Shown here: positions 1 through 64,000 of the stretch, one piece after another | Position numbering within the stretch: position 1 is the first letter of the stretch | Layout: every line of letters begins with the position of its first letter | Source of the DNA: Kordiimonas sp. SCSIO 12603 | Lineage (GTDB): Bacteria; Pseudomonadota; Alphaproteobacteria; Sphingomonadales; Kordiimonadaceae | Assembly (NCBI RefSeq): GCF_024398035.1 | Contig: NZ_CP073748.1 | Span: 1,897,520-1,961,519 of the forward strand | Length of the DNA stretch: 64,000 nt | Direction: 5' to 3' | The notes under the pieces: generated by a model | The model's database searches: none | Told to the model about the DNA's origin: nothing | The model's input: only the letters and a program-made list of their open reading frames with translations | Translations under genes and position numbers: made by a program

Positions 1-56
1 TCCTTGGTGTTGATTATCTGCTTAATGCTGGCGTGCAAGCGCTGCTTGGCCTTTAG
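1..56 (+). CDS. secE: Preprotein translocase subunit SecE, C-terminal end (partial)
   Basis: Only the last 17 codons are present, reading from base 3 to a TAG at 54-56. The peptide is hydrophobic and ends in ALLGL, as expected for the end of the single SecE membrane helix. The identification rests mainly on position: secE immediately precedes nusG in most bacteria. The stop codon overlaps the AGGAG ribosome-binding site of nusG (55-59), so the two genes are probably translationally coupled. Confidence 0.75.
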
Positions 57-67
57 GAGTTAATAAT

Positions 68-601
68 ATGAGCAAATCTCGCTGGTATATTATTCATGCT
101 TATTCTGGCTTTGAAGCTAAGGTTGCGGCAGCTGTTAAGGAACAGGCGCGGATTCAGGGGCTTGAGGCTCTGGTTGATGATGTGATTGTTCCAACTGAAG
201 AAGTGATTGAGGTTCGTAAAGGTAAGAAGGTTTCATCTGAGAAGAAATTCTTCCCTGGTTATGTTCTTGTGAAGATGGTTCTTACAGATGATACATACCA
301 CCTTGTGAATGCTCACGCTAAAGTAACTGGTTTCCTTGGTGCGAATGGTCGCCCAAGTCCGATTTCAGAAGCTGAGGCTGCTCGCATCCTTAACCAGGTT
401 GAGGAAGGTGTTGAGCGCCCACGTCCGAATATCGTTTATGAAGTTGGTGAAGAAGTTAAGGTTACAGATGGCCCATTCGCGAGCTTTAACGGTATCGTTG
501 AAGAAGTGGATGAGGATAAAGCACGCTTGAAAGTGTCTGTGTCTATCTTTGGTCGTGCAACGCCTGTTGAGCTGGAATACGCCCAGGTTGAAAAAGTTTA
601 A
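68..601 (+). CDS. nusG: Transcription termination/antitermination factor NusG
   Basis: A 177-residue protein of the usual NusG length. The N-terminal NGN domain (about residues 5-110, beginning with [10 protein letters not shown]) binds the RNA polymerase clamp. The KOW domain (about 125-177, motif [15 protein letters not shown]) contacts Rho or ribosomal protein S10. It couples transcription to translation and modulates pausing and Rho termination. AGGAG lies 8 bases before the ATG and overlaps the secE stop. It is followed by the rplK operon, the standard order. Confidence 0.98.
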
Positions 602-609
602 TAAGAATT

Positions 610-663
610 CGGGGTAATCCCGAGTGAAGTGCGGTAGGCCGCGCCATTGGCCGCACCGCGCAC
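610..663 (+). promoter_or_regulatory. Hairpin-rich leader before rplK
   Basis: Two hairpins lie between nusG and rplK: a small CGGG/CCCG stem (610-622) and a larger GC-rich stem (629-661) pairing GGCC with GGCC and GCGGT with ACCGC around an internal loop. Neither is followed by a T-run, so neither is a canonical terminator. In other bacteria L1 binds the L11-L1 mRNA just upstream of rplK to repress its own operon. This is the expected place for such a site, but its identity as the L1 target is inference. Confidence 0.4.
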
Positions 664-713
664 CCTAATTGAAGTGGTTGATCACTTCTGATGTTTTTCG
701 AAAGGGAAATACA

Positions 714-1142
714 ATGGCAAAGAAGATTGATGGTTACCTGAAGCTTCAGGTACCTGCTGGTAAAGCGAACCCGTCACCTCCAATTGGTCCAGCTCTTGGT
801 CAGCGCGGTGTGAACATTATGGAATTCTGTAAGGCGTTTAACGCTAAAACACAGAAGATGGAAGCTGGGATGCCAATCCCAACAATCATCACTGTGTATG
901 CAGACCGTTCATTCACATTCGAAATCAAGACACCACCTGCATCTTTCCTTCTAAAGAAAGCTGCTGGTCTTAAGTCTGGTGGTTCAACTCCTGGCCGTGC
1001 GGTTGCTGGTAAAGTAACACGTGCACAGGTTAAAGAAATCGCTGAAGCTAAGATGGTTGATCTGAGCGCGAACGATATCGAAGCAGCTATGCTGATCATC
1101 GAAGGTTCTGCTCGTTCCATGGGCTTCGAGGTAGAGGGTTAA
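714..1142 (+). CDS. rplK: 50S ribosomal protein L11
   Basis: Starting at ATG 714 gives 142 residues, the normal L11 length. A longer reading from a TTG at 669 adds 15 residues absent from the family and was not used. The proline-rich segment PPIGPALGQ and the C-terminal rRNA-binding part ([13 protein letters not shown] onward) are clear. L11 with 23S rRNA forms the GTPase-associated centre that contacts elongation factors and RelA. It is followed after 4 bases by rplA, with which it forms an operon. Confidence 0.98.
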
Positions 1143-1146
1143 TAAG

Positions 1147-1842
1147 ATGGCAAAAGTTGCAAAACGTATGGCTAAAGCTTGGGACGGTCTAGACCGTGAA
1201 AAGCTTTACACTGTTTCAGAAGCTGTTGCTGAACTTAAAGCTCGCTCTGCAGTGAAATTCGATGAGACTATTGAAGTTTCTATGAACCTTGGTGTTGACC
1301 CACGTCACGCTGACCAGATGGTTCGCGGCGTTGTGTCTCTTCCACACGGTACTGGTAAAACTATGCGCGTAGCTGTGTTTGCTCGTGGCCCTAAGGCTGA
1401 AGAAGCAACAGCAGCTGGTGCTGACGTAGTTGGCGCAGAAGACCTGATGGAAGATATCCAAAAAGGTAACATGGACTTTGACCGTGTGATCGCTACTCCT
1501 GACATGATGGCTGTTGTTGGTCGCCTTGGTAAGGTTCTTGGTCCTAAAGGTCTTATGCCTAACCCTAAGCTTGGTACTGTAACTATGGACGTGAAAGCGG
1601 CTGTAGAAGCAGCGAAAGCTGGCCAGGTTGAATACCGTGTTGAAAAAGCAGGTATCATCCACGGTGGTGTTGGTAAAGCTAGCTTCGGTGAAGAGCAGAT
1701 CGTTGAAAACGCTGTGTCTTTCATCAATGCTGTAATTAAAGCTAAGCCATCAGGCGCCAAAGGTACATATGTTAAGCGCGTTGCGATGTCATCTTCTATG
1801 GGCCCAGGCCTTAAGATCGACGTAGCGACACTAGAAGCTTAA
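1147..1842 (+). CDS. rplA: 50S ribosomal protein L1
   Basis: A 231-residue protein of normal length. The L1 signature [17 protein letters not shown] is at about residues 128-144. L1 binds the mobile L1 stalk of 23S rRNA, which helps release deacylated tRNA, and in many bacteria it represses translation of the rplK-rplA mRNA. The start lies 4 bases after the rplK stop, so the genes are co-transcribed and probably translationally coupled. A GC hairpin follows the gene. Confidence 0.98.
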
Positions 1843-2184
1843 CTGTAAAAGATTTGTGTCGCGCTTTGGTGCGGCACACACATTTGGGCGGATGTTTTGC
1901 CTGAATGAGAGTAACTGTCCGAGATTACAGGTGAACTGAAGTGTGTTTCTAGTGAGCGACCTTCAGGTTTTAAAAGAAGCAGTATTCGCAACACTGTGGC
2001 CTGTATGAGATGGGTAAGGGAATTTTGCCGAAAGGCGATGTGCGGTTCCTACAGGATCGGATGTAATCCATCCTGCGCCCTGGACAGGGTAGCGTATTAC
2101 TTCGATGTATAGAGTTTATGAGGTAATACAGGGCTCAAATTGACGAGACCATTTATATGGTTCTCATAGTCGGAGACGAGAAAA
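1843..2184 (+). promoter_or_regulatory. Long structured leader of the rplJ-rplL mRNA
   Basis: This 342-base gene-free stretch contains several hairpins: 1855-1878 (TGTGTCGC with GCGGCACA, one wobble), 2052-2075 (CAGGAT-c-GGAT with ATCC-ATCCTG, a 10-bp stem with a one-base bulge), 2078-2089 (CCCT/AGGG), 2094-2129 (GTATTAC/GTAATAC around a long loop) and 2144-2165 (GAGACCAT with ATGGTTCTC). None ends in a T-run. In bacteria studied so far, the L10-L12 complex binds a leader before rplJ and represses translation. I infer that role here. A covariance search would decide whether it matches the known L10 leader family. Confidence 0.6.
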
Positions 2185-2700
2185 GTGGAAAGAGCCGAAA
2201 AGCAGGATCTGGTTGCATCCATGCACGAAGTATTCTCGGACGCTGCGTCTGTTGTAGTTGTACACTACGATGGTCTGACAGTTGCTGAGATTACTGCACT
2301 GCGTGCGCAAATGCGTGAAGTGGGTGCTACACTTAAAGTAACCAAGAACCGTCTAACTCGTCTTGCGCTTAAAGGTACTGAATACGAAGGTATTGCTGAC
2401 CTGTTTACAGGTCCAACAGCAATCGGTTTTGCTGCTGACCCAGTATCCGCACCTAAAGCTCTTGCTAAATTCGCTAAGGACAACGAAAAGCTTCGTATCC
2501 TTGGTGGTGGCATGGGCGCTAACGTGCTGGATCAAGCTGGTGTTAAAGCACTTGCCGAGCTTCCATCCCTCGACGAACTTCGTGGCAAACTTGTGGGTCT
2601 ACTACAAGCTCCTGCTCAGAAGATCGCAGCGGTTACGGCAGCTCCAGCGGGCCAATTGGCTCGTGTATTTGGCGCTTACGGCGACAAAGACGCAGCTTAG
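2185..2700 (+). CDS. rplJ: 50S ribosomal protein L10
   Basis: A 171-residue protein starting at GTG 2185, preceded by a purine-rich CGGAGACGAG. The N-terminal segment resembles the family (VVVVHYDGLTV, then RAQMREVGATLKVTKNRL), and the C-terminal helix that carries L7/L12 dimers follows. L10 anchors the L7/L12 stalk on 23S rRNA and is the usual autogenous repressor of rplJ-rplL. The GTG start and long structured leader fit translational control. Confidence 0.97.
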   Translation: MERAEKQDLVASMHEVFSDAASVVVVHYDGLTVAEITALRAQMREVGATLKVTKNRLTRLALKGTEYEGIADLFTGPTAIGFAADPVSAPKALAKFAKDNEKLRILGGGMGANVLDQAGVKALAELPSLDELRGKLVGLLQAPAQKIAAVTAAPAGQLARVFGAYGDKDAA

Positions 2701-2798
2701 ACTTTAAAAAAGTATCCCGGGTGGCCCTGGCCGCCTAAATTATTATGCATTATGACACGCGGATCCTTGAATGGACCGCAAATTTGGAGTGAGTTAAA

Positions 2799-3173
2799 AT
2801 GGCTGATCTCGCAAAAATCGTAGAAGAACTATCTGCTCTTACAGTTATGGAAGCTGCTGAGCTTTCTAAGATGCTTGAAGAAACTTGGGGCGTATCTGCT
2901 GCTGCACCTGTTGCTGTAGCTGCTGCTGGCGCTGCTGGTGGTGAAGCTGCTGCTGAAGAGAAAGACGAGTTCGACGTAGTTCTTGCAGACGCTGGTGCGA
3001 AGAAAATCAACGTGATTAAAGAAGTTCGCGCTATTACTGGTCTAGGTCTTAAAGAAGCTAAAGAGCTTGTTGAAGGTGCACCTAAGACAGTTAAAGAAGC
3101 TGTATCTAAAGACGAAGCAGAAGAGCTTAAAGGTAAGCTTGAAGCTGCTGGCGCTAAAGTTGAACTTAAGTAA
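2799..3173 (+). CDS. rplL: 50S ribosomal protein L7/L12
   Basis: A 124-residue acidic protein. The N-terminal dimerisation domain (1-33) is followed by an alanine/glycine-rich flexible hinge (about 34-57) and the C-terminal domain that recruits elongation factors ([19 protein letters not shown] at about 75-93). It is present in several copies per ribosome. GGAGTGAG precedes the ATG. It lies 98 bases after rplJ, and a hairpin follows it. Confidence 0.98.
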
Positions 3174-3196
3174 TTTCTTAAGTAAAACAAACCAGA

Positions 3197-3223
3197 GGTC
3201 GGAAGCGATTTTCGCTCCCGGCC
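3197..3223 (+). promoter_or_regulatory. Hairpin downstream of rplL (possible attenuator or processing site)
   Basis: GGTCGGAAGCGA pairs with TCGCTCCCGGCC around a short T loop, a 12-bp stem using G-U wobbles. Only three T's follow, so termination would be partial at best. In E. coli the rplL-rpoB gap carries an attenuator and an RNase III site that lower rpoB expression relative to rplL. A similar role is inferred. Confidence 0.45.
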
Positions 3224-3346
3224 TTTCGGCGTCCTGAGAGCTTGGGACTTAAATATAAGCTCCATATTTGAGGTGGCGAGGTGGGCTGCGCTCAAAATAC
3301 TTGGATTTTCAGGAGTTTAGGGTAGATTATTCCCCTAGGCTCTATT

Positions 3347-3374
3347 TTGACAGCCGAACTGGGCAGTGTATTTA
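3347..3374 (+). promoter_or_regulatory. Sigma-70-type promoter for rpoB-rpoC
   Basis: TTGACA (3347-3352), a 16-base spacer, and TATTTA (3369-3374). The -35 is perfect and the -10 has four of six consensus bases. Transcription would start about 30 bases before the rpoB ATG. It would allow the polymerase genes to be transcribed independently of the ribosomal stalk genes upstream. Confidence 0.65.
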
Positions 3375-3412
3375 GCTCAGGGTAGGCACAGCTAAAGGAA
3401 CGAGGGCGAAGC

Positions 3413-7513
<4,101 letters not shown>

Positions 7514-7530
7514 CCAGTATCCTTGAGTTT

Positions 7531-7550
7531 GGCCGGGGCTTGCTCCGGCC
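7531..7550 (+). promoter_or_regulatory. GC-rich hairpin between rpoB and rpoC
   Basis: GGCCGGGGC pairs with GCTCCGGCC (one wobble) just after the rpoB stop. No T-run follows, so it is not a classical terminator. A second short inverted repeat, GGAACC/GGTTCC, lies at 7595-7618 shortly before rpoC. These could stabilise or process the mRNA, or tune the rpoB:rpoC ratio; the role is unknown. Confidence 0.4.
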
Positions 7551-7629
7551 TGCTTACCAAGTTTGATGGTAGGCATTTGTTTTGGAAGGCGATTGGAACC
7601 CCTTGATAAAAAGGTTCCACAGAAATTAA

Positions 7630-11859
<4,230 letters not shown>

Positions 11860-11889
11860 TAGCTTTCCTTTTAGATGAAATTAAGAAAA

Positions 11890-11916
11890 GGGCTGGCAGA
11901 GATGCTGGCCCTTTTT
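11890..11916 (+). terminator. Intrinsic terminator after rpoC
   Basis: GGGCTGGC pairs with GCTGGCCC (two wobbles) around a six-base loop, followed directly by TTTTT. It lies 31 bases after the rpoC stop and separates the RNA polymerase operon from the glycosylation genes. Confidence 0.85.
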
Positions 11917-11982
11917 GTGTTTACATTCTGGCTAAACATTCAATAATGCAGAGTAATTTTGAATGGAATAAAAGCCAACACA

Positions 11983-13632
11983 ATGAAATCACTTCAAGAA
12001 AAGTTATCCAATATAACTGCCTCAAGTATTTTTGTTTATGTCGGTCTCTGGCTTGTATTTGCGACGACCAGATTTCTATTGAATGGCGTTTTTAAGGGCT
12101 GGAATCCTGGCTTATATCACGATGCAGGTCTGCATTATATGTCAGGAGTGATGGTCGAAACCTATTTTGCGGAGAATTGGGGAACGAACCCAATTGTTTA
12201 TTTGGCTAATTTTTTTGAACAATATGCTTTTACAGGAGTGGGGCTATGGCCTCCGGTATTCCATTTCTTTGAAGGTATATGGATCATTCTGTTTTCTGGA
12301 AGTCGTTTGTCTATTCTAGCGTTGGATGCGGCTATTGTGGGTTCAACGGCGTTATCTGTATTTCATGTTGGCAAGCCTTATCTCAGGTTTGGAGAAGCTT
12401 TTTTCGGGGCGCTAGCGATATGTGTAATGTATCAGTTTCTACTGGCATTAGAGATATTGATGATTGATGCTTTTACCGCCTTCTGGATGTTCTGGTCAGT
12501 TATTCATTTCATCAAATTTCTGAATATACCAAGCCTTCGCAATGCTATCGTCGCTTCATTTATGGCCAGTATAGCTATCTTATCAAAAGGTACAGCTATT
12601 GCCTTGGTCCTGGTGTTGCCGCTCGCCACATTATTGGCAGATAAGTCACATCTTCTTAAAAACTACCGATATTGGATTATTCCGATAATTATCGGTGTTC
12701 TCACTGCGCCTTGGTATTTGCTTACATCGCAATATTCCAGTCAGGGATTCCGATTTGAGTTTGGCTGGGATTATACCTCTCTCGCCTTTGTTGAATATAG
12801 TGCTTATGTTTTTCAGAACATGGGCATCATTGGTATGGCATTGCTGTTTTTTGCCGTGATCATAATGTTCAAGGAAAAAATCTGGACAAAAGATAATAAC
12901 CTGTTTGCAGGCTTGGCTGCATTGTGCATTGGGGCGTTCCTGTACCAAATTCTCATGCCCGTTGCTTTGCAAGACCGTTATATCATTGTGCTTTATCCTG
13001 CTATGTTGTTGATCGCGTTTAAAGGTCTTTCCTGTTTGCATGATTTGCGCCTTAGAAAGGTACTCATATTTGCTGGTCTGATTAATATTTTTGCTTTCGC
13101 CTTTCTAACATATGAAAAACATGAAGAGAGCGGAGAGGAAGCTGCACAGACAATTATTGAAGCGATGAAAGGCAAAGGTGAACCAATCTTGCTTATTGCA
13201 TCACCGGAGATTGAAGGCGTGCTGGCTACAGATATCTGGATGAATGCACCAAAAGCTTTGTTGAGCGATATCTATTTTCTCAGAGGTGTTAAACTGCTTG
13301 GTGGAGGAGGATACAATAATCTGGACTATGAGGTACGCTATCCTGATCTTGATGATGTTAAGCAAGCTATCAAGCAAACTGGGATTAGCTTCCTAGTTAT
13401 TGAACAGTCAGAACGTACAGGGATATGGGAGCATAATGCGCAGGTTGCAGAAATCATTGCAGCAGATAAAGCAATGTTTGTTGAACTGGCGACTATCGAG
13501 ATCAGTGAAAACAGGTCTGTCAGGGTGATCCGTGTTGAAACACGAACAGAACAAGTTCCTGATTTGGAATTGATCAAAAGTATCAATCAAAATAGAGTGC
13601 TAACAAAGTTTAAAGGCATGTTTCATCAATGA
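11983..13632 (+). CDS. Membrane GT-C glycosyltransferase, PMT_2/ArnT-like
   Basis: A 549-residue protein with a short cytoplasmic N-terminus, about 10-12 predicted membrane helices up to about residue 380, and a soluble C-terminal part. The first large periplasmic loop holds YHDAGLHY (Asp 47), where GT-C enzymes of the PMT/ArnT group place the catalytic acid. A later loop carries LSKGTAIALVL. Such enzymes take a sugar from a polyprenyl-phosphate donor and attach it to lipid A, another lipid or a protein on the periplasmic face. ATG 11983 was chosen; a TTG at 11959 is possible, and neither has a clear ribosome site. It is the likely partner of the next two genes. The acceptor is unknown. Confidence 0.75.
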   Translation: MKSLQEKLSNITASSIFVYVGLWLVFATTRFLLNGVFKGWNPGLYHDAGLHYMSGVMVETYFAENWGTNPIVYLANFFEQYAFTGVGLWPPVFHFFEGIWIILFSGSRLSILALDAAIVGSTALSVFHVGKPYLRFGEAFFGALAICVMYQFLLALEILMIDAFTAFWMFWSVIHFIKFLNIPSLRNAIVASFMASIAILSKGTAIALVLVLPLATLLADKSHLLKNYRYWIIPIIIGVLTAPWYLLTSQYSSQGFRFEFGWDYTSLAFVEYSAYVFQNMGIIGMALLFFAVIIMFKEKIWTKDNNLFAGLAALCIGAFLYQILMPVALQDRYIIVLYPAMLLIAFKGLSCLHDLRLRKVLIFAGLINIFAFAFLTYEKHEESGEEAAQTIIEAMKGKGEPILLIASPEIEGVLATDIWMNAPKALLSDIYFLRGVKLLGGGGYNNLDYEVRYPDLDDVKQAIKQTGISFLVIEQSERTGIWEHNAQVAEIIAADKAMFVELATIEISENRSVRVIRVETRTEQVPDLELIKSINQNRVLTKFKGMFHQ

Positions 13633-13702
13633 TTCATTGTTTTGCCTGATGCAGTATTTGTACTGGGCATAATATTTTAATATCGGAAGTGGGAGAAACT
13701 AC

Positions 13703-14671
13703 GTGGCTAAAGCCATCACAATTGCCGCAGTTATACCAGCTTACAAGGTTACGAAACATGTTTTGGGTGTTATTGAGCGCATTGATGCAAAGTTCACTCA
13801 TATTATTGTTGTAGATGATAAATGCCCTGATGGGTCTGGTGCCTTGGTTGAACAGCAGTGTGCTGACCCACGAGTGAAGGTGTTATATAACGAGCACAAT
13901 AAAGGTGTTGGTGGCGCTGTTATGGCTGGCTACCAATATGTGCTTGATCAAGATATAGATATCGCTGTGAAAATTGACGGTGATGGCCAAATGGCACCAG
14001 AACTTGCTGGTCGCTTTATCTCTCCGTTGATGTCTGGACAGGCGGACTATGCCAAAGGTAATCGTTTCCAGTCACTCTATTCTGTTCGTCAGATGCCATT
14101 CGTTCGGTTGTTTGGCAATGCTGTCCTCAGTTTTATGACGAAGCTTTCTAGTGGTTATTGGCGACTGTTTGATCCTACAAACGGATATACAGCTATTCAT
14201 CGATCAGCTTTAAGTAAGTTGGATTTATCCAAGCTTGACGAAAGATATTTCTTTGAAACTGACATGCTTGTTGCACTGGGAGATGTTGGTGCGGTTGTTA
14301 GAGATGTTGGTATGGAAGCGGTTTATGCTGATGAGGTAAGTAACTTACAAATTCGTAAAGTTTCGATCCCGTTCTTTTTCAAACATATGAAAGCTACCGT
14401 TCGCCGAATTTTCTATAACTACTATATGCGTGATTTTAATTTGGGTTCCGTAAATTTGCTTTTTGGCTTGTTGTTATTTGTATTTGGCATCGTTTTTGGA
14501 GCAGTGAAATGGCGTGAATCTATCGTAACAGATTCAGTGGCTACCGTTGGTACGGTAATGATTGCTGTCTTACCAATTATATTGGGGTTTCAGTTGTTAA
14601 TGTTTTTCCTGAGCTACGATATTGCCAGTGAACCAAAAGATCCTATTCAAGATCTGGACAATGACCTCTAG
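13703..14671 (+). CDS. Polyprenyl-phosphate glycosyltransferase, GT2 family
   Basis: A 322-residue protein starting at GTG 13703 after GTGGGAG. The GT2 domain (about 5-230) has the nucleotide-sugar motifs VVDDKCPDGS (37-45) and KIDGDGQM (90-97). It ends with two membrane helices (about 250-270 and 285-310). This layout matches enzymes of the DPM1/ArnC/GtrB group that move a sugar from a nucleotide onto undecaprenyl phosphate in the cytoplasm. It would supply the donor for the GT-C enzyme upstream. Its last 4 bases overlap the convergent flippase-like gene. The sugar cannot be told from sequence. Confidence 0.8.
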   Translation: MAKAITIAAVIPAYKVTKHVLGVIERIDAKFTHIIVVDDKCPDGSGALVEQQCADPRVKVLYNEHNKGVGGAVMAGYQYVLDQDIDIAVKIDGDGQMAPELAGRFISPLMSGQADYAKGNRFQSLYSVRQMPFVRLFGNAVLSFMTKLSSGYWRLFDPTNGYTAIHRSALSKLDLSKLDERYFFETDMLVALGDVGAVVRDVGMEAVYADEVSNLQIRKVSIPFFFKHMKATVRRIFYNYYMRDFNLGSVNLLFGLLLFVFGIVFGAVKWRESIVTDSVATVGTVMIAVLPIILGFQLLMFFLSYDIASEPKDPIQDLDNDL

Positions 14672-15084
14672 TTAGGGGCTTCCTGAGATATGGCTGTATG
14701 ATCTTTAGTTTCGGCTGTTGAAGGTGTTGCTTTGGTAAACAGGATAAGTAATCCAACTAAAATAAACATTAATCCGACGACGTACCAAATATCCATTTTG
14801 TCGCCAAAAATATAATAGGCTAAAATTGGGGTGAATACGAAGCTAAGCGCTACAAAAGGGTAGGCTAGACCAAGAGAAACTTTCGTCAGTATCCATATCC
14901 AGAAAATAGTGATAGAGCCATATAGAGTTATGGCGCTTATGAAATAGGGGTCCGATATCAAACTTGGGATCGAAAAGGCATTCTCTGAAGCGCTCTGCCT
15001 GATAGCTGACAGCTTAAAAAGGATTTGCCCACACGCCAAACCAAGTGTGTAGATGATCAAAAGTGCAAGTGTTTTAATATCCAT
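14668..15084 (-). CDS. Small EamA/SMR-type membrane protein, ArnE-like flippase candidate
   Basis: A 138-residue protein with four predicted helices and a polar tail. QILFKLSA in the first helix and GLAYPFVALSFVFTPILAYYIFG in the third region resemble the drug/metabolite transporter superfamily, in particular the ArnE/ArnF-like proteins that flip undecaprenyl-phosphate sugars. It converges on, and overlaps by 4 bases, the polyprenyl-phosphate glycosyltransferase. Together with the GT-C enzyme this gives a complete make-flip-transfer set. A small multidrug exporter is the main alternative. Confidence 0.65.
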   Translation of the reverse strand: MDIKTLALLIIYTLGLACGQILFKLSAIRQSASENAFSIPSLISDPYFISAITLYGSITIFWIWILTKVSLGLAYPFVALSFVFTPILAYYIFGDKMDIWYVVGLMFILVGLLILFTKATPSTAETKDHTAISQEAPN

Positions 15085-15533
15085 GAATGGTCTCTTACCC
15101 TGATAATTGTCTGTCGGCTATAATATATAAAACCATTGCTGCAGCTTCTGGGTGATGCTAGTCAATATGGCTTAGGACACGCAAGTGGCTTTTATTATTT
15201 TGTATGAATCAGGCCTTGTTCTGCGAAGTGAAATTTTACGAAAGTTTTAAGTGGGATTTCGCCATTTATCGTGCAGCAGGTTACTGTAGGTGCCTGAAGA
15301 TGCTTTTATCCTTGACGTTCCGCCATTTTCCGTATATGTAGCCCACCTCGCCAGAGCTCAGGTGGTGGCTTAAATCAAGCCAAACGCTGGGGTTTGCTGG
15401 CTTTAGAGAATTGAAAATTTGATTCCCAAATGGCCTCGTTGGATATGAAATATTATCTGATGCAGGTTGTTTTGCTGCATAAAAACAAGGCGTTTGGGGT
15501 GATGGTGACAGAGAAAAACGGCAAGGAATAAAA
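15085..15533 (+). promoter_or_regulatory. Upstream region of the str operon with a candidate promoter
   Basis: This 449-base gap lies between the divergent flippase-like gene and rpsL. The best promoter candidate is TTGACG (15312-15317) with TATGTA 17 bases downstream (15335-15340), or TATATG after 15 bases. It would give an rpsL leader of about 180 bases. An open frame on the minus strand within it (15281-15589) runs into rpsL, has no recognisable protein features and was rejected. No other gene or RNA was recognised here. Confidence 0.45.
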
Positions 15534-15905
15534 ATGCCTACCATTAACCAGCTAGTGCGCAAGCCGCGCAAAGCAAAGCCAGCGCACAATAAAGTGCCAG
15601 CGCTTGAAGCATGTCCACAAAAACGTGGCGTGTGTACACGTGTTTATACAACAACACCTAAGAAACCTAACTCAGCGCTTCGTAAAGTTGCGCGTGTGCG
15701 TCTTTCAAACGGTCACGAAGTGACATCATACATCCCGGGTGAAGGTCACAACCTTCAGGAACACTCTGTTGTTCTTATCCGTGGTGGTCGTGTGAAAGAT
15801 TTGCCTGGTGTTCGCTACCACACTCTTCGTGGTGTGCTTGATACACAGGGTGTTGCTGATCGTCGTCGTAGCCGTTCGAAATACGGCACGAAGCGTCCGA
15901 AGTAA
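15534..15905 (+). CDS. rpsL: 30S ribosomal protein S12
   Basis: A 123-residue protein, exact family length. K43 (in TPKKPNS) and K88 (in [12 protein letters not shown]), where changes cause streptomycin resistance, are both Lys, so the sensitive form is encoded. D89 is the usual methylthiolation site. S12 controls decoding accuracy in the A site. A purine-rich GGCAAGGAATAAA precedes the ATG. It is first in the str operon with rpsG, fusA and tuf. Confidence 0.99.
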
Positions 15906-15923
15906 GATTAGAGAAGGAATTAA

Positions 15924-16397
<474 letters not shown>

Positions 16398-16430
16398 TAA
16401 GAAGTTATTCTTAGATAAGGAACTTGATCC

Positions 16431-18512
16431 ATGGCACGCAGAACGCCACTCGATCGTTATCGTAATATCGGCATCATGGCACACATTGATGCTGGTAAAA
16501 CAACGACTACTGAACGTATCCTTTATTATACAGGCCGTAGCCACAAAATCGGTGAAGTACACGATGGCGGCGCTACAATGGACTGGATGGAGCAAGAGCA
16601 GGAGCGCGGTATTACAATTACTTCCGCTGCGACTACTTGTTTCTGGAATGATCACCGCATCAACATCATTGATACACCGGGTCACGTAGACTTCACAATT
16701 GAAGTAGAACGTTCCCTTCGTGTGCTTGATGGTGCTGTAGCTGTATTTGACTCTGTAGCTGGTGTTGAGCCTCAGTCTGAGACTGTTTGGCGTCAGGCTG
16801 ATAAGTACAACGTTCCGCGTATGTGCTTTGTAAACAAGATGGACCGTATGGGTGCTAACTTTGATCGTTGTGTAGACATGATCAGAGAGCGTCTGGGTTC
16901 AACAGCTCTTGTTCTACAGCTTCCAATCGGTGCTGAGGCTGAGTACGAAGGTCTTATCGATCTTATCAAATTCAAAGAAGTTCTTTGGGTTGGTGAAGAT
17001 CTTGGTGCTTCTTACGAATACCACGATATCCGTGCTGATCTTGTTGATGCAGCTGAAGCAGCCCGCATGGAAATGATCGAAACAGCTGTTGAAGCTGACG
17101 AAGAGTTGCTTGAAAAGTACCTTGAAGGTGAAGAGATCAGCGAAGAAGAGCTGAAGACTGCTATCCGTAAGGGTACAATCGACGGTCTATTCGTTCCGGT
17201 TCTTAACGGTACTGCATTCAAGAATAAAGGCGTTCAGCCACTTCTTGATGCTGTAATCGATTTCATGCCTGCTCCAACAGACGTTGAAGCGATTAAAGGT
17301 GTGGATGCTGATGATCACGAAAAAGAAATCGTTCGCGAATCTTCTGACGACGAGCCGTTCTCTGCTCTAGCGTTTAAGATCATGAACGACCCATTCGTGG
17401 GCTCGCTAACATTCGCTCGTATCTACTCTGGTGTTCTTGAGGCTGGTACACAGGTAACTAACTCTGTGAAGCAGCGTAAAGAAAAAGTTGGTCGTATGCT
17501 TGAAATGCACTCGAACAGCCGTGAAGACATCAAAGAAGCGCGCGCGGGTGATATTATCGCTCTAGCTGGTCTTAAGCAGACAACAACTGGCGACACTCTA
17601 TGTGCGAATAACAAACAGGTTATTCTGGAGCGCATGGAATTCCCTGATCCTGTGATCGAAGTTGCTGTTGAGCCTAAGTCTAAAGCTGACCAGGAAAAAA
17701 TGGGTATTGCTCTAAGTCGTCTGGCTGCTGAGGATCCATCTTTCCGCGTTACATCTGACGAAGAATCTGGTCAGACAGTAATCGCTGGTATGGGCGAGCT
17801 TCACCTCGATATTATTGTTGATCGTATGAAGCGTGAGTTCAAGGTTGAGTGTACAGTGGGTGCACCTCAGGTGGCATACCGTGAGAGCTTCGCTCGTGAA
17901 GTTGAAGTTGATTACACTCACAAGAAACAGTCCGGTGGTTCTGGTCAGTTTGGTCGCGTGAAAATGGTGGTAACACCAGGTGAACGTGGTACTGGCATTG
18001 AATTCACAGACGAAATTAAAGGCGGTAACATTCCTCGTGAATACATCCCTGGTGTAGAAAAGGGTGTTAATGATATCGCTGAGGCTGGTGCTCTTATTGG
18101 CTTCCCAATCATCGACTTTGGCGTGCGCCTGATCGATGGTGCGTACCACGATGTTGACTCCAGCGTACTTGCGTTTGAAATCGCAGGTCGCGGTGCGATG
18201 CGTCAGGCTGCGGAAGATGCCGGTATTAAGCTCCTCGAGCCAATGATGAAGGTTGAAGTTGTTACTCCAGACGAGTATATGGGTGACGTAATCGGCGACC
18301 TTAACAAACGCCGCGGTCAGATTCAGGGCTCTGAAGCTCGTGGTCCGGCAACGGTTGTTAACGCGATGGTTCCTCTTGCGAACATGTTTGGTTATGTGAA
18401 CGAGCTTCGTTCATTCACACAAGGCCGTGCACAGTTCACTATGCAATTCGACCATTACGATGAAGTGCCTGCAAACGTAGCTGACGAAATTAAAGCTAAG
18501 CTCGCAGGTTAA
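16431..18512 (+). CDS. fusA: Elongation factor G
   Basis: A 693-residue GTPase. The G1 motif AHIDAGKT is at 17-24, followed by DTPGHVDF (G3) and NKMDRMGA (G4). Domains II to V fill the rest, including the domain IV segment that enters the A site. EF-G drives translocation and, with ribosome recycling factor, splits ribosomes. It is the only fusA-type gene in the window and lies between rpsG and tuf in the canonical order. AAGGAAC precedes the ATG. Confidence 0.99.
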
Positions 18513-18540
18513 ATAAAAAAGAAAAACAAATGCTATGGAT

Positions 18541-18557
18541 CCCCTGGTAAACAGGGG
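18541..18557 (+). promoter_or_regulatory. Hairpin between fusA and tuf
   Basis: CCCCTG pairs with CAGGGG around a GTAAA loop in the 66-base fusA-tuf gap. No T-run follows; the next bases lead into AAAAGG, the tuf ribosome-binding site. It may mark an mRNA processing point that lets tuf be expressed above fusA, which is inference. Confidence 0.4.
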
Positions 18558-18578
18558 CCGATATAAAAGGTATTTAAA

Positions 18579-19769
<1,191 letters not shown>

Positions 19770-19778
19770 TTGAATTAC

Positions 19779-19816
19779 GGCCCCGCTCACTGAGTTGGGT
19801 TGGGGCCCTCTTTTTT
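19779..19816 (+). terminator. Terminator or attenuator between tuf and rpsJ
   Basis: GGCCCC (19779-19784) pairs with GGGGCC (19802-19807) around a long loop, followed by CTCTTTTTT. The T-run ends only 13 bases before the rpsJ ATG. It looks like an intrinsic terminator that would separate the str and S10 operons or attenuate read-through. No separate promoter fits between it and rpsJ, so S10 transcription must pass through it, or start earlier, within tuf. Confidence 0.65.
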
Positions 19817-19829
19817 AAGGTAAAGATCA

Positions 19830-20144
19830 ATGGAAGCGCAAAATATTCGCATCCGCCTGAAGGCATTTGACCACCGTGTGCTTGACCAAGCCACTGGTGA
19901 AATTGCTAATACGGCAAAGCGTACTGGCGCATTGGTTCGCGGTCCTATCCCGATGCCAACAAAGATCGAAAAGTTCACAGTTCTTCGTGGTCCACACGTG
20001 AACAAGAAGTCTCGTGAGCAATTCGAAATGCGTACACACAAACGCTTGCTCGACATCATTGACCCAACTCCGCAGACAGTTGATGCTCTTATGAAGCTAG
20101 ACCTAGCTGCTGGTGTTGATGTTGAAATCAAACTGCAAGGATAA
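19830..20144 (+). CDS. rpsJ: 30S ribosomal protein S10
   Basis: A 104-residue protein, one longer than the E. coli form. It begins [16 protein letters not shown] and contains the tRNA-binding loop region [26 protein letters not shown]10 is part of the 30S head and also, as NusE, partners NusB and NusG in antitermination. First gene of the S10 operon; AAGG precedes the ATG and partly shares the downstream edge of the terminator-like element. Confidence 0.99.
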
Positions 20145-20149
20145 TCACC

Positions 20150-20899
20150 ATGCGTACAGGTTTGATTGCAAAGAAACTAGGTATGACACGCATCTTCAAT
20201 GATGCCGGTCATCACGTGCCAGTAACAGTTCTACAGCTTGAAGGCTGTCAGGTTGTTGCTCAGCGCACAAACGAAAAAGACGGTTACACAGCTCTTCAAC
20301 TAGGTGCTGGTACTCGTAAAGTTAAAAACGTGACCAAAGCTCAGCGCGGCCACTTTGCTAAAGCACAAGTAGAACCTAAAGCGAAAATCGCTGAGTTCCG
20401 TGTAAGCGAAGATGCTCTTGTTGAGGTTGGTGCTGAAATCACTGCAGACCACTTTGTTACTGGCCAGCGCGTTGACGTTGTTGGTACATCAAAGGGTAAA
20501 GGTTTTGCTGGTGCGATGAAGCGTCACAACTTTGGTGGTCTACGTGCTTCGCACGGTGTATCCATCTCTCACCGTTCACACGGTTCTACAGGTCAGTGTC
20601 AAGACCCTGGTCGTGTATTTAAAGGTAAGAAGATGGCTGGTCACATGGGTGATCACCGTACGACTGTACAAAGCCTTGAAATCGTTGAAACACGCGTTGA
20701 AGAAGGCCTAATCCTCGTTAAAGGCGGTCTACCAGGCTCTAAAGAGAGCTGGGTACTCGTTTCTGACGCTGTGAAAAAGGCTGCACCGGAAGGCCTGCCG
20801 ATGCCGGCTGCATTCCGTATGCCTGCTAAAGCTGAAGAAGCTGCACCTGCTGCAGAAGCTCCAGTTGAAGCTGACGCTGCAGAAGCTACTGAGGAATAA
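20150..20899 (+). CDS. rplC: 50S ribosomal protein L3
   Basis: A 249-residue protein, longer than E. coli L3 (209) because of an Ala/Glu-rich C-terminal tail (about 225-249) of the kind common in Alphaproteobacteria. The core carries [13 protein letters not shown] at the N-terminus and [18 protein letters not shown]-type sequence around the Gln that PrmB methylates. L3 binds near the 3' end of 23S rRNA and nucleates the 50S subunit. It starts 5 bases after rpsJ. Confidence 0.98.
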
Positions 20900-20904
20900 G
20901 CGAC

Positions 20905-21525
20905 ATGAAAACGAATGTCCTTACTCTTGATGCCAAAAAAGCTGGCGACATCACTCTAGATGACGCTATCTTTGGCCTAGAAGCACGTGCAGACATCCTG
21001 CACCGTGTTGTAAACTGGCAGCTTGCTAAGCGCCGTGCTGGTACTCACGCTGTACAATTCCGCAGCGACGTATCTCGCACAGGTACTCGTCTTGGTCGCC
21101 AAAAAGGTGGCGGTACAGCCCGTCACGGTTCTCGTCGTTCTAACATCTTCGTTGGTGGTGGTCGTGCATTCGGTCCTATCCCACGTGATCACGGCTTCGA
21201 CCTGCCTAAAAAAGTACGTAAGCTTGGTCTTAAGACTGCGCTTTCTGCAAAGCAGGCTGAAGGTAAGCTGATCGTTGTTGATGCTGCTGAACTGAAAGAA
21301 GGCAAAACTAAAGAGCTAAAAGCTAAGCTTGAGAAGCTTGGTCTTGCTAACGCTCTGTTTGTCGACGGTGCTGAAGTGAATGAAAACTTCAAGCGCGCAG
21401 TAAGCAACATCCCGAACGTTGATGTTCTACCAACTCAAGGTGCGAACGTGTACGACATCATTCGTCGTGACACACTTGTTCTCACTAAAGAGGCGGTTGC
21501 TAAGCTCGAGGAGAGGCTCAAATGA
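20905..21525 (+). CDS. rplD: 50S ribosomal protein L4
   Basis: A 206-residue protein. The extended internal loop that lines the peptide exit tunnel is recognisable ([22 protein letters not shown]). In E. coli L4 also represses its own S10 operon. It starts 5 bases after rplC, and its last 4 bases (ATGA) overlap the start of rplW, indicating translational coupling. Confidence 0.98.
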
Positions 21526-21815
21526 CCAGTGCGAAGCATTATGATGTCATCAAAAGCCCAGTGATCACTGAGAAAGCAACACTAGGTGCTGAATTCAACC
21601 AAGTAACTTTCAAAGTTGCGATCGATGCTACTAAGCCAGCTATTAAAGCTGCTGTTGAAGCACTGTTCGACGTGAAAGTGAAAAAAGTCAACACGCTACG
21701 CCAAGAAGGCAAAGTAAAACGTTTCCGTGGTGTACAAGGCAAGCGCGCCGAGTACAAAAAGGCAATGGTTACTTTGGCTGAAGGTCACAGCATTGACGTG
21801 ACGACGGGAGTGTAA
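21522..21815 (+). CDS. rplW: 50S ribosomal protein L23
   Basis: A 97-residue protein beginning with [15 protein letters not shown], the conserved N-terminal segment, and containing [19 protein letters not shown]23 sits at the peptide exit and is the docking site for trigger factor, SRP and SecYEG. The ATG overlaps the rplD stop by 4 bases, and rplB follows after 4 bases. Confidence 0.98.
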
Positions 21816-21819
21816 TCCA

Positions 21820-22656
21820 ATGGCACTCAAGCAGTATAAACCAAATACTCCAGGTCAGCGTGGCCTCGTTCTTGTAGACCGCGAAGGTCTTCACAAGGGC
21901 AAGCCTGTTAAAGCGCTTACTGAAGGTTTGACAAAATCTGGTGGTCGTAACAACAAAGGTCGCATCACAGCTCGTCGCCGTGGTGGTGGTCACAAGCGTA
22001 CATACCGTATGATTGATTTCAAGCGTACGAAATGGGATGTACCAGCGACTGTGGAACGCCTTGAATACGATCCAAACCGTACAGCGTTCATCGCTCTCAT
22101 CAAGTATGAAGATGGTGAACTAGCGTACATCCTTGCTCCACAGCGTCTTGCTCCAGGCGATACTGTTATCGCTGGTGAGAAGGTTGACGTGAAGCCTGGT
22201 AACGTAATGCCTCTTGCTAACATGCCTGTTGGTACAATCATCCACAATGTTGAGATGAAAAAAGGCAAGGGTGGTCAAATCGCTCGTTCAGCTGGTGCAT
22301 ATGCTCAGCTTATCGGTCGTGACCGTGGTTACGCTCAGCTTCGTCTATCTTCCGGTGAAGTTCGTGTGGTTCGTTCTGAGTGTGTAGCTACAGTTGGTGC
22401 TGTATCTAACCCAGACAACCAGAACATTAAGCTCGCTAAAGCGGGTCGGAATCGTTGGCTTGGTCGCCGTCCATCTGTTCGTGGTGTTGCCATGAACCCG
22501 GTGGATCACCCACATGGTGGTGGTGAAGGCCGTACTTCAGGTGGTCGTCACCCAGTGACACCTTGGGGTAAACCAACAAAAGGTAAGCGTACACGCTCTA
22601 ATAAAGCGACTGACAAGCTTATCATCCGCACGCGCCACGAGCGCAAGAAACGCTAA
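21820..22656 (+). CDS. rplB: 50S ribosomal protein L2
   Basis: A 278-residue protein close to the family length. The C-terminal region [17 protein letters not shown] carries the conserved His near the peptidyl-transferase centre. L2 is needed for subunit joining. It lies in standard S10-operon order, 4 bases after rplW and 13 bases before rpsS. Confidence 0.99.
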
Positions 22657-22669
22657 GGAGTCCTGTAAT

Positions 22670-22951
22670 ATGGCACGCTCTGTATGGAAAGGCCCTTTCG
22701 TTGACATGCACCTTCTCAAGAAGGTGGAAGCGGCTCATGAAAGTGGCAAAGCAAACCTAACAATCCAGACTTGGTCACGCCGGTCTACGATTCTACCAAA
22801 CTTTGTAGGTATTACTTTCAATACTTACAATGGTCAGAAGTTCATCCCTGTTTATGTATCAGAAGATATGGTTGGTCATAAGCTTGGTGAATTCGCGCCG
22901 ACTCGTACTTACTACGGTCACGCGGCTGACAAAAAAGCGAAGAGGAAGTAA
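22670..22951 (+). CDS. rpsS: 30S ribosomal protein S19
   Basis: A 93-residue protein starting [12 protein letters not shown], with [15 protein letters not shown] near the C-terminus. S19 forms the head tip with S13 and contacts the A-site finger of 23S rRNA. AAGGAGTCC precedes the ATG. It is followed after 2 bases by rplV. Confidence 0.99.
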
Positions 22952-22953
22952 CA

Positions 22954-23334
22954 GTGGGTAAGCAATCTGCACCACGCCGTGTGGCGGATAACGAAGCAGT
23001 CGCTACAGCTACTATGCTTCGTGGCTCGCCGCAGAAACTAAACCTAGTTGCGGCGACTATTCGTGGTATGAAAGTGGAAAAAGCTCTTACTTCACTGAGC
23101 TTTAACCGTCGTCGTTCTGCGATTGATGTTAAAAAAGTTCTGCAGTCTGCAATTGCAAACGCAGAAAACAACCACAACCTGGATGTTGATAACCTGATTG
23201 TTGCTGAAGCAACTGTGGGTAAAGCACTGACGATGAAACGTTTCCGTGCTCGTGCTCGTGGCCGCGCTGCAAAAATCGTTAAGCCATTCAGCCGTCTGCG
23301 CATCGTTGTGCGCGAAGTTGAGGAGACAGTATAA
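22954..23334 (+). CDS. rplV: 50S ribosomal protein L22
   Basis: A 126-residue protein starting at GTG 22954, which overlaps the tail of an AGAGGAAG ribosome site. The family core ([17 protein letters not shown], then LSFNRRRSA) and the beta-hairpin that narrows the exit tunnel ([19 protein letters not shown]) are present. Its stop shares one base with the rpsC ATG (TAATG), indicating tight coupling. Confidence 0.98.
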
Positions 23335-24029
23335 TGGGTCAGAAAGTAAGTCCCGTTGGTCTGCGCCTGGGTGTTAACCGCACCTGGGACTCACGCTGGT
23401 ATGCTGAGGGTGAAGAGTACGGCTCAATGCTGCACGAAGACCTCAAAATCCGCGAGTTCGTGTTTAAAGAACTATCGCAGGCTGGTATTTCAAAGGTCGT
23501 TATCGAACGTCCAGCGAAAAAATGTCGCGTAACTATCTACTCGGCTCGTCCGGGTGTGATCATCGGTAAAAAAGGCGCTGATATTGAGAAGCTTCGCAAA
23601 CGTGTTGCAAACTTCACAACTTCAGAAGTTAGCCTGAATATCGTTGAAGTTCGCAAGCCAGAGATCGATGCTCAGCTTATCGCTGACAATATTGCACAAC
23701 AGCTAGAGCGCCGTGTTGCGTTCCGCCGTGCAATGAAACGCTCTGTTCAAAGTGCAATGCGTCTTGGCGCTGGTGGTATTCGTATCAACTGTGCTGGTCG
23801 TCTTGGTGGTGCGGAAATCGCGCGTACTGAATGGTACCGTGAAGGCCGCGTGCCACTACACACACTTCGTGCAGACATCGATTATGGTACGTCTGAAGCT
23901 CTTACTGCATACGGTATTCTCGGTATGAAAGTATGGGTGTTCAAAGGCGAAATCATGGAACACGACCCGATGGCTCACGAGCGCCGTGCAAACGAAGCTC
24001 AAAGTCAAGGAGGCCCGTCCCGCCGTTAG
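23334..24029 (+). CDS. rpsC: 30S ribosomal protein S3
   Basis: A 231-residue protein. The KH-type domain has [13 protein letters not shown] at about 80-92, and the C-terminal domain includes [21 protein letters not shown]3 helps form the mRNA entry channel and has helicase activity with S4 and S5. It starts on the last base of the rplV stop and is followed by rplP after 31 bases. Confidence 0.99.
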
Positions 24030-24060
24030 GCTGGGACGGCTAGAGTAGGAGCGACACACT

Positions 24061-24471
24061 ATGTTGCAACCGAAGCGTACTAAGTTCCGCAAGGCCCACA
24101 AAGGCCGCATCCACGGCAATGCCAAGGGTGGAACAACACTTAACTTTGGTCAGTTTGGTCTGAAAGCTACAGACCCTGGCCGTGTATCTGCTCGTCAAAT
24201 CGAGGCAGCTCGTCGTGCCATGAACCGTCACATGAAGCGTTCTGGTAAGGTATGGATCCGCATTTTCCCGGATACACCTGTAACTGCGAAACCTGCTGAA
24301 GTTCGTATGGGTAAAGGTAAAGGTTCCGTTGATCGTTGGGTATGTAAAGTCAAGCCTGGCCGTATCATGTTTGAGATCGACGGTGTATCAGAAGAACTGG
24401 CCCGTGGTGCGTTCGAACGTGCAGCTGCAAAGCTGTCCGTTGGTACACGTATCGTGGAACGGATGAACTAG
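24061..24471 (+). CDS. rplP: 50S ribosomal protein L16
   Basis: A 136-residue protein beginning [16 protein letters not shown]. The rRNA-binding core with GFGLKAT-like sequence and [13 protein letters not shown] is present. L16 organises the A-site side of the 50S subunit. TAGGAGCGACAC precedes the ATG. Standard place between rpsC and rpmC. Confidence 0.99.
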
Positions 24472-24490
24472 AGTTTTACGGAGAAAAGTG

Positions 24491-24682
24491 ATGAAAGCGT
24501 CAGAGCTTCGTTCAAAGTCGAAAGACGAGCTCCGTGAAGAGCTTGTAAGCCTAAAGAAAGAGCAGTTTAACCTGCGCTTTCAGGCTGCTTCCGGCCAATT
24601 AGAAAATACTGCTCGTGTTCGTCAGATCCGCCGCGATGTTGCGCGGATCCAGACGATCCTCGGTGAGCAGGCAGAGGCGTAA
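24491..24682 (+). CDS. rpmC: 50S ribosomal protein L29
   Basis: A 63-residue, mostly helical protein starting [18 protein letters not shown] and including [29 protein letters not shown] one codon upstream (24488) is an alternative start; ATG 24491 fits the family and the GGAG at 24480-24483. L29 lies at the tunnel exit beside L23. Confidence 0.97.
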
Positions 24683-24693
24683 GGAGTTAATCA

Positions 24694-24930
24694 ATGCCAA
24701 AGCGTATTCTGCAAGGTGTAGTGGTAAGCAACAAAGGTGATAAAACTGTTGTTGTGAATGTTGAGCGTCGTGTGAAGCATCCTTTGCTTGACAAAATTAT
24801 TAAACGTTCTAAGAAGTACCACGCTCATGATGAGAGCAACCAAATTCAGGTTGGGGATGTAGTCCGTATTCAGGAATGTCGTCCTCTTTCTAAACTGAAG
24901 ACTTGGCAAGTAGTTGGCGGTGAGGCGTAA
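24694..24930 (+). CDS. rpsQ: 30S ribosomal protein S17
   Basis: A 78-residue OB-fold protein with [26 protein letters not shown] and the later KYHAHDE segment. It binds 16S rRNA helices 7 and 11 early in assembly. AAGGAG precedes the ATG. Last gene before the 48-base gap that separates the S10 and spc operons. Confidence 0.98.
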
Positions 24931-24978
24931 GCCTCACCGTTCTACTGTTTGTCGTTGAATTAATATAAGGGGTAACCC

Positions 24979-25347
24979 ATGATTCAGATGCAAACTAACC
25001 TCGATGTGGCCGACAACTCCGGGGCCAAGAGGGTACAGTGCATTAAGGTCCTTGGCGGATCTAAACGTAAGACTGCTGGAGTAGGCGACATTATTGTTGT
25101 CTCAGTCAAAGAGGCGATCCCTCGGGGTCGTGTTAAGAAGGGTGACGTGCACCGTGCCGTTATCGTTCGCACTGCAAAAGAAGTTCGTCGTAACGATGGT
25201 ACTACTATTCGTTTCGACAACAATGCCGCTGTTCTAGTGAACAAAAACCATGAGCCAATTGGTACACGTATCTTTGGCCCTGTTGTTCGTGAGCTGCGCG
25301 CTAAGAAACATATGAAGATCATCTCGCTTGCACCGGAGGTGTTATAA
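24979..25347 (+). CDS. rplN: 50S ribosomal protein L14
   Basis: A 122-residue protein of exact family length starting [18 protein letters not shown], with the conserved [16 protein letters not shown]14 contacts 16S rRNA in the inter-subunit bridge and is the target of RsfS silencing. First gene of the spc operon. AAGGGG precedes the ATG. Its stop shares a base with the rplX start. Confidence 0.99.
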
Positions 25348-25664
25348 TGGCCGCTAAGCTTAGAAAAGGTGATAAGGTCGTTGTGATTGCTGGTAAAGAC
25401 AAAGGCAAGCGCGGCGAAATCACATCTGTAATGCCTGCTGAAGGTCGCGCGACTGTACAGGGTGTAAACCTTGTAAAGCGTCACAAGCGTCCAACTCAGG
25501 TGAGTGCTGGTGGAATCGAGACTAAAGAAGCTCCGATTCAGCTGTCTAACCTCATGATTGAGGATCCAAAAGACGGTGCACCAACACGCGTTGGTTTCAA
25601 AGTATCCGAAGACGGTAGCAAGGTTCGCGTTGCTAAGAAGTCTGGGGAGGTGATCGATGGCTAA
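25347..25664 (+). CDS. rplX: 50S ribosomal protein L24
   Basis: A 105-residue protein with an N-terminal KOW motif ([20 protein letters not shown], about 6-25). L24 is one of the two proteins that initiate 50S assembly. It overlaps rplN by one base and rplE by 8 bases, so the three are likely translationally coupled. Confidence 0.98.
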
Positions 25665-26211
25665 TACTGTTCAGCCACGTCTACGCACTCGCTATGACGA
25701 GACAATCCGTGCATCTCTAGTTGAGAAGTTCGGTTATAAAAACCCTATGCAAGTACCTAAGCTTGAGAAAATCGTTCTCAACATGGGTGTTGGCGAAGCT
25801 GTTAATGACAAGAAGAAAGTCGCAAAAGCTGCTGAAGAGCTTGAAGCTATTGCTGGCCAGAAGCCTGTTATTACGAAGGCTCGTAAATCTATCGCTGGCT
25901 TCAAGCTACGCGAAGGTATGCCAATCGGTACTAAAGTAACTCTACGCGGTGAGCGTATGTACGAGTTTCTTGACCGTCTGGTAACTATTGCTATGCCACG
26001 TATTCGTGACTTCCAGGGCGTTAACCCTAAGTCATTCGATGGTCGCGGTAACTACGCAATGGGCCTAAAAGAACAGCTCGTGTTCCCTGAAATTGACTAC
26101 GACAAAGTAGATCAAGTTCGCGGAATGGACATTATCATTTGTACGACGGCTACGACAGACGCGGAAGCACTTGAGCTTCTAAGCGGCTTCGATATGCCGT
26201 TTAAGAAATAA
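25657..26211 (+). CDS. rplE: 50S ribosomal protein L5
   Basis: A 184-residue protein with the family segments [14 protein letters not shown] and [15 protein letters not shown], and near the end [19 protein letters not shown]5 binds 5S rRNA and the P-site tRNA elbow. The ATG lies 8 bases inside rplX, preceded by GGGGAGGTGATCG. Confidence 0.99.
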
Positions 26212-26234
26212 CGGTCGCCAAGGAGGGTTTTGAT

Positions 26235-26540
26235 ATGGCTAAGAAAAGTGCCATTAACAAGAACGCACGGCGTGAGAAGACTGTAGCAAAGTTTGCTGAC
26301 AAGCGCGCTGCTCTGAAAGCACAGGTTTATGATAAGAGCCTGTCTGATGACGAACGCTGGTTAGCTGCTCTACAGCTCGCTGCACTGCCACGTAACGGCG
26401 CCAAGACACGCCTTCGCAATCGTTGTGAAGTGACTGGTCGTCCGCGCGGTTATTATCGTAAATTTAAGATGTCTCGTATCGCGCTTCGTGAGCTCGGCTC
26501 CGCAGCGAAGATTCCTGGCATCGTTAAGTCAAGCTGGTAA
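26235..26540 (+). CDS. rpsN: 30S ribosomal protein S14 (zinc-free type)
   Basis: A 101-residue protein of the long, zinc-independent form: it has only one Cys (in [15 protein letters not shown]) rather than the two CxxC pairs of the short form. S14 is in the 30S head and assembles late. AAGGAGGG lies upstream of the ATG. Standard position between rplE and rpsH. Confidence 0.99.
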
Positions 26541-26552
26541 GGGGATAAGCTC

Positions 26553-26951
26553 ATGTCGATGACAGATCCGATCGGCGATATGCTGACCCGTATCCGCAAC
26601 GGTTTACAAGCTCGTAAAACTGTTGTTGCTACACCTGCTTCAAAAACACGTCAGCGTATTCTAGATGTGTTGGAGCGCGAAGGTTACATTCGTGGTTACT
26701 CTCGTACAGAACTCGAGAATAACAAAGCTGAGTTAGCTATTGAGCTGAAATACAATGAAGGCGAGCCTGTGATTCGCACACTTAACCGTGTGTCTAAGCC
26801 TGGTCGTCGTGTGTATAGCTCTGTAAATGACTTGCCACGTGTTCATAACGGTCTTGGTATTTCTATCGTTTCCACACCGAAAGGTGTTCTCTCTGACGCT
26901 GAAGCGCGCGAGAACAATGTGGGCGGTGAAATTCTCTGCACCATTTTCTAA
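26553..26951 (+). CDS. rpsH: 30S ribosomal protein S8
   Basis: A 132-residue protein starting [17 protein letters not shown], ending in [22 protein letters not shown]-type sequence. S8 binds 16S rRNA helix 21 in the central domain and in E. coli represses the spc operon at the rplE mRNA. GGGGATAAG precedes the ATG. Confidence 0.99.
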
Positions 26952-26966
26952 GGAAGGGAAGATTTA

Positions 26967-27500
26967 ATGTCCCGTATCGGTAAAAAGCCCGTAGCTATTC
27001 CAGCTGGCGTAACCGTTTCCTTGAACGGTGCTGAGCTAACAGCTAAAGGCCCTAAGGGTGAACTAGCAATGACATTCGTTCCTGAAGTTACTGTAGCTCA
27101 GGAAGAAAATACGATTGCTATCACTCCGGCTAACGACACAAAGCGTGCCCGCTCTATGTGGGGTATGCAGCGCACATTGGTTTCCAACATCTTTGAAGGT
27201 GTTACTACTGGTTTCAGCAAGAAGCTTGAAATCAACGGTGTAGGTTACCGTGCTCAAATGAAAGGCAGCTCACTGAATTTGCAGTTGGGTTTCAGCCACG
27301 ATATCGACTTCCCAGTACCTGCAGGCATCAAAATTGAGACGCCTGACCAGACTACAGTCGTTATCTCCGGCATCGACAAACAACAAGTCGGTGAAACAGC
27401 AGCCAAAATTCGCGAGTACCGCAAGCCAGAGCCATACAAAGGCAAGGGTGTTAAGTACGCAGGCGAATATATCTTCCGCAAGGAAGGTAAGAAGAAGTAA
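26967..27500 (+). CDS. rplF: 50S ribosomal protein L6
   Basis: A 177-residue protein with two similar domains. It starts [15 protein letters not shown] and ends in [23 protein letters not shown], the conserved C-terminus. It lies near the factor-binding site of the 50S subunit. GGAAGGGAAG precedes the ATG, and rplR follows after 12 bases. Confidence 0.99.
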
Positions 27501-27512
27501 TGGGTGGCTTGA

Positions 27513-27863
27513 ATGTCTAACATTAGTCTTTTTGAAAAGCGCCGTCAGCGTAACCGCACACAACTTCGTAAGAAGAGTGCGGGCAGACCACGCCTTTCAG
27601 TCCACCGGACAAACCAACATATCTATGCTCAGATTATTGATGACGTGAAGGGCGCTACTGTAGCTGCTGCTTCTACTCTTGAAAAAGATCTGAAGGGTGC
27701 AGGTTCTAACAAAGAAGCTGCTACTAAAGTTGGTAAACTGATTGCCGAGCGAGCCAAAGCTGCGGGTGTAGAAACAGTAGTGTTTGATCGTGGTGGTTTC
27801 TTGTACCACGGTCGTGTAAAAGCACTTGCTGAAGCTGCGCGCGACAATGGCTTGGCATTCTAG
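27513..27863 (+). CDS. rplR: 50S ribosomal protein L18
   Basis: A 116-residue protein with a basic N-terminus ([22 protein letters not shown]) and the C-terminal motif [23 protein letters not shown]18 binds 5S rRNA with L5 and L25. Standard position between rplF and rpsE. Confidence 0.99.
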
Positions 27864-27890
27864 GCTTAGATAATAGGAAAAGGATGTCCA

Positions 27891-28463
27891 ATGGCACGCC
27901 CAGAACGCAATCGTGAAGAGAGCGAACTAGTTGAAAAGCTTGTCCACATTAACCGTGTGGCTAAAGTTGTAAAAGGTGGTCGTCGTTTTGGTTTCGCAGC
28001 ACTTGTTGTTGTTGGTGACCAACGTGGCCGCGTAGGTTTCGGTAAAGGTAAAGCGAAGGAAGTTCCTGAAGCTATCCGTAAAGCTACCGAAGCTGCTAAG
28101 AAAACAATGATCCGTGTACCACTTCGTGAAGGCCGTACACTGCACCACGACATTAAGGGCCGTCACGGCGCTGGTCGCGTGTTGCTACGTACTGCGGTTC
28201 AAGGTACTGGTATCATCGCAGGTGGTCCAATGCGTGCAGTGTTTGAAGCACTTGGCGTACAAGACGTTGTTACGAAATCACAGGGTTCTTCAAACCCGTA
28301 CAACATGATCCGTGCTACGTTTAACGCTCTGTCTCTTCAGAACTCTCCACGTCAGATCGCTGCTAAACGCGGTAAGAAAGTAGCTGACATCGTTGCACGT
28401 CGCGGTGATGTTAAAGTTGCTGCTGCTAACGAAGCTTCTGAAGAAGCTGCTACAGCGGAGTAA
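27891..28463 (+). CDS. rpsE: 30S ribosomal protein S5
   Basis: A 190-residue protein. The N-terminal double-stranded RNA-binding domain has [20 protein letters not shown], followed by [17 protein letters not shown]. The segment in which spectinomycin-resistance changes occur (the VVKGGRRF loop) looks unaltered. An Ala/Glu-rich tail follows. S5 helps decoding accuracy and mRNA unwinding. AAAAGGATGTCC precedes the ATG. Confidence 0.99.
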
Positions 28464-28469
28464 TGACCA

Positions 28470-28664
28470 ATGGCTGCTAAGAAGAAACAAACTGTAACGG
28501 TAACGCAGATCGCTAGCCCGATCCGCCGCCATAAAGATCAGCGTGAAACGCTGATCGGCTTGGGCCTTAACAAATTGAACAGAACGCGTGAGCTGGAAGA
28601 TACACCAGCAGTTCGCGGCATGATCCACAAAGTGCGCCACATGGTGCGCGTTGAAGATCAATAA
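28470..28664 (+). CDS. rpmD: 50S ribosomal protein L30
   Basis: A 64-residue protein: [30 protein letters not shown], then a conserved end with [15 protein letters not shown]. It starts 6 bases after rpsE and lies in the usual rpsE-rpmD-rplO order. Confidence 0.98.
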
Positions 28665-28687
28665 GCGAGCGTTTTGGAGATAATATC

Positions 28688-29143
28688 ATGAAACTCAACG
28701 AAATTCGTGACAACGACGGTGCTCGCAAACTGCGCACGCGTGTAGGTCGCGGTATCGGTTCCGGTAAAGGTAAAACTGCCGGTTCTGGTCACAAAGGTCA
28801 GAAAGCACGCTCAGGCGTAGCTATCAATGGCTTTGAAGGTGGTCAAATGCCGATTTACCGTCGTCTTCCAAAGCGCGGTTTCACAAGCATGAACAAGAAA
28901 GACTTCCAGGTTCTTAACCTTGGTCGCCTACAGAAGGCAATCGATGCTAAGAAAGTGGACGCTGGTAAAGCAATCACTATCGAAACTCTAGTTGAAGCTG
29001 GTGTTGTTGGTAAGGTTGTAGACGGCGTACGTCTTCTTGCTAAAGGTGAACTTACTGCAAAAGTTGACATCACAGTAACAGGTGCTTCTAAAGGCGCTGT
29101 TGAAGCTGTGGAAAAAGCTGGCGGTAAAGTTACTGTTGCTTAA
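28688..29143 (+). CDS. rplO: 50S ribosomal protein L15
   Basis: A 151-residue protein starting [14 protein letters not shown], with the glycine-rich rRNA-binding stretch [20 protein letters not shown] and [18 protein letters not shown]15 is a late-assembling protein that helps organise 23S rRNA. A TTGGAGATAAT ribosome site precedes the ATG. secY follows after 57 bases. Confidence 0.99.
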
Positions 29144-29200
29144 GGCACGATAAAAGAACGATAAGCCGAGATAGAGATTAAGGGGCTGGAGTAAGCGTAT

Positions 29201-30532
29201 ATGGCATCCGCTGCAGAACAATTGGCGTCCAATTTGAGTTTGTCTTCGTTCGGTAAAGCCGAAGAATTGAAGAAGCGTATTTGGTTCGCCCTAGGTGCAC
29301 TTATTGTGTACCGCTTGTGTACTTATATTCCATTACCAGGCATTGACCCGGTAGCATTGAGAAACATGTTTGCAGATCTAGGAGGTAACTTCCTTGATGT
29401 AGTGAACACATTCTCTGGTGGTGCACTTCAGCGGATGTCTATCGTGACACTCGGGATTATTCCTTATATCTCGGCTTCCATCATCATGCAGCTGCTCACA
29501 ACTATGAATTCCACGCTTGCGCAGTGGAAGAAGGAAGGTGAGCAAGGCCGCAAGAAAATTAACCAGATGACACGCTACGGTACTGTAGCTCTGACAATTG
29601 TGCAGGGCTGGGGTGTAGCAACTGGTTTGCAAGGACAGGCTGGTGTTGTAATCGACCCAGGTTTGTTCTTCGTGTTAACAACAGTTATCACGCTTGTGGG
29701 CGGTACTATGTTCCTGATGTGGCTTGGTGAGCAAATCACTCAGCGCGGTATTGGTAACGGTATTTCCCTTATTATTTTCGCAGGTATTGTTGCAGAGCTT
29801 CCGGGTACGCTTGCTCAGGCGTTCACTCTAAGCCGCAACGGTCAACTGGATGTTGCTGTTCTGCTTGCCATGCTTATTGGTGCAGCGGCCCTTATCTGGT
29901 TTATCGTATTCTTCGAACGCGCTCAGCGCCGTGTGGTAATTCAATACCCGAAAAGGCAGCAGGGTAACCGCGTTCACCAAGGTGACAAGAGCCACCTACC
30001 GCTTAAACTTAATGTTGCGGGTGTGATTCCTCCGATCTTTGCTAGCTCACTTCTGTTGATGCCGCTTACAGTTGCCGGTATGTACCAAACAGGTGGCCCA
30101 GAGTGGATTACAACAGTAACAGCGCTGCTTGGCCCAGGTAAGCCAGTATATATCGCGCTATACATCGCTCTTATTGTATTCTTCTGCTTCTTCTACACAG
30201 CTATTCAGTTTAACCCTGAAGAAACTGCAGATAACTTGAAGAAGCATGGTGGTTTTGTGCCAGGTATTCGCCCTGGTAAGAGAACTGCTGAGTATCTGGA
30301 TTATGTGCTTACTCGTCTGACTGTGATTGGCTCTGCTTATATTGCAACAGTATGTGCTATTCCTGAGTTTCTTATTGGACAGGCTAACGTTCCATTCTAC
30401 TTAGGTGGTACAAGCTTGCTCATCGTTGTGAATGTGACTATGGATACTGTATCTCAGATTCAGTCACACCTGATGGCACAGCAATATGAGAGTCTCTTGA
30501 AAAAATCGCGTCTTAAGGGAGGTCGCCGGTGA
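29201..30532 (+). CDS. secY: Protein translocase channel subunit SecY
   Basis: A 443-residue protein with ten predicted membrane helices. N-terminal segment RIWFALGALIVYRLCTYIPLPGID, the plug-region sequence FSGGALQRMSIVTLGIIPYISASI, and the cytoplasmic loop with GNRVHQGDKSHLPLKLN are typical. It forms the Sec channel with SecE, whose gene ends at the left edge of the window, and SecG. Its last four bases are the GTGA start of adk. Confidence 0.99.
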   Translation: MASAAEQLASNLSLSSFGKAEELKKRIWFALGALIVYRLCTYIPLPGIDPVALRNMFADLGGNFLDVVNTFSGGALQRMSIVTLGIIPYISASIIMQLLTTMNSTLAQWKKEGEQGRKKINQMTRYGTVALTIVQGWGVATGLQGQAGVVIDPGLFFVLTTVITLVGGTMFLMWLGEQITQRGIGNGISLIIFAGIVAELPGTLAQAFTLSRNGQLDVAVLLAMLIGAAALIWFIVFFERAQRRVVIQYPKRQQGNRVHQGDKSHLPLKLNVAGVIPPIFASSLLLMPLTVAGMYQTGGPEWITTVTALLGPGKPVYIALYIALIVFFCFFYTAIQFNPEETADNLKKHGGFVPGIRPGKRTAEYLDYVLTRLTVIGSAYIATVCAIPEFLIGQANVPFYLGGTSLLIVVNVTMDTVSQIQSHLMAQQYESLLKKSRLKGGRR

Positions 30533-31176
30533 TAATTATTCTGTTTGGTCCTCCGGGCGCAGGTAAAGGTACACAGGCACAACGTATCGAGAAGGCACAA
30601 GGCCTAGTTCAACTATCTACCGGTGATATGCTGCGCGCAGCAGTAGCAGCTGGTACTGAGATGGGCAAAGCCGCAAAAGCTAAAATGGACGCAGGTCAAT
30701 TGGTTTCAGACGAAATCGTAATCGGTATTATCCGTGACCGTATCCAAGAAGCAGATTGTAAAAATGGTTTCATCCTTGATGGTTTCCCACGCACAGTAGC
30801 GCAAGCAGAAGCTTTGGATGAAATGCTTACAGCACAGAGCTTGCAGCTGGATGCTGTTGTTGAAATGAAAGTAGACGACGAAGCACTGGTTGACAGAATC
30901 GCAGGCCGCTATACATGCGCCGGCTGTAACGAAGGATATCACGATACAAACCTGAAGCCGAAGGTTGAGGGTGTGTGTGATCAGTGTGGATCTACAGAGT
31001 TTAAGCGTCGTCCAGATGATAACGCAGAGACAGTAGGGAAGCGTCTGAAAGAATATTACGCACAGACGGCGCCAGTATTGCCGTACTATGCGGAAAAAGG
31101 AATTTTGCAGCAAGTTAATGGCATGGCTGCCATTGATGAGGTAACTGCAGAAATTGCTGCGGTTTTGGCCGCATAA
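30529..31176 (+). CDS. adk: Adenylate kinase with a zinc-type lid
   Basis: A 215-residue protein starting at GTG 30529, overlapping secY by 4 bases (GTGA) after GGGAGGTCGCC. The P-loop GPPGAGKGT is at 7-15. It is a long-form adenylate kinase whose lid domain (about 127-165) carries C130, C133, C150 and C153, a full four-Cys zinc site. E. coli Adk lacks these cysteines; many Gram-positive and some alphaproteobacterial enzymes have them. It converts ATP and AMP to two ADP. Confidence 0.99.
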   Translation: MIIILFGPPGAGKGTQAQRIEKAQGLVQLSTGDMLRAAVAAGTEMGKAAKAKMDAGQLVSDEIVIGIIRDRIQEADCKNGFILDGFPRTVAQAEALDEMLTAQSLQLDAVVEMKVDDEALVDRIAGRYTCAGCNEGYHDTNLKPKVEGVCDQCGSTEFKRRPDDNAETVGKRLKEYYAQTAPVLPYYAEKGILQQVNGMAAIDEVTAEIAAVLAA

Positions 31177-31195
31177 AAAAACTGTCATAAGGCGG

Positions 31196-31223
31196 TTGAC
31201 GAATTGGGGTTTATTCATATAAT
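31196..31223 (+). promoter_or_regulatory. Near-consensus sigma-70 promoter for rpsM-rpsK-rpoA
   Basis: TTGACG (31196-31201), a 16-base spacer, and a perfect TATAAT (31218-31223), in the 115-base gap between adk and rpsM. It leaves a leader of about 60 bases. It would drive the alpha operon (S13, S11, RNA polymerase alpha) independently of the spc operon. It is the best match to the consensus I found in the window. Confidence 0.8.
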
Positions 31224-31291
31224 CCCCGGCTTCAACGCGTCTTGTGGCGAATTGTCGTATGACGTGAATAATTTGATTAGGAGATATGGTC

Positions 31292-31660
31292 GTGGCGCGT
31301 ATTGCTGGCGTTAACATTCCGACCAATAAGCGTGTAGAAATCGCTTTGACATACATTCACGGTATTGGCTCTACAACAGCCAAGGGAATCTGCGAAACGC
31401 TGAATTTCCCACGTGAACGTCGGGTAAACGAACTAACAGATGCTGAAGTAATTCAGATCCGTGAAATGATTGACCGTGAACACACAGTTGAGGGTGACCT
31501 TCGCCGTGAAGTAGCGATGAACATTAAGCGTTTGATGGACCTCAAAACATACCGTGGTCTTCGTCACCGTAATAAACTGCCTGTACGTGGTCAGCGTACA
31601 TCGACAAATGCTCGTACTCGTAAGGGTAAAGCAGTTGCGATTGCAGGTAAGAAGAAATAA
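31292..31660 (+). CDS. rpsM: 30S ribosomal protein S13
   Basis: Starting at GTG 31292 gives 122 residues and the family N-terminus [10 protein letters not shown]. An ATG two codons upstream (31286) lies too close to AGGAG (31279-31283); the GTG has an 8-base spacing and fits the family. The C-terminus has [17 protein letters not shown]13 contacts P-site tRNA and the inter-subunit bridge. Confidence 0.98.
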
Positions 31661-31706
31661 TTAGGAACAAGCTGTTTAGGGCTTCCGTAAATAAAGGTCT
31701 GATGAG

Positions 31707-32096
31707 ATGGCAAAAGATGCTGGACGTGTTAAGCGTCGTGAGAAGAAAAACATCGCGAATGGTGTTGCTCACGTAAACGCTTCATTCAACAACACAATGA
31801 TTACTATCACAGATGTACAGGGCAATGGTATTTCCTGGTCATCTGCTGGTATGATGGGTTTCCGTGGCTCCCGTAAGTCTACTCCATATGCTGCACAGGT
31901 TGCTGCTGAGGACGCAGGTAAAAAAGCACTAGAGCACGGTATGAAAAACCTCGAAGTGGAAGTAAAAGGCCCAGGCGCTGGTCGCGAGTCCGCTCTGCGC
32001 GCGCTTCAAGCTATTGGATTTACAATTACATCAATTCGTGATGTAACTCCAATTCCACACAATGGTTGTCGTCCACCAAAACGTCGTCGCGTATAA
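31707..32096 (+). CDS. rpsK: 30S ribosomal protein S11
   Basis: A 129-residue protein with [19 protein letters not shown] and the C-terminal [16 protein letters not shown], both strongly conserved. S11 lines the mRNA exit on the platform. It follows rpsM after 46 bases and is followed by rpoA after 96 bases. Confidence 0.99.
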
Positions 32097-32192
32097 CGCG
32101 GCGACCGTACTGGTTGTTACTTGTAGAGTATTGGCGCGATCCTTTGGCGCTAAATTATTGTTTAAAGCGTCATTAAGAATGAGGGTTACAAC

Positions 32193-33209
32193 GTGATCCA
32201 GAAAAACTGGCAAGAGCTAATTAAACCAAATGGCCTGACTATTACTCCAGGTGCTGATCCACTTCGTAAAGCTAAGCTCGTAGTTGAGCCGCTTGAGCGT
32301 GGTTACGGCATGACACTGGGTAACGGTCTACGTCGTGTTCTGCTTTCTTCCCTACAAGGTGGTGCTGTAACAAGCATTCACATTGAGGGCGTTCTGCACG
32401 AGTTCTCTTCTGTACCTGGTGTACGTGAAGACGTGACAGACATGGTTCTAAACATCAAACAGCTTCCTGTTCGTGTAACAAGCGACGGCACCAAGCGTCT
32501 GAGCCTTACAGCTTCAGGCCCAGGTGAAGTGAAAGCTTCTGCTATCCAAGAAGTTGCTGATGTTGAAATTCTTGATAAGGACCTTGTTCTTTGTCACCTT
32601 GATGAAGGTGCTACACTGAACATGGAACTGACTGTAGCTTCAGGTAAAGGCTATGTAGCAGCTGAGCGTAACCGCCCAGAAGATGCTCCAATCGGTCTTA
32701 TCCCTGTAGATGCACTCTACAGCCCTGTTAAGAAAGTAAGCTACAAAGTTGAAGCTACTCGTGAAGGTCAGGTTCTTGACTATGACAAGCTTACAATGGA
32801 AATCGAAACTGACGGTACAGTAACTCCTGAAGATGCAGTAGCTTTCGCTGCCCGCATTCTTCAAGATCAGCTTTCTGTATTCGTGAACTTCGATGAGCCA
32901 GAAGAAGCTGCTAAGCCTGAAGAAGATGAAGAGCCAGCGTTCAACCGCCAGCTTCTTCGTAAGGTTGACGAGCTTGAGCTTTCTGTACGTTCTGCAAACT
33001 GCCTGAAAAACGATAACATCGTTTACATTGGTGACCTTGTGCAGAAAACAGAAGCTGAAATGCTTCGTACGCCGAACTTCGGTCGTAAGTCACTTAACGA
33101 GATTAAAGAAGTTCTTTCTTCCATGGGCCTACGCCTTGGTATGGAACTTCCAGCTTGGCCACCAGAGAATATCGAAGAGTTGGCTAAGAAACTCGAACAA
33201 GATTACTAA
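32193..33209 (+). CDS. rpoA: DNA-directed RNA polymerase subunit alpha
   Basis: A 338-residue protein starting at GTG 32193 after GAGGG. The N-terminal domain (about 1-235, with [20 protein letters not shown]) dimerises and assembles beta and beta'. An acidic linker (about 235-255) leads to the C-terminal domain (about 258-330, with [15 protein letters not shown] and [13 protein letters not shown]), which binds UP elements and activators. Two hairpins separate it from rplQ. Confidence 0.99.
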
Positions 33210-33219
33210 GGTTACCATG

Positions 33220-33242
33220 AGCGGTTCCACGGAACCGCTTTT
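33220..33242 (+). terminator. First hairpin after rpoA
   Basis: AGCGGTTC pairs with GAACCGCT around a CACG loop, and TTTT overlaps the end of the stem. It begins 10 bases after the rpoA stop. It looks like a weak intrinsic terminator or attenuator before rplQ. Confidence 0.55.
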
Positions 33243-33262
33243 GTACCTTACTAAGCCGGATG

Positions 33263-33289
33263 AAAGCGTGGTGAATTCACCTCGCTTTT
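33263..33289 (+). terminator. Second hairpin between rpoA and rplQ
   Basis: AAAGCG pairs with CGCTTT, and inside it GGTG pairs with CACC across an AATT loop; GGTGAATTCACC is a perfect 12-base palindrome. Four T's follow the stem. With the hairpin 20 bases upstream it forms a tandem terminator-like element. Confidence 0.5.
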
Positions 33290-33383
33290 GTTCAATTTAA
33301 AACCTCCCCGATTTGTTAGGGGACACCTACCGGTACTACACGGAAATTCGTGCAAGGCCGGATAGGCAAACGGAGTAAGAAAT

Positions 33384-33842
33384 ATGCGCCACAATAAATC
33401 AGGCCGTAAGCTGAATAGAACTGCTAGCCACCGTAAGGCTATGTTCCAAAACCTTGCACAGGCTCTTCTTAAGCACGAGCAGATTGTAACAACTCTGCCA
33501 AAAGCTAAAGACCTAGCACCAATCGTTGAGAAGTACATCACTCTTGGTAAAAAAGGTGGCCTTGCTAACCGTCGTCTTGCGATTGCACGTCTGCAAAACG
33601 AAGAGCTAGTTGGCAAAGTATTCGCTGAGCTTGCTGAGCGCTACAAAGATCGCACAGGTGGTTACACTCGCGTTCTTAAAGCTGGTTACCGTCACGGTGA
33701 TAACGCGCCAATGGCTGTTATCGAGCTAGTTGATCGTAACGAAGATGCTAAAGGCCAAGACAGCCACAAATTTGGTAGCATTGAAGCAGATCTTTCTGCG
33801 AAAGCTAACAAAGGCGTGCCAGTTGAAGCTGACGCTGAATAA
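33384..33842 (+). CDS. rplQ: 50S ribosomal protein L17
   Basis: A 152-residue protein: [20 protein letters not shown] at the N-terminus, the conserved core to about residue 120, and a Lys/Glu/Ala-rich tail common in Alphaproteobacteria. L17 sits near the tunnel exit. A 174-base gap with two hairpins separates it from rpoA, which is unusual. A strong terminator follows. Confidence 0.98.
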
Positions 33843-33866
33843 TTTTTCTACGTTTGTAGAAGCGAG

Positions 33867-33895
33867 AAGGGCGATCATTTGATCGCCCTTTTTTT
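33867..33895 (+). terminator. Intrinsic terminator closing the ribosomal gene block
   Basis: GGGCGATC (33869-33876) pairs perfectly with GATCGCCC (33881-33888) around ATTT, followed by seven T's. It separates rplQ from the convergent exported-protein gene, whose stop codon lies 2 bases beyond the T-run. Confidence 0.92.
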
Positions 33896-33896
33896 G

Positions 33897-34679
33897 TTAC
33901 TGTTCTATTGGTAAGCCCAAGCGCACTTTATACCGTCGGATTTTCCCGAAAGTTTCTTCCATTTTAAGTGTCTGTCTGGTTTCTTTATCAATCCAGAATT
34001 TTGCTGCGCCTCTACCGCCATAATCAATTTCCAGAATCCAAGCCGGAAGTGGATTACCGTTCATACCCTTTAAGGTTTCCTCACCTGTTACAGAATAAAT
34101 ATATTCCTGTGGCGGGGTCTTGGATCCTGGGTGATAGAAATTCATGTGGAAGCTCTTTCCAGTTTCAAGCGGTAAGAGACCAAACGTTTCCATATCCAGT
34201 TCCCAGTTCAGGGTTTCTGGCTTGCTCTCTATGCTAAAAGAAGCCTGGGTATTGCCTGTTATATTGGTGTCACCTTTCGTGAGATTAGGCTCAAACGTGA
34301 AGGCTGATACTGCTTGGTCTGCACCGTGAATTGTTTTGTGAAAAACTGGACTGAAATCCTTCACGCGGTTCAGTGAATATATCAAACGGTTGGACCGATC
34401 TTGTGCGGAATGCCAGTCCTGCTTTATTTCAACAAGTGTTTCCCCGTCTTTTTCAATAATATTTGTTGTGCGGTTCCAAAGCTCCATCCCCAGTATTTTG
34501 CCAGTGGATGTATCTCGCATATAAACCAGGTATTGATTAGTTCCGGTGCGATAGTTTTCAGCTTTTAAGTTTTGGAATTGAAAGGTTTCTTTCATTGTTG
34601 CGGATGCAGCAGAAAAAGAAAGTGAACTTGCTAGCATTATAGATAGCATTGCTGTCGTAATCGTTTGTTTTAAAGACAT
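33897..34679 (-). CDS. Exported protein of unknown function, DUF3108-like
   Basis: A 260-residue protein with a clear Sec signal peptide (about 1-27, hydrophobic core TTAMLSIMLASSLSF, cleavage probably after ASA). The rest is predicted to be mostly beta-strands. The end, FWIDKETRQTLKMEETFGKIRRYKVRL, resembles DUF3108-type periplasmic proteins, but the match is by eye. It is divergent from the DegP-type protease, so an envelope role is plausible. AAGGGGGAAT precedes the ATG on its strand. Confidence 0.6.
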   Translation of the reverse strand: MSLKQTITTAMLSIMLASSLSFSAASATMKETFQFQNLKAENYRTGTNQYLVYMRDTSTGKILGMELWNRTTNIIEKDGETLVEIKQDWHSAQDRSNRLIYSLNRVKDFSPVFHKTIHGADQAVSAFTFEPNLTKGDTNITGNTQASFSIESKPETLNWELDMETFGLLPLETGKSFHMNFYHPGSKTPPQEYIYSVTGEETLKGMNGNPLPAWILEIDYGGRGAAKFWIDKETRQTLKMEETFGKIRRYKVRLGLPIEQ

Positions 34680-34851
34680 TAATTCCCCCTTGGTTTGTAG
34701 TAATGGACTTTACGTGGTGCAATAAAGTGCATATTCGAAGCTTTTGCGTCAGCGTGTTCAGTTCGTGCGATTAATTGAGGTCACAGTGGCACCACAATTG
34801 ATGCATAATGATGTTTGAAATAGCTAATTGGGCCTTTGCAAAGGAAAGCCA

Positions 34852-34880
34852 TTGTCATTGCAAGCCTATCTGGCTTAGAA
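34852..34880 (+). promoter_or_regulatory. Candidate promoter for the DegP-type protease
   Basis: TTGTCA (34852-34857), 17 bases, then TTAGAA (34875-34880), about 54 bases before the protease start. Each hexamer departs from consensus at one or two positions. An envelope-stress sigma factor promoter was considered but no clear motif was seen. Confidence 0.35.
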
Positions 34881-34933
34881 AATAGGTTCGGTCTTTTAGA
34901 AGGCTTATGACTAGTTTGGAGAGTGAGAATTTC

Positions 34934-36391
34934 ATGAGACGTTTAAGCAGGAAAATCTTCTTGTGTGGTGCCTTGGTTGCTTCTGCATTTGCTGGTGCTT
35001 CAGCACAATATGAAAATGCGGACAGGCAGGTGCCGTCTTCAAACGCACAGGTGCAGCTTTCTTATGCACCTATCGTGAAGGATACAGCCCCAGCTGTAGT
35101 GAATATCTATACAACGAAAGTGGTGCGGGCCAGACGATCAGCAATGTTTGATGATCCGCTTTTTAAGCGCTTTTTCGGTGATCAATTCAGTTTTGGCGGC
35201 AGTCCTAAAGACAGAATTCAAGGGTCACTTGGTTCTGGTGTAATTGTACGCCCCAACGGTGTGATTGTTACGAACCACCATGTGATCGAAGGTGCAGATG
35301 AAATTCGCGTAGTACTTTCTGATAGGCGAGAGTTTGCAGCTGATGTTGTTTTAGCTGATCCGAAAACAGATTTGGCGATCCTGCAAATTAATGCTCGCGA
35401 AGAACGTTTGCCGACACTAACGCTAGCAGATTCTGATAATGTACTGGTTGGTGATCTTGTACTTGCCATTGGTAACCCGTTTGGTGTTGGGCAAACAGTA
35501 ACAAGCGGTATTGTTTCTGCAACAGCACGTACTCAGCAAGGTATCTCTGATTTTGGTTTCTTTATTCAAACAGATGCCGCGGTAAACCCCGGTAACTCGG
35601 GCGGCGCACTCGTGGGCATGCAAGGTCAATTGCTTGGCATCAATACAGCGATTTATAGCCGTACAGGTGCGTCAAACGGCATTGGCTTTGCCGTTCCAGC
35701 TAATATGGTGAACTCAGTGCTTCGCGCGGCTTTAAACGAAGGGCAGCTTGCTCGTCCTTGGCTCGGTATTCGCGGGCAGAGTGTAACTAATGAGTTAGCG
35801 TCAGGCCTTGGCCTTGATCGTGCAGGTGGTATTTTAGTTGATGAAGTATACCCGGGTAGTCCCGCAGCACTCGCTGATGTTCAGATTGGTGATGTGATCA
35901 TGGCTGTTGATGGTAAAGAGGTTATTGATGAGCCAGGGCTTAACTTCCGTGTTGCAACAATGGAAAATGGTGCTGATGTGCCTCTAGCCGTACTCTCCGA
36001 AGGTTTTATTCAGGAAAAAACGCTTACACTTTCACTTCCGCCTGAGCCAGTAGAGCGCAATCTTACTAAACTAGATGGGCGTCATCCATTCCAAGGGGTG
36101 ACAGTAGCTAACCTTTCTCCGCGCTTTAATGAGGAAATTCAGGTTGATCCATTCCTTGAAGGTGTGGTGGTGCTTAGGGTTGAGCGCAGAACAGCAGCGG
36201 GCCGTTACCAGTTTGTAGCACCCGGGGATATTATTCTCGGTGTAAACGGCAATACGGTTGAACGTGTTGAAGACCTTGCATCACTGGATGAAAATGCGGA
36301 GCGTTTTGTCTATCAAGTTCAGCGCCGCGGCCGCGTACGTGAATGTGTGATCGTACCAAACCGCTCCTACCGCTGTCGTGATATTCGGTAA
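34934..36391 (+). CDS. Periplasmic serine protease, DegP/HtrA family
   Basis: Using ATG 34934 gives 485 residues and a clean Sec signal peptide (MRRLSRKIFLCGALVASAF..., cleavage near ASA-Q). An ATG at 34907 adds nine residues before it. The trypsin-like domain has the full triad: H116 (TNHHVI), D146 (PKTDLAIL) and S222 (NPGNSGGAL). Two PDZ regions follow (about 270-370 and 390-485). It probably degrades or refolds damaged envelope proteins. rarA begins 5 bases downstream, so the two are co-transcribed. Confidence 0.93.
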   Translation: MRRLSRKIFLCGALVASAFAGASAQYENADRQVPSSNAQVQLSYAPIVKDTAPAVVNIYTTKVVRARRSAMFDDPLFKRFFGDQFSFGGSPKDRIQGSLGSGVIVRPNGVIVTNHHVIEGADEIRVVLSDRREFAADVVLADPKTDLAILQINAREERLPTLTLADSDNVLVGDLVLAIGNPFGVGQTVTSGIVSATARTQQGISDFGFFIQTDAAVNPGNSGGALVGMQGQLLGINTAIYSRTGASNGIGFAVPANMVNSVLRAALNEGQLARPWLGIRGQSVTNELASGLGLDRAGGILVDEVYPGSPAALADVQIGDVIMAVDGKEVIDEPGLNFRVATMENGADVPLAVLSEGFIQEKTLTLSLPPEPVERNLTKLDGRHPFQGVTVANLSPRFNEEIQVDPFLEGVVVLRVERRTAAGRYQFVAPGDIILGVNGNTVERVEDLASLDENAERFVYQVQRRGRVRECVIVPNRSYRCRDIR

Positions 36392-36396
36392 AGTTA

Positions 36397-37725
36397 GTGA
36401 GTGATCTTTTTGAACAGCCAAATGTGATGGACGCTGCCTCCGGGCCGCGTCCTCTTGCTGATAGGCTCAGGCCAAAAGATATCTCTGAAGTTGTCGGCCA
36501 GGAACATTTGCTGGGCGAGGGAGGTTCTCTTGCACGGATGGTGGCAAGCGGACGTATCAGCTCGCTCATTTTGTGGGGACCGCCAGGAACCGGGAAAACA
36601 ACGATTGCTCGATTACTGGCTAATCATGCTGATCTGGCGTTTGAGCAGATATCAGCCATTTTTTCTGGGGTTGCTGATCTCAAGAAAGTTTTTGAAGCAG
36701 CAAAAATGCGCCGCATGTCAGGGCGTGGAACGCTTCTGTTTGTGGATGAAATCCACCGATTTAATCGGTCGCAGCAAGACGGTTTCCTCCCATATGTGGA
36801 AGACGGCACCATTACATTGATTGGCGCTACCACTGAAAATCCGTCCTTTGAGATAAACAGTGCGCTTCTTTCCCGAATGCAGGTGTTGGTGCTTAACAGG
36901 CATGATGACAGCATGCTGGAAGAGTTGATCTCACGTGCGGAAGATGAAGTGGGTAAGCCTCTTCCCGTTGATGAACAAGCCCGAGAAAGCCTTAAGGTGA
37001 TGGCTGATGGGGATGGTCGTTTCCTGCTGAACTGTGTTGAAACTGTTTTTGATTTGGCCGGGGAGGATGTTCTGTCAACAAAGGATATTGGAAAGCTTCT
37101 TCAGAAACGTGCACCATCTTATGATAAAGACCGTGACGGCCACTATAACCTTATATCAGCATTCCATAAATCCATGCGTGGCTCTGATGTAGATGGCGCG
37201 CTTTACTGGATGGCTCGTATGCTGACAGCGGGAGAAGACCCGCTTTATATCATTCGCCGTCTGGTACGTATCGCCAGCGAAGATATTGGTATGGCAGACC
37301 CTGAAGCTATCCATCAAGCATTGGCCGCCAAAGATGCTTATGAATTTCTAGGTAGCCCGGAAGGAGAGGGGCAAATTGCTCAGGCTGTGATCTATCTAGC
37401 GTCTGCTCCTAAATCTAATGCAGCATATCTGGCTGAGAAAGCTTCAAAGGCTGTGGCTAAACAAACGGGTAGTCTTATGCCGCCAGCTCATATTCTCAAC
37501 GCGCCAACTAAAATGATGGCTGAGATGGGATACGGTGCTGGCTATATCTATGATCATGATGTGGAGGGTGGTATCTCGGGGCAGAATTTCTTCCCAGAAG
37601 ATATGGAACGACAGACTTTCTATAACCCAGTAGAGCGGGGATTTGAACGCGATATCCAAAAACGTATGGCGTATTTCGCCAAGGTTCGTGAAGAACATGC
37701 CGCAAAGCTTAAGAAAAATAAATAG
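36397..37725 (+). CDS. rarA: Replication-associated recombination protein A (MgsA/RarA AAA ATPase)
   Basis: A 442-residue AAA+ ATPase starting at GTG 36397. Walker A GPPGTGKT is at 61-68, and Walker B has D117-E118 in FVDEIHRFNRSQQD; the sensor motif GATTENPSFE follows. The C-terminal domain has the family segment KSMRGSDVDGALYWMARML. It acts at stalled replication forks and interacts with SSB. The protease-rarA pair is a common alphaproteobacterial arrangement. Its 3' end overlaps the next gene. Confidence 0.95.
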   Translation: MSDLFEQPNVMDAASGPRPLADRLRPKDISEVVGQEHLLGEGGSLARMVASGRISSLILWGPPGTGKTTIARLLANHADLAFEQISAIFSGVADLKKVFEAAKMRRMSGRGTLLFVDEIHRFNRSQQDGFLPYVEDGTITLIGATTENPSFEINSALLSRMQVLVLNRHDDSMLEELISRAEDEVGKPLPVDEQARESLKVMADGDGRFLLNCVETVFDLAGEDVLSTKDIGKLLQKRAPSYDKDRDGHYNLISAFHKSMRGSDVDGALYWMARMLTAGEDPLYIIRRLVRIASEDIGMADPEAIHQALAAKDAYEFLGSPEGEGQIAQAVIYLASAPKSNAAYLAEKASKAVAKQTGSLMPPAHILNAPTKMMAEMGYGAGYIYDHDVEGGISGQNFFPEDMERQTFYNPVERGFERDIQKRMAYFAKVREEHAAKLKKNK

Positions 37726-38590
37726 TTTTACACATTTCATTGGCATTGATTGGTCTGGCGCAAAAGGGAAGCGCCATAAAGGAATAGCTATTGCTATCTG
37801 CGAAACCGGAGATAGTGCTCCTGCCATTGTTGAACCATCATTTGGTGAAAGATACTGGAGCCGTAAAGAGATCACAGACTGGATCAAGGCAGGATGTGGT
37901 TTACCTACTGAGGCGAAGATACTTATTGGCATTGATGCTGCTTTTGGCATGCCGTTTGATGATGAAAATGCGTATTTCCCTGGTAGGAAATTCCCTGAAA
38001 CAGTTCCAGAACTTTGGCAAGAAATAGCGAGTTGCTGTGTAGAGGAAGTTGACTTGTTTTCAGGTGCATTCGTAGAGGAATACAGCGAATATTTTCAGCA
38101 GCATGGTGGGCGAAAAGGTAAATGTTATAGCCGTAGGATGCGCAGAACGGAAAGTATCTGTATCGAAACTGGCGCGGGGCCATGTGAAAGCGTTTTTAAT
38201 CTTATAGGAGCCAGCCAAGTTGGGAAATCTGCACTTTCCACGATGCATATGCTTCACTTGCTACAAGAATGCTCTGACACTGCAGTATGGCCTTTTGATG
38301 AACCAAACACAGCGCGAATATGTCTTGTGGAAATCTATGCCGCTCTTTTTGCAAAACTAGGTGGCCACAAAGGGAAAATGCGATCATCGAGGGAACTTAA
38401 TATAGCGCTGCAGGGTTTGAATTCGAAAGCATATCAAGGTGAACTGCCCAAGAAGATAGATGATGTCACTGATGCACTAGTAACATCTGCGGGGTTAAGA
38501 GATATCGCGAATTCAAAGCAGTATTGGCAGCCGGCTTATCTTGTTCCAAAGATAAGAAAAACCGAAGGTTGGATTTTTGGTATCAAGTAG
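37697..38590 (+). CDS. DUF429-like protein, predicted nuclease-type fold
   Basis: A 297-residue protein starting at ATG 37697, inside the last 29 bases of rarA in another frame; a TTG at 37643 would lengthen the overlap. It opens with FIGIDWSGAKGKRHKGIAI, matching the DUF429 N-terminus, where an early acidic residue (Asp in GIDWSG) recalls RNase H-like folds. A second acidic segment, LIGIDAAFGMPF, and DDVTDALVTSAG near the end are also typical. The biochemical role is unknown. The overlap suggests coupled translation with rarA. Confidence 0.6.
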   Translation: MPQSLRKINSFTHFIGIDWSGAKGKRHKGIAIAICETGDSAPAIVEPSFGERYWSRKEITDWIKAGCGLPTEAKILIGIDAAFGMPFDDENAYFPGRKFPETVPELWQEIASCCVEEVDLFSGAFVEEYSEYFQQHGGRKGKCYSRRMRRTESICIETGAGPCESVFNLIGASQVGKSALSTMHMLHLLQECSDTAVWPFDEPNTARICLVEIYAALFAKLGGHKGKMRSSRELNIALQGLNSKAYQGELPKKIDDVTDALVTSAGLRDIANSKQYWQPAYLVPKIRKTEGWIFGIK

Positions 38591-38599
38591 AAGTTTGAC

Positions 38600-38627
38600 A
38601 ACCAATATTTGTATATAACAATTGGTT
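38600..38627 (+). repeat. Inverted repeat in the promoter region of a PAS_5 gene
   Basis: AACCAAT (38600-38606) and ATTGGTT (38621-38627) are perfect inverted arms 14 bases apart, overlapping AT-rich promoter-like DNA (TTGACA at 38595, TATAAC at 38614, but with a spacer too short for a normal promoter). It could be a regulator-binding site for the gene at 38773 or a weak terminator of the gene before it. Confidence 0.3.
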
Positions 38628-38772
38628 TATTTGTAGATAATCGTTTTACCATTTGTTCAGTTGTTGGTTATATATTTTAAAGCGCGTACTGCCTTGGGGA
38701 AGGTAGGTAAGGGGGAATAGAGCACAACAACCTTCGCGTGGGTTGGCATGATGCTCTAGGTGAGGAAACCGT

Positions 38773-39321
38773 ATGACCGAAGACTTTCGTTGGGGCGAAC
38801 ATTGTGACTCTTTGTGTAATGCTCCTCTAAAGCTGTTGAAGCGTGAGGATCTTGATCCAAGGCACCCTGCTATCGAGTTTGACAATTACTGGAGCAGTTT
38901 AAATGGTGGTGAGATACCTGCCAAAGAAGATTTTTCTCCCGTGGATGTTAAGCCTGTTCTCAAATGGATGATGTTGTTCGAACGCCAGATGAAAGATTCG
39001 GACGACCAATATAAATTATATCTTCAAGGCACCTCTGCCGCAGAATTAACGAACGGCTCGCTTCAGGGGCAGTATCTCCATGAATTCACTAATGCTGATT
39101 GTTATAATTCTCGTCGAGACCTGATGAGATACGTACTCAAAGAAGGGAAACCCGGGTTTGCAACAGCGCATACAGCGCCTTTGAAAACTGATAGTGAATA
39201 TTCAACTGATGTAACTGTTGGTATGTTCCCTTTTAGGAATATTGAAGGGGAGTGCCAGGTTTTTGTCGTACCCGCACCAGTATCAGAAAAGATTCGTGGC
39301 TGGTTGAACGCTTCTTGGTAA
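38773..39321 (+). CDS. PAS_5-family protein
   Basis: A 182-residue soluble protein. From HPAIEFDNYWSSL (about residue 36) the layout matches PAS_5 proteins (PF07310 type), common in Alphaproteobacteria: a conserved start, a central segment YKLYLQGTSAAELTNGSLQGQYL and a hydrophobic end (FVVPAPVSEKIRGWL). They are thought to be sensory or regulatory, but no ligand or partner is established. A second member lies at 51415. GGTGAGGAAACC precedes the ATG. Confidence 0.75.
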   Translation: MTEDFRWGEHCDSLCNAPLKLLKREDLDPRHPAIEFDNYWSSLNGGEIPAKEDFSPVDVKPVLKWMMLFERQMKDSDDQYKLYLQGTSAAELTNGSLQGQYLHEFTNADCYNSRRDLMRYVLKEGKPGFATAHTAPLKTDSEYSTDVTVGMFPFRNIEGECQVFVVPAPVSEKIRGWLNASW

Positions 39322-39437
39322 CTAAAATGCTGAAATATCCAGTTTTTATTCAATAAAACGCAAGCCTTCCAAATTCTCATTGTTTCCTCTATGGTGCGCG
39401 GCAAAGATGAATAGTTTGGGAACGAAGAAGCACTCAT

Positions 39438-39815
39438 ATGAATATGCTGATTGCGATAGCCCTTGGGGGCGCAACTGGGGCGTTGTTACGTCATTTTGTT
39501 GCTGTCAGCATTATGCGGGTGCTCGGCTCAGGTTTTCCGTACGGCACCTTCTCCGTGAATATGATTGGCAGCCTTATTATGGGTGTTCTAATAACAGGAT
39601 TTGCCATGAAGTTTGAAGCCTCACAGGAACTGCGTGGTTTTCTTACTGTCGGGCTTTTAGGCAGCTTTACAACATTCTCCACATTTTCGCTTGAAGCAGC
39701 TCTAATGATTGAGCGCGGAGATTGGCAAGGCGCTGGGCTGTATACCTTTGGCTCCCTTATTATTGGTGTATTAAGTTTATTTGCAGGCATGTGGCTTGGT
39801 AAGGTTTTATTATGA
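39438..39815 (+). CDS. crcB: Fluoride ion channel CrcB/Fluc
   Basis: A 125-residue protein with four predicted helices. GGATGALLRH at the N-terminus, NMIGSLIMGVL in helix 2 and GLLGSFTTFSTFS in helix 3 are the family signatures; the Phe and Thr residues line the fluoride pore. It works as a dual-topology dimer that lowers cytoplasmic fluoride. No fluoride riboswitch was seen upstream. Its last 4 bases (ATGA) are the rluC start. Confidence 0.96.
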   Translation: MNMLIAIALGGATGALLRHFVAVSIMRVLGSGFPYGTFSVNMIGSLIMGVLITGFAMKFEASQELRGFLTVGLLGSFTTFSTFSLEAALMIERGDWQGAGLYTFGSLIIGVLSLFAGMWLGKVLL

Positions 39816-40786
39816 GTGGCGTTCAGAACATTAAAGTTGAAAAAGATGATGAAGGCGTTCGCATAGATCGCTGGTTTAAACGTCACTATCCTCATGTTGG
39901 ATTTGGTCAGCTCCAGAAGATTATGCGCAAAGGCGAAGTTCGTCTTGATGGTAAGCGTGTGAAAGGCAGCGAACGGGTTGAAGAAGGGCAGACGATCCGC
40001 GTTCCACCGCTTGGGGATGCGCCAAAACAGGAACCCAGAGCACCGAAGTTACGTATGAGCGAGGCTGATATTGAAGAGCTTCAAAGCCTGGTTATTTACC
40101 AAGATGATGATGTTCTCGCGATTAATAAGCCTGCTGGCCTGCCAACGCAGGGCGGTACAGGGCAAGTGAAACATCTTGATGCTATGCTGGATTTCCTGAA
40201 ATTCGGCTCGAAACACAGACCACGCCTTGTTCACAGGCTAGATAAAGATACTTCTGGTGTGCTTCTTCTAGGCCGTTCAGCTAATGCGGCTGGCGCACTT
40301 GCTGCGGCATTTCAGACAAAAGAAACAGATAAACGCTATTTTGCCCTTGTGCGGGGCGTTCCTAAAGTGCCCGATGGACGGATTATCCTCAAAATGGATA
40401 AAGCGCCGATTAAAGGTAATGAACGTATGGTGGTAACGCCAGATGGTAAGAAATCTATTTCAGATTATGCGGTAGTTGATCGGGCCGCACAGGAAGCTGC
40501 ATGGCTTGCCCTTAAACCGCATACAGGGCGTACGCATCAGCTTCGCTTGCACTGCGCGGAATTAGGGCATCCTATCATTGGTGATGGCAAGTATGGTGGT
40601 CCGGAAGCCTTCCTTTCAGGAAGCATTTCCAGGAAGATGCACCTGCATAGTCGATTCATTACTTTCCCACATCCAGATGGCAGCAATGTAACAATTACCG
40701 CCCCATTGCCAGAGCATATGCAAGCCAGTTTTGATATGCTTGGTTTTGATATTGAGGACTATGACGACAGCATTCTTGATGAGTAG
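39812..40786 (+). CDS. rluC: 23S rRNA pseudouridine synthase, RluA/RluC family
   Basis: A 324-residue protein. An N-terminal S4-like RNA-binding domain (about 14-75) precedes the catalytic domain, which has HRLDKDTSGVLLL with catalytic D144. KPHTGRTHQLRLH and GHPIIGDGKYGG complete the family signatures. It isomerises uridines in 23S rRNA; RluC is the likely member, though RluD-type specificity cannot be excluded. Translationally coupled to crcB. In many alphaproteobacteria the next genes are a HAD phosphatase and ATP12; here four sugar genes intervene. Confidence 0.9.
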   Translation: MSGVQNIKVEKDDEGVRIDRWFKRHYPHVGFGQLQKIMRKGEVRLDGKRVKGSERVEEGQTIRVPPLGDAPKQEPRAPKLRMSEADIEELQSLVIYQDDDVLAINKPAGLPTQGGTGQVKHLDAMLDFLKFGSKHRPRLVHRLDKDTSGVLLLGRSANAAGALAAAFQTKETDKRYFALVRGVPKVPDGRIILKMDKAPIKGNERMVVTPDGKKSISDYAVVDRAAQEAAWLALKPHTGRTHQLRLHCAELGHPIIGDGKYGGPEAFLSGSISRKMHLHSRFITFPHPDGSNVTITAPLPEHMQASFDMLGFDIEDYDDSILDE

Positions 40787-40794
40787 AATGTGAT

Positions 40795-41346
40795 ATGGAA
40801 AAGTCTGTAAAGTTCGGATTGCCGAATGACGTAATACTCACACCTCTCAAGCCTATTACCGATAGCCGAGGAACTCTTTGCGAAGCTTTCCGTTTAGACC
40901 GTGTTCCTGAAAAGGAATTCGTGCAATGGAATTTAGTTAGATCCAATGTTGGTACCTTGCGCGGAGTGCATGTACATAAAAATCGAGCGGATTATCTAGT
41001 TGTTATCGAAGGTGAAATGCTGTTGGGGCTCTATGATATGCGCCGTAATTCGCCAACTTTTCAGCAGAGCACAATTGTCAGTATTACACCAGAAACTCAT
41101 AAAGCAGCTTATATTCCAACGGGTGTAGCACACGGTTTCTATTTCACTCAGCCAAGTCTCACGATGTATGGCCTAACGGAATACTGGAGTATGGCGGATG
41201 AAATGGGATGCCATCCTTTCGATGCTGATTTGAAGTTAAACTGGCCGGAAACTGAAAATGCAAAACTGTCTGATAGAGATCAGGCTGCGGGCACGCTTGC
41301 GGTAATGCAAGCGGAATATGATGAATGGGTAAATAAAAATGGCTGA
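40795..41346 (+). CDS. RmlC-like dTDP-sugar 3,5-epimerase family protein
   Basis: A 183-residue cupin. The RmlC-type core is visible: TDSRGTLCEAFRLD, GTLRGVHVH with the catalytic-base His position, and GVAHGFYF. The segment TEYWSMADEMGCHPFDADLKLNWP corresponds to the TDYYSPEDE...DWP end of RmlC. It probably epimerises or isomerises a nucleotide-linked keto-sugar; the HVH in place of HYQ suggests a non-rhamnose substrate. It starts 8 bases after rluC and overlaps the oxidoreductase by 8 bases. Confidence 0.7.
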   Translation: MEKSVKFGLPNDVILTPLKPITDSRGTLCEAFRLDRVPEKEFVQWNLVRSNVGTLRGVHVHKNRADYLVVIEGEMLLGLYDMRRNSPTFQQSTIVSITPETHKAAYIPTGVAHGFYFTQPSLTMYGLTEYWSMADEMGCHPFDADLKLNWPETENAKLSDRDQAAGTLAVMQAEYDEWVNKNG

Positions 41347-42265
41347 TGCTGTAAGAATTGGACTTATTGGCTGTGGTCGTTGGGGGAAAAATATCCTTCG
41401 AGATCTTTTGCTGCTTGGTTGTGATGTGCATGTTGCAGAACATAGAGAAAAAAATAGGGCATTAGCGCTTGATGCAGGCGCCTCTTCTGTTTGTTACGAT
41501 CAATCAGAGCTACCAAATGAAATGGATGGTTATGTCATTGCTGTCCCCACGGCTAGGCACTACGAGACCTTGTTGACTCTAGAAAATAGTGTTGCTCCAA
41601 TATTTATTGAAAAACCAATGGTGCCAAGTTTAGAGCAGGCTGAAGATATTGCTCAGAGAATGGGGGATCGTGTTTTTGTAATGCACAAATGGCGGTATCA
41701 CCCTGGTATTGAAAAAATTGCAGAACTGAGAGCTTCAAATAAATACGGAAAATTGGAACATTTAAGAACCAGAAGACTGCAATGGATGCAACCGCATAAA
41801 GATGTAGATGCTTTCTGGATTTTGGCCCCTCATGATGTTTCTATAATCATGCATATACTTGGTGATTTGCCGAAGATCAAAGCTGTGCAGGCTATGGTAA
41901 CGGACAATGATATTCATGCCCTCACAGCTTTTTTGGGTAATTACCCAAGTGTAGAAATGAGTGTTTCGGATATTCATCCGAAGACAGAGCGTCTTGTTTC
42001 AGCAAAATTTGAGCGTGCGGTAGTTTCGATGACTGATCCATGTGACGATTTTCTTCACATAAGGTATCTGGATGCTGATGGTACGCCCGGTGAAGAAGTA
42101 TCTAAGATTCAAATATCAAAAGAGTTTCCTCTGATCCGGGAAATTCGGTCATTTGTTGATTATATTTCGGGTGGCCCAAAACCCTTCAGTTGTGTAGCTG
42201 ATGAAATTAAAATGATGCAGGTGTTACATTCGTTACGCACAGAAGCATTAGCTTCCGCTGGATAA
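41339..42265 (+). CDS. Gfo/Idh/MocA-family oxidoreductase
   Basis: A 308-residue protein. The Rossmann motif GLIGCGRWGKN is at 8-18, and the EKP motif (FIEKPMVPSLEQAEDI) is near residue 96. HKWRYHPGIEKI and WILAPHDVSIIMH hold the likely substrate-site residues. Relatives oxidise or reduce sugars, often nucleotide sugars, with NAD(P). Between two RmlC-like genes it probably takes part in making a modified sugar. The start overlaps the upstream gene by 8 bases. Confidence 0.82.
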   Translation: MADAVRIGLIGCGRWGKNILRDLLLLGCDVHVAEHREKNRALALDAGASSVCYDQSELPNEMDGYVIAVPTARHYETLLTLENSVAPIFIEKPMVPSLEQAEDIAQRMGDRVFVMHKWRYHPGIEKIAELRASNKYGKLEHLRTRRLQWMQPHKDVDAFWILAPHDVSIIMHILGDLPKIKAVQAMVTDNDIHALTAFLGNYPSVEMSVSDIHPKTERLVSAKFERAVVSMTDPCDDFLHIRYLDADGTPGEEVSKIQISKEFPLIREIRSFVDYISGGPKPFSCVADEIKMMQVLHSLRTEALASAG

Positions 42266-42286
42266 TAAACTGAGTTTTATAGATAG

Positions 42287-42832
42287 ATGTTTGATGTTTT
42301 TAGTTTGCCGGAAGGCGTTATAGTATCGACACAGCAGAAGTTTTCGGATGATAGAGGATGGTTATATGAGGGCTATAACATTTCTAGATGCCCTACAGAA
42401 CTTCGGCAGTTAACTATATCGGAAAGTGATGCAAATACACTTCGGGGTATGCATGTACATTATAAGCGACATGATTATGTGATGGTGGTTAGTGGTGCAC
42501 TGATCTTGGGGCTTGTTGATATGCGACCCAATTCAGATAGTTTTCGTAAAAGCAGTTGTCTTATATTGAAGCCTGAAGAAGCTTGCACTGTCTATATCCC
42601 ACTAGGAATAGGACACGGATTTGCATTTCAAGAGAAGACGCGATATCTCACAGGATTAAGTGTAGCTTGGAGCCCTGAAGATGAATTTCTTTTCAGGTAC
42701 GATGATCCTGTACTTCAGTTTGACTGGGGCGTTAACGAACCGATTTTGTCTGAAAAAGATAGAAATGCAGGTTCATTTGAAAGTGCTGTAAGGCAGTATC
42801 TTGAGGCCGCCAGTGGTTCGCAAGGAGGGTAA
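42287..42832 (+). CDS. Second RmlC-like dTDP-sugar epimerase family protein
   Basis: A 181-residue cupin similar to the protein at 40795 (shared: LRGMHVH against LRGVHVH, IPLGIGHGF against IPTGVAHGF). The Tyr expected in the TDYY region is replaced: the sequence reads LSVAWSPEDEFLF...FDWG, so the usual proton-donating Tyr of RmlC may be missing. It may have another activity, such as isomerase or mono-epimerase, or form a hetero-pair with its paralogue. It ends 1 base before the GT2 gene. Confidence 0.65.
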   Translation: MFDVFSLPEGVIVSTQQKFSDDRGWLYEGYNISRCPTELRQLTISESDANTLRGMHVHYKRHDYVMVVSGALILGLVDMRPNSDSFRKSSCLILKPEEACTVYIPLGIGHGFAFQEKTRYLTGLSVAWSPEDEFLFRYDDPVLQFDWGVNEPILSEKDRNAGSFESAVRQYLEAASGSQGG

Positions 42833-42833
42833 T

Positions 42834-43715
42834 TTGCCTCTATTTTCTGTTGTAATACCTACATATACCAACTGTGAAACAATTGTCTGGGCGATCAGGA
42901 GTGTGCAGGAGCAAACGTTACAGGATTTTGAAATCCTTGTAGTTGGTGACGGAGCGCCTAAAAAGACTTCTGAAATAATGGCACAGGAATGTGCGAACGA
43001 TAAGCGTATCACTTTCTTTGAAAACTCAAAAGGTGAAGGAAACGGTGAGCTGCATAGGCATCATGCTCTTCTTAAAGCTAAAGGTAAGTATGTTGCCTAT
43101 TTAGGGGATGATGATCTTTGGCATAAAAGCCATTTAGAAACAGTGAAGTTGCATCTGCACGAGGTGGATTTTCTGAATACGGTGCATCTATGCCTATATC
43201 CGAATGACAAACTCATTGCGTTTCAAGGTAATTTGAATGACGCTGCTTTACGTAGTGCAATGATGAAGAATAAGTACAACTTCTTCGGGCCGACGACCGC
43301 TGCCCATACCATGGAAGCATATAGTAAATTGCCTTCTGGCTGGTCCCCAAAACCGCAGGGTATGTGGTCTGATTTACATATGTGGCGGCAGTGGTTTGGC
43401 CAAAGCGATGTGCGCTTTAAAACCGTCCCAGAAATTACCACGATGCATCTGGATTCTAGCGTGAGGGGTACACCCACTATAGAAAGAGCACTTGAATCTC
43501 AAAAATGGCTTGAAAAATTGCGGAATGATGATGAATTTAAAGCCATTAAGGCAAAAGCGCTAGAGAACTTGCTTTTAGACACAGATAAAAAGCGTTATGC
43601 GGCTTTTCAATTCCGCGATCAACTCTCGAAAATGGGACTTATGGCCTTACAAGGGAAGCAAATCTCGATACAGACCTTGGATCGAGTAGTAAGGTTGAGG
43701 CCGGTGGATGACTGA
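42834..43715 (+). CDS. GT2-family glycosyltransferase
   Basis: Starting at TTG 42834 gives 293 residues beginning at FSVVIPTYTNCETI. AGGAGG lies at 42823-42828, 5 bases before that TTG. A TTG at 42801 would overlap the upstream gene and adds residues unlike the family. The GT-A fold has VVGDGAP and the metal-binding YLGDDDLWH near residue 93. There is no membrane segment. It probably adds the sugar made by this cassette to a surface glycan. Its end overlaps the HAD gene by 8 bases. Confidence 0.82.
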   Translation: MPLFSVVIPTYTNCETIVWAIRSVQEQTLQDFEILVVGDGAPKKTSEIMAQECANDKRITFFENSKGEGNGELHRHHALLKAKGKYVAYLGDDDLWHKSHLETVKLHLHEVDFLNTVHLCLYPNDKLIAFQGNLNDAALRSAMMKNKYNFFGPTTAAHTMEAYSKLPSGWSPKPQGMWSDLHMWRQWFGQSDVRFKTVPEITTMHLDSSVRGTPTIERALESQKWLEKLRNDDEFKAIKAKALENLLLDTDKKRYAAFQFRDQLSKMGLMALQGKQISIQTLDRVVRLRPVDD

Positions 43716-44385
43716 GTTCAATAAACTTGTTATTTTTGATTGTGACGGCACACTTGTTGACAGTCAGCATATGATTATTGGTTCAATGCATGACACCTTT
43801 GATAAGGCGGGTTTCGAGAGAAAAACGGACCAAGAAGTTCGCGCCATCGTAGGCCTAAGTCTTCATGAAGCGATAGCCAGCTTGTTACCACATGAAGGTA
43901 CTGAGGTTCATGCGGCGATGACGAATGATTACAAACAAATATTTTATGAACGCCGAACACAGCAAGGAGCAGGGCCTGACCCCCTCTATGATGGAACACG
44001 TGAGGCACTTGTAGCCCTTAACGAAGCAGGGTATCTGCTTGGTGTTGCTACGGGGAGCAGCCGAAGAGGATTAGATAGAGTTCTTGCAGAGCATGATCTG
44101 GCAAGTTTTTTCGTAACACTACAAACTGCAGATGGGCATCCTTCTAAGCCTCATCCTTCGATGATTTTTACCGCTATCGCTGAGGCAGGGTCAAGTCCTG
44201 AAAGTGCAGTTATGGTTGGTGATACCAGTTATGATATCATGATGTCCGTGAAAGCTGGTACAACGCCTATTGGCGTAAATTGGGGATATCACAGTGAAGA
44301 TCTATTGGCGGACGTAGGTGCGAAGCATATTGCCTCTCATTACAATCAGATACCCGCTTTGGTGAAAGCAGCGATAGGTGATTAA
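43708..44385 (+). CDS. HAD-family phosphatase, phosphoglycolate phosphatase-like
   Basis: A 225-residue HAD-IA hydrolase. Motif I FDCDGTLVDS has nucleophile D11 and acid/base D13; motif II is GVATGSSRRGL, and motif IV MVGDTSYDI. The cap domain lies between. The substrate cannot be told. In many alphaproteobacteria this gene sits directly between rluC and ATP12, so it belongs to the backbone operon rather than to the sugar cassette before it. Confidence 0.9.
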   Translation: MTEFNKLVIFDCDGTLVDSQHMIIGSMHDTFDKAGFERKTDQEVRAIVGLSLHEAIASLLPHEGTEVHAAMTNDYKQIFYERRTQQGAGPDPLYDGTREALVALNEAGYLLGVATGSSRRGLDRVLAEHDLASFFVTLQTADGHPSKPHPSMIFTAIAEAGSSPESAVMVGDTSYDIMMSVKAGTTPIGVNWGYHSEDLLADVGAKHIASHYNQIPALVKAAIGD

Positions 44386-44386
44386 T

Positions 44387-44827
44387 ATGAGTGAAATTAA
44401 AGATGAAGTGAATGCTGAAGCATCAAAACCTAAAGTTATTTTTCTAGTAGCCGCAGCGGTGTTTGCGCTAGTGGCCGCATTTGCCTATTTGAATGAAGAA
44501 GAGATTATCGAAGCCAGTGGAGCTACTGGTTTCGCGCTTTTGTTGATGTTGTCTGTTCTTGTTTCCCTGTGCCTTGTTTTATGTTACCGCATGCCGCGTC
44601 TTGGAAATCGGTTGCTTGGGTACGATGTTGTCATCACCAAGCCTGATGAAAAAGGCAAGGCGGATATGCAGTACTCTGGCGGATTTAAGATGGATGGTGG
44701 TGCAGACCTGAAACGCCAGAATAGCCGTAGGAAAGAAGCTCGTTATTCCAGAAAAAAATATGCTGAAGTAACTCGGCAAATGCAGGAAGAAAAAGCGCAG
44801 CTGTCTGAAGACCAAGGTAAAGAGTAA
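44387..44827 (+). CDS. Small membrane protein of unknown function
   Basis: A 146-residue protein starting at ATG 44387, one base after the HAD stop and 6 bases after AGGTGA. Two predicted helices (about 14-37 and 48-68, cores FLVAAAVFALVAAFAYL and FALLLMLSVLVSLCLVLCY) are followed by a charged cytoplasmic tail with RQNSRRKEARYSRKKY and a possible coiled coil. I do not recognise the family. It lies between the HAD phosphatase and ATP12, and ends 0 bases before the latter. Confidence 0.6.
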   Translation: MSEIKDEVNAEASKPKVIFLVAAAVFALVAAFAYLNEEEIIEASGATGFALLLMLSVLVSLCLVLCYRMPRLGNRLLGYDVVITKPDEKGKADMQYSGGFKMDGGADLKRQNSRRKEARYSRKKYAEVTRQMQEEKAQLSEDQGKE

Positions 44828-45526
44828 ATGAAAGTTTTCTACAAGGAAGTAACTGTTGAAGCCGTGGATGGCGGCTTTGGTGTCGCCCTTGATGGCAGAA
44901 TTATTAAAACACCAGGCAAAGATACGCTTGTTATGCTGACATCGGTCCTTGCCGAAGCGGTGGCTGAAGAATGGCGCGCGCAAAGTGATGAGGTTGATGC
45001 TTCAACAATGCCTATCACCAAGCTTGCAAACACGGCGCTGGACCGGGTAGCAAAACGAATGGATGATGTGGCGGCTGAAATTGCGAATTTCGGAGGCACA
45101 GACCTACTCTGTTACAGGGCAGATGAACCGGAAGAACTTATTAAACGTCAGAATGAGATCTGGAACCCTTATCTTGAATGGGCCAAAGATGTACTACACG
45201 CAGATTTGAAGACAACAGATGGCATCATGCCTGTGGCGCAGGATGAAGCTGCACTTAATCAACTTACGGTGCAGGTAATTGCTTGCGATCCCTTTGAGTT
45301 GACGGCGTTACATGAATTTACCAATGGCTTTGGCTCTCTAGTGCTCGCGCTTGCCTATATGCAGGGGCATAAGCCCTTTGATGAACTATGGGCCGCTAGC
45401 CTTCTTGATCTTACCTATCAGGAAGAACAGTGGGGGCTTGATTATGAAGTTGAAGACAAACGTAAAGAAAAACTCGCTGATTTAGAAGCAACATGCAGGT
45501 TTTTGAAACTAGTTCGGGATAACTAG
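44828..45526 (+). CDS. F1-ATPase assembly chaperone, ATP12 family
   Basis: A 232-residue soluble protein. [30 protein letters not shown] and [13 protein letters not shown] are the family signatures, and [25 protein letters not shown] follows. ATP12 binds the F1 alpha subunit before assembly. The family is shared by mitochondria and Alphaproteobacteria, one of the best taxonomic clues here. Its ATG follows the stop of the small membrane protein directly. Confidence 0.93.
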
Positions 45527-45633
45527 GCTGGCAAAAGCAGGCTAATCCATATACATATGATTTGATTTTCAGGGGCTACGGCCCCGTGCGCCGCCCCAAA
45601 TCTGGCGCAAAGGGAGAAGGGACCAAATATAAA

Positions 45634-47166
45634 ATGAAAGAAATCCTGGAAAGGCTCGAAGAAAAACGTAATCAGGCTCGCCTTGGCGGCGGTCAGAAAC
45701 GTATCGATGCCCAGCACGGTCGCGGCAAACTTACTGCACGTGAACGTATTGATCTTTTGCTCGATGAAGATAGTTTCGAAGAATATGATATGTTTGTAGA
45801 GCACCGCTGTGCGGATTTTGGTATGGAAGATACCAAATTTGCAGGTGACGGTGTTGTAACAGGCTCAGGCACAATCAATGGTCGCTTGGTTTATGTATAT
45901 AGCCAGGACTTTACCGTGTTCGGTGGTTCACTTTCTGAAACACATGCACAGAAAATCATTAAAGTTATGGACATGGCCATGAAGGTGGGGGCACCGGTTA
46001 TTGGTCTTAATGATAGTGGTGGCGCTCGTATTCAGGAAGGTGTGGCAGCCCTTGGTGGTTATGCGGATGTATTCCAGAAAAATATTCTGGCTTCTGGCGT
46101 TGTGCCGCAGATTTCCATGATTATGGGCCCTTGTGCTGGTGGTGCAGTTTACAGCCCGGCGATGACAGATTTCATTTTTATGGTGGAAGATACTTCTTAT
46201 ATGTTTGTAACAGGCCCTGATGTGGTGAAAACTGTAACAAACGAAGTGGTGACACAGGAAGAACTTGGTGGCGCTTCTACGCACACAACCAAGTCTGGTG
46301 TCGCGGATAAAGCCTTCTCAAATGATGTGGAAGCCCTTGCGCAACTTCGCCGTTTTATGGATTTCCTACCACTCAATAACCGTGAGCCAGCGCCTGTTCG
46401 TCCAACATTTGATAAGCCGGACCGTATCGAGGATTCCCTTGATAGCGTGATCCCATCAAACCCAAACAAGCCATATGACATGCATGAAGTGATCACTAAA
46501 ATGGTGGACGAGGGTGATTTCTTTGAAATTCAGCCTAGTCATGCAGGCAATATCATTGTTGGCATGGCACGTATGGATGGTCAGACAGTAGGTATTGTTG
46601 CTAACCAACCAATGGTTCTTGCGGGCTGTCTGGATATTGATAGTTCGAAGAAAGCTGCACGTTTTGTTCGCTTCTGCGATTGTTTCAATATTCCAATCGT
46701 TACTCTTGTAGATGTTCCAGGCTTTTTGCCGGGCACTGCACAGGAATATGGTGGAATCATCAAGCACGGTGCGAAGCTTCTGTTTGCATACGGTGAAGCA
46801 ACTGTTCCGAAAATTACGATCATTACCCGCAAAGCATATGGCGGAGCATATGACGTGATGGCATCCAAGCATTTGCGTGGTGATTTGAACTATGCATGGC
46901 CAAAAGCAGAAATTGCTGTAATGGGTGCGAAAGGCGCGGTGGAAATTCTTTACCGTAAGGAAAAGGATGATCCTGAGAAAATTGCTGAACGCACTAAAGA
47001 ATATGAAGACCTGTTTGCTAACCCGTTTGTAGCGGCGCAGCGCGGTTTCATTGATGAAGTAATTATGCCGCACAGCACGCGTAAACGTGTGATCACAGGT
47101 CTCCGTAAGCTTGCTAATAAGCACTTGGAGAACCCGTGGAAGAAGCACGATAATATTCCGCTTTAG
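45634..47166 (+). CDS. pccB: Propionyl-CoA carboxylase beta subunit (carboxyltransferase)
   Basis: ATG 45634, 10 bases after GGGAGAAGGGA, gives 510 residues, the family length; upstream in-frame codons were not used. The two crotonase-like halves are evident. Key segments are [24 protein letters not shown] and, in the C-terminal half, [17 protein letters not shown] and [14 protein letters not shown]. It transfers carboxyl from biotin to propionyl-CoA, giving methylmalonyl-CoA. It pairs with pccA at 47918; three small membrane-protein genes lie between. Confidence 0.95.
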
Positions 47167-47186
47167 GGTGTTGTGAAGGTCTCAAA

Positions 47187-47417
47187 ATGAAAATTACCAA
47201 ACGGGCGATATATGGGTTGATGGGTGCTGGTCTAGTGATCGGTGCCACCTTTGTATTGTTCCGTTTTGGCCAAGAAAGCACAGGGAATGGCTGGTTCTTT
47301 TTAAAGGATACTTTGCCATTCATCGTGATTTTTTCATTTGGGGTCATGTTGCTGTGTATGACATTGCCGAAAAAATGGGTTGCGAAGCTCCTTAAGATCG
47401 TTGGTGAAGGAACATAG
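47187..47417 (+). CDS. Small membrane protein, first in the pccB-pccA gap
   Basis: A 76-residue protein with two predicted helices (about 7-25, YGLMGAGLVIGATFVLF, and 38-57, LPFIVIFSFGVMLLCMTL) and a charged end. No known family recognised. It starts 20 bases after pccB and ends 2 bases before the next small gene, so it is in the same transcription unit. Confidence 0.6.
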   Translation: MKITKRAIYGLMGAGLVIGATFVLFRFGQESTGNGWFFLKDTLPFIVIFSFGVMLLCMTLPKKWVAKLLKIVGEGT

Positions 47418-47419
47418 GA

Positions 47420-47674
47420 ATGTTGGGTGTTATTGCTGATTGGCTAGCTACAAATCGTATTATACTGCGTCGGCTGTATATTGTTTCTGTATGGTCGATG
47501 GCACTGTTCGTTATTGGTGGTGTTTTTATCATCATCGTGATGACAGTTCCGGAAGATGAACAGGGTGGCTTTGTAGTGAATTGGTTAGCAATAGTAGCGC
47601 CTGTTTTATTCTTTATTGTTTATCCGTCTTACTACAAATTTGTTCGCAGGAAGTTGAATAAGAATAATGGCTAG
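47420..47674 (+). CDS. Small membrane protein, second in the pccB-pccA gap
   Basis: An 84-residue protein with two predicted helices (about 19-40, LYIVSVWSMALFVIGGVF, and 50-71, VNWLAIVAPVLFFIVYPSYY) and a basic C-terminus (KFVRRKLNKNNG). No known family recognised. AGGAA precedes the ATG. Its end overlaps the third small gene by 8 bases. Confidence 0.6.
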   Translation: MLGVIADWLATNRIILRRLYIVSVWSMALFVIGGVFIIIVMTVPEDEQGGFVVNWLAIVAPVLFFIVYPSYYKFVRRKLNKNNG

Positions 47675-47900
47675 ACCTCTCCCGAAAGATTTAGAAACAA
47701 CCATTAAGGGCGCTGCTTCAAAGGCGGAGAGCCGCTCAAGTTTTACGCTTGGTATGATGCTTGGTGGTGCTTTTGGCTTTGGGCTTGGTGCAGCGGTATT
47801 TGGTGCAATCGGTGGTAGCCTGTTCTTTGGAATGGGTGCTGCTTCGGTTCTGGTTTTATGGTTCCTCGCCTGGAGGCGCGGAAATAAAAAGAATTCATAA
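47667..47900 (+). CDS. Glycine-rich small membrane protein, third in the pccB-pccA gap
   Basis: A 77-residue protein with a soluble N-terminus (about 1-24) and one or two glycine-rich helices (about 25-70: GMMLGGAFGFGLGAAVFG, then GMGAASVLVLWFLAW), ending RRGNKKNS. Glycine zippers of this kind often mediate membrane oligomerisation. No family recognised. It overlaps the previous gene by 8 bases and lies 17 bases before pccA, with AAGGAAAAAGG between. Confidence 0.6.
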   Translation: MARPLPKDLETTIKGAASKAESRSSFTLGMMLGGAFGFGLGAAVFGAIGGSLFFGMGAASVLVLWFLAWRRGNKKNS

Positions 47901-47917
47901 GGAAAAAGGGTCCCATC

Positions 47918-49903
47918 ATGTTTAAGAAGATCCTAATTGCAAACAGGGGTGAAATCGCTTGTCGGGTTATGAAAACCGCGAAAGCGATGGGTATTAAAAC
48001 TGTTGCTGTTTATTCAGATGCAGATGAAGATGCGCTGCATGTAGAAATGGCTGATGAAGCTGTTCATATCGGCCCGGCTGCAGCCGCTGAAAGTTATTTG
48101 ATCGCTGATAAAATTCTTCAGGCTGCGAAAGATACAGGCGCGGAAGCGATCCACCCAGGGTATGGCTTCCTTTCTGAGCGTGCAAGCTTTGTAGAAGCTG
48201 TTCAGGCGGCAGGCCTTACCTTCATTGGTCCTGATCCAAAAGCTATTGAAGCAATGGGTGATAAGATCACATCGAAGAAATTGGCGGCTGAAGCTGGCGT
48301 TTCCACGGTACCAGGCCATATGGGGATTATCGCTGATGCTGATGAAGCAGTAAAAATTTCTGCTGAAATTGGTTACCCTGTGATGCTTAAAGCATCCGCA
48401 GGCGGTGGCGGTAAGGGTATGCGTATCGCTTGGAATGATGAAGAAGCCCGCGAAGGTTACATCTCTGCACAGAATGAAGCGCGCACAAGTTTCGCTGATG
48501 ACCGTGTATTCATTGAGAAGTTTGTTGAAGAGCCACGCCACATTGAAATTCAGGTACTTGGTGATAAGCACGGTAACGTTATTTATCTTGGTGAGCGCGA
48601 ATGTTCCATTCAGCGACGTCACCAGAAGGTAATTGAAGAAGCACCAAGCCCGTTCCTTGATGAAGCTACTCGTAAAGCAATGGGTGAAGAATCTGTAGCA
48701 CTTGCGAAAGCGGTGGATTACCACAGCGCGGGAACAGTTGAATTTATTGTTGATAAAAATAAAAACTTCTACTTCCTGGAAATGAATACACGTTTGCAGG
48801 TGGAACACCCTGTAACAGAGCACATCACCGGCGTTGACCTTGTTGAGCAGATGCTCCGTGTAGCAAACGGTGAAAAACTTTCTATGACGCAGGATGATGT
48901 GAAGCTTAAGGGCTGGTCTATGGAGACACGCGTTTATGCGGAAGATCCGTTCCGTGGCTTCTTACCGTCTATCGGCCGCCTAACACGTTACCTGCCACCA
49001 GAAGCGTCTGATACAGTGCGTGTGGATACTGGCGTTTATGAAGGCGCTGAAATTTCCATGTTCTATGACCCAATGATCGCGAAGCTGATCACAACGGGTG
49101 AAACACGGGAAGAGGCAATTGCAGCACAGCGTACAGCGCTTGATGAATATTATATCCGTGGTATCGCGCATAATATCCCGTTCCTTTCTGCTCTTATGGC
49201 GCACCCGAAGTTCCAAGCGGGTGATATGACGACTAATTTTATCGCTGAGGAATACCCAGACGGCTTTGAAGGTGGTGCTCTGGCTCCAGAGGTGAAGGAA
49301 GCAATGATTGTTGCTGCAACTTTCATCAATGCTGTTGAACGCTCACGTGCATCACAGGTTGAGGGACAGATTGCAGAGCCTCGTTCTCCGCAGGAAAAAG
49401 CTTGGATTGTGTCTATTGATGGGGAAGATGTTCAAACAACTATCATCCCAATCGAAGACCATGCTGAAGTTGGCATTGGCACAAAACGTATTGCTATTAC
49501 TAGCAACTGGGTACCTGGCCAGCCTGTATTCCACGCGAAGATTGGTGACCGTGAATTCGCAATGGAAATTGACCGTGAACCTCTTGGTTGGACGCTGACA
49601 TGCGATGGTGTTGCGGAAAATATCCGTGTTCAAACAGAACGCGCTGCGGCTCTTTATGCATTGATGCCGGAGAAGGTAGCACCAGATACATCCAAGTTCC
49701 TTCTGTGCCCAATGCCAGGACTTATTGTTTCTGTCTCTGCTCAAGAAGGCGATGAAGTGAAAGCAGGGCAGGCACTAGCTGTTGTGGAAGCGATGAAGAT
49801 GGAAAACATCCTCCGGGCAGAAAAAGATGCGACTGTGAAATCGGTGAAAGCTGCGGCGGGTGATAGCTTAGCGGTTGATGAAGTAATTATCGAATTTGAA
49901 TAA
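47918..49903 (+). CDS. pccA: Propionyl-CoA carboxylase alpha subunit (biotin carboxylase + BCCP)
   Basis: A 661-residue protein. The biotin carboxylase part (about 1-450) has ILIANRGEIACRV, the ATP-grasp loop KASAGGGGKGMRI (about 158-170) and EMNTRLQVEHPVTE. A linker leads to the C-terminal biotinyl domain with EAMKMEN; K627 is the biotinylation site. It carboxylates biotin with bicarbonate and ATP. 3-methylcrotonyl-CoA carboxylase is similar, but the pairing with the 510-residue pccB favours PccA. A terminator follows. Confidence 0.94.
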   Translation: MFKKILIANRGEIACRVMKTAKAMGIKTVAVYSDADEDALHVEMADEAVHIGPAAAAESYLIADKILQAAKDTGAEAIHPGYGFLSERASFVEAVQAAGLTFIGPDPKAIEAMGDKITSKKLAAEAGVSTVPGHMGIIADADEAVKISAEIGYPVMLKASAGGGGKGMRIAWNDEEAREGYISAQNEARTSFADDRVFIEKFVEEPRHIEIQVLGDKHGNVIYLGERECSIQRRHQKVIEEAPSPFLDEATRKAMGEESVALAKAVDYHSAGTVEFIVDKNKNFYFLEMNTRLQVEHPVTEHITGVDLVEQMLRVANGEKLSMTQDDVKLKGWSMETRVYAEDPFRGFLPSIGRLTRYLPPEASDTVRVDTGVYEGAEISMFYDPMIAKLITTGETREEAIAAQRTALDEYYIRGIAHNIPFLSALMAHPKFQAGDMTTNFIAEEYPDGFEGGALAPEVKEAMIVAATFINAVERSRASQVEGQIAEPRSPQEKAWIVSIDGEDVQTTIIPIEDHAEVGIGTKRIAITSNWVPGQPVFHAKIGDREFAMEIDREPLGWTLTCDGVAENIRVQTERAAALYALMPEKVAPDTSKFLLCPMPGLIVSVSAQEGDEVKAGQALAVVEAMKMENILRAEKDATVKSVKAAAGDSLAVDEVIIEFE

Positions 49904-49911
49904 AACATATT

Positions 49912-49935
49912 GAGGCAGCTTCGGCTGCCTCTTTT
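49912..49935 (+). terminator. Intrinsic terminator after pccA
   Basis: GAGGCAGC pairs perfectly with GCTGCCTC around a stable TTCG tetraloop, then TTTT. It begins 8 bases after the pccA stop and ends 16 bases before the argE ATG, so argE probably needs its own promoter or read-through. Confidence 0.88.
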
Positions 49936-49951
49936 GTTTCGGGGAGCGAGT

Positions 49952-51112
49952 ATGTCTGTAGAGTTTGAAAAGACCAAAGAACTGTTGGGTCAGTTGATTG
50001 CTTTTGATACCACAAGCAGAAATTCCAACCTCGAATTGATCTATTTTATCGAAGGCTATTTGGGAGAGAAGGGTATCCCATCTGTGCTTGTGCATAATGA
50101 CGAAGGATCAAAAGCCAATCTTATCGCTACTATCGGACCGAATATCTCTGGAGGTGTTGTGCTTTCGGGGCACACCGATGTAGTGCCCGTTGATGATCAG
50201 GATTGGGATACTGATCCATTTGTGATGACAGCACATGATGGTAAGCTTTTCGGCCGTGGCACTTCTGATATGAAGGGCTTTATTGCTGTTTGTTTGGCTT
50301 ATGCAGAAAAGTTCAAAACCGCAAATCTCGCAAAGCCGGTGCATTTTGCTTTTTCATATGACGAAGAAGTTGGGTGTCTTGGTATTCAAGCCATGTTGCC
50401 AGTACTGAAAGAGCATATAGCCCAACCTCGTTTAGTTGTTGTGGGAGAGCCTACCTCTATGGCTGTAGCAAATGCTCATAAGGGCCAACATGTGTCGCGC
50501 ACCAAAGTACATGGCAGAGAGGCACATTCCAGCAGAGCGGAAGATGGCGTAAACGCAGTGATGGTCGCCGCTGATTTGATTAAGTTCATTGAAGGTATGG
50601 CCGAAACAGCAAGGAATGGCGGCCATAAAGATGATATGTTTAACCCGCCTTATACCAGTTTCAATGTGGGGCCTATCACGGGCGGTAGCGCTTTTAATAT
50701 TATCCCTAATTACTGTGAGTTCGATTGGGAATTTCGTGCAGTTCCTGCCGATGATGGAAAAGAGCATTTGGCGAAGTATGAAGCTTATATCCGTGATGTT
50801 GTTAACCCTAAAATCTCAGCCAGGTTTCCAGAATGCTACGCCGAGACATCTGTTTGGGCTTACTTGCCACCACTAAAGGCATACCCGGGAGATGAGGCTG
50901 AAACACTTGCCTTAGCGCTTGCTGAAAAGAATGCGACTACTGTGCTTGCATTCGGTACTGAAGGTGGACATTTCCAAAGTATTGAATTCCCTGCCGTTGT
51001 CTGCGGGCCGGGTGATATTGCCCAAGCTCATAAACCTAATGAGTTTATTGAAAAATCACAGCTTGAGGCATGTGGACGTTTTATGGAACGCTTGATTGAG
51101 GCTTTGAAATAA
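49952..51112 (+). CDS. argE: Acetylornithine deacetylase (M20 family)
   Basis: ATG 49952, after GGGAGCGAGT, gives 386 residues; an upstream TTG at 49910 lies inside the terminator and was rejected. Metal-site motifs are GHTDVVPVDDQDW, RGTSDMKGF, DEEVGCLG and, near the end, GTEGGHFQS. The dimerisation domain lies in the middle. It removes acetate from N-acetylornithine in arginine synthesis. Other M20 enzymes are similar, so the precise substrate is likely but not certain. acyP starts at once. Confidence 0.85.
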   Translation: MSVEFEKTKELLGQLIAFDTTSRNSNLELIYFIEGYLGEKGIPSVLVHNDEGSKANLIATIGPNISGGVVLSGHTDVVPVDDQDWDTDPFVMTAHDGKLFGRGTSDMKGFIAVCLAYAEKFKTANLAKPVHFAFSYDEEVGCLGIQAMLPVLKEHIAQPRLVVVGEPTSMAVANAHKGQHVSRTKVHGREAHSSRAEDGVNAVMVAADLIKFIEGMAETARNGGHKDDMFNPPYTSFNVGPITGGSAFNIIPNYCEFDWEFRAVPADDGKEHLAKYEAYIRDVVNPKISARFPECYAETSVWAYLPPLKAYPGDEAETLALALAEKNATTVLAFGTEGGHFQSIEFPAVVCGPGDIAQAHKPNEFIEKSQLEACGRFMERLIEALK

Positions 51113-51397
51113 ATGACAGATCGTGTTGCTGTAAAAGTTTCCATTACAGGTAAAGTACAGGGTGTAGGTTATAGGGCTTGGTGTGTTGCCGAGGCTGAAA
51201 AGCTTGACCTGCATGGTTTTGTACGTAACCGTATAGATGGTAGTGTAGAGGCTCTGTTTGTTGGGCCACAGTTGCATATAGATGCGATATTGAAGGCTTG
51301 TGAAGAGGGGCCCGTTTATGCTGCCGTTGAGAGTGTAGCTGTGCAGGAAGCTAAGGGACTGGTACCTCCCAAATTTCAGGTTAAGCCGACTGTATGA
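51113..51397 (+). CDS. acyP: Acylphosphatase
   Basis: A 94-residue protein. The catalytic pair is present: R21 in GKVQGVGYRAW and N39 in GFVRNRIDGSVEAL. It hydrolyses acyl phosphates such as carbamoyl and acetyl phosphate. The ATG follows the argE stop directly, so the pair is co-transcribed. Confidence 0.95.
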   Translation: MTDRVAVKVSITGKVQGVGYRAWCVAEAEKLDLHGFVRNRIDGSVEALFVGPQLHIDAILKACEEGPVYAAVESVAVQEAKGLVPPKFQVKPTV

Positions 51398-51414
51398 ATA
51401 AAAAGGGGTAGGGC

Positions 51415-51876
51415 ATGAGCGAATATACGGATTTAATAAAACAAATACCGCTTGACCCTCGGCCTGATCTTCCAATTTTCTCTAATATACTTGAGTTATA
51501 TTACTCAAAGCGTGGCTCCAAAATTCTCCCCAGTTGGTCTGATTTCATCATTACAGATTTCATTGGCTGGCACGCAAATATGGCGCTGTCTGAAAAGGAG
51601 GGCGGAGATTTCCGGTTTCGTATTTTCGGAACTGGATTTGCCGATTTATTTGGATCAGACTTCACAGGAAAACGTCTTTGTGAATCGATGGCTGCAGGGC
51701 ATACAGAAGCCTGTAAGGCACACTTCGTTAATCTCGTGCAGGAAAAACATATTGGTTGGGTAAAGGGCAATTTACCGATCGAAGGGCGTGATTTCTTACC
51801 CTTTGAAGTGATAGATTTACCCCTGCAGGATGATAATGGCGAAGTAACCAAATTTTTGCATTTTATCAGTGTATAA
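51415..51876 (+). CDS. PAS_5-family protein, second copy
   Basis: A 153-residue soluble protein. PIFSNILELYYSKRGSKILPSWSDF, RFRIFGTGFADLFGSDFTGKRL and LPFEVIDLPLQDDNGEV follow the PAS_5 layout, more typically than the copy at 38773. No partner is evident. It is 17 bases after acyP; AAAAGGGGTAGGGC precedes the ATG. It converges on the lipoprotein gene with only 3 bases between stops. Confidence 0.78.
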   Translation: MSEYTDLIKQIPLDPRPDLPIFSNILELYYSKRGSKILPSWSDFIITDFIGWHANMALSEKEGGDFRFRIFGTGFADLFGSDFTGKRLCESMAAGHTEACKAHFVNLVQEKHIGWVKGNLPIEGRDFLPFEVIDLPLQDDNGEVTKFLHFISV

Positions 51877-51879
51877 CTG

Positions 51880-52317
51880 CTATGCGCTGTCGGCTTGATT
51901 TGCTTTGAAATCGCCAGATGATTTAAAGTTATACCCCAAGAGCTTTAACTGTTTATCATCAAGTTTAAAGCTAAAGGTTTCATAGCCGAAACCATTTACA
52001 AATTTAGTTTCAAAAGACACAACAACTATTGTGCCTTCTTCGGTGGTGGATCGCCAATTAAAGCCGGTACGGTTTCCTGAAATGCGTTCACCGGTTAGAT
52101 TTCTAATATCGGCAATATTTTTTTCGAAAACTTCAATATCCATTTCTGTTTTAAGATCAGGATGGGCCATATCATCATAGATGGCGGAGAATGAACGAGT
52201 GTTATAAAGCGCCTGAAAATCTTCAATAAGGGGCTTAACTTCTTCAAGTCTTTCGCTGACACTGCAGCCTGCTATCGTAAGAAAAAGAAAAAACAGGCTG
52301 GTTTTCAGTAGACGCAT
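51880..52317 (-). CDS. Small lipoprotein of unknown function
   Basis: A 145-residue protein with a type II signal peptide: MRLLKTSLFFLFLTIAGC, lipidation at the Cys of IAGC (residue 18). Ser after the Cys suggests outer-membrane sorting by the E. coli rule. The rest is charged, with a predicted helical hairpin and beta-sheet like DUF3887/DUF4019-type proteins (FQALYNTRSFSAIYDDM, then GTIVVVSFETKFVNG). This resemblance is by eye. It may share the lipB transcript (lipB lies 58 bases upstream). Confidence 0.6.
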   Translation of the reverse strand: MRLLKTSLFFLFLTIAGCSVSERLEEVKPLIEDFQALYNTRSFSAIYDDMAHPDLKTEMDIEVFEKNIADIRNLTGERISGNRTGFNWRSTTEEGTIVVVSFETKFVNGFGYETFSFKLDDKQLKLLGYNFKSSGDFKANQADSA

Positions 52318-52375
52318 AAGAAATCCCCCACAAATATGTGAGGGATTGTAATCAGTTAAGTTTTAGAATTCTATC

Positions 52376-53146
52376 TTAAACCTGAAAAACCGGGTGGCTT
52401 TTTGCTATATCTTCCGCTTCAGGCTTTGGTGTGTCAGTTGGCATAGCCTCATAAGGTAGTGAATTACCTTTTGGACGTTCTTCAACCGCTTCGATTTTCA
52501 TAGGCTGTGTCTCAAGCCCAAAGACTTCATCAAAGGTTTCTTTAATCACAACATCGAAATCATCCATGGTGATAGGCAGGCCTAAATCAGCCATGCTGGT
52601 AACACCGTGTTCTGAAATGCCGCATGGAACAATACCTTGGAAATGGCTGAGGTCGGGCTCGATGTTTACAGCAATGCCGTGATATGTCACCCAGCGCTTA
52701 ACCCGAACGCCGATTGCGCCGATCTTATCTTCTTTGCCAGCGCCGCGTTCTACCCAAACGCCAACTCGGCCATCGCGGCGTTCAGCTGTTACGCCGAATT
52801 TCGCTAAGGACTGGATCATCACTTCTTCGAGACTATAAACAAATTTGCGAACGTCACGCCCGCGCTTTGTAAGGTCTAAAAGGAAGTAAACTACACGTTG
52901 CCCTGGGCCGTGATAAGTATATTCACCACCTCTGCCGGCATCATAAACAGGGAAGCGGTCAGGATCGATCAAATCAGAAGGATCAGCACTGGTGCCCGCT
53001 GTGTAAAGCGGCGGATGTTCCAGAAGCCACACCATTTCTGGTGCTTCGCCTGCACGAATCGCCTTCACACGCTCTTCCATCTCTTCCAGAGCTTGTGGGT
53101 ATTCGATTAGTTCGTCACTAATACGCCATTCAAGTGTGTGCGGCAT
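52376..53146 (-). CDS. lipB: Lipoyl(octanoyl) transferase
   Basis: ATG 53146 gives 256 residues and has AGGAG 8 bases upstream; in-frame ATGs at 53179 and 53203 were rejected. The family motif [12 protein letters not shown] is at 72-83, the catalytic Lys is K141 (DKIGAIGVR) and the nucleophile is C175 (IVPCGI). It transfers octanoyl from acyl carrier protein to the lipoyl domains of 2-oxoacid dehydrogenases and GcvH. The C-terminal tail after about residue 215 is longer than in E. coli. Confidence 0.95.
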
Positions 53147-53302
53147 GTTCTGTACTCCTGTAACCAACAAGCGCTTCATACTGCTTTTGCCGAGTAAAGC
53201 CAAGATATAAGCGTATGCGGAAGATTCTTGAAGTGAAGCAAGCTTTTAGTTAATTGTTTGATAACGGCTCCTGTGCAACATTGCAGGAGAAAAGAGGTAT
53301 TT

Positions 53303-53545
53303 ATGAATTTTCATGCTGCAAATCGAGTCTCGGTAGAAATCACAGTGGTGCTTGGGCGCACGCACATGCCTATTCGCCAGCTCTTGAAGATGGGCCGTGG
53401 CGCGGTGATTGATCTGGATGCAAAGCATGAAGATGAGTGTTGGATCTATGCCAATGGTGAACTTATCGCACGTGGTGAGATTATCATTGTTGGTGAACGC
53501 ATTGGGGTGACCGTTACCCGTATGATGAGTGAATTGCAGATTTAG
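53303..53545 (+). CDS. Stand-alone FliN-like SpoA-domain protein
   Basis: ATG 53303 after GAAAAGAGG gives 80 residues. Nearly the whole length is a SpoA/FliN C-terminal domain: VSVEITVVLGRTHMPIRQLLKMGRGAVIDL, then NGELIARGEIIIVGERIGVTVTRM. FliN forms the C-ring of the flagellar switch. No flagellar gene is nearby, and it lacks the N-terminal extension of classical FliN. It may serve a flagellum encoded elsewhere, or another system. Confidence 0.75.
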   Translation: MNFHAANRVSVEITVVLGRTHMPIRQLLKMGRGAVIDLDAKHEDECWIYANGELIARGEIIIVGERIGVTVTRMMSELQI

Positions 53546-53567
53546 GCTTCCTATTTTCAGTTGTTTG

Positions 53568-53584
53568 AAAAATGTAACATTTTT
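53568..53584 (+). repeat. Perfect AT-rich palindrome upstream of tRNA-Leu
   Basis: AAAAATGT-A-ACATTTTT, 17 bases with perfect arms. It starts 22 bases after the FliN-like gene and ends just before the tRNA promoter. It may end the FliN-like transcript weakly or act as a protein-binding site. Confidence 0.4.
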
Positions 53585-53587
53585 CTC

Positions 53588-53616
53588 TTGCCAGTTTTGA
53601 TCTCGCTTGTTAGATA
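53588..53616 (+). promoter_or_regulatory. Promoter of tRNA-Leu(GAG)
   Basis: TTGCCA (53588-53593), 17 bases, then TAGATA (53611-53616). The tRNA begins 12 bases after the -10 box. The spacing and the closeness to the tRNA make this a credible promoter. Confidence 0.6.
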
Positions 53617-53628
53617 AGCGCCCGTTCC

Positions 53629-53717
53629 GCGGCCGTGGCGGAATTGGTAGACGCGCAGCGTTGAGGTCGCTGTGGGATTAAGTTCCCGTGGAAGTTCGAG
53701 TCTTCTCGGCCGCACCA
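53629..53717 (+). tRNA. tRNA-Leu, anticodon GAG
   Basis: The acceptor stem pairs GCGGCCG with CGGCCGC; the discriminator A and an encoded CCA follow. The anticodon stem CAGCG/CGCTG closes loop TTGAGGT, giving anticodon GAG, which reads CUC and CUU. The long variable arm (TGGGATTAAGTTCCC) is typical of class II tRNA-Leu. TTCGAGT marks the T-loop. A terminator follows. Confidence 0.97.
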
Positions 53718-53740
53718 TTTATCTCTCGGGATAAATTGTA

Positions 53741-53778
53741 AAAAAAGAGCAATCACTTCATGTGGTTGCTCTTTTTTT
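53741..53778. terminator. Terminator after tRNA-Leu, bidirectional
   Basis: AGAGCAATCAC (53746-53756) pairs with GTGGTTGCTCT (53762-53772), with A-runs before and T-runs after. On the plus strand every position pairs, using one wobble. On the minus strand one position becomes a C-A mismatch, so it ends plus-strand transcripts best. It also lies beyond the stop of the convergent gene at 53798. A diverged copy is at 54813. Confidence 0.85.
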
Positions 53779-53797
53779 GTTTGGTTATTGCTACAGT

Positions 53798-54541
53798 CTA
53801 AAAAGATTTTGCGATGAAAAGCCTGAAGTCAACATCGGATGTCGCATCGGTTAATCCGAATAAGGTACTTGCCTCCATTGACCAGCCATCACCTAGCTTT
53901 GCCGAAACCGCAGGCCCAACCGAATGGTTTTGATTTCTGAAGTCAGGGAAGTCCGCTGTGGAACCGTAGGTGTTAAAGGATTGGACCTGTAGGTTATAAA
54001 TGGAGTTTACCTGATACCGAAGGCTAGAGCGTGTTTGAAGGAAAATGCCGTTGTTACGGTTATCCCCAAATTGTAGCTGAGCCAAAATCAGAGCGCGCGC
54101 TGTCCATTTCTCGGAAAGAGGGATATCGCTTGTCCAGTTGAAACTCACTAGATTTGGGCGGTCATCGCCTAACAATAAATCCACGCGAAAAGCGGAATCG
54201 AAGCCGTTTTCCTCACGGTTTAGGAATTGGTACTGGGCTTCAAACTGAACAAGATCGAAATCGAAGTCACTGTTAAGAGTATCAGCACCTTGGACAACTG
54301 CTCTAAGTCTCAAATTATCAGTGACACTTTGCTGATAGTGAAAACGGCTTACTACACGTGATGGCCTGCCATCTGATTCCGGGGCGACTGCAACACGAAG
54401 TTCTGCTGCTTTGCTACCGGGCGTTACTTTGGGGCCAAATACTCCACCAACGTTTTGAGCGGAGGCCTCGATTGATACTAAGAGTATTGTTAAGCTTGCT
54501 AATACCAGCGTAGCAATACGTAAAGAATGAGTAACCAACAT
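53798..54541 (-). CDS. Exported protein, probable outer-membrane beta-barrel
   Basis: A 247-residue protein with a Sec signal peptide (about 1-29, core IATLVLASLTILLV, cleavage near ASAQN). The remainder alternates polar and aromatic residues in many strands, with repeated Q/N/R and a final FRLFIAKSF; the terminal Phe is typical of outer-membrane barrels. I do not recognise a family. It is flanked downstream by the tRNA terminator. Confidence 0.55.
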   Translation of the reverse strand: MLVTHSLRIATLVLASLTILLVSIEASAQNVGGVFGPKVTPGSKAAELRVAVAPESDGRPSRVVSRFHYQQSVTDNLRLRAVVQGADTLNSDFDFDLVQFEAQYQFLNREENGFDSAFRVDLLLGDDRPNLVSFNWTSDIPLSEKWTARALILAQLQFGDNRNNGIFLQTRSSLRYQVNSIYNLQVQSFNTYGSTADFPDFRNQNHSVGPAVSAKLGDGWSMEASTLFGLTDATSDVDFRLFIAKSF

Positions 54542-54858
54542 AAAATCCTGCTGTTCAGCTGATTTATCAAATCAAACTGCTTTCCTGTCTTATTACGACT
54601 GCGGGTGTCGCTATTGAGTATGATTGTAGATGAATTATCTACTTTGGTTTTTTTCTAAAAACATGCTCATGTTTTGTAAAATGACGATCTGTTGAAACCG
54701 CCAAGTTAAGGCTGCCTTAGCATCGTTTTTTGGAAGAGGAAATAGGTATCGGAAGAAAGTGGGGTTATCTGTTGAACAAGAAATGTAGTTTGTAGCGGTT
54801 TGAGGTATTTACAAAAAGAACAACCACCTCATGTAGCTGCCCTTTTTGTGTTTTGATA
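54542..54858. other. Intergenic region between two minus-strand envelope genes
   Basis: This 317-base stretch is AT-rich. Its left end is the presumed promoter region of the barrel-like gene; its right end holds the terminator of the membrane protein at 54859. No gene, tRNA or further repeat was recognised. Confidence 0.5.
54813..54847 (-). terminator. Terminator of the DUF998 gene, diverged copy of the tRNA-Leu terminator
   Basis: AGAACAACCAC (54817-54827) and GTAGCTGCCCT (54833-54843) with flanking A- and T-runs. As minus-strand RNA all 11 positions pair, using four G-U wobbles and no mismatches. As plus-strand RNA the same positions give A-C mismatches, so it acts only for the minus-strand gene at 54859. 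The CTCAT loop and arm sequence match the terminator at 53741 (TTCAT loop). Confidence 0.75.
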
Positions 54859-55452
54859 TTATTCAACAGCAGTAGCTGATTTAGCGCGTGACGCTTGGTA
54901 AGCAAACATAAGTGGCCAGAGATAGTTGATAGAACCAAAGATGCGCTGTGTCAGACCTTGATAACCTTCAGGGTCAAACCCGTTCAACGCCAACCAGAGA
55001 TAAAGCATGGCTGACAAGCTAACAAAAACCGTTATGGCGTGGAGTTGTTTCCTGATTTCATGATCCTGAATGTCGAGGAGACAGAGGGCAGGGGCAAGAA
55101 TACTGAAAATACCAATGATATACAGTCCGTGCATAGGTCCGCCCATTGGCCAAATGCCATTCGCTACCATGGAAATACCGAAGATGATCCAGCACAGGCT
55201 GCCAGCAGAAAAAGTGCACTGAGAAAACCGCCAAACACCTATGCCAAACAGTATCAGGGCGGCGCCTGAAGATAGGGCTGCGATATTGGCGATAAAATGC
55301 GCTGTATTATCCTGAAGTGTCATAACACTTACATGTGAAGCTATGGGATTATAGTCCACAGCAAAAAAGCCAGCGATTGTGGATAGAATAAGCCAGGCTG
55401 GCAACGGAATATATCCCGCCTTGACCAGCTGATTTCTTGTTGCAATATTCAT
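54859..55452 (-). CDS. DUF998-family membrane protein
   Basis: A 197-residue protein with six predicted helices. WLILSTIAGFFAVDYNPIASHVS at the N-terminus, GISMVANGIWPMGGPMHGLY in the middle and the C-terminal FGSINYLWPLMFAYQA resemble the DUF998 family, whose function is unknown. A ribosome site GGGGAGGCTAT precedes the ATG on its strand. The terminator at 54813 follows it. Confidence 0.72.
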   Translation of the reverse strand: MNIATRNQLVKAGYIPLPAWLILSTIAGFFAVDYNPIASHVSVMTLQDNTAHFIANIAALSSGAALILFGIGVWRFSQCTFSAGSLCWIIFGISMVANGIWPMGGPMHGLYIIGIFSILAPALCLLDIQDHEIRKQLHAITVFVSLSAMLYLWLALNGFDPEGYQGLTQRIFGSINYLWPLMFAYQASRAKSATAVE

Positions 55453-55551
55453 ATAGCCTCCCCATTCAGCCTGCCTGATATAGGCGAGGGCTGACCCCTT
55501 GATAGACTAAATGTGATCTGTTGGTTTGTGAAGCACTCTTTTAGCGTGTGG

Positions 55552-56784
55552 TTACATACCAACTACGAAAGAAACATTAGTGGTGCCGGAACCGCCAACA
55601 TTATATGTGGCAAATGTTTTAGCGCCGCCAATTTGCATATCACCAGCTTGGTCACTTGTTTGTCTGTAGGCATCAAGCAGCATGCGAACACCTGTTGCAC
55701 CTACGGGATGACCTAGGCCGATAAGACCGCCAGACGGATTCATTGGAAGTGAGCCTGTGCGCTCTAGCATACCGTCTTCAATAGCTTTCCAAGCCTCACC
55801 AGGGGCGGTAATGCCAAAATGCTCAATCGCCATATATTCTGTGATGGTGAAACAGTCGTGGGTTTCAATACCGTCCAGTGCTTCAGGGCCGGAAATGCCA
55901 GCTCGCTTGTATGCGTCCGTAATGGCTTTTCTCGTCCAAGGTAGAATGTGCCCATTTGATCCCTTGGAAGCAGCAAATTTTGTCGCAAGCTCCATAGGCG
56001 CAGTAGTGTGGCCCCAGCCTTTAATACGAGGAATGGCTTCAACGGGAATACCGTGTTTGTTAGCATAGTCTCGTGCTTTGTTTTCTGTCGCTAGGAATAC
56101 AACAGCAGCGCCGTCTGTCACTTGTCCGCAGTCATGGCGTCTCATCCAGCCTTCCACCACGGGGTTGGCATTGTCATCGGCTAAGAAACTCTCTTCTGTG
56201 AAACTCCAGTTACGACTTTGGGCATTGGGGTTTTGTTTACCGTTATCGAAATTCTTTTTTGCAATGGCGGCTAAGTGCTCACGCTTAAGACCGTATCTTT
56301 CTTCATATGTTTCTGCGAGGTCGGAGAACAGGGATGGCCACACATAGGTACGTCCGTCAGTTTCCTTGCCGGCCCATGCTGCGGTGCCCAAGTGGTTTGC
56401 AGCAATATTGCCGGGTGCATTCCGCATAAGTTCCACACCAAGCACGCAGGCAAGATCATATCGGCCTGCCTCCAGATCAGCCATAGCGGCCAGTGTGGCC
56501 AGTGAGCCTGAGGCACAAGCTCCTTCATGTCGAGATGTTGGAAGGCCTGCAAAATCAGCATGGATATGGCCCATAAAGCCGCCGAGCAAACCTTGGCTGG
56601 CGAACAGTTCACCAACAAAGTTACCAATATGAATGACTTCTACATCTTTTGCATCCAGCGCTGTTTTCTCAAGACCGGAGAGAACGCAATTCTGCATCAA
56701 CTCAAAAATTCCGAAGCCCTCGCGTGCCCAATTTCTTGAAAAATCAGTCATTTCCCCGCCGAGGATAAAGATGTCTTTAGCCAT
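55552..56784 (-). CDS. SCP2-type thiolase
   Basis: A 410-residue thiolase. The nucleophile is C90 (RHEGACASGSLA), the conserved HDCFTITE segment follows, and GLGHPVGATGVRM carries H359. The C-terminus TYNVGGSGTTN lacks the second Cys, as is usual in this branch (SCP-x/DitF-like). These enzymes cleave or form beta-ketoacyl-CoA, often with branched or cyclic substrates. It is divergent from the carotenoid oxygenase, sharing a 93-base control region that contains the 27-bp element. Confidence 0.85.
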   Translation of the reverse strand: MAKDIFILGGEMTDFSRNWAREGFGIFELMQNCVLSGLEKTALDAKDVEVIHIGNFVGELFASQGLLGGFMGHIHADFAGLPTSRHEGACASGSLATLAAMADLEAGRYDLACVLGVELMRNAPGNIAANHLGTAAWAGKETDGRTYVWPSLFSDLAETYEERYGLKREHLAAIAKKNFDNGKQNPNAQSRNWSFTEESFLADDNANPVVEGWMRRHDCGQVTDGAAVVFLATENKARDYANKHGIPVEAIPRIKGWGHTTAPMELATKFAASKGSNGHILPWTRKAITDAYKRAGISGPEALDGIETHDCFTITEYMAIEHFGITAPGEAWKAIEDGMLERTGSLPMNPSGGLIGLGHPVGATGVRMLLDAYRQTSDQAGDMQIGGAKTFATYNVGGSGTTNVSFVVGM

Positions 56785-56802
56785 AATTCATGCTTTCCAT
56801 TG

Positions 56803-56829
56803 AAAGTTACTTGCATAACAATACTTACT
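56803..56829. promoter_or_regulatory. Shared 27-bp operator candidate, copy 1
   Basis: It matches the element at 60434 in 24 of 27 positions; the last 16 bases (from CATAACAA on) are identical. Arms AGTTA (56805-56809) and TTACT (56825-56829) are inverted, with one mismatch, 15 bases apart. It begins 19 bases upstream of the SCP2-thiolase ATG and ends 48 bases before the oxygenase ATG, where a repressor could block one or both promoters. Confidence 0.7.
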
Positions 56830-56877
56830 GGTTCATACATTTGTCAATTGTCCTTTAATGATGAGGGGAGAAATCAC

Positions 56878-58344
56878 ATGGCAGTGGAACTTGTTAAAGA
56901 ATATGAAAGCTCGATCAAAGAGAATGATCACCCATATATGAATGGGCCGTGGGCGCCTGTGCATAAGGAATATAATATCACCGATATGGAAGTGATTGGG
57001 GAAATTCCAACGGATATTGATGGTGTTTATCTTCGTAATTCTGAAAACCCAGTGCATCAACCACTGGGCCGTTATCATCCATTTGATGCCGACGGCATGC
57101 TCCATATGATGAGCTTTAAAGACGGCAAAGCAGAGTACCGTAACCGCTTCATCCAAACCCGTGGTTTTAGGGCTGAACAAGAAGCTGGTGAAAGCCTTTG
57201 GGCTGGATGGACAGCATATCCGGTTAAATCCAAACGTATCGGTGAATGTGCTCAAGACGGATTGAAGGATGCCTCCTCAACTGATGTGGTAGTGCACGCA
57301 GGCAAGGTGATGACAACTCATTTCCAGTGTGGTGAAGGTTACAGGCTTGATCCATATACGCTTGATCAGCTTGGAATTGAAAGCTGGACACCGATTGAAG
57401 GAATTTCAGCGCACACTAAAGTGGATGAAAACACTGGCGAGATGATGTTCTTTAACTACGGAAAACATCCACCATATCTGCACTATGGTGTTGTAGGCGC
57501 TGATAATAAGCTGAAGCATTATATCCCTGTGGAAATTAATCGCCCAAGCCTTCCGCATGATATGGCCTTCTCTGAAAACTACTCAATTCTCAATGATTTC
57601 CCGATGGCATGGATACCTGAAATGATTGAACAGGATATTTTCATGCCGCGCTATGAGGCAGATAAGCCTTCTCGTTTTGGTATTGTGCCACGTTATGGTA
57701 ACCCGGAAGACGTTAAGTGGTTTGAGGCAAAGCCAACATATGTTCTTCACTGGCTCAATGCATACGAGGAAGGGGATGAGATCATCCTCGATGGCTATTT
57801 CCAGGGCAACCCAATGCCTGAACCACTGAAGGACCAACCAAAACGCTATGCGATGATGATGGCACTGGTTGATCTGAATTCTCTGCAGGCGCGTCTTCAC
57901 CGTTGGCGCTTTAACCTGAAAACAGGTGAGACAATCGAAGAAGATCTCGATGATGAAGTGCTTGAGTTCGGTATGTTTAACCAGAAATATGCTGGTAAGA
58001 AGTACCGCTATGCATATAGCGCCAAGCCCAAGAAAGGAATGTTCCTTTTTGAAGGGCTTGTAAAACACGATCTGGAAACGGGTGAGAAGCAAACCTGCAT
58101 GTTTGGTGAAGAACGTTACGGTAGTGAAGCACCATTTGTGCCGCGCATTGGTTCCAAATCAGAAGATGATGGCTATCTGGTTTCTTTTATCACAGATATG
58201 AAAGAGAACCGCTCTGAATGTGTGCTGATTGATGCGCAGAATATTGAAGCAGGGCCTGTATGCCGGATTATTCTTCCGCACCATATTTCAAGCGGTACCC
58301 ATGCAACATGGGCGAATGGGGAAGATATCCGCGCAGCAGGGTAG
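56878..58344 (+). CDS. Carotenoid oxygenase (carotenoid/stilbene cleavage dioxygenase family)
   Basis: ATG 56878 after GAGGGGAG gives 488 residues; an upstream ATG at 56800 lies within the operator and was rejected. The four iron-binding His are H179 (ISAHTKVD), H227 (LPHDMAF), H291 (YVLHWLN) and H475 (SGTHATWA). NPVHQPLGRYHPFDADGMLH is the family N-terminal signature. It cleaves a conjugated C=C bond with O2, giving aldehydes or ketones; the substrate (apocarotenoid, stilbene or similar) cannot be told. It is divergent from a thiolase, which suggests catabolism of the products. Confidence 0.88.
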   Translation: MAVELVKEYESSIKENDHPYMNGPWAPVHKEYNITDMEVIGEIPTDIDGVYLRNSENPVHQPLGRYHPFDADGMLHMMSFKDGKAEYRNRFIQTRGFRAEQEAGESLWAGWTAYPVKSKRIGECAQDGLKDASSTDVVVHAGKVMTTHFQCGEGYRLDPYTLDQLGIESWTPIEGISAHTKVDENTGEMMFFNYGKHPPYLHYGVVGADNKLKHYIPVEINRPSLPHDMAFSENYSILNDFPMAWIPEMIEQDIFMPRYEADKPSRFGIVPRYGNPEDVKWFEAKPTYVLHWLNAYEEGDEIILDGYFQGNPMPEPLKDQPKRYAMMMALVDLNSLQARLHRWRFNLKTGETIEEDLDDEVLEFGMFNQKYAGKKYRYAYSAKPKKGMFLFEGLVKHDLETGEKQTCMFGEERYGSEAPFVPRIGSKSEDDGYLVSFITDMKENRSECVLIDAQNIEAGPVCRIILPHHISSGTHATWANGEDIRAAG

Positions 58345-58361
58345 AGCTTCGACATAACAAT

Positions 58362-58400
58362 AAAAAAGGCTGGGACAGTTTTCTGCCCCAGCCCTTTTTT
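58362..58400. terminator. Bidirectional terminator between the oxygenase and the DUF1295 gene
   Basis: GGCTGGGACAG (58368-58378) pairs with CTGCCCCAGCC (58383-58393) around TTTT, flanked by AAAAAA and CTTTTTT. One plus-strand mismatch becomes a G-U wobble on the minus strand. It serves the convergent genes on both sides. Confidence 0.88.
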
Positions 58401-58416
58401 GTATCTGTAATATCCG

Positions 58417-59217
58417 TTAAGCGCTCTTACGTGGTGGCATCGGAATGAAGCCACTTGTTGATGCTTTGTAAGCTTCATACTCCGGATACTTTTTAGACAT
58501 ATGACGCTCGGTTAACGCTTTGCCGCTTACTTTCACAAGGAAGAAGGTCATCACGAGCGGGCTGAATACTGTGTAGATGCCGTATGGCGACGACAGGGCG
58601 ATAATAGTCAGGCCAATCCATACCATTGCGTCGCCGAAATAGTTGGGATGGCGTGTCCATGACCATAAGCCTTGTGTCATTAATTTGCCCTGGTTTTCAG
58701 GGTCTTTTTTGAAGGCTGTAAGCTGATGGTCACCAACAGCTTCGAAGAAAATGCCGATAAACCAGATGGCAGCGCCGATATAGCCGAACATTGTTGTTTC
58801 ATTGCCTTCAAGGCCAAGCATACCAAACTGAACAGGGAATGAGATTAGCCACGAAAGTACACATTGCATGCCGAAAACAAACCAGAGGCTTTTGATAATG
58901 AATGGTCCGTCACCACCGGCTTGCTGGCGCATTCTCACATAACGGTAATCTTCACCGTGAGGCAGGTTCCGTTTACCAAGATACAGGCCTAATCTTAAAG
59001 CCCAAATGCTCACCAGCGTTACCAGCAGTAGCTGCATTGGGTGGCCATTTGAATGGTTTATGTAAGTAACAACACCGGGTAGTGCGCATGCCGGACCCCA
59101 AAGAATATCGACGATGCTGGCATCTTTTTTAAAAATGCTGATGACCCAGAATGTCAGAAAAACGAGAGCCGAAATGCCGAGGCTTTCGAGCGCGATTGAT
59201 GTAAGTTGATCCGACAT
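58417..59217 (-). CDS. DUF1295-family membrane protein (steroid 5-alpha-reductase/methyltransferase-like)
   Basis: ATG 59217 gives 266 residues, 8 bases after AAAGGA and immediately after the thiolase stop. There are six or seven predicted helices. WGPACALPGVVTY, and the C-terminal GLWSWTRHPNYFGDAMVWIG with FFLVKVSGKALTERHMSKKYPEYEAY, are typical of DUF1295, related to steroid 5-alpha-reductases and isoprenylcysteine methyltransferases. It probably reduces or methylates a hydrophobic substrate. It forms an operon with the thiolase at 59219. Confidence 0.8.
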   Translation of the reverse strand: MSDQLTSIALESLGISALVFLTFWVISIFKKDASIVDILWGPACALPGVVTYINHSNGHPMQLLLVTLVSIWALRLGLYLGKRNLPHGEDYRYVRMRQQAGGDGPFIIKSLWFVFGMQCVLSWLISFPVQFGMLGLEGNETTMFGYIGAAIWFIGIFFEAVGDHQLTAFKKDPENQGKLMTQGLWSWTRHPNYFGDAMVWIGLTIIALSSPYGIYTVFSPLVMTFFLVKVSGKALTERHMSKKYPEYEAYKASTSGFIPMPPRKSA

Positions 59218-59218
59218 T

Positions 59219-60409
59219 TTAAATCCTTTCAATAATCATGGCCGAGCCTAAGCCAGCTGCGCCTGAAATAGCAACCATGCCCATAGTTTTATCTTGACGT
59301 TCAAGCTCATCGAGTAGTGTACAGAGGAGGATACCGCCCGTTGCCCCCATAGGGTGCCCGAGCGCGATAGCGCCGCCATTTACGTTTAATTTATCTCTGC
59401 TAATCCCAAGTTCCTGCATAAAGAGAAGGCATACCGCTGCATACGCTTCATTAAACTCAAACAGATCAATATCATTGGCCGACATGTCAGCTTTTTTCAG
59501 GCAATCCCTTGCAGCTTCAATGCCGCCGGTGAGAGAAAGAAGAGGATCGCCGCTTAGGTTGGAAACTGCTTTAATCTGGGCACGAGGTTTAAGTCCGGCG
59601 GCTTTTCCCGCATCAGCAGAACCAAGCAAGATTAAGGAAGCAGCATCAGCGAGAGCAGGGGCTGATCCTACATGATGAATATGGTTTACTTTATTATATT
59701 CCGGGTATGTGTGCAGGAATGTTTTATCTGCGGCTGATGAGTTCATGATATTTACGAGACTATCAAAACTCGCCAGTTTTTCAGCGGTGGTGTTGGGCCT
59801 TACTGTTTCATCGTGAGCAAAATGGCCATCATCAGTGCTTATAGATATGATTGAACGCTCAAAACGGTTTTCCGTTTCAGCGATGCCTGCGCGTTTTTGA
59901 GATTCCGCGGCGTAGGTATCGGCTTCCTCGCGTGTAATATCTGTTTTTGTTGCTACAAAATCAGCCGCTGACCAGAGCGGGGAAAAGGAGCAGGCTTGCA
60001 TAGTTGCCGGATCGCTGTAGTAGGGCCCAGCGTCGGAAAAAGGCGCAACCCGAGACATGCTTTCAATACCGCCTGCCAGTAACAACTTACCTGAAGTTGG
60101 CGCTTTGAGCGCTGCTATCTGACACGCATCAAGGCCGGAACAGCAAAAATTATTCACTGTCATCGCAGCGACGTCAGACGGGAGGTTTGAGGAAAGGGCG
60201 AGGGCTCGGGCAATATTCCCGCCTTGTTCGCCGGTTTGCGTGACACAGCCCAGAATAAGGTCTGAGATATGTAGTTTATCTGTATGCCTCATTTTGAGTG
60301 CATCAAGTAAAGTTTGCCCTAATTCTATGGGCTTGGTTTTTGTCAAGCCGCCACCGGGTTTTACAGCGCCGCGCCCAGTTCGGACACCATCATAAATATA
60401 CGCATTCAC
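59219..60409 (-). CDS. Acetyl-CoA C-acyltransferase (thiolase) with a Ser in place of the second catalytic Cys
   Basis: A 396-residue thiolase. The nucleophile is C89 in NNFCCSGLDA; FNEAYA and GGAIALGHPMGATGG (catalytic His) are present. Near the end, where the family has CxGGGxG with the proton-shuttling Cys, this protein reads ISGAAGLGSAM, with Ser. It would be expected to thiolyse poorly unless another residue substitutes. It heads an operon with the DUF1295 gene, and its upstream region has the second operator copy. Confidence 0.87.
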   Translation of the reverse strand: MNAYIYDGVRTGRGAVKPGGGLTKTKPIELGQTLLDALKMRHTDKLHISDLILGCVTQTGEQGGNIARALALSSNLPSDVAAMTVNNFCCSGLDACQIAALKAPTSGKLLLAGGIESMSRVAPFSDAGPYYSDPATMQACSFSPLWSAADFVATKTDITREEADTYAAESQKRAGIAETENRFERSIISISTDDGHFAHDETVRPNTTAEKLASFDSLVNIMNSSAADKTFLHTYPEYNKVNHIHHVGSAPALADAASLILLGSADAGKAAGLKPRAQIKAVSNLSGDPLLSLTGGIEAARDCLKKADMSANDIDLFEFNEAYAAVCLLFMQELGISRDKLNVNGGAIALGHPMGATGGILLCTLLDELERQDKTMGMVAISGAAGLGSAMIIERI

Positions 60410-60433
60410 TTAAATCTGCTCCCCTCAGTATTT

Positions 60434-60460
60434 TAAGTAACTTTCATAACAATACTTACT
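60434..60460. promoter_or_regulatory. Shared 27-bp operator candidate, copy 2
   Basis: Here the arms are perfect: AGTAA (60436-60440) and TTACT (60456-60460), 15 bases apart, with further symmetric matches toward the centre. It starts 25 bases upstream of the thiolase ATG on the minus strand and lies 101 bases before the tandem-HxlR regulator ATG on the plus strand. Position and near-identity to the element at 56803 point to binding by that neighbouring regulator, which is inference. Confidence 0.72.
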
Positions 60461-60561
60461 ATTCTCGTTAGAAGTCAAATAGAACTGTGCCCGACGTGGA
60501 CAAGGACCATTTTATCTATTAACAGATAGGGAAGAAGATGACCTTATGAGCCTGATATTTA

Positions 60562-61494
60562 ATGAGCGAAACCAAGCAAGATACTACTGGCGCTATTGAA
60601 CGTGCGATTGATGCTCTATGTGATACGCCCACTTTACTTTTGCTCGAAGGGGCTTGGCTTGGCGTAAAACGGTTCGATGAATTTCAGCAAAAAACCGGCC
60701 TTATGAAAGCTATGGTCAGCAGCCGCCTTAAGAAGATGGTTGAGATTGGTGTGCTTTATAAATCAGCCTACTGTCAAAAGCCGCCACGATATGAGTATTT
60801 ATTCACCGAGATGGGGCTTGATCTGTTTCCTGTCGCAATGATGATGCTGGATTGGGAACAGACATGGTCTGATCAAGAAGGGCGCATTCAGGTATCCCTT
60901 TCTCATAGTGTTTGTAAGGCAGGAAATGTAAAGCCCGTTTGTAGTTGTGCCGAATGTAATACTGAGGTTCGTATTCAGGATGTGGAGCATATCATTCATG
61001 CAGAAAGTGGTGCGGCTATCGGCGGTTACAGTAAACGGCGCAGGCAGGCGGGACTGGATAGAAAATCTACGGTTCTTTTTGATGAAATATCGGAAATATT
61101 CGGAGACCGGTGGCTCAGCCTCCTGATCCGTGCGGCGTTTTTGGGGAGTAAACGATATGATACCTTCCTTGAAATGACGGGTATTTCTTCGAACATATTA
61201 GTGAGCAGGCTTAACCTTGGTATTGAAAAAGGTTTATTTGTAAAACGAGCTTACCAGAGCAACCCAGAACGGTTTGAATATCTGCTGACAGAGAAAACAT
61301 ATGCTCTCTACCCTATATTGCTTTTCCTTGTGAAATGGGGGGATTGCTGGTTTGGGGAAAGTGCTAAAAATTCTGTGGAACTTGTTCACAAAGCATGTTC
61401 AGAAAAGCTAGCGCCACAAATTTCCTGTAGCCATTGCGGTAAAGAGATGACAGTTTTTAATACCAGTTTTAAAGTGGCGGAACCCAAGAGTTAA
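60562..61494 (+). CDS. Tandem HxlR-type transcriptional regulator with two zinc-type motifs
   Basis: A 310-residue protein made of two HxlR winged-helix units (about 12-103 and 175-264). Both read the same way: TLLLLEGAWLGVKRFDEF against LSLLIRAAFLGSKRYDTF, then VSSRLKKMVEIGVL against LVSRLNLGIEKGLF, and YEYLFTEMGLDLFPVAMMML against FEYLLTEKTYALYPILLFLV. Each is followed by HxxC...CxxC: H115/C118/C129/C132 and H276/C279/C289/C292, likely metal sites. A single chain could act like an HxlR dimer. It is divergent from the thiolase operon. Confidence 0.82.
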   Translation: MSETKQDTTGAIERAIDALCDTPTLLLLEGAWLGVKRFDEFQQKTGLMKAMVSSRLKKMVEIGVLYKSAYCQKPPRYEYLFTEMGLDLFPVAMMMLDWEQTWSDQEGRIQVSLSHSVCKAGNVKPVCSCAECNTEVRIQDVEHIIHAESGAAIGGYSKRRRQAGLDRKSTVLFDEISEIFGDRWLSLLIRAAFLGSKRYDTFLEMTGISSNILVSRLNLGIEKGLFVKRAYQSNPERFEYLLTEKTYALYPILLFLVKWGDCWFGESAKNSVELVHKACSEKLAPQISCSHCGKEMTVFNTSFKVAEPKS

Positions 61495-61679
61495 TCATGT
61501 ATTATTGTTTCTGTTCTAAGTTTTAGAAGGAACAAGAAATTAGTTTATTTGATGTAAAAGTTTACAGTTGCAAACGTTGGGGCGACCCAATAAGAGACTT
61601 GCAATATACGGCGGTTTATCTTTTCCGCGCATGCAGAGCTTTATAATTTAGATTTAGTATCTTTTGAGGGAGGGCAGAC

Positions 61680-63107
61680 ATGGTTCTTGAAGAACAGACA
61701 CCAGAAATTAAAGACCCTCAAAATAATGATGCCGAAGCCCAGCACCACGAAGTGCAAACTGATGTGCATATGGATAGGGATTTTGTTCAAACCCTTCAAT
61801 ATGCGCTTCGAAAAGATGATGAAACCAAGATTCTTGAGCTTTTAGAAGAAGTTCATGCCGCAGATGTTGCTGATATTCTTGAGGTTTTGTCTTCAGGGCA
61901 GCGGACAAAACTTATTGCGCTTATTGGCGCGAATTTCCCGGCGGAAGTTCTTGCTGAAATTGAAGGTGAAGCGCAGGACGATCTCTACGAGCAGCTCCCC
62001 AATGAACAAATTGCGGAAGCGGTTACCGAGATGGAAACCGATGATGCGGTTTACGTTCTCGAAGAGCTGGATGAAGAAGACCGTGCTGAAGTTCTTGAGC
62101 AGCTTCCCACTGATGACCGGGTCGCGATTGAAGAAAGCTTAAGCTATCCGGAAGACTCCGCGGGCCGTTTGATGCAGCGAGACCTGTTCGCGATCCCTGA
62201 ATTCTGGACAGTTGGGCAAACGATTGATTATTTGCGCTCTGATAGCGAAGATATCCCTGATGACTTCTATGATGTTTTCATTGTTGATCCAACGCATAAG
62301 CCGATCGGTTCGCTGCCGCTTTCTCGTATATTGCGTACTGCACGGGAAACAACAATTGCGGATATCATGCGTCGGGACATCTTTAAGATTGAAGCGGTAG
62401 CCGATCAGGAAGAAGTAGCATATCAATTCAGTAAATATCACCTTATCTCTGCAAGCGTTGTGGATGATGCAGGGCGACTGGTTGGTGTGATTACCGTAGA
62501 CGACGTTGTTGATGTAATTGGTGAAGAAGCTGAGGAAGATATTCTTGCTCTTGGTGGTGTTAGAGACGAATCTGGCCTTAATGAAAGCTTTATAGAGATC
62601 ACTCGGGGTCGATTTACTTGGCTGTTTGTAAATTTGCTGACCGCAATCCTTGCTTCTGCTGTAATCGGTATGTTTGAAGCTACAATTGAGCAGATGGTAG
62701 CGCTCGCCGTTTTGATGCCAATAGTAGCATCTATGGGCGGTAATGCGGGCACACAGACTATGACTGTTTCTGTGCGTGCGATTGCCACCAAGGAACTTTC
62801 TTCATCAAATGCGCTGCGTGTGCTTGTTCGAGAGTTTACCGCTGCTGGTGTGAACGGAACAGTGCTTGCCGTAGTTTCTGGTTTGGTAGCATGGTTTTGG
62901 TTTGATAGCTTAATGCTTGGCGGCGTATTTGCAGCAGCTATGATATTCAATATGGTGGTTGCAGGGCTTTGCGGGCTTTTAATCCCGATGGGGCTCTATA
63001 AAATGGAGATTGACCCAGCAATTTCATCAAGCGTTTTTGTAACTACAATTACTGATGTTGTTGGTTTCTTTGCATTTTTGGGGATGGCAGCTCTCTTCCT
63101 GCTGTAG
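61680..63107 (+). CDS. mgtE: Magnesium transporter MgtE
   Basis: A 475-residue protein in the MgtE order: N domain (about 35-145, repeated LEEVHAADVADILE-like segments), two CBS domains (about 155-280) and five membrane helices (about 310-475). PIVASMGGNAGTQT is the pore signature. CBS and N domains close the channel when cytoplasmic Mg2+ is high. GAGGGAGGGC precedes the ATG. The 185-base upstream gap shows no obvious magnesium riboswitch. Confidence 0.95.
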   Translation: MVLEEQTPEIKDPQNNDAEAQHHEVQTDVHMDRDFVQTLQYALRKDDETKILELLEEVHAADVADILEVLSSGQRTKLIALIGANFPAEVLAEIEGEAQDDLYEQLPNEQIAEAVTEMETDDAVYVLEELDEEDRAEVLEQLPTDDRVAIEESLSYPEDSAGRLMQRDLFAIPEFWTVGQTIDYLRSDSEDIPDDFYDVFIVDPTHKPIGSLPLSRILRTARETTIADIMRRDIFKIEAVADQEEVAYQFSKYHLISASVVDDAGRLVGVITVDDVVDVIGEEAEEDILALGGVRDESGLNESFIEITRGRFTWLFVNLLTAILASAVIGMFEATIEQMVALAVLMPIVASMGGNAGTQTMTVSVRAIATKELSSSNALRVLVREFTAAGVNGTVLAVVSGLVAWFWFDSLMLGGVFAAAMIFNMVVAGLCGLLIPMGLYKMEIDPAISSSVFVTTITDVVGFFAFLGMAALFLL

Positions 63108-63128
63108 AGCGCTGGTTAGGACACATAC

Positions 63129-63923
63129 GTGAACAAAGGCACCGTTTTACTGGTTGATGATGAACTGATTGTCTTGCAGTTGCAGGCGGCAGCTGTGCGC
63201 CATTTTGGTTTTGAAGCCATCATGGCAGATACGGCAGAAGAAGGACTGCATCTGGCTGGGAAACATAATCCATCTTTGATTATCAGTGATGTCCAAATGC
63301 CCGGTGAGGGTGGTTTTGATTTTGTAAATGGCCTCAGGCGGCGCGGCATTAAAACCATGCCTGTTATGTATCTTACTGGCTATGATGACATTATTACTGT
63401 GCGTGATGGGCTGAAAGCTGGAGGGGATGATTTTATTATCAAAGGCGGCCCTGTAGAAAACCTCCGCAAGCGCATTGCCTTCTGGATGACAAGTGGGTTT
63501 GTTGGCTTGCCAGATGAACTAAGAAGGCGTGCAATTGACGCTGTATCCCAAGATAATTGTGAGGGATTTTCCGGTATAGAGAATTATTTCGCGGGTGATG
63601 ATTTCCTTGTGGAACGGGCTACATCTCAAATGCGAGAAGAGGTGAGTTCACTGCCTGAAAACTATGGTTTCCGGATGATCGAACGTGTGTTTTTCATGGC
63701 GCGTCTTTCTCACATTGTTATCACCCAGTGTAGCGGATTTGGGGACCTTGTTCGTTTCCCTGAAGCACTGGACCGTATTACAAGAATGCTTGATATGCCT
63801 TGGTCTAAGGATATGTCTGCTCTTTATGGTGAGTATGAATACTGGACGCAGGATATTCGGTTTGTCAAAGCTGGCGCTGAACCACTTAAACCTTTTCAGG
63901 ATTATCAGTGGCCTAATATCTGA
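63129..63923 (+). CDS. Response regulator with a non-standard output domain
   Basis: A 264-residue protein starting at GTG 63129 with AGGA 7 bases upstream. The receiver domain (about 4-120) has acidic D10 and D11, the phosphorylation site D54 (ISDVQMPG), T83 and K105. The C-terminal part (about 130-264) is not a recognised DNA-binding or enzymatic domain. No histidine kinase is in the window. It follows mgtE by 21 bases, so co-transcription is possible. The window ends 77 bases later. Confidence 0.82.
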   Translation: MNKGTVLLVDDELIVLQLQAAAVRHFGFEAIMADTAEEGLHLAGKHNPSLIISDVQMPGEGGFDFVNGLRRRGIKTMPVMYLTGYDDIITVRDGLKAGGDDFIIKGGPVENLRKRIAFWMTSGFVGLPDELRRRAIDAVSQDNCEGFSGIENYFAGDDFLVERATSQMREEVSSLPENYGFRMIERVFFMARLSHIVITQCSGFGDLVRFPEALDRITRMLDMPWSKDMSALYGEYEYWTQDIRFVKAGAEPLKPFQDYQWPNI

Positions 63924-64000
63924 ATTCTGTTCGCCGAACTGCTATACCATCTCAGCTCAAAAAGATTCCCTTTTGAAATCAAATCTTTAAAGCATATGTT

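Follow-up and report, generated by a model that had tools for sequence, protein, structure and literature searches.

We analysed a stretch of 64,000 nucleotides (the window) from the genome of Kordiimonas sp. SCSIO 12603, in which genes for an SCP2-type thiolase, a carotenoid-cleavage oxygenase, a second thiolase, a DUF1295 protein and a putative tandem HxlR regulator lie close together (Table 1). The gene order implies that the second thiolase and the DUF1295 protein are encoded in one operon. Two divergent intergenic regions, of 93 and 152 bp, each contain one copy of a short element, which we consider a candidate operator.

Table 1. Genes, candidate operators and predicted promoters of the locus (positions in the window).
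Feature	Position	Strand	Remarks
SCP2-type thiolase	55552..56784	-	best NCBIfam match NF004936, acetyl-CoA acetyltransferase; "SCP2-type" is an assigned label
Candidate operator copy 1, 25-bp core	56805..56829	+	between SCP2-thiolase and carotenoid-oxygenase genes; kept in relatives
Predicted sigma-70-type promoter, SCP2-thiolase gene	56818..56847	-	TTGACA, 18, TATTGT; -10 box within operator 1
Carotenoid-cleavage-oxygenase family protein (RPE65 family)	56878..58344	+	profile matches; four His aligned with LsdA
DUF1295 protein, steroid-reductase-like membrane family	58417..59217	-	directly behind thiolase 2
Second thiolase, acetyl-CoA C-acyltransferase family	59219..60409	-	profile matches
Candidate operator copy 2, 25-bp core	60436..60460	+	between thiolase-2/DUF1295 operon and regulator gene; kept in relatives
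Predicted sigma-70-type promoter, thiolase-2/DUF1295 operon	60449..60478	-	TTGACT, 18, TATTGT; -10 box within operator 2
Tandem HxlR regulator, 310 aa	60562..61494	+	two PF01638 domains, HxxC...CxxC after each

The putative regulator is a single chain with two HxlR winged-helix domains. It matched PF01638 in two stretches (E 4.9e-30, 103.7 bits against a cut-off of 20.8), the two domains are 37% identical over 93 residues, and a conserved HxxC...CxxC motif lies downstream of each of them. The motif residues are H115, C118, C129 and C132 in the first case and H276, C279, C289 and C292 in the second. The AlphaFold2 model of the protein had a pLDDT of 85.5 and a pTM of 0.84, and its leading fold neighbours were HxlR/DUF24-type structures; neighbours from the PDB and Foldseek comparisons are PA1607, PA1374, HypR, YodB and HxlR. 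The protein is probably a single-chain covalent pseudo-dimer.

The oxygenase matched PF03055 (2.9e-123). Four histidines (H179, H227, H291 and H475) align with those of LsdA and are invariant in a nine-member alignment (A2); we take them to be the iron ligands. The scores against three matched NCBIfam equivalogs were far under the cut-offs (245/675, 228/800 and 198/650 bits), and the last two of these are the lignostilbene dioxygenase equivalogs NF053778 and NF053780. Beyond this one oxygenase match, no second oxygenase was found in the genome.

The two copies of the element, AAAGTTACTTGCATAACAATACTTACT (56803-56829) and TAAGTAACTTTCATAACAATACTTACT (60434-60460), are identical at 24 of 27 bases, and both carry the arms AGTWA-N15-TTACT. 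Gaps of 18 and 24 bases separate them from the start codons of the SCP2 thiolase and the second thiolase, respectively, and a gap of 101 bp lies between copy 2 and the regulator start downstream of it. Direct reading thus confirmed the near-identical pair, its arms and its distances to the thiolase genes as they had been predicted. The identity was also said to be unlikely by chance, and this is matched with the result of shuffling: the best 27-mer common to both intergenic regions had 24/27 identical bases, while all of 200 shuffled pairs gave 15-19 (maximum 19). In the alignment, the identity between the copies falls off at the edges of the element.

HxlR/DUF24 regulators bind palindromic operators as dimers. 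Compared with their own reverse complements, the two copies here were identical at 12/25 and 16/25 positions, and the conserved core is asymmetric. The part best kept across species is an asymmetric inner element, TnACTTKCATAA-n4-ACYnA, rather than the AGTWA-N15-TTACT arms.

A motif that was frequent and randomly placed in the genome would have spoken against the original prediction. The 25-bp core, with three or fewer mismatches, was found at exactly two sites in the 3.85-Mb genome, both of them the pair in the window, and the reversed control gave 0. A looser 21-bp pattern with the same number of mismatches gave 41 matches against 38 in its reversed control; it was exact only at the two operators of the window, with four more matches at two mismatches. 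We also looked for a paralogous regulon at four weak matches (2-3 mismatches, 1.43-1.45 Mb), and none of the ORFs listed there resembled the nine query proteins.

In related genomes, the site recurs with the gene set. With three or fewer mismatches it was present in 4 of 29 genomes of the family, with two sites each. A site next to a tandem-HxlR gene, accompanied by genes for carotenoid oxygenase, SCP2 thiolase and DUF1295 protein, occurs in many loci of the order, though not in every one, and likewise in some other Alpha- and Gammaproteobacteria. The exact 10-mer ACTTKCATAA, derived from the window, had 35 matches in 698 kb covering 40 regulator loci, versus 2 in the reversed control. The strict pattern TNACTTKCATAANNNNACNNA gave 44 sites in 32 of 396 genomes of the order, with 3 in the reversed control, and 34 of the 44 sites were at most 10 kb from the regulator. 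It was present in 26/53 genomes with the full tandem regulator versus 6/343 without, though this pattern was picked after viewing the 40 regulator loci, so that these tests are not independent. The same holds for the later searches with the 25-mer, in which three positions had been freed after the sites of earlier relatives were seen, and the genomes compared are related to one another. When loci were picked by the oxygenase alone, 50 of 80 had the tandem regulator, and the site (four or fewer mismatches) was found in only 15 of these 50. Because of this, and because 27 of the 53 genomes with the full regulator are without the strict pattern, either the sites diverge or the regulators differ.

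Separated genes carry the site as well. In one genome of a related genus (G058), the cluster is without DUF1295, and a DUF1295 gene about 680 kb off has an exact site upstream, again in line with the predicted link. In another genome (G015), a second, unlinked oxygenase gene carries it. Both in the window and in relatives (G011, G099 and G058), the divergent regions that adjoin the regulator gene and the target genes contain the element. Start-proximal positions were found for 38 of 49 sites (about 15% for random positions) and divergent regions for 23 of 49 (random 5%), while 10 of the 49 were inside mechanical ORFs. Around 87 anchor sites, same-strand neighbours peaked at an 18-bp offset with 12 of 31 matches (raw counts, with one pair, L043, counted from both ends), so tandem operator units appear to exist; opposite-strand matches also numbered 31, with -18 as the commonest offset (4 matches, also raw counts).

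Computation shows that the sites are near-identical and rare, that they turn up together with the regulator and the gene set, and that they overlap promoter-like sequence; binding, repression, the pseudo-dimer, an inducer and a substrate are inferred. We propose, with a probability of about 0.78, that the pair serves as operators for the tandem HxlR protein, which would control four units and likely repress a catabolic pathway. The regulator would read a 25-bp site with unlike halves, the left one TnACTTKCATAA and the right one ACYnA. From its sites in the two divergent regions, it would control the SCP2 thiolase, the carotenoid oxygenase, the thiolase 2-DUF1295 unit and its own gene, most likely by repression that lasts until a substrate or intermediate of the pathway releases it. 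The pathway is probably catabolic: the oxygenase would cleave an alkene oxidatively, and the thiolases would then carry out CoA-dependent breakdown. The original prediction had tied these four genes and the putative regulator into one circuit, and the rarity and recurrence of the site support it.

As to the sense of the regulation, each operator lies over the -10 box predicted for a thiolase promoter, which makes repression the likelier mode. For these promoters, the shuffle means of consensus matches were 0.6 (SCP2 thiolase) and 1.0 (thiolase 2). In the interval 12-32 bp upstream of operators, counted on either strand, TTGAC boxes are enriched (14 observed, about 2 expected), which fits occlusion; the looser box TTGNC was less enriched (26 observed, about 14 expected). 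The same regulator and operators could instead activate, in the HxlR manner, with the protein binding upstream and recruiting polymerase chiefly to the oxygenase gene and the regulator's own gene. The distance of copy 2 from the regulator start would suit this, Bacillus subtilis HxlR is called an activator in its PDB molecule name, and activation is possible because this HxlR is described as directly activated by formaldehyde (PMC7835342). But the covered -10 boxes of both thiolase promoters and the clustered TTGAC boxes argue against activation, and we consider it rather unlikely.

Duplication, a chance repeat and a promoter element were weighed as sources of the shared element and set aside. 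It is improbable that the operators serve another regulator encoded elsewhere, with the tandem HxlR gene as a chance neighbour. The site (four or fewer mismatches) does occur in 4/30 oxygenase loci without the full tandem regulator in the stretch examined, against 15/50 with it (any locus length, p 0.07), and 6 of the 32 strict-pattern genomes are without it. But all four such loci are stretches shorter than 15 kb; when loci of 20 kb or more are taken, 12/38 with the tandem regulator have the motif at four or fewer mismatches, against 0/12 without it (1/12 at five or fewer mismatches). The other 26 of the 32 genomes encode the regulator, and among nine HxlR-domain matches in the Kordiimonas genome there is one tandem HxlR gene. 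Very improbable is a sigma-factor promoter sequence that is no operator: both copies share one predicted -10 sequence (TATTGT), equally spaced from a minus-strand TTGAC box, but the genome has just two copies, the core ACTTKCATAA is mostly outside the predicted promoter boxes, and sites preceding just one gene, 15 in all, face both ways (10 toward the gene, 5 away), where a promoter element has one orientation. The high identity of the copies could also come from a recent duplication or mobile repeat, but this is hardly credible and already contradicted by their diverging edges, by the lack of further copies at three or fewer mismatches and by the genome G099, which keeps a site at both operator positions with a regulator 54% identical.

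Repression by the tandem HxlR protein at these operators is thus the reading we prefer, and judging from the sequences we rate the system as an autoregulated local regulon under a single-chain double HxlR protein, a variant of a known regulon type. For a wider claim we see an even chance: that tandem HxlR proteins with a zinc-knuckle-like motif behind each winged helix are a distinct class of single-chain pseudo-dimers on an asymmetric operator, that in Alpha- and Gammaproteobacteria, and possibly also in Betaproteobacteria, they run a widespread oxygenase/SCP2-thiolase/DUF1295 pathway, and that the operator alone could be used to collect scattered pathway genes, as with the unlinked DUF1295 gene above. 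If true, a widely spread enzyme set would gain a switch of its own and a DNA signature to search with. Genes still missing from the pathway, such as those for a transporter, a CoA ligase, an esterase or DUF1295, could be collected by this signature, and the substrate could so be narrowed. It would also mean that a regulator family known as dimers has a natural single-chain form, and asymmetric DNA reading by a fused domain pair would become directly testable. In a literature search covering few subscription papers, we did not find a published description of the enzyme set, of a tandem HxlR protein, of HxlR together with a carotenoid oxygenase, with or without a thiolase, or of HxlR with a direct-repeat operator.

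Among known systems, the window oxygenase shares membership of the RPE65 family and the four LsdA-aligned histidines with the lignostilbene dioxygenase/apocarotenoid oxygenase family, whereas its scores stay far below the lignostilbene dioxygenase cut-offs. The regulator has the winged-helix fold and PF01638 in common with the MarR-like HxlR/DUF24 proteins (Bacillus subtilis HxlR, YodB and HypR), and differs in the HxxC...CxxC after each domain and in the asymmetric operator core. Nine solved HxlR relatives found by sequence have chains of 107-168 residues, while here two domains share one chain of 310. The family is described as a small single-domain chain working as a homodimer (PMC7835342); the present protein departs from this in its architecture, as a variant inside the Pfam family. 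The same paper describes HxlR-cpYFP-HxlR, a single-chain sensor with two HxlR subunits per chain as here; that sensor is engineered, whereas the present protein is natural (PMC7835342).

The original prediction described two nearly identical 27-bp elements in divergent promoter regions, and both were present at the positions given, with identity at 24 of 27 bases. The best common 27-mer of the two intergenic regions (93 bp and 152 bp) scored 24, compared with 15 to 19 in 200 shuffled pairs. A 25-bp pattern, derived from these same two sites, had two matches at ≤3 mismatches in the 64-kb window (shuffled expectation 0.00). In the genome-wide scan (3.85 Mb, ≤3 mismatches) only the two window sites matched this pattern.

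Gene annotation around the operators was tested against Pfam and NCBIfam (see table). The first thiolase and the oxygenase flank copy 1, and copy 2 lies between the thiolase 2-DUF1295 pair and the tandem HxlR regulator, the candidate binder of both. The gaps to the thiolase starts are 18 and 24 bases, and to the other starts 48 and 101 bases. The convergent oxygenase and DUF1295 genes are separated by a region (58345-58400) in which a stem precedes a T-rich stretch; by eye, this looks like a shared terminator.

Operators and genes of the candidate regulon (window positions)
Feature	Position	Strand	Source
Thiolase, SCP2 type	55552-56784	-	Pfam/NCBIfam
Operator copy 1	56805-56829		
RPE65-family oxygenase	56878-58344	+	Pfam/NCBIfam
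DUF1295	58417-59217	-	Pfam/NCBIfam
Thiolase (thiolase 2)	59219-60409	-	Pfam/NCBIfam
Operator copy 2	60436-60460		
HxlR regulator	60562-61494	+	Pfam/NCBIfam

Oxygenase, SCP2-thiolase and DUF1295 genes adjoin tandem HxlR genes in the 40 regulator stretches examined, with varying order and completeness; two stretches (L073, L074) have none of the three. The family scan found a site at ≤3 mismatches in 4 of 29 genomes, two sites apiece. The window-derived core ACTTKCATAA occurred exactly 35 times in the 40 loci, which exclude the window and include its near twin G011, versus 2 for the reversed control. Outside the core, T at -2 (32/35), A at 14 (35/35), C at 15 (33/35) and A at 18 (29/35) were conserved. 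A strict pattern, built from the core and these outer bases of the 40 loci, gave 44 sites, spread over 32 of the order's 396 genomes (reversed control 3). It was present in 26 of 53 genomes with the tandem regulator versus 6 of 343 without (Fisher p 1.5e-20, uncorrected for relatedness), with the caveats that relatedness among the genomes inflates the counts and that part of these data also served to refine the motif. The pattern was missing from 27 of the 53 regulator-bearing genomes, and 6 genomes had sites without a full regulator match (7 when G103, with a split regulator, is counted among them).

Four loci from the window's own genus have a diverged tandem regulator and, ahead of the oxygenase gene, the variant site AGTAACTATTATAAACATACC (L058:9460, L061:9251, L063:8639, L071:8530). 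It means that the operators drift. Direct tandem operator units with an 18-bp offset were seen at L043:13031-13073, L079:12058-12100 and L124:8973-9015, and this offset accounted for 12 of 31 same-strand neighbour matches around 87 anchor sites.

A second set of 80 named loci (the best 80 of at least 567) was gathered by oxygenase alignment alone; at least three (L111, L121, L156) are genomes already in the earlier set, and these had no site at ≤4 mismatches. Titles included Phenylobacterium, Sphingopyxis, Hirschia, Microbulbifer, Zhongshania and MAGs labelled Burkholderiales. Within the stretch, 50 loci had a full tandem HxlR gene. Sites at ≤4 mismatches were found in 15 of these 50 (reversed control 0/50), including Hirschia (L147), Phenylobacterium (L173), Microbulbifer (L119) and a Woeseia MAG (L153), versus 4 of the 30 without the regulator in the stretch (control 0/30), a weak difference over all lengths (p 0.07). 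At ≤5 mismatches the counts were 27/50 (control 3) versus 7/30 (control 0). Among loci of at least 20 kb they were 12/38 versus 0/12 at ≤4 mismatches (p 0.02), and 23/38 versus 1/12 at ≤5.

Some sites stand at genes unlinked to the regulator. In G058, where the cluster is without DUF1295, a gene of this family lies about 680 kb off and is preceded at about 150 bp by an exact site (L220:7823-8870). This site is one of the two ≤3-mismatch sites of that genome, where the regulator-adjacent site differs at 4 positions. The unlinked protein shares 39% identity with that of the window over 233 aligned positions. Far from the regulator in G015, operator-like sites, one of them upstream, occur at a second oxygenase gene (L221:6055-9590), which adjoins a CoA ligase, a tannase/feruloyl-esterase-family gene and a TonB receptor. 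Two further sites, both in G027, are more than 10 kb distant from the regulator: the first is upstream of a CoA ligase gene and an acyl-CoA dehydrogenase gene (L223), the second within a 1044-aa open frame (L222).

Pathway context was examined in five relatives' loci (L043, L045, L047, L064, L066). Across them, neighbours included CoA ligase, aldehyde dehydrogenase, DsbA-like, nitronate-monooxygenase-like, tannase/feruloyl-esterase and TonB-receptor genes, and no single locus has all kinds. These neighbours suggest that an alkenyl compound is taken up, cleaved oxidatively and broken down in CoA-dependent steps. The substrate class is perhaps, as a guess, phenylpropanoid or apocarotenoid. The oxygenase scores under the cut-offs of all three curated equivalogs matched.

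The operators could serve repression or activation. Predicted minus-strand promoters, TTGACA-18-TATTGT and TTGACT-18-TATTGT, place the -10 of each thiolase promoter within the operator; they are consensus matches only, and shuffling the two regions gives 0.6 and 1.0 of these matches, respectively. Among 49 sites, a TTGAC box lay 12-32 bp upstream of the operator, on either strand, 14 times (about 2 expected), and the looser TTGNC box 26 times (about 14 expected). By place, 23 sites were in divergent regions, 15 upstream of a single gene (10 oriented toward it, 5 away), 10 in mechanically called ORFs and one with no gene nearby. The -10 positions, upstream boxes and site placement together fit a predicted operator that would occlude promoters, hence repression. 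Activation by the regulator is the main rival reading.

Our literature search, of partial coverage, found no published description of the candidate regulon. Some HxlR-like match was present in 351 of 396 genomes of the order, and, among the matches listed, the full-length tandem protein in 52 genomes, with split halves in G103 in addition. Of 437 plasmid records with a match, 89 cover at least 80% of the regulator at one place, the best including rhizobia, Cupriavidus and Streptomyces. It means that the architecture extends beyond this gene cluster. The two HxlR domains share 37% identity across 93 residues. In an alignment of 16 members, H115, C118, C129, C132, H276, C289 and C292 are fully conserved and C279 almost fully; from these motif residues, we infer a putative zinc site following each of the two domains. 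AlphaFold2 gives a confident model (pLDDT 85.5, pTM 0.84), whose top-ranked solved structures are HxlR/DUF24-type proteins, each of which aligns with one domain.
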